Assembly (NCBI RefSeq): GCF_009707705.1
Contig: NZ_WLYX01000001.1
Span: 1,116,001 to 1,180,000 of the forward strand
Direction: 5' to 3'
From: Paludibacterium denitrificans
Lineage (GTDB): Bacteria > Pseudomonadota > Gammaproteobacteria > Burkholderiales > Chromobacteriaceae
DNA length: 64,000 nt
In this document: positions 1 to 64,000 of the stretch, one piece after another
How the letters are laid out: every line of letters begins with the position of its first letter
How positions within the stretch are numbered: the first letter of the stretch is position 1
Notes under the pieces: model-generated
Told to the model about the DNA's origin: nothing
What the model saw: the letters and a program-made list of their open reading frames with translations, nothing else
Database searches by the model: none
Program-made: the position numbers and the translations under genes

Positions 1-39
1 AGCAACGGCCTCGAGGATGTCTTCTTTGGTGATTGCCAT
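1..39 (-). CDS. rplL: 50S ribosomal protein L7/L12, N-terminal fragment
   Basis: Only the first 13 codons (MAITKEDILEAVA) lie in the window; the gene runs off the left edge. The start matches the acidic N-terminal dimerisation region of L7/L12. It follows rplJ by 36 bases, the usual rplJ-rplL order, so L10 and the L7/L12 dimers of the ribosomal stalk are made from one transcript. Identification rests on the short match plus context. Confidence 0.85.
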   Translation of the reverse strand, partial: MAITKEDILEAVA

Positions 40-75
40 GTGAAAATCTCCTGAATTCTATAAGAATCAAATAAG

Positions 76-569
76 TTAAGCGGCTTCGGCTTGTTTCTCT
101 GCGAGTGCGGCCGGGGCGCGGGCAAAGCCAGCCACCGGAGCCTGCATAACGTAGAGAAGCTTGGACAGCAGTTCTTCGCGGCTCGGGATGGAAGCCAGCT
201 CAGCAACCTGAGCAGCAGTCAACACCGGCCGTTATAGGAACCACCTTTGACGATGATCTTATCGTCAGCCTTGGCAAATTGATGCAGCACCTTGGCAGCA
301 GCAACCGGATCGGCGGAAATACCGTAAACGAGGGGGCCAACCATTTGGTCAGCCAGACCTTCGAATGCAGTACCAGCCACGGCGCGACGTACCAGCGTGT
401 TCTTCAGAACGCGCAGATACACACCGTTCTCACGTGCTTGCGCACGGAGTTTGGTCATGCTGCTTACCTCGATGCCCCGATATTCAGCGATTACGAGCGT
501 TTGGGCATCTACCAATTGGGCAGATACTTCGGCTACGACCGCCTTTTTATCTTCGATATTGAGACTCAA
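76..569 (-). CDS. rplJ: 50S ribosomal protein L10 (frame broken by sequence error)
   Basis: L10 anchors L7/L12 to the 50S stalk and normally represses its own operon through the leader RNA. The N-terminal 115 residues (MSLNIEDKK, then [14 protein letters not shown] and [11 protein letters not shown]) are typical. The frame is lost near 225-230 and resumes as [19 protein letters not shown], ending in EKQAEAA at 76. Joined length is about 164 residues, normal for the family. The break is a one-base shortfall that fits a miscalled GCCGGC. I regard the gene as intact in the cell. Confidence 0.93.
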
Positions 570-897
<328 letters not shown>

Positions 898-1589
898 TCA
901 AGCAACGGTGGTGGTATCGATGCGAACGCCTACACCCATGGTGCTGGATACAGCGATCTTTTTCAGGTACTGGCCCTTGGATGCAACCGGCTTGGCTTTT
1001 ACCAAAGCATCAACCAGTGCAGTCAGGTTTTCACGCAGCGCTTCGGCTTCGAAAGAAGCACGACCGATCGTGGCATGAACGATACCAGCCTTGTCAGTAC
1101 GGTACTGCACCTGACCAGCCTTGGCGTTTTTCACAGCCTCAGCCACGTTCGGGGTTACAGTACCAACTTTCGGGTTCGGCATCAGGCCACGCGGACCAAG
1201 AATCTGACCCAGTTGACCAACAACACGCATCGCATCCGGAGAAGCGATTACCACGTCGAAGTTCAGGTTACCGGCCTTGACTTCAGCAGCCGGTCGTCGA
1301 AACCGACAACATCAGCGCCAGCAGCCTTGGCAGCTTCAGCATTTGCACCTTGTGCAAATACGGCAACACGTACCGACTTGCCAGTACCACGCGGCAACAC
1401 TACGGAACCACGTACAACCTGGTCGGATTTACGCGGATCCACACCCAGATTAACAGCCACGTCAACGGACTCGTCAAACTTGGCGGTAGCAGCACCTTTT
1501 ACCAGCGCCAGAGCTTCATCCACAGCGTACAGCTTGTTGCTGTCAACCGAAGCCTTCAGCGCTTTGATACGTTTGGAAACCTTAGCCAT
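898..1589 (-). CDS. rplA: 50S ribosomal protein L1 (frame broken by sequence error)
   Basis: L1 forms the mobile stalk at the E site and is the classical translational repressor of rplK-rplA. The N-terminal part ([39 protein letters not shown]) and C-terminal part ([32 protein letters not shown]) are in different frames. The frame changes near 1263-1300, where [10 protein letters not shown] is expected. Restoring one or two bases gives about 231 residues, the normal length. The start codon is directly adjacent to the rplK stop, so the pair is likely coupled. Confidence 0.94.
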
Positions 1590-2023
1590 TTACACGCCCT
1601 CCACATCAAGACCCATGGAGCGGGCAGAACCGGCGATGGTACGTACCGCTGCATCCAGATCAGCAGCCGTCAGATCGGGCTGCTTGGTCTTGGCAATCTC
1701 TTCCAGCTGGGCACGGGTAACCTTGCCCACTTTCTGAGTATTGGCACGCGGGCTACCGCTCTTGATCCCAGCAGCCTTCTTCAACAGAATGGATGCTTAA
1801 GCGGGGTCTTCATCACAAAAGTGAAGGACTTGTCCGCATAAGCAGTAATCACAACAGGAATCGGCAGGCCCGGCTCAACACCTTGAGTCTGAGCGTTGAA
1901 CGCCTTGCAGAATTCCATGATATTCAGACCACGCTGACCAAGAGCCGGACCGATCGGGGGAGATGGGTTAGCCTTACCAGCGGGCACTTGCAGCTTGATA
2001 TAGCCGACAATTTTTTTTGCCAC
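1590..2023 (-). CDS. rplK: 50S ribosomal protein L11 (frame broken at a GCTTAAGC)
   Basis: L11 forms the GTPase-associated centre with 23S r[23 protein letters not shown] and [22 protein letters not shown] are diagnostic. The frame breaks at 1795-1802, reading GCTTAAGC. Replacing these eight bases with GCCGGC restores [13 protein letters not shown] and gives exactly 143 residues, the family length. This is one of the clearest examples of the window-wide GCCGGC miscall. It lies 105 bases downstream of nusG. Confidence 0.95.
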
Positions 2024-2128
2024 GATTAAACTCCTAAAACGGGTATAGCGCGAGCGGGCGCTCGCTTCCCAGACGAAAGCGCAATATTGTATACGCCTTC
2101 AACCACAAAGCCAAGTAGAAATAACTGC

Positions 2129-2662
2129 TTACAGTTTTTCTACCTGACTGAAATCCAGTTCTACCGGGGTATCGCGACCAAAGATCTGCACCGAGACACG
2201 CAACTTGTTGCGCTCGTAATTGACCTCATCGACACTACCGTTGAAATCATTGAACGGACCATCAATGACACGTACTTTTTCACCCACTTCGAACAGCACT
2301 TTAGGTTTCGGCTTCTCAACGCCTTCCTGAATCTGCTGCATGATGGCATCGACTTCCTTCTTGGAAATCGGCGCCGGGCGGTTGGCGGTCCCACCGACAA
2401 ATCCGGTTACCTTCGGTGTACTTTTCACCAAGTGCCAAGTATCGTCGGTCATTTCCATTTCCACCAGCACGTAGCCGGGGAAGAATTTACGCTCGGTAAT
2501 TGAACGACGGCCATTCTTGATGTCCACCACTTCTTCTACCGGCACCAGAACCTGACCGAACAAATCGGCAACTTCAGAACGGTCGATGCGCTCACGCAGC
2601 GCCTTTTGCACGCTCTTCTCAAATCCCGAATAGGCGTGAACCACATACCAGCGCTTTGCCAT
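2129..2662 (-). CDS. nusG: transcription antitermination protein NusG
   Basis: 177 residues, intact. The NGN domain ([18 protein letters not shown], then [13 protein letters not shown]) is followed by the C-terminal KOW domain near residues 125-177 ([18 protein letters not shown]). NusG binds RNA polymerase to suppress pausing and couples it to Rho or to ribosomal S10. The ATG overlaps the secE stop by one base (TAATG), indicating translational coupling. It is one of the genes here without a frame break, consistent with the absence of a GCCGGC site. Confidence 0.97.
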
Positions 2663-3019
2663 TATCTACCTCGACCGAGAATCACATCATAAAACAACCA
2701 GGAGAGACTCGAATCTACGCCCCACATGAACAGGGCCAAGACGAAGACAAACACAAAGACCATACCGGTCATCTGCAACGCCTCTTTCCGGTTGGCCAAA
2801 CCACTTTGCGAGCTTCCGCCACTGACTCGTGCGCATAACCCACAAACGACTTGCCGGGCACGGACAGCCATACCACGCCAGCAGCCAAGGCCACTGAAAC
2901 GATAAAGGCCAACGCGCGCAGCAACCCTTGCGTATCGGGAATCAGGTAAAAACCGACGATGCTTAAGCCACCACGATAAGGCCAGCCAGAGCCAGCTTGA
3001 TTTTGTCTTGCAATTCCAT
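2662..3019 (-). CDS. secE: preprotein translocase subunit SecE (two frame breaks)
   Basis: SecE is the essential membrane subunit that clamps SecY. Translation from 3019 gives [18 protein letters not shown], breaks at GCTTAAGC (2961-2968), resumes as [19 protein letters not shown] and [20 protein letters not shown], loses one C near 2795 in the VVWPTRKEAL motif, then runs [15 protein letters not shown] to the stop. The repaired protein has about 118 residues and three membrane segments, the long proteobacterial form. Replacing GCTTAAGC by GCCGGC restores VVAGIVGF. It lies between tRNA-Trp and nusG. Confidence 0.93.
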
Positions 3020-3084
3020 GCGGGATATTCTCAGCGCGTATGCGACAAAGACCAACCGGCGCTTGCGCGCCGGTTAGTCTTACT

Positions 3085-3160
3085 TGGCAGGCCGGGAGGG
3101 TCTCGAACCCCCAACCCTCGGTTTTGGAGACCGATACTCTACCAATTGAGCTACTGGCCT
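3085..3160 (-). tRNA. tRNA-Trp(CCA)
   Basis: Minus-strand cloverleaf with acceptor AGGCCAG against CCGGCCT (G-U at the end), anticodon loop TCTCCAAAA carrying CCA, T arm GGGGGTTCGAGACCCTC and an encoded CCA tail. It sits between tuf and secE, its standard place in betaproteobacteria and gammaproteobacteria. Confidence 0.96.
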
Positions 3161-3175
3161 ATAACCGATTATCGA

Positions 3176-4366
3176 TTACTCGATGATCTTAGCAACAACA
3201 CCGGCACCAACGGTACGGCCACCTTCGCGAATTGCGAAGCGCAGACCTTCTTCCATGGCGATCGGGGCAATCAGTTCTACGGTGATGGCTACGTTGTCAC
3301 CCGGCATTACCATTTCCACGCCTTCGGCCAGCGATACGGCACCGGTCACGTCCGTGGTACGGAAGTAGAACTGCGGGCGGTAGTTGGCGAAGAACGGGGT
3401 GTGACGACCGCCTTCATCTTTGGACAGAACGTAAACTTCGGCACCGAACTTGGTGTGCGGGGTGATGGAACCCGGCTTGGCCAGTACTTGACCACGTTCT
3501 ACGTCTTCACGCTTGGTACCACGCAGCAGTACGCCTACGTTGTCACCGGCTTGACCTTGATCCAGCAGTTTGCGGAACATTTCCACGCCCGTGCAGGTGG
3601 TCTTGCTGGTCGGCTTGATACCAACGATTTCGATTTCTTCACCGACTTTTACTACGCCGCGTTCTACACGACCGGTCACTACGGTACCGCGACCAGAGAT
3701 GGAGAATACGTCTTCGATCGGCAGCAGGAACGGCTTGTCGATGGCACGTTCCGGGGTCGGGATGTAGGAATCCAGAGCATCAGCCAGACGGAAGATGGCC
3801 GGTTCGCCGATGTCGGATTGGTCGCCTTCCAGCGCTTTCAGGGCAGAACCCTTGATCAGCGGCAGGTCGTCGCCCGGGAAGTCGTAGGAAGACAACAGAT
3901 CGCGGACTTCCATTTCCACCAGTTCCAGCAGCTCTTCGTCATCAACCATGTCGCACTTGTTCAGGAACACGATGATGTACGGTACGCCAACCTGGCGAGC
4001 CAGCAGGATGTGTTCGCGGGTTTGCGGCATCGGGCCGTCAGCAGCGGACACTACCAAGATAGCGCCGTCCATCTGGGCAGCACCGGTAATCATGTTCTTA
4101 ACGTAGTCGGCGTGACCCGGGCAGTCTACGTGAGCGTAGTGGCGGGTTTCGGTTTCGTATTCTACGTGAGCGGTATTAATGGTAATACCACGAGCCTTTT
4201 CTTCCGGCGCGCTGTCGATCTGGGAGTAATCTTTGGCTTCGCCACCGAATTTCTTCGACAGAATGGTGGTGATTGCAGCGGTCAGCGTGGTTTTACCATG
4301 GTCAACGTGACCGATGGTGCCGACGTTTACGTGCGGTTTTGTCCGCTCGAACTTTTCCTTAGCCAT
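3176..4366 (-). CDS. tuf: elongation factor Tu
   Basis: EF-Tu delivers aminoacyl-tRNA to the ribosomal A site. From the ATG at 4366 the product is [20 protein letters not shown] and so on, 396 residues and intact. The G domain has GHVDHGKT (P loop), [10 protein letters not shown] (G3) and NKCDMVDD (G4), followed by domains II and III ending AGVVAKIIE. The longer frame upstream to 4447 runs through tRNA-Thr and is not coding. It is transcribed with the flanking tRNAs. A second tuf copy elsewhere is usual in Neisseriales. Confidence 0.98.
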
Positions 4367-4402
4367 GGCAAATTTCCTGAAATCCGAAATAAAAGTAAGC
4401 GA

Positions 4403-4477
<75 letters not shown>

Positions 4478-4497
4478 CCTAAACTGGCAAAAACGCT

Positions 4498-4571
4498 TGG
4501 AGCGGGTGAAGGGAATCGAACCCTCATCGTAAGCTTGGAAGGCTTCTGCTCTACCATTGAGCTACACCCGC
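4498..4571 (-). tRNA. tRNA-Gly(TCC)
   Basis: Acceptor GCGGGTG pairs with CACCCGC on the minus strand, the anticodon loop contains TTCCAAG with TCC, the T arm is GAGGGTTCGATTCCCTT, and CCA is encoded. It is the second member of the Tyr-Gly-Thr-tuf transcript. Confidence 0.96.
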
Positions 4572-4627
4572 CCATCACGACCACGGACGACCTAAACATC
4601 ACGCCGCCAAGACGCCTAAAAGTATTC

Positions 4628-4712
4628 TGGTGGAGGGAGAAGGATTCGAACCTTCGAAGGCAGAGCCGTCAGATTTACAGTCTGATCCCTTTGACCGCTC
4701 GGGAATCCCTCC
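4628..4712 (-). tRNA. tRNA-Tyr(GTA)
   Basis: 85-nt class II tRNA with a long variable arm. Acceptor GGAGGGA pairs with TCCCTCC, the anticodon loop CTGTAAA carries GTA, and CCA is encoded. It is the first gene of the tRNA-tuf transcript, directly behind the promoter-like sequence at 4729-4755. Confidence 0.97.
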
Positions 4713-4728
4713 TGAAAGAGACCCGAAT

Positions 4729-4755
4729 ATTATAGAAGCCCCCCAACTCCGTCAA
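4729..4755 (-). promoter_or_regulatory. promoter of the tRNA-Tyr-Gly-Thr-tuf operon
   Basis: On the minus strand TTGACG (4755-4750) is followed after 15 bases by a perfect TATAAT (4734-4729), about 17 bases before tRNA-Tyr. The spacer is two bases short of ideal and contains a run of six G, a place where long-read data often lose bases. Both boxes are strong, as expected for a translation operon. Confidence 0.7.
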
Positions 4756-4794
4756 CACTTTCTGCTAAAAAATTTCAGTTTTTTCATTAGCGCC

Positions 4795-4841
4795 AAAACC
4801 AACGCCCCGTCGGCACGAGGCTCTGACGGGGCGTTGGTTTT
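4795..4841 (-). terminator. intrinsic terminator after the ferredoxin gene
   Basis: A perfect 17-bp inverted repeat (4795-4811 with 4825-4841, core ACGCCCCGTC) with a 13-base loop and A/T-rich ends. It lies 23 bases past the stop of the ferredoxin gene and could work in both directions. It separates ferredoxin from the tRNA-tuf promoter. Confidence 0.85.
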
Positions 4842-4863
4842 ATACATCAATGACTTAGCCGAA

Positions 4864-5133
<270 letters not shown>

Positions 5134-5191
5134 TCACAGTATGGATTCTGGCATTCGCCCGGTGGGGTCGCAAGTCCACCCCGTTATATTG

Positions 5192-5778
5192 TTATGCTGG
5201 CTGCTCGCCCGTCGGTGGCAACGCTTGATCTGGTTCGCCGGGCGTCAACAAGCCGTAGCGCACCACTCCGGCCTTGTCGTGCCGTAACACATCCCAGCCA
5301 GAAATCGGCAGGCCAATGACGGGTCTCTATATATAGATAACCGTTTTCGGCCAACCGGGTTTTGATCAAGGGCAGAACTTGCTCAAGCAAGTTGGAATCG
5401 TAGGGCGGATCAAGGAAGATCACGTCGAACGTTTCGCGGCTACTCTTTAGATACATCAGCGCATCCATCGGCACGATGTCAATGTGGTTGGCGCCCAGCA
5501 CTTGCCGATTGGCTTTGAGCGCTTCTTGCACGGCTCGTGATTTTTCCACCATCACCACCCGGCGTGCCTGACGCGAGGCCGCTTCAAAGCCGAGTGCACC
5601 GCCTTTAAGCAAACAGGTCGAGGCAGGTTTTGCCGTTCAGTTGCTGCCCCAACCAGTTAAACAGGGTTTCGCGCACCCGGTCCGGCGTTGGGCGCAGCCC
5701 TTCGGAATCAGGGAACGGCAAGGTGCGGCGACGGTAGTCACCACCGATGATGCGGATCTTGTTACGGGTCTGGCTCAT
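5192..5778 (-). CDS. rsmD: 16S rRNA (guanine966-N2)-methyltransferase RsmD (frame errors)
   Basis: RsmD methylates G966 of 16S rRNA. From 5778 the product reads MSQTRNKIRIIGGDYRRR, PTPDRVRETLFNWL and CLDLFAG; the frame breaks near 5605-5612 (GCTTAAAG where GCCGGC is expected in the FAGSGALGFEA SAM-binding loop), then continues through the catalytic FLDPPYDSN. A second break near 5305 in FAGWDVLRHDK precedes the end TGEQPA. Repaired length is about 195 residues, normal. It contains one copy of the repeated word TTCGGCCAACC at 5346. Confidence 0.9.
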
Positions 5779-5797
5779 GGGTAACGGCTAAAAAAAC

Positions 5798-5836
5798 AAG
5801 GCGCAGAGTTTACCCCGTTACGGAGTTCTGCGCCTT
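5798..5836 (-). terminator. terminator after the M16 peptidase pair
   Basis: Inverted repeat of AAGGCGCAGA (5798-5807) and TCTGCGCCTT (5827-5836), followed in the minus direction by a run of seven T. It lies 20 bases beyond the stop of the M16 gene ending at 5857 and before rsmD. Confidence 0.8.
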
Positions 5837-5856
5837 ATGTTGTTGCAATCAGGGGC

Positions 5857-7184
5857 TTACTGTGTGGCGCCCACCACGACGGTATGCAGCGCCGCCGGAT
5901 TGACACGCCGCTGCCGGGCTTCGTGCACTTGCTGCACGGTGACACTTTTGACCTGGCGAACGTAATCATCCAGATAGGTTAATGGCAGCTGATATTGGCC
6001 GATCAAGGCCAGATAGCTTAGCAGCTTGCGGTTGCTATCAAAACGTAGCGGGAAACTACCAATGATATTGGCCTTGGCCTGTTCCAGCTCTGCCGCCGTC
6101 GGGCCATCCTGCACATAGTGTTGCAGTGTTTGCCGCACCACCTGCAACGCCTGAGCGGCCTGTTCGTTGCGCGTCGACAGGCTGATGGTAAACGGCCCGG
6201 CCTGCTGCAACGGCTCAAACTCGCTGCTGACGCCATAGGTCAGCCCGCGCTGATCACGCACCTCCTTCATCAGGCGCGAATCAAACCCGCCACCACCCAG
6301 AATGTAGTTGCCGACCACCAGCGGGAAATAATCCGGATCATCACGCTTGAGCACCGCCATGCCGACAGCGATGTGGGTCTGACTACCGGCATGACGCAGG
6401 TGTAGTTCTTTTTCGGTTTGCGCCAACGGCACGGCCGGTATGGCTTGTGGCGCACGACCATTGGCTTAAACAGGCCAGCCAGCAGTTGTTCGGCCAACCT
6501 TTGCGCCTGTTCACGGCTGACATCGCCCACGATCGACACCACAGCACGCTGCGGCTGGTAGTGCTGACGCCAGAAAGTGACCAGATCAGCCCGGCTGATG
6601 GACTGCAAACTGGTTTCGCTCAAGCGGGCATCGTTGCCATAAGGATGGGTAGGATACACCAGCCGCGACAGCGTGCGCTCGGCCAGAAACTCGGCCTTGG
6701 TTTCCTGCTGTTTGAGCATTTCGATGCTGCGCTGCTTCTCGCGCTGCAGGACGGCAGTCGGAAATGTTGGTGTGCTGAGCATTTCGGCGGCCACCGCCAG
6801 CGCCGGTTGCAGCAGCGCCGGTTCGGTCAAGCTGCGCAAGCGCAAACCGGCGGATTCGTCCTGAGCATAGGTGCTGAACTGCGCGCCGAGATCGGCCAAC
6901 TGGCCGCGCAATTGTTCCTCATCATGCCGCCGTGTACCGGCATCCAGCAGATCGGCCGTCAGTTCACTGACGCCCGGCTTGGCCAGTGTATCGCGGCGCG
7001 TACCGGCATCGAAATCGACCTGCACATCCACCATCGGGTTGGCATGGGATTCGACAAACATCACGGTCGCTCCTTGTGCCGTTTGCCAACGCTGCAACGC
7101 CACCGCTGCCTGAGTAACGCCGGATACGCACAGCAACAACAGCAGGCCGCCCAGCGACCAACGACCAGAAAACTTAACGCACAT
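5857..7184 (-). CDS. M16 family peptidase-like protein, non-catalytic partner (one frame break)
   Basis: A signal peptide (MCVKFSGRWSLGGLLLLLCV) precedes an M16 fold of about 440 residues. The zinc motif HxxEH is absent: the matching place reads GVSELTADLLDAG. The C-terminal half keeps the RDQRGLTYGVSS substrate-binding R/Y region. Paired M16 genes with one catalytic and one inactive subunit are known for mitochondrial processing peptidase relatives. The frame breaks near 6460-6467 (GTTTAAGC for GCCGGC), restoring GLPANGRAPQA. The start overlaps the upstream catalytic gene by 11 bases. Confidence 0.88.
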
Positions 7185-8538
7185 AACTATCGCCCTTGAG
7201 AGCCGCGCCCTGCGACAAGGTGGTGGGTTGAGGATCGAGCGTGACCACGGTGAGCGAGTCGTCGATCAATTGCCGCGCCGCTTGCTGCACTTCGCGCGAG
7301 CTGACCTTGGCCAGATTGGCATCCATCACCGCATCATCGCGCCGGAAAACCCCAGCGACTCGAGCGAGCCGATCTGCATCGCCTGCGCAAACATCGAGTC
7401 CTGCTCATACACTTTGTCCGCCTGCAACTGACGTCGCACGCGCTGCAGCTCCTCGGCACTGACACCATCACGGGCAATCCGTGCGATTTCCGGCGAATGG
7501 CAGTCTCCAGCTGACGGACGGTCTTGCCCTGCCTTAAGCGCCGCCGAAATCACAAACAGCGCGCCGCCACGACTGAGCGGGCTATAGTTGGCCGAAACCG
7601 CCTGCGCCACCTGTTGTTCGCGTACCAGCACACGCGACAAGCGTGACGCTTCCTGACCATCGAGAATCGCCGCCAGCATGGTATAGGCGTACGGTAGCGG
7701 CTCATTCACCTGCTGCAAGCGAGGCGCTTTCCACGCCATGGCCAGATACGGCAAACGCGATGGTGCCTTGACGCGCAGCCGACGTTCGCCGGTTTGTGTC
7801 GGCTCTTGTTGCGGACGGCGTTCTGGCACGGCCACCTTGGGCAAGGCGCCAAACTGGCGGCGCGCCTCGGCAATCACCGCCTGCGGATCGACATCGCCCA
7901 CCACCACCAGCGTGGCGTTATTCGGCGCGTACCAGTGGCGGTACCACTGGCGCAAGTCATCCGGCTGCATGTGCTGCAGATCATCCATCCAGCCGATGAC
8001 CGGATAACGCACCGGGTCGGCAACAAAGGCCGAGGCATATAAGGATTCCATCAATACCCCGGTAGGCTGGTCATCTGTACGCCAGCGCCGCTCCTCCTTG
8101 ACCACCTCCAGCTCGCTCTTGAAGGCATCATTGGCAAAGTTGAGATGCGCCATGCGATCCGCCTCCAGCTTCAGTGCCAGCGGTAGGGAACCGGCGGCCA
8201 GTTGCTGGAAGTACACGGTGTAATCACGGCTGGTAAACGCGTTGTCCTTGCCACCCGCCTGCGCGATCAGGCGCGAGAATTCGCCCCGCTTGCACCTGTG
8301 CGGTGCCCTTGAACATCATGTGTTCCAGCAGGTGCGACAAACCGGTACGGCCATTGACCTCGTCCACGCTGCCGACCCGGTACCACAACTGCGAAACAGC
8401 CACAGGCACACGGCTATCCTGCTTGACGATAACCTTCATGCCATTGTCCAGCACGGCCTCCATCGGCTGCGCCCAAAGGTTGGCCGAAAGTGGCAGAAAC
8501 AGCATGCCAAGCACCTTTGCCACAGTCTTTAACACCAT
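7174..8538 (-). CDS. M16 family zinc metallopeptidase, catalytic subunit (several frame breaks)
   Basis: After a signal peptide (MVLKTVAKVLGMLFLPLSAN) comes the inverted zinc motif HLLEHMMFKG (HxxEH) near residue 70 with the downstream glutamate in ELEVVKEERRWRTDD. The R/Y region is degenerate. Breaks near 8280 (QAGEFSRLIAQAGG expected), 7505-7545 and 7345 are each repaired by a GCCGGC or single-base correction. The periplasmic protease probably pairs with the overlapping downstream M16 gene. I chose the ATG at 8538 because it gives a clean signal peptide. It is divergent from ftsY. Confidence 0.9.
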
Positions 8539-8607
8539 CGATTCTGTCCTGTTGGAGATTTGAGGATACAATTTGGTCATTTAATGTTCTGTTGACCACG
8601 CCTACGC

Positions 8608-9701
8608 ATGTTTAGTTTCTTCAAGAAAAAGACTCAACCGACGGAAACCCCGACGGTGGAAGCCCGCCAGGACGACTCCGCGGCCATCAACCCCTCCGCC
8701 GAGAGCGCGCCGCTGACGCCGCCGGAAACCAGCACGCCCCCCGCCACGGCCAGCCACAGCGTCGCCGCCACTGAAGCGCCGCCCGCCAAGAAAGCCAGCT
8801 GGACCGAACGCCTCAAGGCGGGCCTAGCCAAAACCCGCGACAAACTGGGTAAATCGCTGGCCGGGCTGTTTGGTGGTGGCAAGATTGACGAAGATCTGTA
8901 CGAAGAGCTGGAAACCGTACTGCTCACCGCCGACATGGGTGTAGACGCCACCGTACACCTGCTCAAGGATGTGCGCGAGCGCGTTTCGCTCAAAGGCCTG
9001 AAAGATGCCTCCGAACTCAAGGGTGCGCTGAAGGATTCGCTCAGCGAACTGATCTCGCCACTGGAAAAACCGCTGGACATCTCCGGCAAGCGTCCGTTTG
9101 TCATCATGATGGCGGGCGTCAACGGCGCTTAAGCAAGACCACCAGCATCGGCAAACTGGCCAAATATTTCCAAAGCCGGGGTAAATCGGTACTGCTGGCG
9201 GCTGGAGATACCTTCCGCGCGGCGGCACGTGAACAGCTGATCGCCCGGGGCGAGCGCAACAACGTTACCGTCATCGCCCAGCAGGGCGGCGATTCGGCCG
9301 CCGTGTGTTATGACGCCATTCAGGCCGCCATCGCCCGCGATATCGACATCGTACTGGCCGACACCGCCGGTCGTCTGCCCACCCAGTTGCACCTGATGGA
9401 AGAAATCAAGAAGGTGAAACGGGTGATCCAGAAAGCGTTGCCGGAAGCACCGCATGAAGTGGTGCTGGTGCTGGATGCCAACATTGGCCAGAACGCCATC
9501 AATCAGGTAAAAGTGTTTGATGACGCCCTCGGCCTGACCGGCCTGATCCTCACCAAGCTGGACGGCACCGCCAAGGGCGGCGTGATTGCCGCCATCGCCA
9601 AACAACGGCCGGTACCGTTGCGCTTTATCGGCGTGGGCGAAGGCATCGACGACCTGCGGCCGTTCAACGCCAACGACTATATCGACGCCCTGTTCGACTA
9701 A
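8608..9701 (+). CDS. ftsY: signal recognition particle receptor FtsY (one frame break)
   Basis: FtsY docks SRP-ribosome complexes at SecYEG. An acidic, proline-rich A domain (residues 1-60, MFSFFKKKTQPTE) precedes the N domain (WTERLKAGLAKTRDKLGKSL) and the G domain with GVNG[VG]KTT (P loop), DTAGR (G3) and TKLDGTAKGG (G4 and closing loop). The frame breaks at 9127-9134, exactly in the P loop, where GCTTAAGC stands for the expected GVGKT coding. About 364 residues when repaired. First gene of ftsY-ftsE-ftsX-rpoH. Confidence 0.96.
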
Positions 9702-9707
9702 CCGCAC

Positions 9708-9741
9708 CGGGTTGGCCGCAGCTTTTCGGCCAACCCGTTTT
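9708..9741 (+). terminator. terminator built from an inverted pair of the repeated word
   Basis: CGGGTTGGCCG (9708-9718) and CGGCCAACCCG (9727-9737) form an 11-bp stem with an eight-base loop, followed by TTTT. It lies six bases after the ftsY stop. The right arm is a copy of the over-represented TTCGGCCAAC word. Pairs of uptake words used as terminators are well known in Neisseria. Confidence 0.8.
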
Positions 9742-9774
9742 ACTCGCTGAGACACTCCACGGGACACCCACGGC

Positions 9775-10433
9775 ATGATCCAGTTTGATCAGGTAACCAA
9801 ACGCTATCCGGGCGGCAATGAAGCGCTGAAAAACCTGTCATTTAGCATTGAAACCGGCGAAATGGTGTTTCTGGCTTAAGCCACTCCGGAGTTAAGCAAG
9901 TCCACGCTGCTCAAGCTGTTGGCTTAGGCATCGAACGCGCCAGCAGCGGCAGCGTTATCGTCAACGGGCACAACCTGTCCAAACTGCGCGCCAGCCAGAT
10001 CCCGTACGTACGCCAGCATATCGGCATGGTGTTTCAGGACCACAAGATCCTGTTTGACCGCAACGTGTTCGATAACGTCATGCTGCCGCTCGACATCATC
10101 GGCTTCGACCGCCGCGATGCCGCCAAGCGGGTGCGGGCCGCGCTCGACAAGGTTGGACTGCTGACCAAGGAAAAGACCATGCCGGTACGGCTATCCGGTG
10201 GCGAACAGCAACGCCTGTGCATTGCCCGCGCCGTGGTCCACCGCCCCAGCCTGCTGTTGGCCGACGAGCCTTCGGCCAACCTCGACCGGGCCTACGCGCT
10301 CGACATCATGGAACTGTTCAAATCCTTCCATCAGGTAGGCGTCACCGTGCTGATTTCCGCGCATGATGAAACCCTGATGGAAGACTACGGCCGCCGCATC
10401 ATCCGGTTGAAGGAAGGACAATTCGCCGCATGA
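9775..10433 (+). CDS. ftsE: cell division ATP-binding protein FtsE (three frame breaks)
   Basis: FtsE is the ATPase of the FtsEX complex that regulates septal murein hydrolases. Translation begins MIQFDQVTKRYPGGNEALKN. The Walker A segment is garbled at three nearby places: GCTTAAGC 9874-9881, GTTAAGC 9891-9897 and GCTTAGGC 9922-9929. Reading each as GCCGGC yields FLAGHSGAGKSTLLKLLAGI, a perfect Walker A. The ABC signature RLSGGEQQR and Walker B LLADEPSANLD are intact. About 218 residues. Overlaps ftsX by four bases (ATGA). Confidence 0.95.
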
Positions 10434-11336
10434 AACACTTTTTCTATCTGCACTGGCAAAGCGCCCGCAGCGCGCTGAACAAAATCCTGCGCCAACCGTT
10501 TGCCAGCCTGCTCACACTGCTGATGCTGTCGGTGGCGCTGGCGCTGCCGCTGTCCTTATATATTACCGTCACCAGCGTGCAGGCCGGGTGGGTAAACTCA
10601 CCGCCACGCCGCAAATCACCCTGTTCATGGAACAGTCGGCGGAAGAGGCCGATCTGGCGGCCGTCAACAGCACCCTGCGCAAGCATCCCAAGATCAAGAG
10701 TTACAGTTTCATCGGCAAGAATCAGGCTCTGTCCGATCTGGAAAAACGCAACGGCTTGTCCGGCCTGACCGAAGGGCTGGAAGGCAATCCGTTACCGGAT
10801 GCCTTTGTCGTGACGCCCAAAGCGCTGGAGCCCCGCGAACTGGAAATGCTGCAAAAAGAACTGTCTGGCCTGCCGATGGTGGAAACCGCCCAGTTTGATG
10901 CCAACTGGGCCAAGCGCCTGTACGCCATGGTCGACTTGGGCAAGAAACTCACCTGGTTCCTCGCCGTGGCGCTGGGCATTGCTCTGGTTCTGGTGACTCA
11001 TAACGCCATCCGCATGCAGATTCTGGCACGGCGTGAAGAAATCGAAGTGGCCAAACTGATTGGTGCACCGGACAGCTTTATTCGCCGCCCGTTCATGTAC
11101 CATGCGCTATGGCAAGGCACGCTGGCTGGCTTGGCCGCATGGGGGCTTACCAGCTGGCTGACCGCTTCGGCCAACCCGGCTATTGCTGATTTTGCCCGGC
11201 TTTATAATGAGCATGTGGAACTTCGTTCGCTGGAACCTATCGAACTACTGGTTGTGATAGCCATTTCTGCGCTATTAGCCATGACCGGCGCCCGCCGGCA
11301 GCAGATCACCATCTGCGTCAGATCGAACCGCATTAA
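10430..11336 (+). CDS. ftsX: cell division protein FtsX (two frame breaks)
   Basis: FtsX is the membrane subunit that passes the FtsE signal to periplasmic amidase activators. A cytoplasmic start (MKHFFYLHWQSARSALNKI) and TM1 (LLTLLMLSVALALPLSLYI) precede the periplasmic domain (TPQITLFMEQS) and three C-terminal TM segments (WFLAVALGIALVLV onward). Breaks lie at 10588 (VQAGVGKLTATP expected) and about 11294-11305; the true end is HLRQIEPH at 11336, typical of neisserial FtsX. The second break contains a literal GCCGGC next to the error. Confidence 0.93.
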
Positions 11337-11451
11337 GGCCCAACAGGCTATCGGGTCGATAGAAAAATACATTGGCGCCGGAATCTTTCCTTGCTGGCAC
11401 TCTATTTATCCGAGTGCTAGGATGACACTACCTAAGGAGGTAGTAAGTACA

Positions 11452-12310
11452 ATGACCACAGCCTTTGCTTTGCCCGTTCCGTCTTCGTGCGGCAGCCCTG
11501 GAACAATACACCCAGGCCGTCAACAGCATCCCCATGCTGACTGCCGAAGAAGAAAACGCGCTTGCCACGCAACTCCAGCGCGATAACGACTTGGAAGCCG
11601 CCCGCAAACTGGTGATGTCACATCTGCGTGTGGTTGTTTCCATTGCCCGCGGCTATGCCGGTTACGGCCTGCCGCAAGCCGACCTCATTCAGGAAGGCAA
11701 TATTGGCCTGATGAAGGCCGTCAAACGTTTCGAACCGGATCGCGGTGTCCGCCTGTTCTCGTTTGCCGTGCACTGGATCAAGGCCGAAATGCACGAATTC
11801 ATCCTGCGTAACTGGCGTCTGGTGCGCATTGCTACCACCAAGCCACAGCGCAAGCTGTTCTTCAATCTGCGCAGCATGAAGAGCGGGTTTGCCGCGCTTT
11901 CCGACAAGGAAGCACGTCAGATTGCCGACGATCTGGGCGTCAAGCCGGAAGAAGTGCGCGAAATGGAAACCCGCATGAGCGGGCAAGATGTCGCGCTGCT
12001 GGCCGATGACGGCGATGACGAAGGCTTTGCCCCCATCGACTGGCTGGCGGATTCGCACAGCGAGCCAACCAAGGCACTGGAACGCCGGGCGTTTGACCAG
12101 TTGCAAACCGAAGGCATCGAACACGCACTCTCCACTCTGGATGATCGTAGCCGCCGCATCATCGAAGCGCGCTGGCTGGCAGATGATGGCGGCTCTACCC
12201 TGCACGAACTGGCCGCCGAATTTGGCGTGTCGGCCGAACGTATCCGCCAGATTGAAGCCAAGGCACTGACCAAGATGAAGACCGCACTGAGCGAAGGCAT
12301 GGCCGCCTGA
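11452..12310 (+). CDS. rpoH: RNA polymerase sigma-32 factor (one frame break)
   Basis: Heat-shock sigma factor. MTTAFALPVPSS starts at 11452 behind a good AAGGAGG (11434-11440). The frame slips near 11492-11505 and resumes as SLEQYTQAVNSIPMLTAEEE. Region 2 (SHLRVVVSIARGYAGYGLPQ, DLIQEGNIGLMKAVKRFEP), the RpoH box region (TTKPQRKLFFNLR) and region 4 (LAAEFGVSAERIRQIEAKAL) are all present. About 286 residues. It would control chaperones and proteases, htpX in this window being a possible member. The ftsX-rpoH neighbourhood is common in proteobacteria. Confidence 0.95.
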
Positions 12311-12339
12311 TCACGCCTTTGCCAGAGACTCCACCCATA

Positions 12340-12369
12340 AAAAACGCCCCGTAATTTACGGGGCATTTT
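12340..12369. terminator. bidirectional terminator between rpoH and pglL-like gene
   Basis: GCCCCGTAA (12346-12354) and TTACGGGGC (12356-12364) flanked by A run on the left and T run on the right. It serves convergent rpoH (plus) and the PglL-like gene (minus), whose last codons overlap the stem. Confidence 0.85.
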
Positions 12370-14179
12370 TCGTACTATCCAACCACAGCGCATAGCTTAT
12401 TCTGCGCTCTGATACTTGGTAGTACAGTTTGTCATATGTCTGCTGTGCAATGTCGCGTAGCGGCTGCCGAGCCGGTTCGTCCTCATCCAGGCTATCCAGA
12501 AACTGGCTGGCATAGGTAGGGAAAGAAGCCAGCGTGGTACGCAGCGTCTGCTCCGCCGCCTGACGTTGACCCGCAAAGGCTTGCAGCTGTGCCTGTTTCA
12601 GCATCACGTCCGGATAGGGACGGAACGCGGTCAGGCGCTGCTCCCATGCCAGCTTCTGCTGCACGTCGTGGCGGTCCACCACCAGATAATCGTCCAGCGT
12701 ATTGAGCGCGTGGTATGCAAATAACGGCTGTTGCTGCACGATCTGCGCCAGGCGCGCCTGACGTTTGGCATCCTGCTGCACATTGCCGGTTTGCGAATAC
12801 AAGCCCACCAATTCCCAGAACATACTGGTGCCAGACACCGACAACCAGCCAATTGCCAGCAACAGCGCCAGCAGCGGCAAACGTGCTTAAGCCATCCCAG
12901 CGACAAGCCACGCGAGGGCGCCAGCGCGACAAACACCACCAGCATGGCAAGGAAATACAGATACCACAGCGGGTATTCCAGCATGCTGTGTATCAGCGTT
13001 ACGGCCGAGGCAACCCAACGGCAACAGGTATTCCGGTTCGGCCACTCCCCCGAAAAACGGCCACACCGCCCAGACAAAACCAGCGACCACCAGCAAGGTT
13101 ACCGGTGCGCCCATTTCGGCCAACAATTGCAGGATCAGATTGTGCGCATTGGTAAACAACCCACTATTGAAGCGGCAGCAAACTGCGGCCACGGCTGCAT
13201 GCGTACGCTTTCGGCAGCAAACTGCGACCAACCCACGCCGGTCAACGGATGCTCGCGGAACGCCAGCCGGGCCTTGTGCATTTCGGCAAAACGGCGCGAC
13301 CCCATGTCATCGCTATTGGCCGCCAAGCGTGCCACACCCGACGCGGTATGCACATCGGTATGCATCAGCATCGAAACCAGTTGGTTGATCAACGGCAGCG
13401 CAAATTGCATCACCAGAATCGCCAGACAAGAAAGCCCCATCGCCCACAAGGCACGACGCGATTCAGGGCTGCGGCCACGCCAATGCCACAAACCAGCCAG
13501 CGCCACCAGCGCCACCAGATAGAGCAAGATGGTGCGCGACCCGGCCCAAGCCAGCATCAGCGACAACCAGACCACCAACACACCCAGCCAGAGCTTAGCC
13601 AAGTTTACCGATGGCAAACAGGTAAACACCCGCCACCACCGACCACATCAGGTAATGCGCATACTGATTGCGCTGGCCGATATGGCCAAAAATATTGCTG
13701 GTGGGATGGCTACCATCGTAAAACAGGCCCAGCGGCGCGGCCAGCCCGGTCAATTGCGCCAAACCGATCAGTGACTGGATCAGCCCGCCAACAATCAGCG
13801 CCCGAGCCAACCAGATACTGATGTCACGTTGGCCGAAGGCATCGCGCAAATTGACGGTCACGGCGGCCAATAAGGCCATGCCAAGCCATGCCAACGCCGT
13901 GGCATAACTCATCCCCGGAAACAGGGTAGTCACCCATTGCGGCTGCAGAGCCCACACCGCAGCCAAGGCCGGGCACCAGCCCGTGGCACGCGGCAGGCGT
14001 TGAAACAAACGACCATCTGGCAACAAAAACAAGGCCGCGACGAGCATCAGCCAGATCACATTGATCTCGCCGAAATACTGGGGCAGCGGCACAAAATGCA
14101 CGCGTGAAGCAAAGGGAACAATCGCGATCAGGCATAAGGACAGCAGCGATACGCGCAAAGAGGTCTTGTGTAAGGACAT
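12356..14179 (-). CDS. PglL-like protein O-oligosaccharyltransferase, copy 1 (several frame breaks)
   Basis: A polytopic protein of about 600 residues with roughly ten membrane helices in its first two thirds. The central HIGQRNQYAHYLMW and AHNLILQLLAEMG match the Wzy_C/PglL family that moves lipid-linked glycans to pilin or other periplasmic proteins. The C-terminal, TPR-like soluble part (VDRHDVQQKLAWEQRLTAF, AQLQAFAGQRQAAEQTL) matches the Wzy_C_2 type. Frame breaks near 13600, 13160, 13020 and 12885-12892 (GCTTAAGC, giving LGWPARLPLLALL when restored). O-antigen ligase is the alternative, but the adjacent pilin genes favour PglL. Confidence 0.8.
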
Positions 14180-14236
14180 ATCCGGTCAATAACAGGCGTA
14201 AGAGCGGGCAGAATACCGCAACGCAAGGCAACAAAA

Positions 14237-14262
14237 AACCGGCCTTGCAAACAAGGCCGGTT
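14237..14262 (-). terminator. terminator after second pglL-like gene
   Basis: AACCGGCCTTG (14237-14247) and CAAGGCCGGTT (14252-14262) with a four-base loop; in the minus direction a run of six T follows. It lies just after the repaired stop at 14281 of the second PglL-like gene. Confidence 0.8.
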
Positions 14263-14280
14263 ACCAAATGTATGAAACCT

Positions 14281-16115
14281 TCAGAACAACGGTTGCCGCG
14301 TCACTGGTTTGGCCACCGTCATGACGGCCGCCACACGGCTTAAGCATCGGTATTAGCCCCGGCTTTCAAGTAGGCTTCGGCTGCTGTTTTGGCCAGTTCG
14401 GCCAGCGGTTGCACTTCCGGCTCAGGCCGACGCTGCAACATGGCATAGGTAACTGGCGCGGCATCCGGATAGGATGCCAGCAACAGAACGATGTTTTGCC
14501 GGGCTAGCGCAGGCTGACCATCCAGAGCCTGAATGACCGCCAGTTTGGTCAGGAGATTCGGGTAAGGCCGGTAAGCTGCCAGACGTTCGAAAATATCCTT
14601 TTTCAGCGCCAACTGATCTCGACTCGGGTCGAGATAGTTAGCCAGCACACCATCAGCTTCCATTGCCCATAAAGGGTTGCGGCCAATAGCGATGATCTTT
14701 TCCATCCTGCCCTTGTTTTCCCGGCATCATTGGTGGGCCCACTGTAATGCACCAGTGTCCAGAAATTGCCAATGCCAGTGAATACATAGGCAAGGCATGC
14801 CACACCAACCAGCAGCGACACCCCGCGCAAAAATCCGGGGCGCAAGTTCAAGGCATAGGATTTGGCGGGAGACAAACTGCAAATCAGCACCAAGGCCGTG
14901 AGAAATGGCAGATACCATAACGGGTATTCAAACATGGAATGCCCGAGAATCATCATGGCGATCGACACCAGCAACAGATTGTCTACCGTTTGCTCGCTCT
15001 TGCGGAAATACGGCCCCGTGCAGGCAATCAGGCCAATTACTACCACACTGGTTCCCACCAATCCGGTTTCGGCCAACAACTGGAAGATCAAATTATGCGA
15101 TTGGGTGAAGAGCCAGCTCTCCGGTACTTTTGGCAAGCCAAGATATGCCTCCATCCACACACTTTGCGACCCGAAACCACCCAGCCCGACACCAAACCAC
15201 GGGTTAGCCTTGAATACCTCCCAAGCCTTGGTCCACTCAATCCGCCGCCGTGCGCCAAAGCCAGCATCCATGATGCGGTCGGCACCACTATCCAGATGAA
15301 TCGGCAAGCCCAAACGATTCAGCAGCCAGATCAGTTCGTGGTTAAACAGCTGAATCAACGCCACCAGGATGATGGCACACGCCACCGCCCGAGGCCATGC
15401 GCTGCACCGACTCATCCTGCTCGGAGCGACGCAGCCAGATCCAGGCCAAAGCACACAAGCCAAGACTATAAGCCAGCACCAACCGGGCTCCGGACCATGC
15501 CATCAATAAAGCCAGCAAAAATGCCGAAATCAGGAAAAAAGGTCGACGCAAGGAGTTTTTCGCGTACAGATAGCAGGCGGCTACCAAACCCCAACCAAGG
15601 AACTGGGCATACTGATTACGCTGGCCGATATTGCCCATGATGTTGCCAGCAGGATTACCACGGTCGTACACGAAAACATAATAACGATCCAACAATCGTG
15701 CCAAATCAAACGCTTGCAGCAAACCGAGTAGCACTTGCACCAGCGCCATGACCAATACTGTTATGGACAACACTGCCAGCAAATCGGAACGGAAAGACAG
15801 TGGGTGATTGGAAACGATGACTACCGAAAACCAGCACAAAACCAAGACAAGCAGAGCCAGCGTCAACGCATCAGCCCCACGTTGAGGAACAATCAAAGAA
15901 AAAAACAGGATAAATAAAGACAGCCCAGCACGAGGTAGACGCCAAGAATTCGGATTACCAATAAAAGCCAAAACCGTGAACAACCCAATAAGCAGCAAAG
16001 CCCCTGCATGGGTAAACCAGTCGGGCATCGGATAGGCTCTTGCCCAATTTAAAAATGGCAGACTAATCGCCAAGGACAAAAGAAGAGAAGATATAACGTT
16101 GATATTTATTTTCAT
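14281..16115 (-). CDS. PglL-like protein O-oligosaccharyltransferase, copy 2 (two frame breaks)
   Basis: Paralogue of the neighbour at 12356-14179, about 610 residues when repaired, starting MKININVISSLLLSLAIS at 16115. Shared landmarks are GNIMGNIGQRNQYAQFLGW, SGARLVLAYSLGL, FTQSHNLIFQLLAETG and SMFEYPLWYLPFLTAL. The frame breaks near 15395-15405 (QRMAGAVACAII expected) and at 14338-14345, where GCTTAAGC creates a false stop after GANTDA; restoring GCCGGC extends the protein by about 16 residues. It lies directly downstream of the pilin gene, so pilin glycosylation is the likely task. Confidence 0.82.
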
Positions 16116-16122
16116 AAGCCAT

Positions 16123-16149
16123 AAAAAAGGCGCCATAGGCGCCTTTTTT
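16123..16149. terminator. terminator between pilin and pglL-like gene
   Basis: AAAAAAGGCGCC (16123-16134) and GGCGCCTTTTTT (16138-16149), a perfect 12-bp stem with a three-base loop and T/A tails on both sides. It follows the first pilin stop (16160) by ten bases, so much pilin message would stop before the glycosylation genes. Confidence 0.9.
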
Positions 16150-16159
16150 ATCCAGAAGA

Positions 16160-16627
16160 TTAGCGGCAGTTGGAAGGCAGCCACTTAGCATCCATGCCAC
16201 TACCAGCAGCACATTTCCAAGTAATAGAACCACTAGCAACCGTCGGAGTCATAACGACAGTAGCGCCACTAGCTACTTTATCATTATAAGTGATCGTAAT
16301 AGTAGCAGCAGTATCACCGGTACTGACTGCAGTCACTTTCGTTACGGCATTGCCTTTAATATCTGTATCCGTGGAAAGACCATAAGTTGCATTAGATGCT
16401 GCAGACTTCGTTACACCATCAGAAGCAATCGCCTGCAACGTACCTTGAGAGGAATAATATTCGGTCATTGCTGTTTTTGCCGCAGCGGCCAAAGTCAAGC
16501 CTTCCGAAACATGGGCACGCTTGGTGTAGTCTTGATAGGCTGGAATAGCAATAGCCGCCAAGATACCGATAATTGCTACAACGATCATCAGCTCGATAAG
16601 CGTAAAACCCTGTTGCATTTTTTTCAT
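16160..16627 (-). CDS. pilE: type IV major pilin-like protein (PilE/PilA), copy 1
   Basis: 155 residues. A seven-residue class IVa leader (MKKMQQG) precedes the processing site [21 protein letters not shown], with Glu5 for assembly and Phe1 for methylation. The C-terminal disulfide loop is formed by the cysteines in WKCAAGSG and PSNCR, typical of neisserial pilins. The Ser/Thr-rich middle is a candidate O-glycosylation target for the adjacent PglL proteins. It is separated from the second pilin by 39 bases. Functions are adhesion, twitching and DNA uptake. Confidence 0.93.
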
Positions 16628-16666
16628 GGAAAACTCCTTAACTTAATTAAAAAACAGGCAAAAAGA

Positions 16667-17092
16667 CTATTTACAAATTGTTGGCAAAGCCGACTGCACT
16701 GATACGTCAGAAGTACATTTCCAGCTGGTTGCACCACTTGCTACCTGAGGCGTCAGCCATAAATGTTTACCTCCGTCGACTTTATCATTAAAAGTGATCT
16801 GAATCATCCCAACGCTACCAGAGGCTAATACTTCAACGCTTGATACAGCCTGCCCAACAATCGCCGTACTACTTGCCAAACCAGCTGAAGCATTACTTGT
16901 TGGCCAAATATTGTTAGCTGAATAATATTCTGCAACAGCCGTTTTGGCTGTACTCGCCAAAGTCATGGCTTCAGAAACATAAGCCCGCTTTACATAGAGC
17001 TGGTACGCCGGGATCGCAATCGCAGCCAGAATACCGATAATCGCGACCACGATCATCAGTTCAATCAAGGTAAATCCACTTTGCCGTTGCAT
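16667..17092 (-). CDS. type IV pilin-like protein, copy 2
   Basis: About 141 residues from the ATG at 17092 ([18 protein letters not shown]). The first 50 residues are nearly identical to copy 1, while the C-terminal part differs, with a disulfide loop between WKCTSDVS and PTICK. A 57-base longer frame to 17149 would add residues before the leader and is unlikely. It is the first gene behind the sigma54-like promoter. It could be the major pilin, with copy 1 a variant, or the reverse; sequence alone does not decide. Confidence 0.9.
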
Positions 17093-17119
17093 ACACTCTC
17101 CCCTGCCAGCCGTGCAATA

Positions 17120-17139
17120 ACTGCATGAACCATGCCAGT
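17120..17139 (-). promoter_or_regulatory. sigma54-like promoter of the pilin genes
   Basis: On the minus strand TGGCATGGTTCATGC places GG (17136-17135) and GC (17124-17123) ten bases apart, as in sigma54 promoters (consensus TGGCAC-N5-TTGC). It is about 30 bases upstream of the pilin ATG at 17092. Pilin genes of many proteobacteria are sigma54/PilR dependent. Two positions differ from consensus. Confidence 0.55.
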
Positions 17140-17169
17140 TATTGTGCACGCATTATGCGGGGAGATTTC

Positions 17170-17215
17170 TGACACATGTCACCTGAATTTCGTCACGATG
17201 TGACAAATTTTGTCA
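17170..17215. promoter_or_regulatory. cluster of TGTCA/TGACA palindromes upstream of pilin and bioA
   Basis: Three palindromes lie in 46 bases: TGACACATGTCA (17170-17181), GTCACGATGTGAC (17192-17204) and TGACAAATTTTGTCA (17201-17215). They sit 35-90 bases upstream of the sigma54-like promoter, the right distance for an enhancer-binding protein such as PilR, whose sites contain TGTC repeats. They are also 60-105 bases before bioA on the other strand. Confidence 0.5.
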
Positions 17216-17275
17216 GTCCGGTATGGCGTTACCACTGTGATAGCATCGCGCCAACAGTATGAAGGAAAAATCATC

Positions 17276-18625
17276 ATGAGCAACCAAGCGTGGTTGAGCA
17301 GAAGTTTCAATGCCGTCTGGCATCCTTGCACACAGATGAAGCGGCACGAAGCCTTGCCGATTATTCCGATTGCCCGCGCCGATGGCATCTGGCTGACGGA
17401 TTTTGACGGCAAACGCTATCTGGACGGGGTGAGTTCATGGTGGGTCAACCTGTTTGGCCACAATCAGCCGCGCATCAAGGCGGCGATCAAGGCGCAACTG
17501 GATGAGCTGGAACATGTCATTCTGGCGGGATTTACCCATCGGAGCGTGGTTGAATTATCAGAGCGGCTGGCAGCGTTGACCGGGTTGGGGCACGCTTTTT
17601 ATGGTTCGGATGGCGCCAGCGCCACCGAGATTGCACTGAAGATGAGCTTCCATTACTGGAAGAATCTTGGTCAGCCGGAAAAATGCCGCTTCATCAGCCC
17701 GGAAAACAGTTATCACGGCGAAACCGTGGGCGCCTTGGCGGTGACCGATGTACCGCTGTTTTCCAATACCTATGCGCCGCTGGTGAAACCGGGTATCCGG
17801 GTACCAACTCCGGATGCAAGGTTGGCCGAAAACGGTGAACGCGCTGCCGATGTGGCACGACGAGCGGCACGCTCGCTGGAAAACGTGTTGGCAAAACAAG
17901 GTAGCCAGATTGCCGCTGTCATTGTCGAGCCGCTGGTGCAGGGTGCCGCGGGAATGGCGATGTATGATGCCAGTTATCTGACCGAACTGCGCCGTCTGTG
18001 CGACCAGTACCAGGTGCATCTGATCGCTGACGAAATTGCCATGGGCTTTGGTCGTACCGGCACGTTGTTTGCCTGCGAACAGGCTGGTATCCGGCCGGAT
18101 TTTCTTTGTTTGTCCAAGGGCATTACCGGTGGTTATCTGCCGCTGTCTTGCGTCCTGACCACCGACACGGTGTATCGCGCCTTCTATGATGATGATGTGA
18201 CGCGTGGTTTCCTGCATTCACACAGTTATACTGGCAATGCGCTGGCCTGCCGGGCGGCGCTGGAAGTGCTGGCAATCTTTGAAGACGAACAGGTCATCGC
18301 CGTCAACAAAGAAAAAGCGACCAGTTTTGAGCGTTATCTGGCGCCGATTCGTGCCCGTGCCGATGTGCGTCACTTTCGCCACCTCGGCATGATCTGGGCC
18401 TTTGATGTCGTATCGGCCCGCAGCGACTTTGCGACCGCGTTTTTTGCGGCCATGGTAAAGCGTGGTGCGCTGTTACGGCCGATTGGCAAAACGGTCTACT
18501 TCATGCCGCCCTACTGCATCAGCGAGACCGAAATGGCATGGCTGTGCGCGGCGACACAAGAAGCGCTGGATGAGTTAAATCAAGCAAACAGCAGGTTTGC
18601 CACAGAAAACCTGCCCTTGCCGTGA
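17276..18625 (+). CDS. bioA: adenosylmethionine-8-amino-7-oxononanoate aminotransferase
   Basis: PLP enzyme of biotin synthesis (KAPA to DAPA with SAM as amino donor). The ATG at 17276 follows GAAGGAAAAA and gives MSNQAWLSRSFNAVWHPCTQ, with the BioA marker WHPCTQMKxHE. Other motifs are DGVSSWWVNLFGH, GSDGASATEIALKM, NSYHGETVGAL, DEIAMGFGRTG and the PLP lysine in LSKGITGGYLPLS. 449 residues, intact. No other bio genes are adjacent. It is divergent from the pilin genes. Confidence 0.96.
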   Translation: MSNQAWLSRSFNAVWHPCTQMKRHEALPIIPIARADGIWLTDFDGKRYLDGVSSWWVNLFGHNQPRIKAAIKAQLDELEHVILAGFTHRSVVELSERLAALTGLGHAFYGSDGASATEIALKMSFHYWKNLGQPEKCRFISPENSYHGETVGALAVTDVPLFSNTYAPLVKPGIRVPTPDARLAENGERAADVARRAARSLENVLAKQGSQIAAVIVEPLVQGAAGMAMYDASYLTELRRLCDQYQVHLIADEIAMGFGRTGTLFACEQAGIRPDFLCLSKGITGGYLPLSCVLTTDTVYRAFYDDDVTRGFLHSHSYTGNALACRAALEVLAIFEDEQVIAVNKEKATSFERYLAPIRARADVRHFRHLGMIWAFDVVSARSDFATAFFAAMVKRGALLRPIGKTVYFMPPYCISETEMAWLCAATQEALDELNQANSRFATENLPLP

Positions 18626-18754
18626 AGGACTGCTTGCCCAAGCGCCGAAGATTCACATAGCATAAACAGATTATCTCCGACTGCACTTCCTCGCCCACCA
18701 CGCTGAGCATCCGGCGGCAGGGAGGGCCCAAACTGGATATGGCCTGAACTGGAT

Positions 18755-20287
18755 ATGGACCCGAAACGCCTCGATACCCAACCCGAAAGCATGGCCCGCT
18801 GGTTGGATGCCCTCCCCTACAGCAATCTGGAAGAATGCGGCCGCCAGCTACTGGACGGGCTGCGGCTATTGGGCCATACCCCGATGGACGCCAGTGCGCG
18901 CCACAAATTGCTCAAGCTCTACCTTGGCGCGCTGGATCGTTACTTTCCGGCACTGGAAACCGAAATTCTGCAGGATGATGTCGCCAGTTCAGCGCGTAGC
19001 CGACAGCTTGCCATGGTAGCCGTGGCGCTGTTTGCCAGCGTGTTCAGCACCTTTAAGCAGACGTTGGCCGAACGACTGAGCAAGCGCTCCCTGCTGGATC
19101 GCGAACAGCCCAAGATCGAGCTGCTGCTGTACAGCATGATGTCAGCCCGGCAACTGGCCAATCTCAGCATGCGCTGCTATTGCCCGTTGCCGCAGGGCTT
19201 TTGGCATGATTGCCACCAGCTGTTCCGCCCGGCGGTGGAGCGCGGCTGGCATGAGCGCCAGCTGGACAATGACGACTCGCTGCGGGTGATTTACCAGCAG
19301 ATACTGCTGCTGGGCATCACCTCGACCAATAGCCTGTCGCAACAGGAAATGACCGTCGCCCGCCAGCTGATCATGGATTGGGCTGTGCACGCCCAGTTGC
19401 AGCCGGTGGAAACATTGGACACCACCCGACTCGGATATCTGGTGGATACCTCACGCGACGAACCTCCACGCTTTTTGCCGATCAATGCCAGCCAGCTTGG
19501 GGCCGGTTGTTACTGGTTCAATCTGGAAGGCGCGCTGGCATTAGTCAAACGGCGCATCGAGCAACTGCTGACCGCGCAAAACAGCAACGCCGCCGCCCAG
19601 CTTTACGACGAGCTGGCCTTGCTGCGCGGGTTGGCCGAAGAATGGCAGCAACCCAAACGCTTACGCCATCAGCGGATGTCCATGCGCGAGGTATTGGAAT
19701 TGACGGCTACCGTGCCGAATATCTGGTATCTGGCCAACGGCCATAGCTGGATCACCGCCGCCGAAGGCAACAACAAGGAAGAAGGTGACGAGCCGCCGCC
19801 AGCGCCGGTCGCCTTGCGCACCCCACCTCCGCCCAGCCTGTTTCTGGTCGTCAACCAGAGCGCCCAAGGGTTACGCCTGCGCGGACAGCCGCGTGGCCAA
19901 CTGCTGCGCGCCGGGGAAGTCATTTTGTTGTCACCGCCGGGCAAACCGGCGGCCAGCCAGCTTTGCCTGATCCGCTGGGTCTCGCTGTTACCGGACGGCA
20001 TGGAGGTGGAATGCGGCGTCGAAGTCATCGGCAAGTTGCCCGAACCGGTGCGTATTCTGCCAACCATCACCCATCCGGAAGACCAGTATCAGTATGCGTT
20101 GTGCCTGCAGGCGATCAGCCCGCTGCATCGCCCGCCCATGCTGCTCACCCAAGGACGGCAGTTCAGCCGACTGCGCGAATTGCGTCTGCAAGACCGCAAT
20201 GGTGAGATCCTGATCCGCTGCACCCGGCTGGATACCCAGACCCCGCATGTCCAGCTGATGGAGTACCGCGACAGCGACAACTTCTGA
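18755..20287 (+). CDS. conserved protein with C-terminal PilZ-like domain
   Basis: 510 residues with no signal peptide. I do not recognise the N-terminal 330 residues, which look mainly helical. After a proline-rich linker ([18 protein letters not shown], about 345-362) a segment resembles Pil[48 protein letters not shown]. PilZ domains bind cyclic di-GMP, but the RxxxR and D/NxSxxG motifs are only partly recognisable (NQSAQG). A 12-base direct repeat spans the start; see findings. The frame is intact. Confidence 0.7.
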
Positions 20288-20360
20288 TGCGACGCCAGAT
20301 CAGGCCGGTTTTTCAGGTAAACTGGCCGGTCTATTTCAACACCGTGTTTTGAGGTCTGTC

Positions 20361-21477
20361 ATGCGTTCAGTGATTCATGCCGCCAACCGCATCGTGGTCA
20401 AGGTGGGTTCCAGTCTGGTTACCAATGATGGTAAAGGACTCGATCTGTCGGCACTGGAGCGCTGGGCGGCGGAGATTGCCGACCTGAAACGACGTGGCAA
20501 ACAAGTGGTACTGGTGTCGAGCGGCGCCATTGCCGAAGGCTGTCAGCGGCTGGGCTGGGCCAGTCGGCCCAAGGGCGTGCACGAGTTGCAAGCCGCCGCC
20601 GCGGTCGGGCAAATGGGGCTGTGTCAGGCGTATGAGACGGCCTTTCGCGGTTTTGGCCTGAAAACGGCTCAGGTCTTGCTTACGCATGAAGATCTGGCCG
20701 ACCGCACCCGTTACCTCAATGCCCGCAGCACCATCACCACCCTGCTCAATCTCAACGTGGTACCGATCATCAACGAGAACGACACGGTGGTCACCAACGA
20801 GATTCGCTTTGGCGATAACGATACGCTGGGCGCGCTGGTCACCAACCTGATCGAAGCCGATGCGCTGGTCATCCTCACCGACCAGCAAGGGCTGTTTAGC
20901 GCCGACCCGCGCAAGCATCCGGATGCCCGCTTTATCCACGAAGCCGAGGCGACACGCAACTGGAAGACATGGTAAGCGGTGCCGCTCCAGCGTGGGGACC
21001 GGCGGCATGATCACCAAGATTCTGGCCGCCAAGCGCGCCGCCCGCAGCGGCGCAGCAACGGTGATTGCCTGTGGCCGTGAGCACGACGTGCTGTCGCGTC
21101 TGGCCGATGGCGAGGCGATTGGCACCCAGTTATTGCCGCCGACCAACCGCATGCATGCGCGCAAACAGTGGTTGGCCGATCACCTGCAACTGAAAGGTAG
21201 CGTAGTCGTAGATCAGGGCGCCGCGCTGGCGGTGCGGGAAAAGGGCACCAGCTTGCTGCCGATCGGCGTGGTGGCTGTCGAAGGCGACTTCTTGCGCGGC
21301 GAAGTGATTGCCTGTGTCGATGAAGACGGCAATGAAGTGGCGCGTGGGCTGGTCAATTACAGCTCGGATGAGGCACGCCAGATCATGCGCAAGGCCACGC
21401 GCGAGATTGCCGGTGTACTGGGTTACACCGTGGAGCCAGAGCTGATCCACCGCGACAACATGGTCACCCTGTCCTGA
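20361..21477 (+). CDS. proB: glutamate 5-kinase (two adjacent frame errors)
   Basis: First step of proline synthesis. The start at 20361 follows GAGG. The amino acid kinase domain has [47 protein letters not shown] and [12 protein letters not shown]; the C-terminal PUA domain follows ([20 protein letters not shown]). The frame is lost at about 20949-20985: GAGGCGACACG lacks four bases of a GCCGGC and GGTGCCGCTCC lacks one. Repaired, the text reads [23 protein letters not shown]. About 372 residues. Confidence 0.95.
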
Positions 21478-21527
21478 GCCGCGCCGGTTAGCGGCTTACC
21501 TGCGTTACCTACCGAGGAAACGACGGC

Positions 21528-22596
21528 ATGAAATCACTCGTTGTGGCAACCTGGCTGGCATTGGTCGGCATGAGCGCACAGGCCGAGCCGGTGTTGCGAC
21601 TGTTCAACTGGAATAACGAGATTGCACCCGCGACCCTGCAGCGGTTTGAGCAGCACTGCCACTGCAAGGTGGTGGAAGATTATTACGGCGACAACGAAGA
21701 AATGCTGGACAAGCTGGCGGGCGGCAGCAACGGTTATGATCTGGTCGTGCCTACCAGTTATGCGCTGCAGGCATTGATCCGCCAGCATCAACTGCACCCC
21801 TTGGACAAAGCTGCCCTGCCCAACTTCAAGAACCTGCATCCGGACTATCTACAACAAAACCGCCCGTTTGATCCGGGCAACCGTTATGGGGCGCCGCTAC
21901 TGGCGAGCCTCACCGTGCTGGGATATAACCGCGACAAGATGCGGCAACTGGCCATCCCCACCAACAGCTGGGCGGCGGTATTCGAGCCGCGCTACCTGAG
22001 CCGGATCAAGGGCAAGGTGGCGGTGCTGGATTCACCGCGCGACGTGCTCGGCTCCCGCGCTGCTGTATCTGGGCAAAGACCCCAACTCGACTCGTCAGGC
22101 CGATTGGCAAGCCGCCGCCGACGTCATCCGCAAGGCCAAGCCCTATTGGGGCAGCTTCAACAACCAGACCTACACCAAGGCGCTGGCCGCTGGCGATGTC
22201 TGGCTGGTACTGGGCTATTCCAACGATCTTTATCAGGTCATGAATGACGGCAACGCCGCGAAGCGCCCGTTCCAGATTGGCTACAGCGTGCAAAAGGAAG
22301 GCAATGTGCTGGGGCTGGATAATCTGGCGATCTTGCAAGGCAGCCGTCAGCCGGAACTGGCGCAGCAGTTCATCAACTTCATGCTGGATGGGCGCAACGC
22401 CGCCGATGTCTCCAACCTGATCGGCTCGATCAACCCCAACCGGGCGGCCACGCCGTTTTTCAGCACGACAGCCCGGCATGATCCGACCATCATGATGCCC
22501 CCCGGCCAGCAGAAGCGCATTCTGCTCAAAGGGCAGACGGCGGCACAGCGTCAGCAGCTGGAGCAACTCTGGCACGACATCAAGCTGGGGCACTGA
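21528..22596 (+). CDS. polyamine-binding periplasmic protein, PotD/PotF type (one frame break)
   Basis: Signal peptide (MKSLVVATWLALVGMSAQA) and a mature domain beginning EPVLRLFNWNNEIAP, like the LNVYNWSDYI start of PotD/PotF. GYDLVVPTSYALQALI and AAGDVWLVLGYSND match the polyamine-binding family. The frame breaks near 22048-22056 where GCCGGC is expected (VLGAGALLYLGKD). About 357 residues. No PotA, PotB or PotC genes are adjacent, so it is either an orphan binding protein or supplied to a distant transporter. Confidence 0.88.
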
Positions 22597-22634
22597 GCGC
22601 TCGCATCAAGCCGGGCAGACAAACCGACCGATGT

Positions 22635-22645
22635 TTCGGCCAACC
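22635..22645 (-). repeat. intergenic copy of the repeated word TTCGGCCAACC
   Basis: One of about 47 copies of the GTTGGCCGAA family in the window, here between the polyamine-binding gene and the next terminator. Confidence 0.85.
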
Positions 22646-22682
22646 TGACGGCCATCACTTTCCATCCTTTGCCGCAACAAAA

Positions 22683-22708
22683 AGGCCACCCGCAGGTGGC
22701 CTGTTTTA
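22683..22708. terminator. bidirectional terminator
   Basis: AGGCCACC (22683-22690) and GGTGGCCT (22695-22702) with a four-base loop and a T run after it on the plus strand; A-rich on the left. It separates the convergent polyamine-binding gene and the small membrane protein gene. Confidence 0.75.
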
Positions 22709-22724
22709 TTTCTGCCGCTACGCT

Positions 22725-23148
22725 TCAGACAGTGTGATCGTTAACGTCTGCGGCATGGGACTGCTGCTGGCGCCGTGCCAGTGCCCGGGCAATCACATAG
22801 GCCATCATCGCGCACAGGAAAAACATCAGCATGATCAGCGCGATGGAACGCAGCGCTTCGGTCAGCGTATTGAAGATTTCCAGTAGCCAGCGCGCGCCGG
22901 TCAATTCCATCGCTCCGCTGCCCTTGCCCGGTGCTTAGGCGGCAGGTATTTTTCCAGTTCCCACTGGCGTACCCCGCCCGACAGGCGACGAAAATGGCAA
23001 AGTAAATGTATTTGCGCCACGCTTCGGTCAGATCCGGACCCAGCGTCTTTTGCAATATCTTGTTGACGGCTACATCAAAAAAACGCGCCGCCGCCAACGA
23101 GGTGGCCAAGGCCACGATCACGGTTGCACCAAACAGTGCAAAAAACAT
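22725..23148 (-). CDS. small hypothetical membrane protein (two frame errors)
   Basis: About 139 residues when repaired. It has an N-terminal TM segment (MFFALFGATVIVALATSLAA), a middle loop (VNKILQKTLGPDLTEAWRKY then WELEKYLPPAPGKGSGAMELTGARWL) and a C-terminal TM segment (ALIMLMFFLCAMMAYVIARAL) ending in a basic, His-containing tail. The two errors, near 22980 and at 22935-22942 (GCTTAGGC), both fit miscalled GCCGGC. I do not recognise the family and assign no function. Confidence 0.7.
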
Positions 23149-23268
23149 ACGCTTCCCCTTGCATTACCCGACGTTAGTGGTAATGACAATTGTACGCCGG
23201 TTAGGCCGGGCGTGGGCAATGTCCCCGGTGCCGCCGCGCTTTCCGGCTTGGGTACGGAACCGAATGAA

Positions 23269-23976
23269 TCAACCGGCCAATTGGCCAAAGCGCCAGAGCA
23301 GGCGGTTGGCCTCGGGCGTGGGGCGCAGCTGTTGTTGCAGCGCGGACGGGTCCAGCCCTTCCTGCGACAGTTTTTCGGCCAACCTTTGCAGGTAGCTGCC
23401 CATGACCGTGTCGTTGAATTCCGGGTGAAACTGCACGCCCCGGGCGGAGCCGCAGCGGAAGGCGTGATTCGGTTCGAAACTGTTCTCCGCCAGCCGCACT
23501 GCGCCGGGCGGCAAGGCCAGTACCGATTGCCAGTGAATTACGGCGGCCGGAAATTGCGCTGGCAAGGCACCAAGCAGCTGATCGTCCTGCGCGGCAGGCA
23601 GGCGTTGCACCGTCACCACGCCCACTTCCGGCCCCTGCGGGTGATAGCTCACCTCGCCGCCCAGAGCATGGGCCAGCAGCTGGTGGCCGTAACAAATGCC
23701 CAGCAACGGCACCTCGGCGGCGTGTGCACAACGCAACCAGTCTGCCGTCGCTTCACTCCACGCCGCCCGTTCGCTCACCATGGCGGCCGAGCCGGTAATG
23801 ATGGCGGCGGCGACCTCTGCCACCGCAGGCAGTTCGGCGCCGTGCTGCACATCCACCACCTGCCAGTCGGCGGCTGTGTCGCCCAGTTCGCGGGCGATCC
23901 AGTCTTCGAACAGGCCATATTCGGCCGCAACATCCGCCACCGGCACGCCGGTTTTGATGATGAGCTTGTACTTCAT
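23269..23976 (-). CDS. class I glutamine amidotransferase, GMP-synthase-like
   Basis: 235 residues, intact. It has the oxyanion region AAIITGSAAMVSE, the nucleophile Cys in LLGICYGHQLLAHALGG near residue 96, and the His/Glu pair in RGVQFHPEFND near residue 190. This is the YfeJ/GuaA-related single-domain amidotransferase family, whose acceptor is generally unknown. It ends with GQLAG. It contains a TTCGGCCAACCTT copy (23374). It lies four bases after ruvB and may be cotranscribed. Confidence 0.9.
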   Translation of the reverse strand: MKYKLIIKTGVPVADVAAEYGLFEDWIARELGDTAADWQVVDVQHGAELPAVAEVAAAIITGSAAMVSERAAWSEATADWLRCAHAAEVPLLGICYGHQLLAHALGGEVSYHPQGPEVGVVTVQRLPAAQDDQLLGALPAQFPAAVIHWQSVLALPPGAVRLAENSFEPNHAFRCGSARGVQFHPEFNDTVMGSYLQRLAEKLSQEGLDPSALQQQLRPTPEANRLLWRFGQLAG

Positions 23977-23979
23977 GCC

Positions 23980-25016
23980 TTACTCCTTCAGCGGCAGGCC
24001 AAAGTGCGTGTATGCCAGCGCCGTAGCGAGACGGCCGCGCGGCGTACGCTGCAGATAGCCTTGCTGGATCAGATACGGTTCGATCACGTCCTCGATGGTA
24101 TCGGTGGATTCGCCAATGGCCGCCGCCACGTTATCCAGCCCCACCGGTCCACCGGAGAACTTTTCCGGGATCGCAGCAAGCAATTTGCGGTCCATTACGT
24201 CCAGCCCGGCCGGATCGACATCCAGCATGGCCAGCGCGGCATCGGCGATGGCGGACGTGACGGTGCCATCGGCACGGACCTCGGCATAGTCGCGCACGCG
24301 GCGCAGCAAGCGGTTGGCGATACGCGGCGTGCCACGACTACGCCGTGCCACTTCGAAAGCACCATCGTCGGCCAAGGTGACATTCAGCAACCCGGCCGAA
24401 CGGCTGACGATGCGCGTCAATTCTTCCGCCGTGTAAAACTCCAGCCGCGCGACAATGCCAAAGCGGTCGCGCAACGGGTTGGTCAGCATGCTTAAGCACG
24501 GGTGGTGGCACCCACCAGCGTAAACGGCGGCAGGTCGATCTTGACCGAGCGCGCCGCCGGGCCTTCGCCGATCATGATGTCGATCTGGTAATCCTCCAGC
24601 GCCGGGTAGAGGATTTCCTCCACTACTGGCGACAGGCGGTGAATCTCGTCGATGAACAGCACATCATGCGGTTCCAGATTGGTCAGCAGCGCGGCCAGAT
24701 CACCGGCGCGTTCCAGCACCGGGCCGGAGGTCTGGCGCAGGTTGACGCCCATCTCGCGCGCGATGATGTGCGCCAGCGTGGTCTTGCCCAGCCCCGGCGG
24801 GCCAAACAGTAGCACGTGGTCGAGCGCCTCGCCGCGCTTCTTGGCTGCTTCGATGAAGATTTCCAGCTGTTCGCGCGCCTTTTTCTGGCCGACGTATTCA
24901 TCCAGCGCCTTCGGGCGCAGCGCGCGCTCCAGCGCCTCTTCCTGTGCCGACAGGCTTTGCTGGGTAACCATGCGGCGCTCCGGCGCCGCGCCAATCAGGT
25001 TGTCGGTTTCAATCAT
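23980..25016 (-). CDS. ruvB: Holliday junction branch migration ATPase RuvB (one frame break)
   Basis: RuvB drives branch migration with Ruv[17 protein letters not shown] starts at 25016. Walker A is [14 protein letters not shown], Walker [10 protein letters not shown], sensor I VGATTRAG and the C-terminal winged helix [11 protein letters not shown] followed by [12 protein letters not shown]. The frame breaks at 24490-24497: GCTTAAGC for GCCGGC, exactly in [18 protein letters not shown]. About 345 residues. It is apart from ruvC and ruvA (28.7-31.4 kb), whereas many genomes keep ruvAB together. Confidence 0.97.
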
Positions 25017-25194
25017 GCTCAGCACTCACGGCAGTTAACAGGGACGGCGGGACTATCACACACTTCATCATAAAGATCGCAACCATACGGGAGGGATGGG
25101 GCATTTTATCGTGGCGGCCTGCGCCGTGGGGAGCGACGACTGCCCCAACACAGTGCCGCCGCAGCGTTGGACTATACCCGTTTGCACCGCAACA

Positions 25195-25228
25195 AGGTTG
25201 GCCGAAACCGGCCAGTCGGGCCTACAAT
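25195..25228 (+). promoter_or_regulatory. probable ribB promoter overlapping a repeated word
   Basis: AAGGTTGGCCGAAAC (25195-25209) is a near-complete copy of the window-wide word. Its TTGGCC (25199-25204) could serve as a weak -35 for the TACAAT (25223-25228) placed 18 bases later, about 30 bases before the FMN riboswitch. The promoter assignment is inference. Confidence 0.4.
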
Positions 25229-25254
25229 AGCCACTGGCTTTACGCCAACGTACG

Positions 25255-25411
25255 TCTTCAGGGCGGGGTGCAACTCCCCACCGGCGGTAGGGTTCCTGAC
25301 GGAACCAAGCCCGCGAGCGCTTGCCAAAGCAGCGGCAAGGTCAGCAGATTTGGTGCGGAGCAACGCTCCCATGCCAAAGCCGACGGTTATAGTCCGGATG
25401 AAAGAAGATGA
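25255..25411 (+). promoter_or_regulatory. FMN riboswitch (RFN element) controlling ribB
   Basis: The conserved blocks are present in order: TCAGGGCGGGGTGCAA, CTCCCCACCGGCGGTA, AGCCCGCGAGCG, GGTCAGCAGATTTGGTG, GCCAAAGCCGACGGTTAT and AGTCCGGATGAAAGAAG. These are the five-helix FMN aptamer. It lies 128 bases before ribB. A GC-rich hairpin (25419-25427 with 25431-25439) follows without a U tract, so control may be at translation or Rho-dependent termination. FMN binding should lower ribB expression. Confidence 0.96.
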
Positions 25412-25539
25412 CGACATCGCCATGCCGCCACGGCATGGCCTGCTGTCTTTGCTGCACGCCTGTCGTGCCGGTGGCCTTGCCACGGCCGTTTCACGCCCTG
25501 GAACGTGTTTCTCATGCTTTTGACTGAGGACCGTTTCCA

Positions 25540-26193
25540 ATGAACGCTCATACTGACATTCTTGCCCAACGTATCGATGCCGCCCTTGCCGCCCTGCGTC
25601 AGGGTCACCCGGTGGTGGTGCAGGACGATCACGACCGCGAAAACGAAGCCGACCTGATTCTGGCGGCTGACACACTCACCCAGCCGGAAATGGCGCGCAT
25701 GATCCGCGACGGCAGCGGCATCGTCTGCCTGTGCCTGACGCCGGAGCACGCGGCCCGGCTGGAACTCACCCCGATGGTGGCGCACAACACCAGCCAGTAC
25801 GGCACAGCGTTTACCGTCACCATCGAAGCGCGCCACGGTGTCACCACCGGGGTTTCCGCCGCCGACCGCGTCACCACCATCCGTGCGGCCATCGCTCCCG
25901 GGGCGCAAGCTCAGGATCTCTCCCGGCCCGGCCATGTGTTTCCGCTCATCGCCCGTGCCGGTGGCGTACTGGAGCGGCGCGGCCACACCGAATCGTCGGT
26001 TGATCTCGCCCGTCTGGCCGGGCTCTCCCCCGCCGGGGTGTTGTGCGAACTGATGAACCCGGACGGCAGCATGATGCGTGGCCAGCAAGTGGCCGATTAC
26101 GCCGCCCGCCATCAGCTCCCCATGCTGACGGTGGCGGAACTGGCACAATGGCGTCAGCGTACAGAAGGTCAGCCGCACACCAGCCACGGCTGA
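25540..26193 (+). CDS. ribB: 3,4-dihydroxy-2-butanone-4-phosphate synthase
   Basis: Converts ribulose 5-phosphate to the four-carbon riboflavin precursor. 217 residues, intact, the single-domain form without GTP cyclohydrolase II. Motifs are [18 protein letters not shown] (acidic metal site), [48 protein letters not shown] with the catalytic [13 protein letters not shown]. It sits behind the FMN riboswitch and before an inverted-repeat terminator. Confidence 0.97.
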
Positions 26194-26300
26194 GCGTGAT
26201 CACGACAGCGGCACAAGTTCCCGGTCAAATTACCCATTATGGGTAATAATGGTTTTGACAGCGCACAGGCCCCGATCGGCCCGCCACAACGGTTACACCA

Positions 26301-26341
26301 CTTTTCGGCCAACCTTAAACCGTACAAGGTTGGCCGAAAAG
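26301..26341. terminator. terminator made of two full repeated words in inversion
   Basis: CTTTTCGGCCAACCTT (26301-26316) and AAGGTTGGCCGAAAAG (26326-26341) form a perfect 16-bp stem with a nine-base loop. It is 108 bases after ribB and upstream of the GGDEF-EAL gene. This is the longest conserved form of the repeated word and shows its probable consensus, AAGGTTGGCCGAAA. Confidence 0.75.
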
Positions 26342-26427
26342 CACTCGCCTCCGGGTTTGTCGGCATAGCTCGTTGTTAAGCGCATCCAGTATGCTCGAGG
26401 CTAAACGCACTACCCCGGAACTTGCAC

Positions 26428-28684
26428 ATGCTTCGCTGCTCCTCTTCTGCGCCTTCGCTCACTACACTCGCTGCCAACTACCAGCCGGTGGACTATGACG
26501 CACTGAGCCCGGCCGAGCAGCGTGACATTTTGCAGTTGCAGCAATCCATTCTGGAATCCGTCGTGCAGGAGCACGATCACCGCAAGGTGATCGAAAGCGT
26601 CTGCTTACTGGAAGAGCAACTACTGCCCAATGCCGTCGCCACCGTCATGCTGCTGGATCATCGCCGCGAGCTGAATGTCTATGCGGCGCCCAGTGTTCCA
26701 GCGGACAAGGCCGCGCAACTGAACGGCCTCAAACCCGGCCCCCACGCTTACCATGCGGTAACGCCGTGTACCGCGAGGAACCGGTGTTTGTCAGCAATAC
26801 GCTGGAAGACCCGCGCTGGCACGACTTGCGCCATGTTGCCGTCAACTTTGGCCTGATGTCGTGCTGGTCGATGCCGATCCGCAGCGGCTTAAGAACCAGA
26901 TCATTGGCACCTTTGCCCTGTCCAGTTTCGTCTCGCGTTCGCCCAGCGGCTTTCACCGCAAGATTCTGGAAATTGGCGCCTCCATCATCGGCATTGCACT
27001 GGAACAACGCCGTCAGGCCAGAACGCTGAACCTGCTCGACAAGGTGTTCGAGAGCAGCAATCAGGGCATCCTGATCACTGACGGCAAGTGCTCGCATCTT
27101 GTCGGTCAACCCGGCGTTCAGCCAGATCACCGGCTACAGCGCGGAAGAATCGATCGGCCAGCGCCCCAGCCTGCTGTCCTCCGGCCGTCATGCCCCGGCG
27201 TTCTACCGCGAGATGTGGCAAACCCTGCGTCGTCAGGGCTACTGGCAAGGCGAAGTGTGGAACCGGCGCAAGAATGGTGAGGTGTTTCCGGAATGGCTGA
27301 GCATTTCCTGCGTGCGCGAAGGCAAAGAAATCACCCATTACGTCGGCTTTTTCTTTGATATCAGCGAGCAGAAGGCGGCCGAACAGCGCCTGCAGTTTCT
27401 CGCCTATCACGATCCGCTGACCGAACTGCCCAACCGGCTGTTGCTGCAGGAACGGCTCACCCTCGCCTCACGTCAGGCGCGCTTAAGCAAGCGCCACCGC
27501 GCGGCGCTATTGTTTATCGACCTTGATCACTTCAAGAACATCAACGATTCGATGGGGCAAGGCATTGGCGATGCGTTGCTGCAGGCAGTGGCCACGCGGC
27601 TGGACCGGCAACTGAACAACGCCAACACGCTGGCGCGCTATGGCGCCGACGAATTCCTCATCGTCATGCCGGAAATTGCCGACCCGGAACAGCACAGTTG
27701 GCCGAACAGATTCTGGACGACTTTGTCGCCCCGTTCCTGATCAGCGGCCACGAACTGCTTACCACGCCATCACTCGGCATCGCGGTATTTCCGGACGATG
27801 GCGAAGACTACGACACGCTGCTGAAAAAAGCCCAATCTGCCACCTTCTATGCCAAACAGGCCGGGCGCAACACCTACCGCTTCTACACCGAAGCGATGAA
27901 CAACAACGCGGCCGAGCACCTGCGCATTTACAACGGCCTGCGCCACGCGCTGGCGCGCCAGCAATTTGTGCTGCATTACCAGCCACAGGTTGACCTGAGC
28001 AACGGCCGCATCATCGGCGCCGAGGCGCTGGTGCGCTGGAACCACCCGGACAAGGGGCTGATTCCACCGGCCAGCTTCATTCCGGTGGCGGAAGAAAGCG
28101 GCGTCATCGTCCAGCTGGGGGAATGGGTATTGCGCGAAGCCTGCCGTCAGGCCGCGCAGTGGCAACAGCAAGGGCTGCCGCCCCTAGTGATGGCGGTCAA
28201 CCTGTCGGGCGTGGAGTTCAAACGCGGCAATCTGGAGCAGAGCGTGGAACAGGCGTTGGCCGACTCCGGCCTGCCGCCGCCGCAGCTGGAACTGGAATTG
28301 ACCGAATCCATCCTGATTCAGGATACCGCCAACGTGCTGGCCACGGTGAAGCGGCTCAAATCACAGGGCATCAAGCTGTCGATCGACGATTTTGGCACCG
28401 GTTATTCCAGCCTGGCTTATCTGACGCGGCTGGCGGTGGACAAGCTGAAAATCGACCAGTCGTTTGTGCGCCATCTGGTGCAGGAACCGGAAAATGGCCC
28501 GATCGTGCGCGCGGTGATCCAGATGGCCCACAGCCTGAATCTGATTGCCATTGCCGAAGGCGTGGAAGACAGCCACGCGCGCGACTTCCTGCTGGAGCAC
28601 GGCTGCGACGAGGCGCAGGGCTATTTTTACAGCCGCCCGCTGCCCGCCGACGATTTTGCCGCGCTGCTGGCGCAGCAAGGCTGA
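26428..28684 (+). CDS. GAF-PAS-GGDEF-EAL protein (cyclic di-GMP turnover; several frame breaks)
   Basis: About 750 residues when repaired: an N-terminal GAF domain (CGNAVYREEPVFVSNTLED, FGLMSCWSMPI), a PAS domain (VFESSNQGILITDG, NPAFSQITGYSAEE), GGDEF and EAL. The GGDEF active site reads YGADEF, so cyclase activity is doubtful. The EAL domain keeps GAEALVRW, NLSGVEF, ELTES, DDFGTGYSSL, DKLKID and EGVED, so it is probably an active phosphodiesterase. Breaks near 26748, 26888, 27090 and 27690 fit GCCGGC miscalls. No TM segment or signal peptide, hence cytoplasmic. Confidence 0.9.
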
Positions 28685-28708
28685 CCCGGCGGCCTTCACC
28701 GCCCGGCG

Positions 28709-29302
28709 TTATCCCTTCATCAGCCCCTTGAGCGCCAGCCGCACGCCTTCGCTTACCGTCACATCCGCCGGTAGCCCCTTGGTCGCGGCGGCCGCTTCCT
28801 TGTCGTTGTAACCCAGCGCCAGCAGCGCGTTGACGATGTCGCTCTTTTCATCCGGCGTGGCGACAAATGGCAGGCCACCCGGCGTGGTGACGGCACCGGC
28901 GGTTGCCAATTTGCCGCGCAGTTCCAGCACCAGCCGCTCGGCGGTTTTCTTGCCAATGCCGGGCACGCTGGACAGGCGCTTGATGTCTTCGCCCGCCACG
29001 GCCAATGCCAGCTCGTCCGCCGTCATGCCAGACAAAATGGCCAGCGCGATCTTGGCGCCAATGCCGCTGACCTTGATCAACTGGCGAAAGGTCTGGCGCT
29101 CTTCCTTGCTGGCAAAGCCAAACAGCAGATGCGCGTCCTCGCGCACCACCAGATGGGTAAACAGCGTGGTGCTTTGCCCCAGCGGCGGCAGCTGATAGAA
29201 GGTGGTCATCGGCACGTCCACTTCGTAGCCGACGCCGCCTACATCCACCACTACTCGCGGTGGCAATTTTTCAATCAACGTGCCGGTCAGGCGTCCAATC
29301 AT
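28709..29302 (-). CDS. ruvA: Holliday junction DNA helicase subunit RuvA
   Basis: 197 residues, intact, starting [20 protein letters not shown] at 29302. The OB fold ([12 protein letters not shown]), the two HhH motifs ([18 protein letters not shown] and [19 protein letters not shown]) and the C-terminal domain that binds RuvB ([16 protein letters not shown]) are present. RuvA tetramers hold the junction for RuvB. The frame stays open far upstream because of an error in the neighbouring prenyltransferase gene; this is not a fusion. Confidence 0.97.
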
Positions 29303-29317
29303 GATGAGTTCCTGCAA

Positions 29318-29331
29318 AAGGTTGGCCGAAA
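29318..29331 (+). repeat. intergenic full-length repeated word AAGGTTGGCCGAAA
   Basis: Lies between the UbiA-type gene and ruvA, 16 bases upstream of the ruvA start. Single copy without an inverted partner. Confidence 0.85.
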
Positions 29332-29357
29332 CCGACAGGCGGCGGCCACGGTAACAA

Positions 29358-30306
29358 TTAGCCGATGAGCAGGCTTCGGCCATCAGCAGCGGGTTGAGGT
29401 TGGCGGCGACAATGGTGGCGACGATGCCCGGCACCAGCTGCGCCGGTTGTGCCGCATGACGCCACAACACCGACAAGGCACGCAGCGACAACGGCAGCGT
29501 CAGCAAGGCCAGCAGGCAGGTGACGGGCAGTGCCCGCAAAGCGACCGCCAGCAGCACGCTGCCGTAGGCCAGCACCAGCCACAGCACATAACCGTAACGC
29601 GCCGTCTGCGGTGCCAGCCGCGCCACCCAGTGGTGCTTGCTTACTAGCCGGTCGGCGTTGCGATCGGGGAACTGGTTGATATACAGCAGGGCGCAGGTCA
29701 GCCAGCCATACGGCCGGGCGGCCCACAGCAAGGCACTGCTCGGGCGGCTTAGCCAGCAGGGTCTGCATGCCCAGCGGCACCAGCCAGAAGCATAGCGCCA
29801 CGGTCAACTCGCCCCAGCCGCGACTGTTGAGTTTGCAGGGCGCAACCGAATACGCCCAGCCGAGCATCACGCTAAACAAAGCCGATGGCCAGCAACCACG
29901 GCCCGGCCAGCGTCACCAGCCACAGCCCGCCGACCACCACCACGGCCATCAGGCCATAGCCCAGCCGCCGCATTTCTGCGCGACTGAGTACGCCGTTCTG
30001 AATGAAACGGCTGCCACCGGTAAAGGGAAAACAACGCTCGCTGTTGGCCGCATCACAGCCACTCACATCATCGGCCACATCATTGATGACATTGACGGCG
30101 GCATGGGCCAGCAACACCAGCAACAGGCCCAACACGGCTTTCGGCCAACCTTGCAGCCATTCGGCGGGCTGGCAGGCAGCGATGCCGAGCAAAGCGCCCA
30201 TCAGGGTGACACTCAGGAAAGCCGTTCGGGTGGCCAGCCACCAGCGCGCCGAGGCGGCCAAGTGCTGGGGCAAGGGTTCATTCAGCGAGGAAGGGACAGG
30301 ACTCAT
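29358..30306 (-). CDS. UbiA-family prenyltransferase (three frame errors)
   Basis: About 316 residues with eight or nine membrane helices. The first Asp-rich motif is [14 protein letters not shown], the second [16 protein letters not shown]. It resembles MenA-like 1,4-dihydroxy-2-naphthoate prenyltransferases more than UbiA, but substrate cannot be fixed. Breaks: near 29878 ([12 protein letters not shown] expected), 29744-29750 (GCTAAGC on the coding strand, giving LLAGRPSSALL) and 29371-29377, where a four-base loss of GCCGGC hides the true end EAGLLIG at 29358. Two copies of the repeated word are nearby. Confidence 0.85.
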
Positions 30307-30359
30307 GCGTCATTCCGGTTAGGGGTCACGCCGCATGATAACGTGAAATGCCATCGGGC

Positions 30360-30835
30360 TCAGAAACGCCAGCCGCCATGCGCGCCGACCACGCCGCCCA
30401 CCACGGCCAGCAGTGAGATCAACAGCAGCAGCACGTGCAGGCGCTGCAACAGCCGCATCGTCGCCACCGGCTGCCGGGCCGCGCGCTGGCGCAACAGGCG
30501 ATGAATCAGCAACGGCTCCAGCACGAACAGCATCAGGAAAAACACCGACCACGCCAGCAACATGGCGTGCAGCCACCGGTATTGGTCAGCCGCCCCCAGC
30601 TGTGCGTGGTGTAGAGCATGTACAGCCCGCTGGCACCGGCCAGCAGCACCCAGAAACGCGCCTGCGCACCAAAGCGGTGTTCGATGTCTTCAAACACCTC
30701 GTATTGCTGCTCAGGGGCAAAACGGCGCCGCACGGCCGGAATCAACACCGTGGTGACAAACGCCACCCCGCCAATCCAGCCCAACACCGCCAGCACATGC
30801 AAGGCACGGGCGATCGCGTAATCGTTCCACATCAT
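30360..30835 (-). CDS. hypothetical four-helix membrane protein, CopD-like (one frame error)
   Basis: About 158 residues: [80 protein letters not shown] and [19 protein letters not shown]. The arrangement, with early His and Trp, recalls CopD/DUF2269-type integral membrane proteins, but I cannot name a function. The frame slips near 30575-30585 between RLTNTGG and HAMLLAW. It is 21 bases upstream of the end of ruvC. Confidence 0.65.
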
Positions 30836-30856
30836 GCTCTCCTGCGATAACCGTTG

Positions 30857-33119
<2,263 letters not shown>

Positions 33120-33193
33120 GTCGGTTCGTTGCGGTACTGATAGAATTGTGCGATTTTATACCGCCGAATTGCACCCACGATATGGTTTTGTGC

Positions 33194-35472
33194 ATGCCCC
33201 GAATCAGACCGACCCCACTGGCGCTGGCCCCGCCACCGCTTTTTCCATCTCATCCGCTCTGGCCGATGACAATCTGCCCATCATTGCGCTGCCCACGCTT
33301 AAGCGCCCACTGCCGGGCAGACACAAGTCACCGCCGACCACATGGACGGGCAGGTCAACATCGAACTGAAAGCCCGCGGCAATGTGGTGGTCACCCGTGA
33401 CGACCAGCGACTGGAAGCCGACTGGCTGGACTACTACCAGGACAAGAACCGCGCCCGGGCTGGCGATCATTTCCGCCTGACGCGCGAGCGCGATGTCATC
33501 ACCGGCACCACGCTCGATTACAACCTGGCCGACTACACCGGACAGGGCGAGAAGCCGGTGTTCGAAATGCACCAAACGCCCAAGGAACGCCCCGCCTACC
33601 TGCCCGCCGCCGACAAAACGCCGGTGACCACGGTCCACGGTGACGGCGAGCAGGTGGAGTTTCAGGGCAAGAATCTGTATCGGCTGTACCGCAGCCGGGT
33701 CAACACCTGCGAAGTGGGTGACGACTCGTGGTATATCCGCTCCTCCACGCTTGATCTGGACTACAACCGCCAGATCGGCGTGGCGCGCAATGCGCGGCTG
33801 GAATTCCGTGGCGTACCGATCATGTACACGCCCGGGTGGATTTCCCGCTGGACGGGCGACGCAAGTCGGGCCTACTCTCGCCGGTATTCAAGAGCGGTAG
33901 CAATGGCGGCGAGCTGGCCATTTCCTATTACTGGAATCTGGCGCCCAACTACGATGCCACCATCACGCCGCACTACAACTCCCGGCACGGCACCATGCTG
34001 GGAGCCGAGTTCCGCTATCTGGAACCGGACTACAGCGGCAAGATCTTCACCGAACAGCTACCGCACGACAGCACAACCGGCGGCTCGCGCTATGCCCGGA
34101 ATGCCACGCACCGCCAAACCCCGGCGCCGGGCCTGACCTTCGGTTACGACTACAACTACGTCTCCGACGACAACTACTTCAAGGACTTCGGCGACCGTCT
34201 GGCGATCGCCTCCAACGTCAACCTCGACCGCGAAGCCTGGCTCAATTACGGCTTTGGCTGGGACGGCGGCAATGCCACCGCGGGCTTGCGCATGCAGCGC
34301 TACCAGACTCTGCAAGACCCGACCACACCGACCATACCGCCGTATGCCCGTCTGCCACAGCTGACGTTTGCCGCAAACCAGAGCTTGCCGGACGGTTTTT
34401 CGGCAAACCTGCAAACCGAACTGACGCGCTTTTCGCACCCGACCCTGCAAAACGGCGACCGCTTTGTCGCCTATCCGAGCGTCACCTGGTCATTCGATCG
34501 CAGCTGGGGCTTCATCCGCCCGAAAGTCGGCGTGCATTACACCCAATACCAGCTTGATAACTTTGGCGAAGTACAGGGGAAGAACCTGTCGCGTACCCTG
34601 CCGATTTTCAGCACCGATTCCGGCCTGTACTTCGAACGCGACACCTCGTTCCTCGGCCAGGATCATGTGCAGACACTGGAACCGCGGCTGTACTACGTCA
34701 ACATTCCGCGTCAGGACCAGAACCAGCTGCCCAACTTCGATAGCGCCGAAAACGATTTCAACTTCGGCCAGCTGTTCAACGAAAACCGCTTCTCTGGCTC
34801 CGACCGCATCAATGGCGCCAACCAGCTGACCGCCGCCGTCACCACCCGTTTCCTCAACACCGAAAACGGCCCGGAACGCCTGCGCCTGATGGTTGGGCAG
34901 CGCTACTACTTCGACAAAAACGATATCACCCTGAGCGGTTCGCAAGTAACGCGCCAGCAAAGCAGCTCCGACCTGCTCACCAGCATCGGTGGTGACCTGA
35001 CCCAGAGCATGCGTCTGGAAGGCCTGTATCAGTACAACCAGGAATTGAGCAAGACCGAGCGCTATAACATGCGCTTCAATTACAGCCCGGATGCTTAAGC
35101 AAGGTCGTCAGCCTGCGCTACCGCTATGGCCGCTATGAACAGATCGGCGGCACCACTCAGTATGGGCCGTTACGCCGGGCGGACTTGGGCGTACAGTGGC
35201 CCATCGCCCGTCGCTGGTATGCGCTGGCACGGCAGAACTACTCGCTGATCGACCGCAAACCGCTTGAGCAACTGGCAGGGGTGGAGTACAACGACGGCTG
35301 CTGGGTACTGCGCGTCGTCGGCCAACGTTATGTCACCGACTTCACCAACACCAAAAACGCCATCTTCCTACAGTTGGAGCTTAATGGCCTGGGCGGATTG
35401 GGCAACAACCCGATCGACACCCTGCGGCTGGCCATACCGGGCTACAGCAAGATCAACGACCTTCAACCATGA
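33194..35472 (+). CDS. lptD: LPS-assembly protein LptD (several frame breaks)
   Basis: Outer membrane beta-barrel that inserts LPS with LptE. Signal peptide MPRIRPTPLALA, then the N-terminal OstA domain (VTADHMDGQVNIELKARGNV, LEADWLDYYQDKNRARA, TVHGDGEQVEFQGKNLYRLY) and the barrel (LDFPLDG-like region, NLAPNYDATITPHYNSR, LEPRLYYVNIPRQDQNQLPN). Breaks: about 33230, 33297-33304 (GCTTAAGC), about 33832 (a T missing where MYTPW is expected) and 35093-35100 (GCTTAAGC, giving SPDAGKVVSLRY). About 760 residues. Overlaps surA by four bases. Confidence 0.95.
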
Positions 35473-36768
35473 CCATGAAAAAGACCCTACTCGCCTTACT
35501 GGTTGCAACGGCCATGCAGTCGGCCCGGCTGCCACCTCTCCGACCCCGGTGCGCGCCGTTGATCGTATCGTCGCCGTAGTCAACAAAAACGTCATCACCC
35601 AGTATGACCTACAGCGCCGCATGGACGATGCCACCAAACAGCTGGTTGCGCAAAAAGTCACCCCGCTTACCCGACGTGCTGGCGAAGCAGGTGCTGGAAC
35701 AGATGATCACCGAGGAAGTCCAGCTGCAATATGCCAACAACAGCGGCATCCGCATCGAAGACAACGATGTGGAGCAAGCCATTGCCAATCTGGCACAGCA
35801 AAACAAGCTCAGCGTTGCCGCCTTGCAGGCACGACTGGCCAAGGAAGGGGTGCCGCTGGCACGCTTCAAGGACGAAATCCGCCGTGAACTGACGCTGTCG
35901 CGTCTGAAAAACAACGAAATCGGCGCCAAGGTCAATGTCACTGACACCGAAGTCGAGCAGGTGCTGAAGAGCGCACAAACCAGCAATCGTTCGGAATACC
36001 GGCTGGCCAACCTGCTGGTCAGCGTGCCGGAACGGGCCGACGCCAAACAGATCGAAACCCCGGCGCGCAAGGCAGAAAAAGCCCAGTGCCGAGCTGAAAG
36101 CCGGTCAGCCGTTTGGCAAAGTGGCCGCCAGCTATTCCGACGCGCCCAACGCCCTCAAGGGCGGCGAACTGGGCTGGCGCTCCGCCACCTCGCTGCCGCC
36201 GGAATTCGTCGGCCTGCTCGATTCGCTCAAAATCGGCCAGAACACCGGCGTGATCCGCAGCCAGCAAGGCTTTTTCATTTTCCAGCTGCTGGATAAGCGT
36301 GCCTTGGCGGCGGGCCGGTTATGGTTGAGCAATACCATGTGCGCCATATCCTGATCCGTACCAACGAAGCGGTATCGGAAAGCGATGCCAAGGCCCGTCT
36401 GCTGCAAATCCGCGACCGCCTGCAACGCGGCGCCAAGTTTGCCGATCTGGCCAAGCTCTATTCCGAAGACGGCAGCAATGCCAAGGGTGGCGATCTGGGC
36501 TGGCTGAGCCAGTGGCGACACCGTACCGGAATTTGAAAAGGCCATGCTGGCGCTGCAACCGGGCAGCGTATCCGAACCGGTGCGTTCGCCGTTTGGCTGG
36601 CACCTGATTTTGCTGGAAGGCAAGCGGACCCGGGACGTCTCCGGCGACCGCGAACGCCAGCTGATCAAGCAGCAAATCCGCGCACGCAAGATCGAACAAG
36701 CCTATACCGACTGGGTACGCCAGCAACGTGACTCGGCCTTCGTCGAAGAACGATTGAACGACGAATGA
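35469..36768 (+). CDS. surA: periplasmic chaperone/peptidyl-prolyl isomerase SurA (several frame errors)
   Basis: SurA escorts outer membrane proteins to BAM. Signal peptide MTMKKTLLALLVATAMQSAG, N-terminal chaperone domain (VDRIVAVVNKNVITQYDLQ, VLEQMITEEVQLQYANNSGI) and two parvulin domains (GGELGWRSATSLPPEFVGLL, and VRHILIRTNEAVSE with GGDLGWLS and FGWHLILLEGKRTRDV). Breaks near 35524, 35665, 36089, 36312 and 36517. About 433 residues. It is in the conserved lptD-surA-pdxA operon and overlaps pdxA by four bases. Confidence 0.95.
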
Positions 36769-37767
36769 GTCCTCAGCGCCCGCCCGTACTGGCCATCACC
36801 GTAAGCGAACCCGCCTTAGGCATCGGACCGGTACTCAGGTTGGCCGAAAGCGGCAGCCGCGCGCGCTGCGTGGTGATTGCCGACAAAACGCTGCTACAGG
36901 CCCGTGCACAGCAACTGGGCTGGCGCGGCCAGTTGTGCGACTACCAGCCCGGCCAGCCGCCTACCGCCAACACGCTGGAAGTCTGGCATGTACCGCTGGC
37001 CGCCAGCGTGCAGGCTGGCATCCTCAATCCGGCCAATGGCCGCTACGTGATCAACACGCTGGATGTCGCCATCGACGGCTGCCTGCGCGGCGAGTTTGAC
37101 GCCATGGTCACCGCGCCGGTGCACAAGGGAGTCATCAACGACGCCGGCATGCCGTTTACCGGCCATACCGAGTATCTGGCCGAACGCACCCATACCCCGC
37201 TGGTGGTAATGATGCTGGCTAAGCGGTGGCATGCGCGTGGCGCTGGCCACCACCCACCTGCCGCTGCGCGCCGTGCCCGACGCCATCACCATCGACAGCC
37301 TGACGCGCGTGATCCGTATCCTGCAGGCCGACCTGATCGGCAAGTTCGGCATCGCCCGGCCACGTATTCTGGTGGCCGGTCTCAACCCGCATGCCGGTGA
37401 GAGCGGCCACATGGGGCGCGAGGAAATCGATGTCATCGAACCGGTACTGGCCGCCCTACGGGCCGAAGGTATGGATCTGGTCGGCCCGCTACCGGCTGAC
37501 ACCCTGTTCAACCCGGACAAACTGGCCCAGTGCGATGCCGTGCTGGCGATGTACCACGACCAGGGCTTGCCGGTGCTGAAACATGCCAGCTTCGGTGCTT
37601 ACGGCATCAACATCACACTGGGGCTGCCCATCATCCGTACCTCGGTCGATCACGGCACCGCGCTTGATCTGGCCGGTAGCGGTCGCGCCGATCCGGGTAG
37701 CCTGTTTGAAGCGGTAAAGTTGGCCGAAACACTGGCGACCAACCGGCAGACAACGGCTCAAGCCTGA
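36765..37767 (+). CDS. pdxA: 4-hydroxythreonine-4-phosphate dehydrogenase (errors at two GCCGGC sites)
   Basis: Enzyme of the DXP-dependent vitamin B6 pathway, zinc and NAD dependent. [21 protein letters not shown] is restored if GCCTTAGGC (36808-36816, three extra bases) is GCCGGC; the second site at 37217-37223 (GCTAAGC) restores MMLAGGGMRVAL. Metal ligands lie in [21 protein letters not shown] and [32 protein letters not shown] is diagnostic. About 333 residues. An intact GCCGGC occurs at 37143 (NDAGMPFTG). Confidence 0.95.
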
Positions 37768-37928
37768 ACCGGCGAGCCAGCGGCCAGTCGCGCCGCCCCG
37801 CCGGTTTACTCCCGCCCAACCGGGCAGTTGCATCCCACAGCCTTCACCCTATTGACGATGTGATTTTCCGCGCCGCCACAATTCAGCTAAAATTCAGCCA
37901 ATTACCCAGACTTACAGCATAACGGACA

Positions 37929-40900
37929 ATGACCACCACCCATCAGCGCCTGCGGGAAATACCCTATAACTACACCTCGTACTCGGACCGCGAGATCTTC
38001 ATCCGCCTGTTGGGCGAGCCCATGTGGCAACTGCTGGAAGAATTGCGCGCCGAGCGCAAAACCGGTCGCTCCGCCCGCATGTTGTTCGAGGTGCTGGGCG
38101 ATATCTGGGTAGTGGACCGCAACCCGTATCTGGTGGATGACCTGCTGGACAACCCCAAGCGCCTGTCCGCGCTGGTGGAGGCGATGCGCCACCGCCTGAA
38201 CGAAGTAGAGAAACGGCGTGAAGGCAACGAAAAAGTCGGGCTGATGATCGTTGCTGCGCACCAGGCCGTCGATCGTTTCGAACAGCAGTTTGCTGAAACC
38301 CGAGCCCTGCGCGCCGCCATTCTGAAAAAACTGTCGCGCTTCACGCGCAAGGACAACATCCTGTTTGACGGTCTGGCGCGGGTCTCGCACGTTACCGACG
38401 CTACCGACTGGCGTGTGGAATATCCGTTTGTGGTGTTGAGCCCGGATACCGAAGAAGAAATAGCCCCGCTCGTCAAGGCCTGTATCGAACTGGGTCTCAC
38501 CATCATCCCGCGCGGTGGTGGCACCGGTTACACCGGCGGTGCGGTACCGCTGGACCGCATGTCGGCAGTCATCAATACGGAAAAACTCAACCTGCACAAC
38601 GGCGTCGAATACGTTGACCTGCCGGGACTGGAAGGCAAACAGGCCACCATTCAGTGCGGCGCCGGGGTGGTTACCGCGCGCGTGGCCGAAGCGGCCAGCG
38701 CCGCCGGGCTGGTCTTTGCCGTCGACCCGACTTCGGCCGAAGCCTCCTGCATCGGCGGTAACGTGGCCATGAACGCTACGGCAAAAAGCCGTACTGTGGG
38801 GCACCACGCTGGATAACCTTGCCAGCTGGAAGATGGTGGACCCCGATGGCAACTGGATGTTCATCGAACGCCTGTACCACAACTACGGCAAGATTCACGA
38901 TGTGGAAACCGTCACCTTCCGCATCACCCGGCTGCAGGAAGACGGCAAAACGCTGATCTCGCAAGAAGAACTGGTCGTGCCGGCGCCGCCTTCCGCAAGG
39001 TGGGCCTGGGTAAAGACGTCACCGACAAGTTCCTCGCCGGTTTGCCGGGGGTGCAAAAAGAAGGCACCGACGGCATCATCACCAGCGCGCGCTTCGTGTT
39101 GCACCGCATGCCCAAACACACCCGTACCGTGTGTCTGGAATTTTTCGGTACGGTGGCGCAGGCCACACCGGCCATTGTCGAAATCACCGACTACTTCAAA
39201 CCGGAAGGCGCCAACCTCAAATCCGGCGTACAGCTCGCCGGGCTGGAACACCTCGACTGGCGCTATGTCCGCGCCGTGGGCTACGCCACCAAGGCCAAGT
39301 CCAAGGGCTTACCAAGATGGTTCTGCTGGCCGATATCGTTTCCGACGATGAAAACGCCGTCGCCGAAGCGGCCAGCCAGATCGTCCGCTTTGCCAATGCC
39401 CGGACCGGTGAAGGCTTCATTGCCGTTACCCCGGAAGCGCGCAAGAAATTCTGGCTGGATCGCAGCCGCACCGCCGCCATCGCCCGCCATACCAATGCCT
39501 TCAAGATCAACGAAGACGTGGTGATCCCGCTGCACCGGCTGGGTGATTACTCTGACGGCATCGAGCGCATCAACATCGAATTGTCGATGCAGAACAAGCT
39601 CAAGCTGGTGGATACGTTGGCCGAATTCTTCCGCGGCCACCTGCCGATGGACAGCGAGAACACCGCCCTGTCCGCCGACGAGCTGATTGGCGAACGCCGC
39701 GAAGGTGCACTGGAACTGCTGGCCGAAGTAAAAGAACGCTGGCAGTGGATGCTGGACAATCTGGATGCGCCGTTTGCCGACTACCGCACACGCTATCCGC
39801 ACGCCCCGCTGGATAACCCGGACGCCCAGCCGGAAACCCTGTTCAAGGCTCAACGCGACTTCCAGTTGCGCGTCAGCTGGAAACGCGAGCTGCTGGAACC
39901 GCTGGAAAACATGTTTGCCAGCAACAATGACATTCCGCTGCTGGCGGCGGTGCGCAAGATCCAGCAAAAGGTACTGCGTGGCCGGGTGTTCGTCGCCCTG
40001 CACATGCACGCCGGTGACGGCAACGTGCATACCAACATTCCGGTCAACTCCGACGACTACGACATGCTGCAAACCGCGCACAAGGCGGTGGCACGCATCA
40101 TGGCGCTGGCGCGCAACCTCAACGGCGTGATCTCCGGCGAGCACGGCATTGGTATCACCAAGCTGGAGTTCCTGTCGGAAGAAGAAATCGGCCCGTTCCG
40201 CGCCTACAAACAGCGCGTAGACCCCAACGGCCACTTCAACCGCGGCAAACTGCTGCCCGGCGCCGACCTGACCATGGCGTACACGCCTTCGTTCGAGCTG
40301 CTGGGCGCCGAATCGCTGATTCTGGAGCAGTCAGACATCGGCACCATCTCCAACATGGTGAAAGACTGTCTGCGCTGCGGCAAGTGCAAACCGGTGTGTT
40401 CCACCCACGTGCCGCGCGCCAACCTGCTGTACAGCCCGCGCAACAAGATTCTCGGCGTTGGCCTGCTGACCGAGGCCTTCCTCTACGAAGAACAAACCCG
40501 TCGTGGCGTTAGCCTCAAACACTTTGAGGAACTGTCCGATGTGGCCGACCACTGCACGGTCTGCCACCGTTGCGTGAAGCCTTGCCCGGTCAAAATCGAC
40601 TTTGGCGATGTCTCCGTGGCCATGCGCAACTTCCTGCGCAAAACCGGCAACAAGTCGTTCAACCCCGGCACCGCCATCGGCATGGCATTCCTCACCGCCA
40701 AGGACCCGGCCACCATCAAGGCCATGCGTACCGGGCTGGTCGGCATCGCCTACAAGGCCCAGCGACTGGGCAACAACCGGGCAAGAAACTTGGGCTGATC
40801 GGCAATCAGACCAAACAGCCGCCGTCCACGGTAGGCAAGGCGCCGATCAAGGAACAGGTGATTCACTTCATCAACAAACCGATGCCCGGCGGCCTGCCCA

Positions 40901-41773
40901 AGAAAACGGCGCGGGCGCTGCTGGACGTGGAAGACGACACCATCATCCCGGTGATCCGCAACCCGCAGGTGGCAGAAGATGCGGAAGCCGTGTTCTACTT
41001 CCCCGGTTGCGGCTCGGAACGGCTGTTCAGCCAGGTCGGCCTCGCCACTCAAGCGATGTTGTGGCATGTTGGCGCACAAACCGTCCTGCCGCCGGGCTAC
41101 CTGTGCTGCGGCTATCCGCAAACGGCATCCGGCTATCAGGACAAAGGCGATGCCATCACCACGGAAAACCGGGTGCTGTTCCACCGCCCTGGCGACCACG
41201 CTCAACTACCTCGACATCAAAACCGTGGTAGTGAGTTGCGGTACCTGCTACGACCAGTTGGCCAAATACCACTTCGACGAGATTTTCCCGGGCAGCCGTG
41301 TGATCGATATCCACGAATACCTGATGGAAAAGGGTCTGAAACTGGACGGCCTCAGCGGCCAAAAATACATGTATCACGACCCATGCCACACGCCGATCAA
41401 GCTGTATCAGCCGCTACAGGTGGCCAACAGCTTGCTGGGGGGTGGCGTTATCCAGAATGACCGCTGCTGTGGCGAATCCGGCACCTTTGCCGCCGCCCGC
41501 CCGGACATTGCCACGCAGGTGCGCTCACGCAAGGAAGAGGAAATCAACAAGGATCTGGCCAAGCTCACCGGCGGTGAGCCGCAAGCCAAACCGGTCAAGA
41601 TCCTTACCTCCTGCCCATCCTGCCTGCAAGGTCTATCGCGTTACAGCCCGGATACGGCCACCGAAGCCGACTACATCGTGGTGGAAATGGCCAAGCACCT
41701 TCTGGGTGACAACTGGATGAAGGATTACGTGGAGAAAGCGCGCAACGGCGGCATCGAGCGCGTGCTGCTGTAA
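37929..41773 (+). CDS. D-lactate dehydrogenase-like FAD/iron-sulfur oxidoreductase, very large (five frame errors)
   Basis: About 1280 residues. In order: an N-terminal DUF3683-type domain ([20 protein letters not shown]), an FAD-binding 4 domain ([31 protein letters not shown]), the FAD-oxidase C-terminal domain ([37 protein letters not shown]), two 4Fe-4S motifs ([11 protein letters not shown] and [13 protein letters not shown]) and two CCG domains ([15 protein letters not shown] and [10 protein letters not shown]). No TM segment is seen. Errors near 38785, 38984, 39309, 40787 and 41182. Membrane-associated respiratory D-lactate oxidation is the best guess; glycolate oxidase is an alternative. 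Confidence 0.88.
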
Positions 41774-41799
41774 TCGAAAAACCACTTGCCGCCATACAC

Positions 41800-41841
41800 G
41801 TTGGCCGAACGCCCCTCTCCGGGTATTCGGCCAACTTTTTA
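41800..41841 (+). terminator. terminator formed by an inverted pair of repeated words
   Basis: GTTGGCCGAA (41800-41809) and TTCGGCCAAC (41826-41835) pair as a 10-bp stem with a 16-base loop, followed by TTTTT. It lies 27 bases after the D-lactate dehydrogenase-like gene. Confidence 0.8.
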
Positions 41842-42052
41842 TCTTCATCCCCACCGTACCGGCTAACGCGGTAAGGCCACAATGAGTGCGTCTCCCACCG
41901 TAACCCGCGGGCCCAAAAGGCTGGCCAAGCCACTCCCTTCAATCAAAACAGCAGCTAATAACAGTTATCTTAAAGGCTAACCGTGCCCCCTTGCTTTTCA
42001 TGACAAAATCATTATGCTGATCGGGTTTCTTCCACTCGTTCAGGAAATCGTG

Positions 42053-42786
42053 ATGAAAAAATGGATCGTAGGCGCCGCCAGCGCCGTCTGCCTCGCCGGT
42101 GCTGCTCACGCATTTGATCTGGGTTCAGCCATCAAAATTGGTAGTGACATGGTTAAAACCGCTACGCTCAGCGATAGCGACGTTAAACAACTGGCCTCTG
42201 AATCTCGCAAGACCCTCGACAAGCAGAACAAAATTGCCCCGGCCAGCAGCGCGTACAGCAAGCGTCTGGCACGTATCACCAAAGGCATGAAAAACGAAGA
42301 AGGGATGAACCTCAACTTCAAGGTGTATCTCACCAAAGACATCAATGCCTTTGCCATGGCTGACGGCACTGTCCGTGTCTACAGCGGCTTGATGGACAAA
42401 ATGACTGACGATGAAGTGCGCTATGTTATCGGCCATGAAATCGGCCACGTAAAACTGGGCCACACCCGCAAAGCCATGCAACTGGCCTATGGCACTACAG
42501 CCGTGCGTAATGCCGCTGCTGCCAGTGGCAACGGTTCCCTGACCGCCCTGTCTTCGTCCGAACTGGGTAATTTTGCCGAAAAACTGGTTAATGCCCAGTT
42601 CTCGCAAAGCCGGAAAGTGATGCCGATGCGTACTCAGTTGAATTCCTGAAACGCCATCACTACAACACCCAAGCCGCCGTTTCTGCCCTGCAAAAACTGG
42701 CAGCGCTGGGTGGCAACGACAGCAGCGTACTGGCCTCGCACCCGGCTCCGCTGGAACGCGCCGCCAAGGTTGAAAAACTGCTGTAA
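42053..42786 (+). CDS. periplasmic M48 family zinc metalloprotease (one frame error)
   Basis: MKKWIVGAASAVCLAGAAHA is a signal peptide, probably cleaved after AHA. The protease has FAMADGTVRVYSGLMDKMTD, the zinc motif VIGHEIGHVKLGH (HExxH) and the third ligand in ESDADAYSVEFLKRH. The frame slips near 42612 where one G is missing (SRESDADAY expected). About 244 residues, similar to LoiP/YggG, which removes misassembled outer membrane proteins. It stands alone between two terminators. Confidence 0.88.
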
Positions 42787-43078
42787 TCTGCACGCTCTTG
42801 TTACGCTCCCCCAAGCCCGGCCCAAGCCGGGCTTTTTGCTGCCTCGGCCCGGGGCAATAGCTTGAAAGCCGACCAACACCGTCGTCACCATCACTCGCCA
42901 CAACACCAATTACCCTTGGAGTCACCACTAAATCAGGCTGGAATCTGGCTGACGTGGGAGCCCAAAACCGATGACCAACATCTGAATAAGTATTTGTTTA
43001 TCATTGTATTTTTAAGTAAATCGGCAATGATTCAACCACCTTTACCCACAGGCATCATGACGCTTTGATGAATTTGGT
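42787..43078. other. intergenic region between M48 protease and tRNA-Lys
   Basis: After the terminator at 42813-42838 about 240 bases carry no convincing ORF or repeat. The region becomes A/T-rich near 42985-43040, upstream of the tRNA-Lys promoter. I see nothing else in it. Confidence 0.6.
42813..42838 (+). terminator. terminator after M48 protease
   Basis: AAGCCCGGC (42813-42821) and GCCGGGCTT (42826-42834) with a four-base loop, followed by a run of T. Confidence 0.85.
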
Positions 43079-43079
43079 G

Positions 43080-43108
43080 TTGCCGATCGGCGTTGGAGCG
43101 CCTATAAT
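43080..43108 (+). promoter_or_regulatory. promoter of tRNA-Lys(CTT)
   Basis: TTGCCG (43080-43085), a 17-base spacer and TATAAT (43103-43108), ten bases before the tRNA. The spacing is ideal and the -10 box is perfect. Confidence 0.8.
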
Positions 43109-43118
43109 GCTCCGCATT

Positions 43119-43194
43119 GGGCCGTTAGCTCAGTTGGTAGAGCAGTGGACTCTTAATCCATTGGTCGAGTGTTCGAGCCACTCACGGCCCACCA
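43119..43194 (+). tRNA. tRNA-Lys(CTT)
   Basis: Acceptor GGGCCGT pairs with ACGGCCC, the anticodon arm TGGACTCTTAATCCA carries CTT, the T arm is GAGTGTTCGAGCCACTC, and CCA is encoded. A hairpin terminator (about 43205-43232, stem AAGCTCCGC/GCGGGGCTT then T run) follows directly. Confidence 0.97.
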
Positions 43195-43204
43195 ATACCG
43201 AAAA

Positions 43205-43232
43205 AAGCTCCGCTTAGGCGGGGCTTTTTTCA
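43205..43232 (+). terminator. terminator after tRNA-Lys(CTT)
   Basis: AAGCTCCGC and GCGGGGCTT (one G-U pair) with a TTAG loop, then a T run. The loop region reads GCTTAGGC and may itself be a miscalled GCCGGC. Confidence 0.8.
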
Positions 43233-43335
43233 TGCATTCCCGATGAGGAGTATTCCTCCATCCACTTGGCATTGCCTGCCGCCCCATCGCTACCCGATAA
43301 TAGGCTCCTCTGCGCTTAAGCCAAGGATACCTGTC

Positions 43336-43665
43336 ATGTTGAGACGTTTTATTTACCCGCTGGCGTTGTGGTTGAGCTGGGCTGGCATGGCAAGCGCCCA
43401 AACGGTTGACGAGCAGCTGTTAGCGGCACAGATGGCCTATCAGCAAGCCAACAGCCAGTTGACGCAAGCCAATGCCCGCCTCGAGCAAGCACGCCAGGCA
43501 AAAACGCTGGCCGAACAACGGCTGGCAGATGCGCAAATGGCTCTGCAACGAACCGATGAAGAACTGACGGCGGCCACCAGCGGACAAGCAGCGGCCAGCC
43601 AAAGTATGGATACGGTGGCAAAGGGTCTGGATGAGGCGTGGAAACGCAAGGAAGGTGGGCAATAA
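43336..43665 (+). CDS. small periplasmic coiled-coil protein
   Basis: 109 residues from the ATG at 43336 (MLRRFIYPLALWLSWAGMAS, a signal peptide ending near ASA). The mature part is almost entirely helical and rich in Gln, Ala and Glu (AYQQANSQLTQANARLEQAR, TLAEQRLADAQMALQR), a predicted coiled coil. I do not recognise a family. The sequence GCTTAAGC at 43314-43321 just upstream probably hides a GCCGGC. Followed by a terminator at 43680-43714 shared with the convergent gene. Confidence 0.7.
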   Translation: MLRRFIYPLALWLSWAGMASAQTVDEQLLAAQMAYQQANSQLTQANARLEQARQAKTLAEQRLADAQMALQRTDEELTAATSGQAAASQSMDTVAKGLDEAWKRKEGGQ

Positions 43666-43679
43666 CCTGAGTCCACCAT

Positions 43680-43714
43680 GAAAAAAGCGGCGGAATATTC
43701 TCCACCGCTTTTTT
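43680..43714. terminator. bidirectional terminator
   Basis: AAAAAGCGGCGGA and TCCACCGCTTTTT form an imperfect stem around ATATTC with A and T runs on either side, between two convergent genes. Confidence 0.85.
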
Positions 43715-43720
43715 TGGGCT

Positions 43721-44325
43721 TTAATGCGCCGCCGAGGCGGTGAGCTGCTGCAAGCGTTGCACGTCCTGCGCAAGATTTTGTCGTGCCGTCTGGATTTCTG
43801 CCTGCTTGTTGACGATCTGACGCCGGTTGTTGATCAGCTCCTGCTGCAAGACCCGGCTATTTTGCATGAACACCGGCGGCACTGTGGCCCCACGGCGCCG
43901 TAGTGCGTCGGCCTCGCGCTGAAGGCCCTGCAGCTGATTCGTCAGGTCACGCTGCCGTGCCTGCAAACTGGTGAGCAGCGTCTGCTGCGTGACCAGTTCT
44001 TTTTCCCGATCAGCACGTAATTCGTTGACCGAGCGGTAGCTGTCGAGCAAAGCGCGATCACGCCGCCGTTGCTCGGCTTGCAAGCGCTGTTGCTGCTGTT
44101 CGGCCAACTCGGCCGCTTCGCGCTGGTGGCGGGCAGCGGGACTTTCCGCCGGGCGCTTGATCATGCCTTGGCGCGACAACTCCGCCACGCCTTGCTGCTG
44201 GGATTGCAGCGGCGGGCTGTCGCTGTAATGCACGTGCCCTGCCTCGTCCACCCATTTATAAAAGGCTCCGCCTGTGCCACACCGGCGATCAGCCATGACA
44301 GCAACACTCCGGCAGGCCAGCGCAT
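43721..44325 (-). CDS. DUF4124 periplasmic coiled-coil protein (one frame error)
   Basis: The ATG at 44325 gives a signal peptide ([19 protein letters not shown]), followed, after repair of a one-base loss near 44264 (GCCGGCGCC expected), by the DUF4124 signature FYKWVDEAGHVHYSDSPP. The remainder is a long Gln/Arg/Ala-rich coiled coil (ELAEQQQQRLQAEQRRRDR, LTSLQARQRDLTNQLQGLQ). About 201 residues. The start shares one base with the pyrE stop (TGATG), so the two are translationally coupled. Function unknown. Confidence 0.85.
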
Positions 44326-44966
44326 CAGTCATCGACTCCATATTGTTGACGATAGGCGCGCACCGCTTCGAGGTGTTCGGCCAACGCCGGGCTGCCTTGC
44401 AGGAACCCCAGCAGGTCGTTCAGCGTGGCAATGGCCACCACCGGCAAGCCGTATTGCTGCGCCACTTCCTGTACGGCGGACAGGGTGCCAGTGCCACGCT
44501 CCATGCGATCCAAGGCAATGGCCACCCCAGCCGGTTCGGCTCCGGCGGAGCGGATCAGCTCCACCGATTCGCGTACCGAAGTACCGGCGGAAATCACGTC
44601 ATCGATAATCAGCACTTTGCCTTTGAGCGGCGCACCCACCAGCGTACCACCTTCACCGTGGTCCTTGGCTTCCTTGCGGTTGTAGGCAAACGGCACGTTA
44701 CGGCCGTTTTCGGCCAACGCCATGGCCGTGGCCGCCGCCGGGATGATACCCTTGTAGGCTGGCCCAAACAGCATGTCGAACGACACTTGGCTGGTCTCGA
44801 TGGCACGCGCGTAGAAACGCGACAGCTGCAGTGTGGAAGCACCATCATTGAACAGGCTGTTGAAGAAATACGGGGATTTCCGACCCGCCTTGGTGATGAA
44901 CTCGCCAAATTTCAACACCTGTTGGTCGAGTGCAAAACGAATAAAGTCCTGTCGGAAATCGCTCAT
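44325..44966 (-). CDS. pyrE: orotate phosphoribosyltransferase
   Basis: Makes OMP from orotate and PRPP. 213 residues from the ATG at 44966 ([20 protein letters not shown]). Motifs are [46 protein letters not shown] and the PRPP loop [13 protein letters not shown]. The frame upstream of 44966 is open but not coding. Two copies of the repeated word are inside. It lies divergent from the exonuclease gene, an arrangement also seen in Neisseria. Confidence 0.97.
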
Positions 44967-45045
44967 TGTGGCCCCTTTGAAGATCGCATGATTAACGAAT
45001 GAATGGCTGGCTAGATAGCCAGCAAGCATAGCACGGGAGAGACAC

Positions 45046-45823
45046 TTGCTTCGAATCGTTTCGGCCAACCTCAACGGCATCCGTTCGGCCGACAAGAAAG
45101 GTTTTTTTGACTGGCTGGCCGGGACGGCCGCCGATTTTGTCTGCGTACAGGAGCTCAAGGCGCAAGCCGCCGATCTGAGTGAACGCATGCGCCAGCCGGA
45201 TGGCTTGACCGGCTACTTTCATTACGCGGAAAAAAAGGGCTATAGCGGGGTCGGTGTATACACCCGCCATGTGCCGGATCGGGTGGTGGAAGGGCTGGGG
45301 GTAGACTGGATCGACTGCGAAGGCCGCTATCTGCAACTGGATTTCGGCCAACTATCCGTGGTGTCGCTATATCTGCCCTCCGGCTCCAGCGGCGACCATC
45401 GCCAGCAGATCAAATTCGACTTTCTCGATGTGTTCATGCCGCATCTGGAAGCACTGCGCGCCGCTGGCCGCGACATCGTGATCTGCGGCGACTGGAACAT
45501 CGCCCATCAGGAAATCGACCTGAAGAACTGGAAAGGCAATCTGAAAAACTCCGGCTTTCTGCCAGAAGAACGCGCCTGGATGACCGACCTGCTCGGCCGC
45601 GCCGACTGGCGCGACGCCCCGGCGCACGCTCTACCCGGATCAACCGGGCTACACTTGGTGGAGTAACCGCGGGCAGGCTTATGCCAAGGATGTGGGCTGG
45701 CGCATCGACTATCACATCGTGACGCCGGGCATGATGGCCTGCGCCAAGAACGCCAGCATCTACAAAGACGAAAAATTCTCCGACCACGCGCCGCTGATTG
45801 TCGATTATGAACGGGAGCTGTAA
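45046..45823 (+). CDS. xth: exodeoxyribonuclease III / AP endonuclease (one frame error)
   Basis: Base-excision repair nuclease. The start appears to be TTG at 45046 ([20 protein letters not shown]) behind GGGAGAGA. Motifs are VCVQELKAQ (catalytic Glu), [31 protein letters not shown] and [11 protein letters not shown] (catalytic Asp-His). The frame slips near 45621-45628 where GCCGGC is expected ([13 protein letters not shown]). About 259 residues. It contains two copies of the repeated word, one at codons 5-9. The next gene starts directly after the stop. Confidence 0.94.
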
Positions 45824-46421
45824 ATGCTCGACGATGACGATATTACCCTGATTACCGTACCCGGCTGGGGCAATTCCGGGCCCCGCCACTGGCAAACCAT
45901 CTGGGAACACGGCTACCCGCTGAGCGCCCGTGTCGAACAGGAAAACTGGCTGTATCCGGAACGCGATGCGTGGGTTGCGGCCATGGAAAAAACGGTGGAA
46001 CAAGTCCCCGGCCGGGTGGTCATTGCCGCCCACAGCCCGGGTTGCCACACCGCCATCGAATGGTTGCTGACCCTGTCGCTGGTACAACAGGGCAAGGTAC
46101 AAGGCATGTTGCTGGTTGCCCCACCGGCCTTGCCCATCACGCCGCAACAAATGCGCGCCAGCGGCGAATTGCCTGCCGATGCCGCCTTGCCCAGCTTCGC
46201 CGGGTTTGGTGGCGCGCGCGAGCAACGTTTGCCGGTCAGAACGATTCTGGTCGCCAGTCAGGACGACCCGTTCTGCCCATTTGACGAAGCGCAACGTCTG
46301 GCCGCCATCTGGGGTACGCGGCTGGTAGACGCTTCAACAAGGCGGGCCACATGGGCAGCCGGGCAGCCTAGGTCCGTGGCGGGATGGGCAAAAGTGGATA
46401 CAGCGGCTGATGCTGGGCTGA
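45824..46421 (+). CDS. RBBP9/YdeN-family serine hydrolase (two frame errors)
   Basis: An alpha/beta hydrolase of about 200 residues. LITVPGWGNSGPRHWQTIWE is the family N-terminus; the nucleophile Ser is in VIAAHSPGCHTAIEW, the Asp in ASQDDPFCPFDEA and the His in NKAGHMGSRAG. Errors near 46331 (four bases of GCCGGC lost) and 46365 restore VDAGFNKAGHMG and RAGLGPWRDG. It starts one base after the xth stop, so likely cotranscribed. Substrate unknown. Confidence 0.88.
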
Positions 46422-46503
46422 CACCAACCACCATCCAGCAAGTTGGCCGAACACGCCATGGCCCACCCGAGCCATGGCGCCCAGTCATCACCAGTGCAGT
46501 GGT

Positions 46504-47347
46504 TTAACGCTCCACCGGGCGAGTCGGGTCACTGCACCATTCGCTCCACGAACCGGCATACAAGCGGCTCCCGGTCAGGCCTAGGCATGCTCCATGGACA
46601 ACAAGTTGACGCAGGCGGTTACCCCGGAGCCACATTGGTGCACCACCTCGCGGCCATCGGCCACCGGCCCCAGCAACTGCTGCCATTCGGCGCACAGTTG
46701 TGCGGCAGGCTTGAAGGTGCCGTTTTCCTGCAGATTGTTCATGAAGAAACGATTACGCGCGCTGGGAATATGCCCACCCACCGGGTCCATGTTCTCGCCT
46801 TCGCCACGGAAACGCTCCGGCGAACGGGCATCAACCAGCGTGAATGCTTAAGCTCGGCAATATTCGCCAGCACCTCATCTGCCAACACGACTTCGGCCAA
46901 CGTGTTGCGAATAGGAAAACGGCAGGTCGAACGATGGGCCGCATCGGTCGACAACGCACCGCCAGCTGCCAGCCAGGCCGCCATACCGCCATCCAGTACC
47001 GCTACGGCCTCGTGCCCCAGCCAGCGCAGTAACCACCGGGCGCGTGCGGCAAACATTCCGCCCGCATCATCATACGTCACCACCTGCACCTCCGGCGTAA
47101 TGCCCAAGGCACCAAAATCGACGGCCAGACGTTGACCATCCGGTAATGGGTGGCGGCCATTGCTGCCGGACTTGACACCCGACAAGTGATAGTCCAGATG
47201 ACGATGATGGGCATTGGGAATATGCCCGGCCTCATAAGCGGCCAAACCATAATCCGGGTCGGTCAGTTGAAAACGGCAATCCAGAATGACCACATTCTGG
47301 TTACCCAGCGACTGCAATTGTTCGGCACTGATCAATGTGGTGTACAT
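46504..47347 (-). CDS. sseA: 3-mercaptopyruvate sulfurtransferase (two frame errors)
   Basis: Two rhodanese domains, about 282 residues. MYTTLISAEQLQSLGNQNVV starts the inactive first domain; the active Cys is in VVHQCGSGVTACVNLL, the CGSGVTA form of mercaptopyruvate rather than thiosulfate sulfurtransferases. Errors at 46846-46853 (GCTTAAGC, giving IAEPAFTLVDAR) and 46580-46587 (GCCTAGGC on the coding strand, giving EHAGLTGSRLYAGSWSEW). It transfers sulfur from mercaptopyruvate to cyanide or thiols. Confidence 0.92.
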
Positions 47348-47458
47348 CGGCTCTCCTTGGATGTGTCGGCCATACGCCGACAAGGGAGCCGCTTAACAGC
47401 CGTCCTCAAGAGGCTGGCAAGCGGTTCCAGAATGATAGCTCTCAACAATCAGCAAAAC

Positions 47459-47878
47459 TCATGCCTTGGCTGTGGCCGCCAGGCGTGCCAGCGCCTCTTG
47501 CAGCTGGCGGGCCAAATCAGGCCATGCCCGCCCGCTTGCCTCACGTCGCGCCGCCGCCCAGACCGGGCTCGGAAAATGCGCATCATCCGCAAACCGCGGA
47601 ATGACATGCCAGTGCAAATGCGGCACGACATTGCCCAAACTGGCCAGATTGATCTTGGTAGGCTGCATCACCTCGCGCAACGCCTGTTCGGCCAACATCA
47701 CCCAGTGAAACAGGTGCTGTTGCTCGGCCAGCGTAAGGTCGGTCATCTCCTTGACGTGTTGCTTCCAGATCACCCGGCAAAACCCGGGGTAACCGGGTTC
47801 GTCCACCAGAATGACATGTAGGTGCTCATCTTGATACAAGACCGGACCGGCAGGTGGTTGGCATAGTTCACATTGCAT
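47459..47878 (-). CDS. HIT-family nucleotide-binding protein
   Basis: 139 residues from the ATG at 47878 (MQCELCQPPAGPVLYQDEHL), or 141 from 47884. The histidine triad is HLHWHVIPR (HxHxH) near residue 92, preceded by NLASLGNVVPH. CELC at the N-terminus could bind a metal. HIT proteins hydrolyse dinucleoside or nucleoside phosphoramidate bonds. Intact. Confidence 0.9.
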   Translation of the reverse strand: MQCELCQPPAGPVLYQDEHLHVILVDEPGYPGFCRVIWKQHVKEMTDLTLAEQQHLFHWVMLAEQALREVMQPTKINLASLGNVVPHLHWHVIPRFADDAHFPSPVWAAARREASGRAWPDLARQLQEALARLAATAKA

Positions 47879-48093
47879 GCACACTCTCCACAGTTAAAGC
47901 AGGGTTCTAGTGCATTCTACCCGCGCCCATTGCGCTTGAAAGCATCACACCAGCCCGCTCTGTACGATTGGTTACAATGATTTACATTGTTCTCACAGAC
48001 GATTCAGTGGCCTCACTCCTAATATGCTCGCCAAGGAAGCACCAGTGCGGTGCTCCAGTTAACTGTACGTTAAAATTTCTAGGAGTCTCACTC

Positions 48094-48672
48094 ATGAAAA
48101 AAATCGCCGCTCTGCTGGTTGCTACCGTATTTGGTCTGACCTCTGCTGCTGGTTTCGCTGCTGAAGCTTCCGCTCCGGCTGCTAAGGCTGCCAAAGCTGC
48201 TCCGGCTAAAGCCAAGCACCACGCTAAAAAACACAAGAAAGTAGCTAAGAAAGCTGCTTCCGCTCCGGCCGCTCAAAAAGCTCAAGCTGCCAAGAAAGCT
48301 GCTAAAAAGAAAGCCGCTTCCGCTCCGGCACAAAAAGCTCAAGCCGCTAAGAAGAAAGTAGCTAAAAAAGCTGCTTCCGCTCCGGCACAAAAGGCTCAAG
48401 CTGCTAAAAAGCACAAAAAAGCCAAGAAAGCCGCTTCCGCTCCGGCCGCTCAAAAAGCACAAGCCGCTAAGAAAGCCGCTAAGAAAGCCGCTTCCGCTCC
48501 GGCACAAAAAGCTCAAGCTGCTAAGAAAGCCGCTAAAAAAGCCGCTTCCGCTCCGGCCGCTCAAAAAGCACAAGCCGCTAAGAAAGTAGCTAAGAAAGCC
48601 GCTTCTGCTCCGGCACAAAAAGCTCAAGCTGCTAAGAAAGCCGCTAAAAAAGCCGCTTCCGCTGCTAAGTAA
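48094..48672 (+). CDS. exported lysine/alanine-rich repeat protein, histone H1-like
   Basis: 192 residues from the ATG at 48094 behind AGGAG. A signal peptide (MKKIAALLVATVFGLTSAAG, cleavage near FAA-EA) is followed by about 165 residues made only of Ala, Lys, Ser, Pro, Gln and a few Val/His, as repeats of a unit like KKAASAPAQKAQAA. The composition is that of H1-like nucleoid proteins such as AlgP/Hc1, but those lack a signal peptide. An exported, strongly basic repeat protein could bind DNA or polyanions at the envelope; this is inference. A UUCG-loop terminator follows. Confidence 0.8.
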   Translation: MKKIAALLVATVFGLTSAAGFAAEASAPAAKAAKAAPAKAKHHAKKHKKVAKKAASAPAAQKAQAAKKAAKKKAASAPAQKAQAAKKKVAKKAASAPAQKAQAAKKHKKAKKAASAPAAQKAQAAKKAAKKAASAPAQKAQAAKKAAKKAASAPAAQKAQAAKKVAKKAASAPAQKAQAAKKAAKKAASAAK

Positions 48673-48701
48673 TTCCCTCGCAGGTTAACCTGCTACGGAT
48701 C

Positions 48702-48731
48702 AAAAAGAGGAGACTTCGGTCTCCTCTTTTT
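48702..48731 (+). terminator. terminator of the Lys/Ala repeat gene
   Basis: AAAAAGAGGAGAC (48702-48714), a TTCG loop and GTCTCCTCTTTTT (48719-48731): a perfect 13-bp stem with a stable tetraloop and T tail. Confidence 0.92.
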
Positions 48732-49220
48732 GTTTGTTGCACCCGCATCAACTCCGTCCTGAGCTCCACCATACCCATCACCACCCGTTGCACAGCCCCC
48801 TCAACGGCGGCATGCGCGGGAATGACAACCATGGGCCCACAACCCTGAACCCAACAGCTATGGCACATGGCAACAGCCAGACGACCAAGCACCACCTCTG
48901 GTGTAAGCTGGTGCCACCAGCCGAAACCACAGAATAAAGAATTGACCACGCCCCGCAAACGGACACAGCTCTGTCTAGTAGCTTGGCACAGCAGCGGCAG
49001 CTGTTCGAGCACTCGGCGCACCCAAAGGTATTCGACCAGACACATCGCATTGCCTGCAGCCCGCCCCAGACTATGGCCGAGGCCCAGTAAAAGCCTTGGG
49101 GATTACAGAAACGGAACTTCCACTCCTTCACGCTTCGTGCCTGCTTAATAGGTAGTCCAGAGCGCATGGAGAGAGGCCTTATCCGCGCAAGGGCATGGCC
49201 ACCCCATAGACAATGCCCCA
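48732..49220. other. 489-base region without a clear gene
   Basis: The longest gap in the window. Minus-strand frames (for example 48665-49045, beginning MCLVEYLWVRRVLEQLP) are open but overlap the terminator at 48702 and have no recognisable family. Codon use looks atypical, with many Cys and Trp. If a frame error lies near 49065-49155, a single hypothetical protein of about 160 residues starting near 49160 is possible. No repeat or tRNA is seen. Confidence 0.4.
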
Positions 49221-49967
49221 TCAATTGCGCGCATGCGTCATGCTGAAACTTTGCACCCCCTCAAAGCGCGACAATTCACCCGCCAGTTGCGCCAACGAAG
49301 CGCCCTGATGCTTATTTCGCGCCATGGCAATGAAGTGCCACTCCGGCTGTCCGTCCTGATAAGAAATCGACAGGGTACTGGGCACAATATCGTAGCCACG
49401 TTCTAATGCCGCTTGCTTGAGTACCTGTTCGTCCGGCACAAAGCCCTGGTTGAAACGTAACACCACACCAATGGCGGGATGCGACGGCAACCATTCCTCC
49501 AGATACGAAATCAGGCTCATTGATAGCGCCGAAATCAGCGTCAACATGATGGCAGCCGCATAGAAGCCAATACCAACCAGCACACCAATGGCGGAGGCAG
49601 CCCAGATGGAAGCGGCCGTGGTCAGGCCGCTGATATTGAACCCATCTTTCATAATGACACCGGCGCCCAAAAAGCCGATGCCGGTCACAATCCCCTGTAT
49701 TACCCGGGTCGGATCGCCGACACTGTCAGCCAGATGACCGCCATACCAGTAGGCCGGATATCCCACCACCACGGTCAATGCGGCAGAGGCCATACACACC
49801 AGTCCATAGGTACGCATCCCTGCCGCACGCCCCCGGTAGGAGCGTTCATAGCCCACCAGAATGCCAAGAATCAACGCGCCGACCAGATTGAGAACAATCA
49901 CGACATTAACGTCGACGAAGTTTTCTGACCAATAACCCGTCACTAAAGAAGAAGGAAAAAGATTCAT
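49221..49967 (-). CDS. mgtC: MgtC/SapB family membrane protein
   Basis: 248 residues, intact. It has five membrane helices (VIVLNLVGALILGILVGYE, GLVCMASAALTVVVG, VTGIGFLGAGVIMKDG, TTAASIWAASAIGVLVG, AIMLTLISALSMSLI) with the MgtC markers GYERSYRGRAAGMRT and GFLGAGVI. The soluble C-terminal domain (about residues 165-248) resembles the ACT-like domain of MgtC. Known roles are survival at low magnesium and modulation of ATP synthase. It is preceded by an A/T-rich region. Confidence 0.92.
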   Translation of the reverse strand: MNLFPSSLVTGYWSENFVDVNVVIVLNLVGALILGILVGYERSYRGRAAGMRTYGLVCMASAALTVVVGYPAYWYGGHLADSVGDPTRVIQGIVTGIGFLGAGVIMKDGFNISGLTTAASIWAASAIGVLVGIGFYAAAIMLTLISALSMSLISYLEEWLPSHPAIGVVLRFNQGFVPDEQVLKQAALERGYDIVPSTLSISYQDGQPEWHFIAMARNKHQGASLAQLAGELSRFEGVQSFSMTHARN

Positions 49968-50099
49968 AAAAATATAAGCGACATTGGTAGAGAAAGAGAA
50001 AGGCGTACTGTAACCTAGTTGCGCAGCACGCTGTCACCGAGGAACGCAACATGGTAGCCCAATGAATCGGGCGGCCCCGGGCAGGGCTGCAGAATGACA

Positions 50100-50129
50100 A
50101 AAAGCCCAACCGGTTTGGTTGGGCTTTTT
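50100..50129 (-). terminator. terminator after tRNA-Lys(TTT) pair
   Basis: AAGCCCAACC (50102-50111) and GGTTGGGCTT (50117-50126) with T/A runs on both sides; 12 bases past the 3-prime end of the tRNA at 50142. Confidence 0.85.
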
Positions 50130-50141
50130 GCTGATAATACT

Positions 50142-50217
50142 TGGTGGGTCGGGCGAGATTCGAACTCGCGACCAACGGATTAAAAGTCCGCTGCTCTACC
50201 AGCTGAGCTACCGACCC
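50142..50217 (-). tRNA. tRNA-Lys(TTT), copy 1
   Basis: Acceptor GGGTCGG pairs with CCGACCC, the anticodon arm CGGACTTTTAATCCG carries TTT, the T arm is GCGAGTTCGAATCTCGC and CCA is encoded. Identical to the copy 29 bases upstream in transcription order. Confidence 0.97.
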
Positions 50218-50246
50218 TTAACCTTGCAAGCAGGTTTGGGTTCTCG

Positions 50247-50322
50247 TGGTGGGTCGGGCGAGATTCGAACTCGCGACCAACGGATTAAAAGTCCGCTGCT
50301 CTACCAGCTGAGCTACCGACCC
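50247..50322 (-). tRNA. tRNA-Lys(TTT), copy 2
   Basis: Identical sequence to the tRNA at 50142-50217; the two form a tandem transcription unit that ends at the terminator at 50100-50129. Confidence 0.97.
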
Positions 50323-50467
50323 CTCGAGAGAGCGAAACTATAAATAACTCTTCGATCGGCGTCAAGCCATTACACGCTTTTCTTTTGTAAATTCCACAAA
50401 TTGCCGAGACGTGAATCACGCCGAAAACCCTGCGGATGAGCGATATGGCGGCGCGAAAATCTGTCAG

Positions 50468-50788
50468 CTACTTGAAAGCGTGTAAGCTGGAGACCCATGT
50501 GAGGTAGGCAGGCAGCCCCTGCTCGATATCCAGGGCGATGATTTCCGGCACCTCGTAAGGATGCAGTTCGGCCAACCCGGCCTGCAAGGCCGCATACGCA
50601 GGTTGGGTGGTTTTGATCAACAGCGGAATTTCCTCGGTTTCTTCCAGCTGCCCCTGCCAGCGGTAAACCGACAGGCACGGTGCCAGAATATTGACACAAG
50701 CCGCCAGCTGTTCGGCAACCAGAGTACTTGCCAGTTGCCGGGCAGTAGCGGCGTCTGGCGCGTTACAAATAACCAGTAAATATTTCAT
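50468..50788 (-). CDS. cutA: divalent cation tolerance protein CutA
   Basis: 106 residues from the ATG at 50788 (MKYLLVICNAPDAATARQLA). LAACVNILAPCLSVYRWQGQ, EEIPLLIKT and ELHPYEVPEIIALDI are the CutA1 signature. It is a small trimeric PII-like protein linked to metal tolerance. A TTCGGCCAACC copy is inside (50567). It is divergent from fxsA. Confidence 0.95.
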   Translation of the reverse strand: MKYLLVICNAPDAATARQLASTLVAEQLAACVNILAPCLSVYRWQGQLEETEEIPLLIKTTQPAYAALQAGLAELHPYEVPEIIALDIEQGLPAYLTWVSSLHAFK

Positions 50789-50806
50789 AACGGACACCTG
50801 AACCCG

Positions 50807-51229
50807 ATGCGTGCATTGTTACTGATTCTACTCCTCTACCCTTTTCTGGAGATTGCCACGCTGGTGAGCCTGGCCGACCATTTTGGCAGCGGCCCGGTAC
50901 TGCTGTGGGTGATCTTTACCGCCATTCTGGGTATCGGCATGCTACGCAACCAGAAACTGGCGGCGCTGCTGACGCTTGGTAGCGTACTCAATCAGGGCGA
51001 ACGCGTGTCGATCTACAGCCTGCTGTGGCCGCTGCGCTATCTGTTGGCAGGTATCCTGTTCTTGATCCCCGGGGTGATCAGCGACCTCTTCGCCGTGCTG
51101 TTGTTACTGCCCTTCAAGGGACCGGCGCTGCCGGTAGGCCCTCGACCAACAGGTACAGCAGAGGATGTGATTGAGGGCGAATATCACCGGGTGGACGAAC
51201 CGACCGACCCCAGCCGCCGCATCAACTGA
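50807..51229 (+). CDS. fxsA: FxsA family membrane protein
   Basis: 140 residues: TM1 (LLLILLLYPFLEIATLVSLA), the conserved GSGPVLLWVIFTAILGIGMLR region, TM3-4 (LRYLLAGILFLIPGVISDLFAVLLLLPF) and a polar C-terminal tail. FxsA influences phage exclusion and membrane stress in E. coli. It overlaps the convergent DUF167 gene by eight bases. Confidence 0.93.
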   Translation: MRALLLILLLYPFLEIATLVSLADHFGSGPVLLWVIFTAILGIGMLRNQKLAALLTLGSVLNQGERVSIYSLLWPLRYLLAGILFLIPGVISDLFAVLLLLPFKGPALPVGPRPTGTAEDVIEGEYHRVDEPTDPSRRIN

Positions 51230-51519
51230 TTCCCAAGACGGACAACACCTGTTCGGCGCTCTGGCTGACATGGATCTCCACCACCTTATGGCGACTCTTG
51301 TCACCGGAGATCAAGACGACTGCGCGCTTGGGCACACCAAACCGCGAGGCTAACCAGTGTAGCAGCGCGGTATTGGCCTTGCCTTCCACCGGCGGCGCGG
51401 CCAGCCTGATTTTCAGGCAGTCACCGTGCTCGTAAAGCCTGTTCGGTTTTCTTGGCACCCGGCTGAACATGCAGGGTCAGCCGGATGCGGTCGTGCTGAA
51501 CGACAAGCCATGGTTTCAT
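51222..51519 (-). CDS. DUF167 (YggU family) protein (one frame error)
   Basis: About 100 residues from the ATG at 51519 (MKPWLVVQHDRIRLTLHVQPG). The DUF167 core follows: PGAKKTE, EHGDCLKIRLAAPPVEGKAN, ALLHWLASRFGVPKRAVVL and SGDKSRHKVVEI. The frame slips near 51441, where five bases of a GCCGGC appear to be missing (QAGLYEHGD). Function unknown; fold known from E. coli YggU. Confidence 0.88.
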
Positions 51520-51698
51520 GGGATTTGCCAAGCCAAAGCCGCCATTGTAGTAATGCCGAGACACCCGGCGTCAAGCTTTGGCCTGTCAACCCGTGACGCT
51601 GGTTTGGTTGTCGGGCCGACACCACAGCCAACGGTCGCCCATCCGCTGTTTTGCCAGCCAGCCATGCTAAACTTCCCGGCATATCCGGAAGAAAGCCC

Positions 51699-52571
51699 AT
51701 GTCCCTGACTCCACATCGCTACGCTGACGATTCATCGCATAACGTCATCCTCGCTCTGATGATCGGGGCATCGTTGTTGGCGCATGTTCTGCTGTTTAGT
51801 GCCTTAAGCGGCCTGTCGTGGGTACGCTCTTTCAGCATGCCGGAAGGCCAGACCCTGAGTGTAAGGCTGAGCAGCAAGCCCACACTGAAACCACCCAAGA
51901 CACAACGCCTGGGCATACAGAATGCCGATGGCGGCGGTAATACTCAGCATTGCCTACCACCGGCGCATCATCAGGCGCGCCCGCTGGCAGTAGATGGCGC
52001 GGCCAAAGCGGGGACAGAAACCAGCCCGGCGCCAGCACCAACCGTCGCTCCCACGTTAACCACGTCGCAACCGACACGCCATAGCCGTAGCGTAACGCCG
52101 CCGTCCTCCAGCAAACCGGGCAGTCTGACGGCCGGTAGCCTGCTGGCGCAAGTGGGCGAATTGGCGCAGCGCCGTGGGGATGAGGCACTGTCAGACAATC
52201 ATCTGGAAAGTGGCAAGGGCAAACAGGACGTGGGCCTTGCCACGCGCGGCTATGAATGGACGCGTTATCAGGAAGATTGGCGCCTGAAGGTGGAGCGGAT
52301 CGGCAACCTGAACTATCCGGATGAAGCACGCCGTCAGGATGTCCACGGCGCGGTCACGCTGGTGGTCACGGTCAACGCCAACGGCAGCCTGCGCAGCATG
52401 CGGGTGAGCCGCAGCTCAGGCAGCGACATTCTGGACAATGCCGCGCGGCACATTGTGGAGCTATGCGCCCCGTTTGCCCCATTCCCGCCGTCGCTGGCCA
52501 GCCGTTTTCCCAGCCAGCAGATCGTGCAACGATTCGTTTTTACCCGGGATAACCAGCTCTCCAGCCGTTAA
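51699..52571 (+). CDS. TonB-family energy transducer-like protein
   Basis: 290 residues with one N-terminal membrane anchor (VILALMIGASLLAHVLLFSA), a Pro/Thr/Ser-rich periplasmic linker and a C-terminal TonB domain (WRLKVERIGNLNYPDEARRQ, GAVTLVVTVNANGSLRSMRV, PFAPFPPSLA, FVFTRDNQL). The ALSGLS segment at 51802 reads GCCTTAAGC and may hide an in-frame GCCGGC error. No ExbB/ExbD nearby, so it may partner with a distant complex or a dedicated receptor. Confidence 0.88.
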   Translation: MSLTPHRYADDSSHNVILALMIGASLLAHVLLFSALSGLSWVRSFSMPEGQTLSVRLSSKPTLKPPKTQRLGIQNADGGGNTQHCLPPAHHQARPLAVDGAAKAGTETSPAPAPTVAPTLTTSQPTRHSRSVTPPSSSKPGSLTAGSLLAQVGELAQRRGDEALSDNHLESGKGKQDVGLATRGYEWTRYQEDWRLKVERIGNLNYPDEARRQDVHGAVTLVVTVNANGSLRSMRVSRSSGSDILDNAARHIVELCAPFAPFPPSLASRFPSQQIVQRFVFTRDNQLSSR

Positions 52572-52585
52572 CCCAAGGAGCCCTC

Positions 52586-52960
52586 ATGTTTGAAGTGAAT
52601 CGCAGTGTTGCCATCATCCGCCCCAAGGCGCCGTTTCTCGCCCGGCTACGCGCCCTGCCGGGTGGGCTGAACGGCGCACTGACGCTGGAGGCGCTGACGC
52701 GCGACTGCAATGCCCTGCTGATCCCGGCCGCTGACGATTACGCCAGTGCCGAAGACTTTGTACTGCAACATTACCGCCTGCTGTTTCAGTCCGAGCTGGC
52801 AGACTGGTGTGATGACGATGCCTTCTGGCCTGACAACCTCAGCCCGGCGCTGTTTGCCGAGTGGTTCGAGGTAGAAATTCATTCGGTCCTGACCGACCTG
52901 GTTGACACGCCACTAGAGCGTGAACCGTTTGTTCCGCTGGATCTGGATCAACACGACTGA
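52586..52960 (+). CDS. conserved hypothetical protein, acidic
   Basis: 124 residues from an ATG behind AAGGAG: MFEVNRSVAIIRPKAPFLAR, ADDYASAEDFVLQHYRLLFQ, WCDDDAFWPDNLSPALFAEW, LTDLVDTPLEREPFVPLDLD. It is acidic, lacks a signal peptide and membrane segments, and is probably cytosolic. I do not recognise a family. It follows the TonB-like gene by 14 bases and is probably cotranscribed. Confidence 0.8.
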   Translation: MFEVNRSVAIIRPKAPFLARLRALPGGLNGALTLEALTRDCNALLIPAADDYASAEDFVLQHYRLLFQSELADWCDDDAFWPDNLSPALFAEWFEVEIHSVLTDLVDTPLEREPFVPLDLDQHD

Positions 52961-52968
52961 TCCGGCGG

Positions 52969-52979
52969 TTTCGGCCAAC
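52969..52979 (-). repeat. intergenic copy of repeated word TTTCGGCCAAC
   Basis: Lies nine bases after the hypothetical gene at 52586-52960, before the thioesterase gene; single copy. Confidence 0.8.
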
Positions 52980-53056
52980 GTGCCACACGAGGAGGCGTCC
53001 ATCGACAGCCGGGTACACGGCAACGCATGGCGCACAACAACAAGGGGAAACACACC

Positions 53057-53463
53057 ATGCCACATCTCACCCACATCAAGGTGCGCGGTTATCATCTTGA
53101 TCTGTATGGCCACGTCAACAACGCACGCTATCTGGAGTTTCTGGAAGAAGCGCGCTGGAGTTTCTTTGAAGAGCGCGGCGACCTGCCCGGTTCCTGCAGT
53201 CTGGCCCGGCCCTGGTGGTGGTCAACATCAACATCAACTACCGTTATCCGGCCACCATGGGCGACCAACTGGCGATCGCCACCTCGGTCAAGAGCATCAG
53301 TCATCGCAGCGCCGTCATGCATCAGCGCGTGGTACTGGATGGCAGCGATACCGTGGTAGCCGAAGCCGACGTTACCTTTGTCGCCTTTGACGGCAAACAA
53401 AACAAGGCCGTGCCGCTTGAAGGATCATTAAAGGAACTCCTGCAGGCCATGCAGGACCAATAA
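53057..53463 (+). CDS. 4-hydroxybenzoyl-CoA-type thioesterase (one frame error)
   Basis: Hotdog-fold thioesterase of about 136 residues: MPHLTHIKVRGYHLDLYGHV with the catalytic Asp in LDLYGHVNNARYLEFLEEAR, then VVVNININYRYPATMGDQL and VVAEADVTFVAFDG. The frame slips near 53188-53195 (DLPAGFLQSGPA or similar expected). Related to YbgC, but without the tol-pal genes next to it; the substrate is unknown. Confidence 0.9.
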
Positions 53464-53480
53464 CACCAGGGCAAATGATA

Positions 53481-53502
53481 CGGCCAACCGCAAGGTTGGC
53501 CG
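53481..53502 (+). terminator. hairpin from two repeated words in inversion
   Basis: CGGCCAACC (53481-53489) and GGTTGGCCG (53494-53502) form a 9-bp stem with a four-base loop between the thioesterase and tlpA-like genes. The right arm is part of a complete AAGGTTGGCCGAAA. No U tract follows, so termination is uncertain. Confidence 0.5.
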
Positions 53503-53540
53503 AAACTCCAAACTCACTGAATGACACACCGGAACACAAG

Positions 53541-54032
53541 ATGAAGAAGGGATTGATTGCTCTTTTGGCAGCCGTGGTGATCGGGCTGATCGCATACACT
53601 GCATTTTTCAATCAGACACCGGCACCGCAGGTGGCCTTCACCACCCTGTCCGGCCAGTCGAGCAGCATCGAAGCACTGAAGGGCAAAGTCGTGCTGGTAA
53701 ACTTCTGGGCGACCAGCTGTTCCGGCTGCGTGGAAGAGATGCCGGAAATCAAGAAACTGCATGAGCAATACGCCAGCCGCGGCCTGCAAGTGGTCGCCGT
53801 AGCGATGAGCTACGATCCGGAAAACTACGTCAAGGCGTTTGTCGCCAAGAACGCCCTGCCGTTCATGGTGACGCGAGATAGCCGGGGCAACGTCGCCAAG
53901 GCATTTGGCGACATCCAGCTGACGCCGACCACCTTCATCATCGACAAACAGGGCAACATCCTCAAACACTACGTTGGCGAGATGAACTTCAGCGAAGTAC
54001 GGCAATTACTGGACCAACAGCTCAAGTCCTGA
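53541..54032 (+). CDS. TlpA/ResA-like membrane-anchored thioredoxin
   Basis: 163 residues from the ATG at 53541 (MKKGLIALLAAVVIGLIAYT, uncleaved anchor). The thioredoxin fold has VLVNFWATSCSGCVEEMPEI with the CSGC redox pair near residue 60, then LQVVAVAMSYDPENYVKAF and the cis-Pro QLTPTTFIIDKQG. Such proteins reduce cytochrome c apoproteins or other periplasmic targets. A hairpin-like GGAACGGC/GCCGTTCC sequence (about 54058-54077) follows. Confidence 0.9.
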   Translation: MKKGLIALLAAVVIGLIAYTAFFNQTPAPQVAFTTLSGQSSSIEALKGKVVLVNFWATSCSGCVEEMPEIKKLHEQYASRGLQVVAVAMSYDPENYVKAFVAKNALPFMVTRDSRGNVAKAFGDIQLTPTTFIIDKQGNILKHYVGEMNFSEVRQLLDQQLKS

Positions 54033-54101
54033 GCCGATCACCCCATTGAACAGCATGCCGTTCCAGCACAGGAACGGCATTTTTATTAGGCACACTACAT
54101 C

Positions 54102-54113
54102 AGGTTGGCCGAA
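54102..54113 (+). repeat. intergenic copy of repeated word AGGTTGGCCGAA
   Basis: Between the convergent tlpA-like and moeB genes, near the tlpA terminator region. Single copy. Confidence 0.8.
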
Positions 54114-54128
54114 CAGCGGCGGATGCGC

Positions 54129-54886
54129 TTAATGTTGTGAACCACACACTGGACACGCCGGGTCACGCGGCACGCGCACATGGCGGAACTGCGCCGTCAG
54201 CGCGTCATAAAGTGTCAGTTGCCCCAACGGGCTGGGCAGGCCGATCAACAGTTTGAGCGCCTCTACCGCCTGCAGGCTGCCAATCACCCCGACCAGCGGC
54301 GCCAACACGCCAAAGGTAGCGCACGGGCCATCACCTGCCTCGCCTTCCTCCGGAAACAGGCAGTGATAACAGGGCGAATCTTCGTGGCGCGCATCAAACA
54401 CCGCCAGTTGGCCAGCAAACCGCACTGCCGCCCCGGACACCAGCGGCACTTTGGCCGCCACCGCCGCGCGGTTGACCGCATGACGGGTGGCAAAGTTATC
54501 GGAACAATCCAGCACCAGATCGTGAGCGGCGACTACTTCGGCCAACCTGCTGCCAGCCAGCCGCTCGGCCAAGGTCGTTACCTGCACCTCGGGGTTGAGC
54601 GCCTGCATCTGCGCGGCCGCCGAACACGCCTTGTTCTGCCCCGGGCTTGCCATGCTGTGCGCCACCGGCGCTGCAGATTGGTCAGTTCCACCACGTCGTC
54701 GTCGGCGACACTGATCCGGCCCACACCGGCACTAGCCAGATACAGCAGCACCGGCGAGCCTAGCCCGCCAGCCCCCAGCACCAACACGCGCGCCGCCGCC
54801 AGGCGTTGCTGCCCCGCAATATCAATTTCCGGCAACAAAATATGCCGACTGTAGCGCAACAGCGCTGCATCGTTCAGTTCAGTCAT
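54129..54886 (-). CDS. moeB: MoeB/ThiF-type adenylyltransferase (one frame error)
   Basis: E1-like enzyme that adenylates the C-terminal Gly of MoaD or Thi[44 protein letters not shown] (nucleotide loop), [28 protein letters not shown] and the zinc cysteines CYHCLFPEE and CPVCGS are typical. The frame slips near 54672 where an A seems missing from CGCCAGGTGG. About 252 residues. A copy of the repeated word is inside (54537). Confidence 0.92.
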
Positions 54887-54992
54887 CATTAGCCAAGCCT
54901 AATGCAGAGTCGCACTCGCGACAATACGTTCCGCTGCCTGCAACAAAAACGCCAGCACAAGGCTGGCGTTGCGGCGCAAACAGCAAATGCGG

Positions 54993-56262
54993 TTATTCTT
55001 CCGCTGTCTTGCGGATAAACTTGATCCCCAGCTGCTTGAGCTTGCGGTACAGGTGCGTGCGTTCCAGCCCCACTTTCTGTGCCACCCGGCTCATGTTGCC
55101 GTTTTCCAGCGAGATGTGGTACTCGAAATAGCGACGTTCCAGTTGCTCGCGCAATTCGCGCAGCGGCATGTTGAAATCAAAACCGGACTCTTCCACCGGC
55201 TTGTCGTGGCGGAACTGCGCAAGAACCTTGTTCACCTCGCCCGCGTCGACATCATCCGATTCAGCTGTCAGCGCCAGACTCTTGATGATACTGCGCAGCT
55301 GTTCCAGATTGCCGGGCCAGTCGTACTGACGCAGGGCATTGAGCGCCGAGGTCGTCAGCTTGCGAGGCGGCACCTGCTTGGACTCGATCAACTCGGTCAG
55401 AATCTGCTCGGCGATGCAGGTAATGTCTTCGGCATGTGAACGCAGCGGCGGAATCGGCACAATCACGCTGGATAGCGCGGTCAACAAACGGTTATCGCAC
55501 TCCGGGTCGACCAGCAATTCCTGTAACGGCTTAGCTGCAGGAACACAGCAGACGGACATTGAAGCGGTCCAGCTTGGAGAGCAGAAACAACAGCCCTTGC
55601 TGTATCCGACGGCTGTACTGGCCGATTTCCGGCAAGAACAGCACGCCGTTATTAGCCTTTTGCAACAGCTCCAGCGGTGCGTCGGCCAGCTGTTCCGGCT
55701 TGGCGGGCGTGACCCGGGGGGTATTACCCTGATGGAAAAAACGCGCCACCAGTTCAAAACCGGAACCGGGCTCGCCAGTAAGTAGCACCGGTGACTTCAC
55801 CTTGGCCACCCGCTCCAGCTGGCGCTTGAGTTCCTGGATCGGTTCACTCTTCCCCAGTTTGTCGAGATTGAGCGAGGTATTGGCTTGCATGTCGCCGTAC
55901 TTCAGTGCGCGTTGCACCGTTGTCAGCAGCTTCTGCAAGGCAATGGGCTTTTCCAGAAAATCAAAGGCGCCGATACGGGTAGCTTCCACGGCCGTATCAA
56001 TGCTGGCATGACCGGACATCATCACCACCGGCATATTGAGCTGACCGGTTTTGGCCCACTCCTTTAGCAGGGTGACGCCATCGCAATCGGGCATCCAGAT
56101 ATCCAGCAAAACCAGTGCCGGGCGTGTTTGGTTACGTAATTGACGAGCGACTTCGGCATTTTCCGCCGTGGCGACGGTATAACCTTCATCCTGCAAAATT
56201 TCTGACAGCAGTTCGCGAATACCGATCTCGTCGTCAACAATCAAAATATCACTGCTACGCAT
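54993..56262 (-). CDS. ntrX: NtrX-type response regulator with degenerate AAA+ domain (one frame error)
   Basis: About 422 residues. The receiver domain has ILIVDDEIGIRELL, the phospho-Asp in VLLDIWMPDCDG and the Lys in FLEKPIALQKLL. The AAA+ region has GEPGSGFELVARFF in place of Walker A GxxGxGKE, no GAFTGA loop and GVLFLPEIGQ in place of GTLFLDEI, so ATPase and sigma54 activation are unlikely. The C-terminal Fis-like HTH (NMSRVAQKVGLERTHLYRKL) is intact. The frame slips at 55533-55539 (GCTAAGC on the coding strand). ATG overlaps the ntrY stop. Confidence 0.92.
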
Positions 56263-58371
56263 TAGGCCTCCAGCAATGGCAGGGTAAGCAGGATACGTGC
56301 GCCATGCGGCACGGCGTTCTCCAGCGCAACCTGTCCATGGTGTTCCTCTGCAATTTTTTTCACAACGGCCAGCCCCAACCCCGTCCCCTTGGATTTACTG
56401 GTGACATAGGGTTCAAAAGCGCGGGGAAGAATATCCTGACTGAAGCCTGAACCATTGTCCTCCACGCTGACGACCGCGTTTTTTCCTTCTTGTCGGCTGC
56501 TAATTTGAATCATCGGGTTGTCAACGTCAAGAACCGCATCTTGCGCATTCTGCATAAGATTGTGCAAAACCTGACGCAACAGGGCGGCATCGCCCATGAT
56601 GCACAGCGATCCGGCGTGCAGTCGCATCTTCACCGCCGGATTGGATTCGTACAGGGTAATGACTTCGCGCACCAGCTGGTTCAGGTCCAGCCGCGACAGT
56701 TTGATGCGCGGTGCGCGGGCGTAATCGCGGAACGCATCCACCATGTTTTTGAGGGCGCCCACCTGCTTGATGATGGTATCGGTGGAGCGCTTGAGCATGT
56801 CGGCATCGGTAGGCTGCAACTTGGCGGTCAGCTTCATGGCCAGCCGTTCGGCCGACAGCTGGATCGGCGTCAGCGGATTGCGGATTTCATGCGCCAGCCG
56901 TCGGGCAACTTCCCCCAGGGCGGCGTCGCGCTGGGCACGTGCCAACTCGGTAATGTCGTCGAATACCAGCACGTAACCACTGCCAGAGCGGTCGGGCAAG
57001 CGGGCGCCATGCACCAGCAGGGAGCGTTCACCCTGTGTGGTGGCGTATTCCAGCTGGGTTTGCCATTCGCTTTCTTTTTCCTGTTCGCAACGCATCAACA
57101 GCGTTTCCACCAGCGCCGCCAGCGCGGGCACGTGTTCCGGCCATTGCGCCGGGGCAAACGGGGCCAGTTCGGCAAAATCTATCGACAGGATACGCGCGGC
57201 ACTGGTGTTGGCGGCACGCACCTGCCAGTTGGCATCAAAGGCAATCACGCTTACCGACAGGTTGGCCAGAATGCTTTCCAGATAGAGCTTGCCGCTTTCC
57301 AGCGCCAGCCGGTTCTGGTCGGCCACTTGCCGGGCTTCATCCAGTTGCTGAGTCATGCGGTTGAACAGCGTGGTCAGCATCCCCAACTCGTCACGCCGGT
57401 ATACCGGGTGGCGTTTGGAAAAGTCGCCCTGCGCCACCGCACGCGCGTTAAACAGCCAGTTCGGACAGCGGGGCCGACAGGCGCTCGGACAACACCAAGG
57501 CAAAGGCCAAGGCGGAGGTGAGGGCCAACAGGCAGGCCAGCGCCAGCGTCAGCATGTAAAAAGTTTTTAGTCCGGAACGGGATAACAGCAGCTGGCGGTA
57601 TTCAGCGCGCGCCGTTTCGATCAGTTCGGCATCATGAGCAATGGCCTGTGGCGCGGCCTGCGTCACCTGCATCACCCGAGGCTGGCCGCTGGAGGAACGA
57701 TAGCTCAGCACCACTTTGAGGATCAGGCCATTGGCGCCGTCGTTTTCGATGGTTTCCTGTGGCTGGCGTTGCCGCAAGGTACGCATGACCTCGCGCGATG
57801 GCGCCTGCACATGCCGTCCGCGGCTCACGCCAGCGGCGGCGATCAGCTCGCCATTGCGGGCAAACACGGCGATATCGCGCAATCCCAATTGCTGGCGCGA
57901 GCGCTCCAGCCGATTAGGCAGGATGGTTTCGGGCAACATGTCGAGATCATCCAGCACCACACGGCTCTTGCGGCTGACATCTTCCAGCACGTAATTGAGT
58001 GCATTGCGCCCGAGCCCGAGGCCACGGTCCAGCGCGGACTCGACCTTGACGTTGAACCAGCTTTCGATACTGCGGGTGAGAAACTGGGCAGAAATGGTGA
58101 ACACCAGCAACCCCGGCACCAACGCCACCACGGCAAACATCATTACCAGCTTTTGCGTGAGTTTGGCGCCAAAAACCCGCCCTTTGACGCGCTGGCGCAG
58201 GCGCACCAGCTGCCGCACCACCACCCCCAGCAAGGCCGCCAGCAGCAGGCTGTTGAGGCCAAACACCCACCAGTAATATTCGGCCAACTTGGAGGCATTG
58301 CCGGTGGCCACCGCCAGCAGGTACAGCAAGATGGAACCCAAAGCAGCCAGCGCAATCGCGGCGTAACGCAT
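56262..58371 (-). CDS. ntrY: NtrY-type membrane sensor histidine kinase (one frame error)
   Basis: About 700 residues from 58371 (MRYAAIALAALGSILLYLLA). Two N-terminal TM segments, a periplasmic or extracytoplasmic sensor region, a further TM (TFYMLTLALACLLALTSALA), HAMP, PAS (SVIAFDANWQVRAANTSAA), HisKA (VARRLAHEIRNPLTPIQLSA, phospho-His) and HATPase (NLMQNAQDAVLD, SVEDNGSGF, GTGLGLAVVKKI). The frame slips near 57440-57460. It pairs with the overlapping ntrX gene; in Neisseria NtrYX acts on respiration. Confidence 0.94.
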
Positions 58372-58968
58372 CAATTGCTCTCCCGGCTGATCACCAGATT
58401 TTGCCAACCGGATGACAGCGACCAGTCGGACGAGCCAGGGCATTGAGCTGGAACGGTTTTGGCAATTCGCCAATATCCAGCGACAAGCGCACCCTTAAGC
58501 CACCTGACTGGGACGACGCGGATCAAGCGCGCCGGGCTCCAATACGCGCCAATCCTGAATGCCGCCCATGGCATTGAGGGCTTCATTCAGCGAGGCATAG
58601 TAATTGGACAGGCTGCCGATAGTGACGCGATAACGGTTGGTCAGCGGCTGGTAAGCCAGCTTGAACGCCAGCGAGGCGTGCGGTTCGAACCACTGGCGCA
58701 GATCGAGGAAATACGAGGTGGTGCGTGGCCGGGTCAGTTCAAATTCCAGCCGGAAAGTCAGCACCACGCCCTGCGCCAGCGTTTCGGTCAGGCTATAGGG
58801 CAGCCGGGTTTGAAAGCGGGTGCTGACCGACAGCTGGCCGTCGCTCATCAGCAAAGCCTCGGCACGGCGCGGAGCAATGCCTTCGGCCTGTGCCGTGGCA
58901 ACGGTACAGGTCAGCAGCCAGAAAATCAGGCTAATGCTTCTCAAGCAGCGCGTAATAGAAGCCGTCAT
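58371..58968 (-). CDS. DUF4390 exported protein (one frame error)
   Basis: About 198 residues from the ATG at 58968: signal peptide MTASITRCLRSISLIFWLLT ending near AQA, then DUF4390 (LMSDGQLSVSTRFQTRLPYS, GVVLTFRLEFELTRPRTTSY, YRVTIGSLSNYYASLNEAL). The frame slips at 58489-58496 where GCTTAAGG stands for GCCGGC (QVAGVRLSLDIGELPKPFQ). Its start lies inside the end of rsmB and its stop overlaps the ntrY start by one base, indicating tight coupling. Function unknown; the family is nearly always next to ntrY in betaproteobacteria. Confidence 0.88.
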
Positions 58969-60181
58969 GACGCTCACAGGGCAACAGCTGCTCATCATTC
59001 AGACAGGTCGCGTCGGCATGACGGGACAGGAATGCCTGCAGCTGGTCGCGGTTTTCTTGCGGGAAAATCGAGCAGGTAGCGTATAGCATTTTGCCGCCCG
59101 AGGCGAGCAGCGGCCACAGCGCATCGACCATCGTCGCCTGCTGGCGCGCCAGTTCGGCAAAATCGCCGGGGCGACGCAACCACTTGATGTCCGGATGGCG
59201 GCGCACCACCCCGGTGGCGGAACACGGCACGTCCGCCAGAATGCGGTCAAACGGCTGACCATCCCACCAGCTTTGCGGCCGGGAGGCATCGCCGGTCAGT
59301 AAGGTGGCGGAAAAGCCCAGTCGGTCAAGATTGTCCTGCACCCGTGCCAACCGCTGTGCATCGACATCCAGCGCGGTTAATTGGATATCCGCCAGTTCCA
59401 GCAAATGGCAGCTCTTGCCCCCCGGCGCCGCGCAGGCATCCAGTACCCGCTGGCCATCCTGCACATCTAGCCGCCATGCCGCCTGCTGGGCGCCCCAGTC
59501 CTGCACCGAGACATGGCCAGCACTGAACCCGGGCAGGTCGCGCACGTTGACCGGCTTGGACAGACGCACCGCGCCTTCACCCAGACTCTCGGCCTGCATG
59601 CCCAGCTCCGCCAGGCGCGCCAGATATTCGGCATTACCAACATGGCGGCGGTTGAGGCGCAAGGTCATCGGCGGATGGCTGTTGTCCATGTCCACCACCT
59701 GCTGCCACTGCTGCGGATACGCTTGCTTCAGTTGCTTGATCCACCAGCGCGGATGGTTGGTGCTGGCTTCCAGATCCTTGTCGGCCGCCAGATTCAGTGC
59801 TTCACGCTGGCGCAGGAAGTTACGTAAGGCGCCATTTACCAGCCCCTTGAAACCGCCGCGAGCCAGACGGCTGGCCAAGGTGACGGCCTCGTTGACCACG
59901 GCGTACTCGGCTGCACGGGTATACGCCAGTTGGTAAAACGCCACCATCAGCACCCGCTCCACGGTAGGCTCCGGCAAAGGGCGCGGCACCAGTCGGCGCA
60001 ACCAGAAACGCAGGCGCGCCAGATGGCGCAGCGAGCCATAACACAAGTCCTGCAAGGCGCCATGTTCGGCGGGGGTGAGGGTGCCCGCCTGTTGTTGCGC
60101 GTGTGCCAGCGCCGCAGTGAGCGTCACCCCGTTTTCCACCTGAGCGAGCACATCGGCCGCCAGTTCCTGTATGCGATGCAT
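58931..60181 (-). CDS. rsmB: 16S rRNA (cytosine967-C5)-methyltransferase RsmB
   Basis: 416 residues, intact. The N-terminal NusB-like RNA-binding domain (MHRIQELAADVLAQVENGVT, YSLRH-like region, AEYAVVNEAVTLA) precedes the Fmu methyltransferase domain with VLDACAAPGGKSCHLLELA (SAM site), ILADVPCSATGVVRRHPDIK (motif IV catalytic Pro-Cys) and LYATCSIFPQENRDQ (motif VI Cys). No GCCGGC is expected here and no frame error is seen. Confidence 0.97.
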   Translation of the reverse strand: MHRIQELAADVLAQVENGVTLTAALAHAQQQAGTLTPAEHGALQDLCYGSLRHLARLRFWLRRLVPRPLPEPTVERVLMVAFYQLAYTRAAEYAVVNEAVTLASRLARGGFKGLVNGALRNFLRQREALNLAADKDLEASTNHPRWWIKQLKQAYPQQWQQVVDMDNSHPPMTLRLNRRHVGNAEYLARLAELGMQAESLGEGAVRLSKPVNVRDLPGFSAGHVSVQDWGAQQAAWRLDVQDGQRVLDACAAPGGKSCHLLELADIQLTALDVDAQRLARVQDNLDRLGFSATLLTGDASRPQSWWDGQPFDRILADVPCSATGVVRRHPDIKWLRRPGDFAELARQQATMVDALWPLLASGGKMLYATCSIFPQENRDQLQAFLSRHADATCLNDEQLLPCERHDGFYYALLEKH

Positions 60182-60246
60182 GCGGTTACTTTCAAAAAAA
60201 CCGGCCAGTGCCGTCGCTGGACACTGGCCTGATCGTGTTCGAATTC

Positions 60247-60259
60247 AAGGTTGGCCGAA
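60247..60259 (+). repeat. intergenic repeated word AAGGTTGGCCGAA
   Basis: Between htpX and rsmB, about 65 bases upstream of the rsmB start; single copy in full form. Confidence 0.85.
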
Positions 60260-60295
60260 GCATGAACATGCCGTGCTTACCATTTCCATCGGCAA

Positions 60296-61149
60296 CTAGG
60301 CGGCGCCGTGCGCCATGGCCTGCAGCCGGGCAATACGCTCTTCGGTGCGCGGATGGGTACGAAACAGGTCGCCCATGCTGCCGCCACCGGTGAGCGGGTT
60401 GATGATCATCATCTGCGCGGTTTCCGGATGCGCTTCGGCACTTGGCATGACGATGCCCTGCGCGTAGTACTCGATCTTGTGCAGGGCATTGGCCAGCGCC
60501 AGCGGGTCGCCGGAAATCTGAGCGCCGCCGCGGTCCGCTTCAAATTCGCGCGAGCGGGAAATGGCCATCTGGATGACGCTGGCCGCCAGCGGCGCCAGCA
60601 AGGCAACCAGCAACCCGGCGATGGGGTTGACCGGCCGACCCTCTTCATCACGGCCGCCAAAGAACATGGCGAAATTGGCCAAGGCGGAAATCGCCCCCGC
60701 CATGGTGGCGGAGATGGTGGAAATCAGGATGTCACGGTGCTGCACGTGAGCCAGTTCATGCGCCATCACACCGCGTAGCTCGCGGTAATCGAGCATGCGC
60801 ATGATGCCACTGGTGGCGGCTACCGCAGCATGCTCCGGATCACGACCGGTGGCAAAGGCGTTGGGCTGGTCTTCGTGGATCACATAGACACGCGGCATCG
60901 GCAAGCCGGCACGTTGCGCCAACTCCGCCACCAGGCCATAAAACTCCGGTGCTGACTGGGCATCCACTTCCGGGCGTTGTACATCCGCAACACCATTTTG
61001 TCGGAGTTCCAGTAGGCAAACACGTTCATCGCCCCACCAAACAGCAGGGCCAGCAACATGCCGTTGCGGCCACCCAGCATGGCACCAATCACGCCAAACA
61101 GGGCGACGATCGCCGCCATCAATAGCGCTGTCTTGATTCCGTTTTCCAC
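60296..61149 (-). CDS. htpX: membrane-bound M48 protease HtpX (one frame error)
   Basis: Heat-shock protease for membrane proteins. [20 protein letters not shown] with a second TM ([18 protein letters not shown]), the zinc motif [18 protein letters not shown] and a second TM pair ([30 protein letters not shown]) followed by the Glu ligand [12 protein letters not shown]. The frame slips near 60976 where one base of GCCGGC is lost ([18 protein letters not shown]). An intact GCCGGC is present at 60905. About 285 residues. Possibly under the rpoH product. Confidence 0.95.
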
Positions 61150-61190
61150 ATCCCACCTCTGTTGACTATCGTACCGGACATGACGACGGG

Positions 61191-62108
61191 TTACTGCCCC
61201 AGCGCCACGCCCACCACGCCACTGCGGCCCGCCGCAAAATCACGTGCCGACAAGCGCTTGCCGCCAGCTGCAATTGCGTTACCACCACCAGGCCATCGCC
61301 ACTGCCCACCACCACGCCATCGGCATCGGCGGCAATCACTTCACCGGGGTTGGCCGAACCGGCACGCGCACTCGCCAGCCAGATTTTGAGCGGCTCGCCA
61401 TGCAGCCGGGTAAAGGCACCGGGCACCGGGTTATAGGCGCGGATGGCCCGCACGATCTCGGTGGTAAGCAGGCTCCAGTTGATTTCCGCTTCCGCCTTGG
61501 TCAGCTTGTGCGCATAGGTGACGCCACTGGCTGGCTGCTTCACCGGCAACAAACCACCCAGTTGCTTGAGCGTCTCGACGATGGCGGCAGCGCCGGTTTC
61601 GGCCAACTTGTCATGCAAGCTGCCAGCGGTATCCGTTTCGGCAATCGCCAGCGGATGCACCGACAGCATGTCGCCGGTATCCAGCCCCACGTCCATCTGC
61701 ATGATGGTAATGCCGGTCTGCGTATCACCAGCCAGCAAGGCGCGCTGGATCGGCGCCGCACCACGCCAGCGCGGCAGCAACGAGGCATGAATATTCAGAC
61801 AACCGCGTGCCGGAATATCCAGCACGGCTTTGGGCAACAGCAGGCCATACGCCGCCACAACCATCACCTCGGCGCCCACTTCGGCCAACATCGCCTGCGT
61901 TTCCGGCTCTTTCAGCGTCACCGGTTGCTCCACGCGCAACCCGTGTGCCAGCGCCACCTCCTTCACCGGGCTGGGCTTGAGTTTCATGCCGCGCCCGGCC
62001 GGGCGGTCAGGCTGGGTCAGTACCAGCGCAATATCATGGCTAAGCGGCAATCAGCGCCGTCAGGGCGGCGGCGGCAAAGTCCGGCGTACCGGCAAAAATC
62101 AGTTTCAT
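61191..62108 (-). CDS. fmt: methionyl-tRNA formyltransferase (two frame errors)
   Basis: Formylates initiator Met-t[23 protein letters not shown] begins at 62108; the catalytic Asn-His is in [20 protein letters not shown], then [16 protein letters not shown]. The C-terminal domain begins near [12 protein letters not shown]. Errors at 62038-62044 (GCTTAGC, restoring IAAGHDIALV) and near 61271 (four bases lost, restoring [16 protein letters not shown], end GVALGQ). About 306 residues. Three repeated-word copies lie inside. Upstream is def, the usual partner. Confidence 0.96.
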
Positions 62109-62185
62109 CGACAACCTGTAGAAGTTAAATGAGTGATGCCCATAGCCGCACGGCAACCGGGCCACGCACCCGTCGGCCACGCCGA

Positions 62186-62689
62186 TCAGATATTCTGTTT
62201 CTCGCGTTTTTTCAGCTTCGACTTGATGCGGTTCTGTTTCAGTTCCGACAAATATTCGACAAACACCTTGCCGTCCAGATGGTCGATTTCATGCTGGATG
62301 CAAATTGCCAGCAAACCATCGGCCTCCAGCTCGAACGGCGTGCCATCGCTACCTTGTGCACGCACCTTGACGCGCTCGGCGCGAGTCACTTTCTCATACA
62401 CGCCCGGCACCGACAGGCACCCTTCCTCATAGACGGTTTCACCGTCTTTTTCCAGAATCTCCGGGTTGATGAACACGCGGCGCTCGTCTTTTTCTTCGGA
62501 CAGATCCATCACCACCAGACGTTTGTGATAGTTCACCTGTGTCGCCGCCAGACCAATGCCCTTGGCTTCGTACATGGTCTCGAACATGTCCTCGATGCGC
62601 TGCTGCAACGCCTCGTCAAAGGTGTCGATTGCCGTCGCCACGGTATGCAAACGCTCGTCGGGGTAATGCAAAATATTCAGTAGCGCCAT
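62186..62689 (-). CDS. def: peptide deformylase
   Basis: 167 residues from the ATG at 62689 ([20 protein letters not shown]). Motif [13 protein letters not shown], motif [14 protein letters not shown] with the metal Cys, and motif [22 protein letters not shown] with HExxH. It removes the formyl group added by fmt, 77 bases downstream. The longer frame to 62758 lacks support. It is divergent from the LysM gene. Intact. Confidence 0.97.
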
Positions 62690-62816
62690 CGCTATCTGTC
62701 GCTCCAAGTTGTCGTATGTCATCAGCACGCTGATAATAGCCCACTGACAGATGTTCATTCATGAAACGGCCACGCCTTAACTGACCGCCGTTTCTCCAAA
62801 TATTGGGGCACTTTTC

Positions 62817-63853
62817 ATGCGTAAAAGTATTATATCGCTTGCGCTGGCTCTGGGTCTGGCCTCTCCGGCATTTTCCGACACGTTAACCCTGCGGCAAGAT
62901 GCGCCGCACCGCTATGTGGTCGTCAAAGGCGACACCCTGTGGGGAATTTCCGGGCGCTTCCTGAAAAGCCCATGGAAATGGCCGCGGCTGTGGAACATGA
63001 ACCGCAGCCAGGTCAAGAATCCGCACTGGATCTACCCGGGCGACGTGCTGGTGCTGCACTACGTCAACGGCCAGCCACGCTTGTCGCTGGAAAGAAATCT
63101 GTCGCGCACGGTAAAACTGTCGCCGGGCGTTCGCAGCGAAGCACTGGACGATGCCGTCCCCAGTATTCCCGCCGCCGCCATCGAACCGTTCCTGACACGC
63201 CCGCTGGTGGTTGAGCTTTCCGACTTCAACAAAGCCCCCTCTCTGGTTGCCGGGCCGGACGACCGCGTAGCCGTCGGCCCGGGCGACCGCGCCTATGCCG
63301 TCGGGCTGAACGAAGGTGGCACCGGCAGGCCTACCGCCCCAACCGCCCGCTGGTAGACCCGGATACCAAAGAGGTGCTGGGCTTTGAAGTAATCTATGGC
63401 GGCGATTTGCAGGTAGACAAGATGGGCGACGACATCCAGTCGCTGCACGTCAGCCGCATTGCCGAAGAAATCCAGATTGGCGACCGCCTGATCAAGGCGC
63501 CCAAGGCCCTGTTCGTCAGCTACGTGCCCCACGAGCCGGAAAGCGAGATCAAGGGCAAGATCATCTCCATTTACAACGGCGTGAACAGTGCGGCGGAATA
63601 CTCCAACGTAGTCATCAACCGCGGTCAGCGTGACGGTGTCGAGGTCGGCCACGTCTTTGGCATCTTCCGCAAAGGCAACCTGATCGAATTCAAGACGGCC
63701 GATGGCCGCACCCGCAAGGCCGCGCTGCCGATGGAGAACTCCGGCAAGCTGTTTGTCTACCGCGTATTTGACCGTGTGTCGTACGCGCTGGTACTCAACA
63801 GCTCGCTGCCGGTCAGCATCGGCGACACCATCGCTCCGCCCGAGGCGGAATGA
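62817..63853 (+). CDS. exported LysM-domain protein (one frame error)
   Basis: About 346 residues: a signal peptide (MRKSIISLALALGLASPAFS), a LysM domain (YVVVKGDTLWGISGRFLKSP, WNMNRSQVKNPHWIYPGDVL) that binds peptidoglycan, and a long C-terminal region (EVLGFEVIYGGDLQVDKMGD, VVINRGQRDGVEVGHVFGIF). The frame slips near 63324, four bases of a GCCGGC being lost (GGTAGQAYRPNRPLVDPD). It is the standard neighbour upstream of dprA in betaproteobacteria and overlaps dprA by four bases. Confidence 0.9.
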
Positions 63854-64000
63854 GCGCAGCGCTGGCCGACTGGCTGCAAGTAGCCCTGACGCCGGGCATC
63901 GGCCCGGTGGGCTTCCTCAAGCTGATCCGGCATTTTGGTGATGCCACGTGTGCCGTCGGGGCACGCGCTGGCCAGCTGGAACCACTGATCGGAAAAGCCG
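63850..64000 (+). CDS. dprA: DNA-processing protein DprA, N-terminal fragment
   Basis: The first 50 codons (MSAALADWLQVALTPGIGPV, GFLKLIRHFGD) are in the window and match the SAM-like N-terminal domain of DprA/Smf. DprA loads RecA on incoming single strands during natural transformation. The ATG overlaps the LysM gene stop (ATGA). Its presence fits a competent organism. Confidence 0.88.
   Translation, partial: MSAALADWLQVALTPGIGPVGFLKLIRHFGDATCAVGARAGQLEPLIGKA

Follow-up and report, generated by a model that had tools for sequence, protein, structure and literature searches.

An asr gene of Paludibacterium denitrificans encodes an exported lysine-rich acid-shock protein behind a conserved RstA-type box

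The window, a 64,000-nt stretch of the Paludibacterium denitrificans genome, carries on its + strand a coding sequence at 48094..48672 (192 aa, ATG start, TAA stop) that translation and family models identify as asr. The protein opens with a predicted signal peptide, MKKIAALLVATVFGLTSAAGFA (48094..48159, + strand), and its N-terminus, as translated from 48094-48672, reads MKKIAALLVATVFGLTSAAGFA followed directly by AEAS. The signal was judged to be of the Sec type by inspection and pattern, and the cut before AEAS was placed by rule. The mature part of 170 aa contains 80 Ala, 50 Lys and 1 Glu and has a net charge of +49. Lys/Ala/Gln repeats follow the signal peptide, with seven units of ASAPA(A)QKAQAAKK spread over residues 55-182 (48256..48639, + strand), each bearing the core QKAQAAKK; at the DNA level, TRF detected a 57/111-bp array at 48235-48663 with scores of 487/588. 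An RBS, AGGAG, lies 8 nt ahead of the ATG (48081..48085, + strand), and a strong intrinsic terminator, whose 14-bp stem is capped by a UUCG loop, follows the gene (48701..48732, + strand). The fold z-score of the segment 48670-48745 was -6.2, and 0/200 shuffles were equally stable. The original prediction of a Lys/Ala repeat protein with a signal peptide, a strong RBS and a UUCG terminator was thus borne out, and its view of the gene as a strong expression cassette for an exported polycation is supported by the sequence.

It had also been considered that the real start might lie downstream of the signal-like segment. This was unsupported: the MKK start has its RBS, and a signal of the window type, 21-22 aa long, was present in 40/40 of the asr proteins kept for comparison, a set whose filter demanded a signal and removed one fragment (L033). 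An alternative in-frame TTG at 47968 would give a 234-aa product. The MKK start is preferred because the RBS is present there and because it is conserved in relatives.

A Pfam search of the window protein returned PF06392 (Asr) with an E-value of 6.3e-19 and 68.8 bits against a cut-off of 24.9. The NCBIfam model NF033636, 'acid resistance repetitive basic protein Asr', matched with 71.5 bits against a cut-off of 50 (E 9.6e-20). Since low-complexity proteins can give false scores, a shuffle control was made in which the signal was retained and the mature part shuffled in 6 ways (4 by residue, 2 by three-residue block). None of the 6 shuffled versions matched PF06392 or any other Pfam family at E<=10, and the native protein again scored 68.8. 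Asr of E. coli K-12 (b1597, NP_416114.2) scored 47.8 bits on PF06392 and resembles the window Asr in its signal type, its QKAQAAKK core and its strongly basic, low-complexity mature part. The two differ in size and composition: E. coli Asr has 102 aa, 2 cores and 8 His in its mature part, compared to 192 aa, 7 cores and 4 His in the window Asr. Collectively, these results identify the window gene as asr, encoding an exported lysine-rich acid-shock protein. A search of PDB sequences with the window protein gave 0 matches at 0.001. AlphaFold, run without an alignment, predicted helices of moderate confidence and no tertiary fold (mean pLDDT 70, pTM 0.19), and the modelled helices would fit a chain that is flexible or turns helical under some conditions. 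The disorder that we assign to the window Asr therefore rests on its composition and on the absence of a tertiary fold rather than on low pLDDT.

Upstream of asr, a motif scan and upstream alignment revealed a triple 10-bp direct repeat, TACG-N6-TACA-N6-TACA (47963..47986, + strand). It comprises an RstA-type box TACA-N6-TACA, TACAATGATTTACA (47973-47986, + strand), which begins 121 nt 5' of the asr ATG, and an extra TACG 10 bp 5' of that box. The RstA box of E. coli asr, TACATATCGTTACA, is at -117, compared to -121 for the window box. In PMC4117788, the RstA box is described as tandem TACA sites with the consensus TACATNTNGTTACA, in the classic form TACA-N6-TACA. According to PMC11135836, RstA contacts the asr promoter via the box and no longer binds once the box is deleted or scrambled, and asr requires rstAB for its induction by acid. 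For the TTACA-N5-TTACA form, shuffling predicts 0.00 occurrences within the window; a second occurrence, at 31066-31080 on the - strand, lies within a ruvC-like coding stretch and was discarded. An aligned block, CTAAGATG/CTAATATG, in 22 upstream regions suggests a putative -10 element, TAATAT (48020..48025, + strand), 33 nt 3' of the box. A sigma-70 consensus scan found no promoter at the window asr, which would fit an activator-dependent promoter.

To compare promoters, we used 41 distinct motif-bearing proteins, with identical proteins counted once, from which the signal-less fragment L033 was dropped. The resulting set of 40 includes E. coli and one partly masked entry (L025); the window-genome sisters L111 and L068 and five further reading frames lacking a Met start were left out. 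Within the 160-nt upstream regions, the strict box was present in 22/40 and the relaxed box in 38/40, against means of 0.12 and 0.45, respectively, in 200 dinucleotide shuffles of the same regions; as the 40 promoters share descent, these counts measure conservation and not independent events. On the opposite strand of the 40 regions the box count was 0. When the spacing was varied, the strict box was found in 22/40 regions at N6 and in 0-1/40 at N2-N5 and N7-N15. The reversed-text control gave 11-12/40 and is not clean, because the conserved ACAT cores match backwards as well.

The window genome also encodes the putative regulator. rstA and rstB lie side by side at G000:C3:945519-947383, ~217 kb from the window asr, with identities to E. 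coli of 61-71% for rstA, in two frames owing to a frameshift, and 45% for rstB. They are followed by an asr copy (L068) and then by a ydgD homologue (39%, 7e-45), the gene of a YdgD-like protease. A second rstAB-like pair in the genome is less similar (51% and 37%). From the 61 family genomes, 56 rstA loci were collected; G038 (no match at 1e-40) and G048, G050, G051 and G058 (46-48% matches only) were left out. A script placed rstB after rstA in 56/56 loci, and an exported Lys/Ala/His-rich reading frame was found 3' of rstB in 49/56, one of which is the frameshifted L068. In the other 7/56 loci an asr-like reading frame was missing by our rule: one is masked (L154), two look degraded (L125, L128) and four have none (L145-L148). 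The 200 nt that follow the rstB match contain the relaxed box in 50/56 loci and the strict box in 25/56, compared to 0.0071 and 0.0007 per 200 nt, respectively, elsewhere in the same loci. A YdgD homologue was found downstream in 35 of the 49 loci with >1.5 kb of downstream sequence. In seven assemblies (L116, L118, L120, L127, L130, L139, L141) the contig breaks off within the asr repeats, ~0.37-0.64 kb past the rstB match. Public genomes may contain more repetitive asr genes than are counted in them.

The same gene order was seen outside the family. In Pectobacterium versatile, rstA, rstB, an asr match and ydgD occur in that order within one 6-kb stretch, and matches to rstB and asr share one stretch with ydgD in each of Serratia sp. 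M24T3, Pantoea sp. 1.19 and Erwinia rhapontici. In E. coli, by comparison, asr is followed by ydgU-ydgD and rstAB is ~10 kb away. The recurrence of this order across genomes supports the view that rstA-rstB-asr-ydgD is probably an old module. The rstAB-linked asr genes of Chromobacterium and relatives (e.g. L165, L166) have the repeat unit and promoter box of the window gene; they differ from the unlinked window copy in lying directly 3' of rstB and ahead of ydgD. We give even chances to a joint reading in which rstA-rstB-asr-ydgD would be an old acid-response module of Beta- and Gammaproteobacteria, and the RstA of the Chromobacterium family would drive several dispersed asr copies via a three-part TAC repeat, as opposed to the two-part E. 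coli box. The copies would trade repeat number, which may tune how much envelope protein is protected per copy.

Four asr copies are present in the window genome: the window gene, L046 (near C3 1813643, frameshifted), L111 (near C3 2205500, 109 aa) and the rstAB-linked, frameshifted L068. The relaxed box is found at 4/4 copies and the strict box at 3/4; L111 fell below Pfam detection at 0.001. The window asr is flanked by HIT-family and MgtC-family genes, with neither rstAB nor ydgD alongside; the ydgD neighbourhood, a usual context that does not define the family, is absent here and present at L068. At five further loci (L073, L074, L075, L088, L091), asr and a HIT-family gene are divergently oriented and ~1.6-1.8 kb apart, with an intervening gene in the three relatives' loci that have listed reading frames; the HIT-asr gap in the window is ~210 nt. 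The window asr corresponds to a second conserved, HIT-linked site. Among the relatives checked, the HIT-linked asr is short and His-rich, and in Chromobacterium genomes such as G018 and G020 the rstAB-linked asr is long. The window genome is reversed, with a long HIT-linked and a short rstAB-linked asr. Short copies of the HIT-linked type (L007, L008, L016-L019, L021 and similar) have 14-17 His per 57-76 mature residues. Such His-rich short copies could titrate near pH 6 and act as an acid-responsive part.

The exact core motif QKAQAAKK occurs in 27/61 family genomes, where the reversed pattern, used as a control, always gave 0, and a six-frame Pfam search recovered asr in just 7/61; the genus of the window has one member only among these 61. 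Order-wide, the exact motif was found in 4/399 genomes, a count of exact motifs and no measure of asr absence in the order. The matches were in G000 and G024, both of the window's own family, and at L097 and L098, which by eye are unrelated proteins (an Rrf2-like regulator and a PAS-sensor protein). The number of QKAQ motifs ranges from 1 to 11 across the 40 kept proteins and reaches 13 in rstAB-linked loci. Behind a conserved promoter there is thus a natural Asr series of about 1 to 13 QKAQ motifs, which could reveal what the repeats do; the single short E. coli protein is insufficient for this alone. Besides rstA (G000:C3:945519-947383) and the asr copies L068 and L046, the ruvC-like gene of the window (~31380-30900, - strand) is frameshifted, and more window genes look split. 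These frameshifts, together with a completeness of 80.6%, suggest a long-read assembly with indel errors.

E. coli K-12 Asr is annotated as 'periplasmic chaperone Asr'. PMC10746267 describes it as an intrinsically disordered chaperone, up ~1,000-fold at pH 4.4, that contributes to outer-membrane integrity, and PMC10595154 gives a 622-fold acid induction of asr and a mutant that grows differently at pH 5.8. By analogy, we infer that the window protein has the same role. Acid would activate the RstB-RstA two-component system, and RstA would act on the tandem TAC repeats at 47963-47986 to raise transcription from a promoter near 48020. Asr would then be exported to the periplasm, where its Lys/Ala/Gln low-complexity repeats would bind envelope proteins or the outer membrane and shield them in acid. 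The window Asr is thus most likely a secreted envelope chaperone for acid stress, cationic and of low complexity, whose gene is activated by RstAB. We are highly confident in the combined reading of an RstAB-activated asr whose exported product would shield the envelope under acid stress. It builds on established family membership, an export-type signal, the position and conservation of the box, the presence of rstAB and the linkage of sister copies to rstAB and ydgD; that RstA binds, that acid induces the gene and that the window Asr acts as a chaperone in the periplasm is expected from work in E. coli.

Different roles for such a polycation can be envisaged. Bacterial histone H1-like proteins have Lys/Ala-rich, low-complexity repeats in common with the window Asr, and we considered whether it is a nucleoid protein of this kind with an incidental signal-like N-terminus. 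Histone H1-like proteins are cytosolic and not known to be exported, while a signal-type N-terminus is present in 40/40 kept relatives, E. coli included. To our knowledge H1-like proteins also lack the Asr-specific core QKAQAAKK, and PF06392 was the sole family reported for the window protein, with no H1-type Pfam family at E<=10. We therefore give this possibility practically no weight. A DNA-binding protein that is exported and aids transformation would likewise be a polycation with a predicted export signal; we regard this as highly improbable, since the promoter and the gene cluster indicate an acid response. The Neisseria-type uptake sequence GCCGTCTGAA has 0 matches in the window, which is weak evidence on competence. 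The histone H1 or extracellular DNA-binding interpretation first proposed for this gene, like the accompanying idea of a role in DNA uptake, is unsupported, given the Asr family models and their shuffles, the RstA-box-like promoter and the rstAB-asr-ydgD sisters. In place of a secreted histone, the Asr reading is concrete and testable.

Two further alternatives leave the family assignment intact. The tandem TAC repeats might be bound by an OmpR/PhoB-family regulator other than the RstA orthologue, as the genome encodes several OmpR-type regulators, including the second RstA-like protein (51%). Such a paralogue could act at the box in place of the RstA orthologue; we nevertheless consider a different regulator unlikely, given that the motif fits the RstA box of PMC4117788 and occurs just after rstB in 50/56 rstAB loci. 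The other alternative, a form of which accompanied the original prediction, is an acid-controlled, exported polycation that forms a coat on the cell surface, over LPS or further anionic polymers, and reinforces the outer membrane with no true chaperone activity. A net charge of +49 with 1 acidic residue in 170 would suit such a coat, as would the aid to outer-membrane integrity that PMC10746267 assigns to E. coli Asr. The same source characterises the activity of Asr as chaperone-like, and the window sequence has no visible surface anchor. Coating without chaperoning is in our view possible but the lesser prospect, and the two are not fully exclusive.

As an asr, the gene is ordinary in kind and well explained, with a modest regulatory extension. 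The occurrence of asr in this group is already published: it is listed for Laribacter hongkongensis and Chromobacterium violaceum in Table 8 of a 2011 genome paper (PMC3135505). Among the open-access papers listed for these subjects we found no report of the RstA box or the rstAB-asr-ydgD linkage in this family, and these may be unreported. Two neighbouring features of the window were also recorded. An MgtC-family gene (PF02308; 49221-49967, - strand) is convergent to asr, a pairing that may be due to chance; low Mg2+ and acid stress are conditions with which MgtC is often associated. Beyond it, two tRNA-Lys (ttt) genes lie 29 nt apart at 50142-50322.
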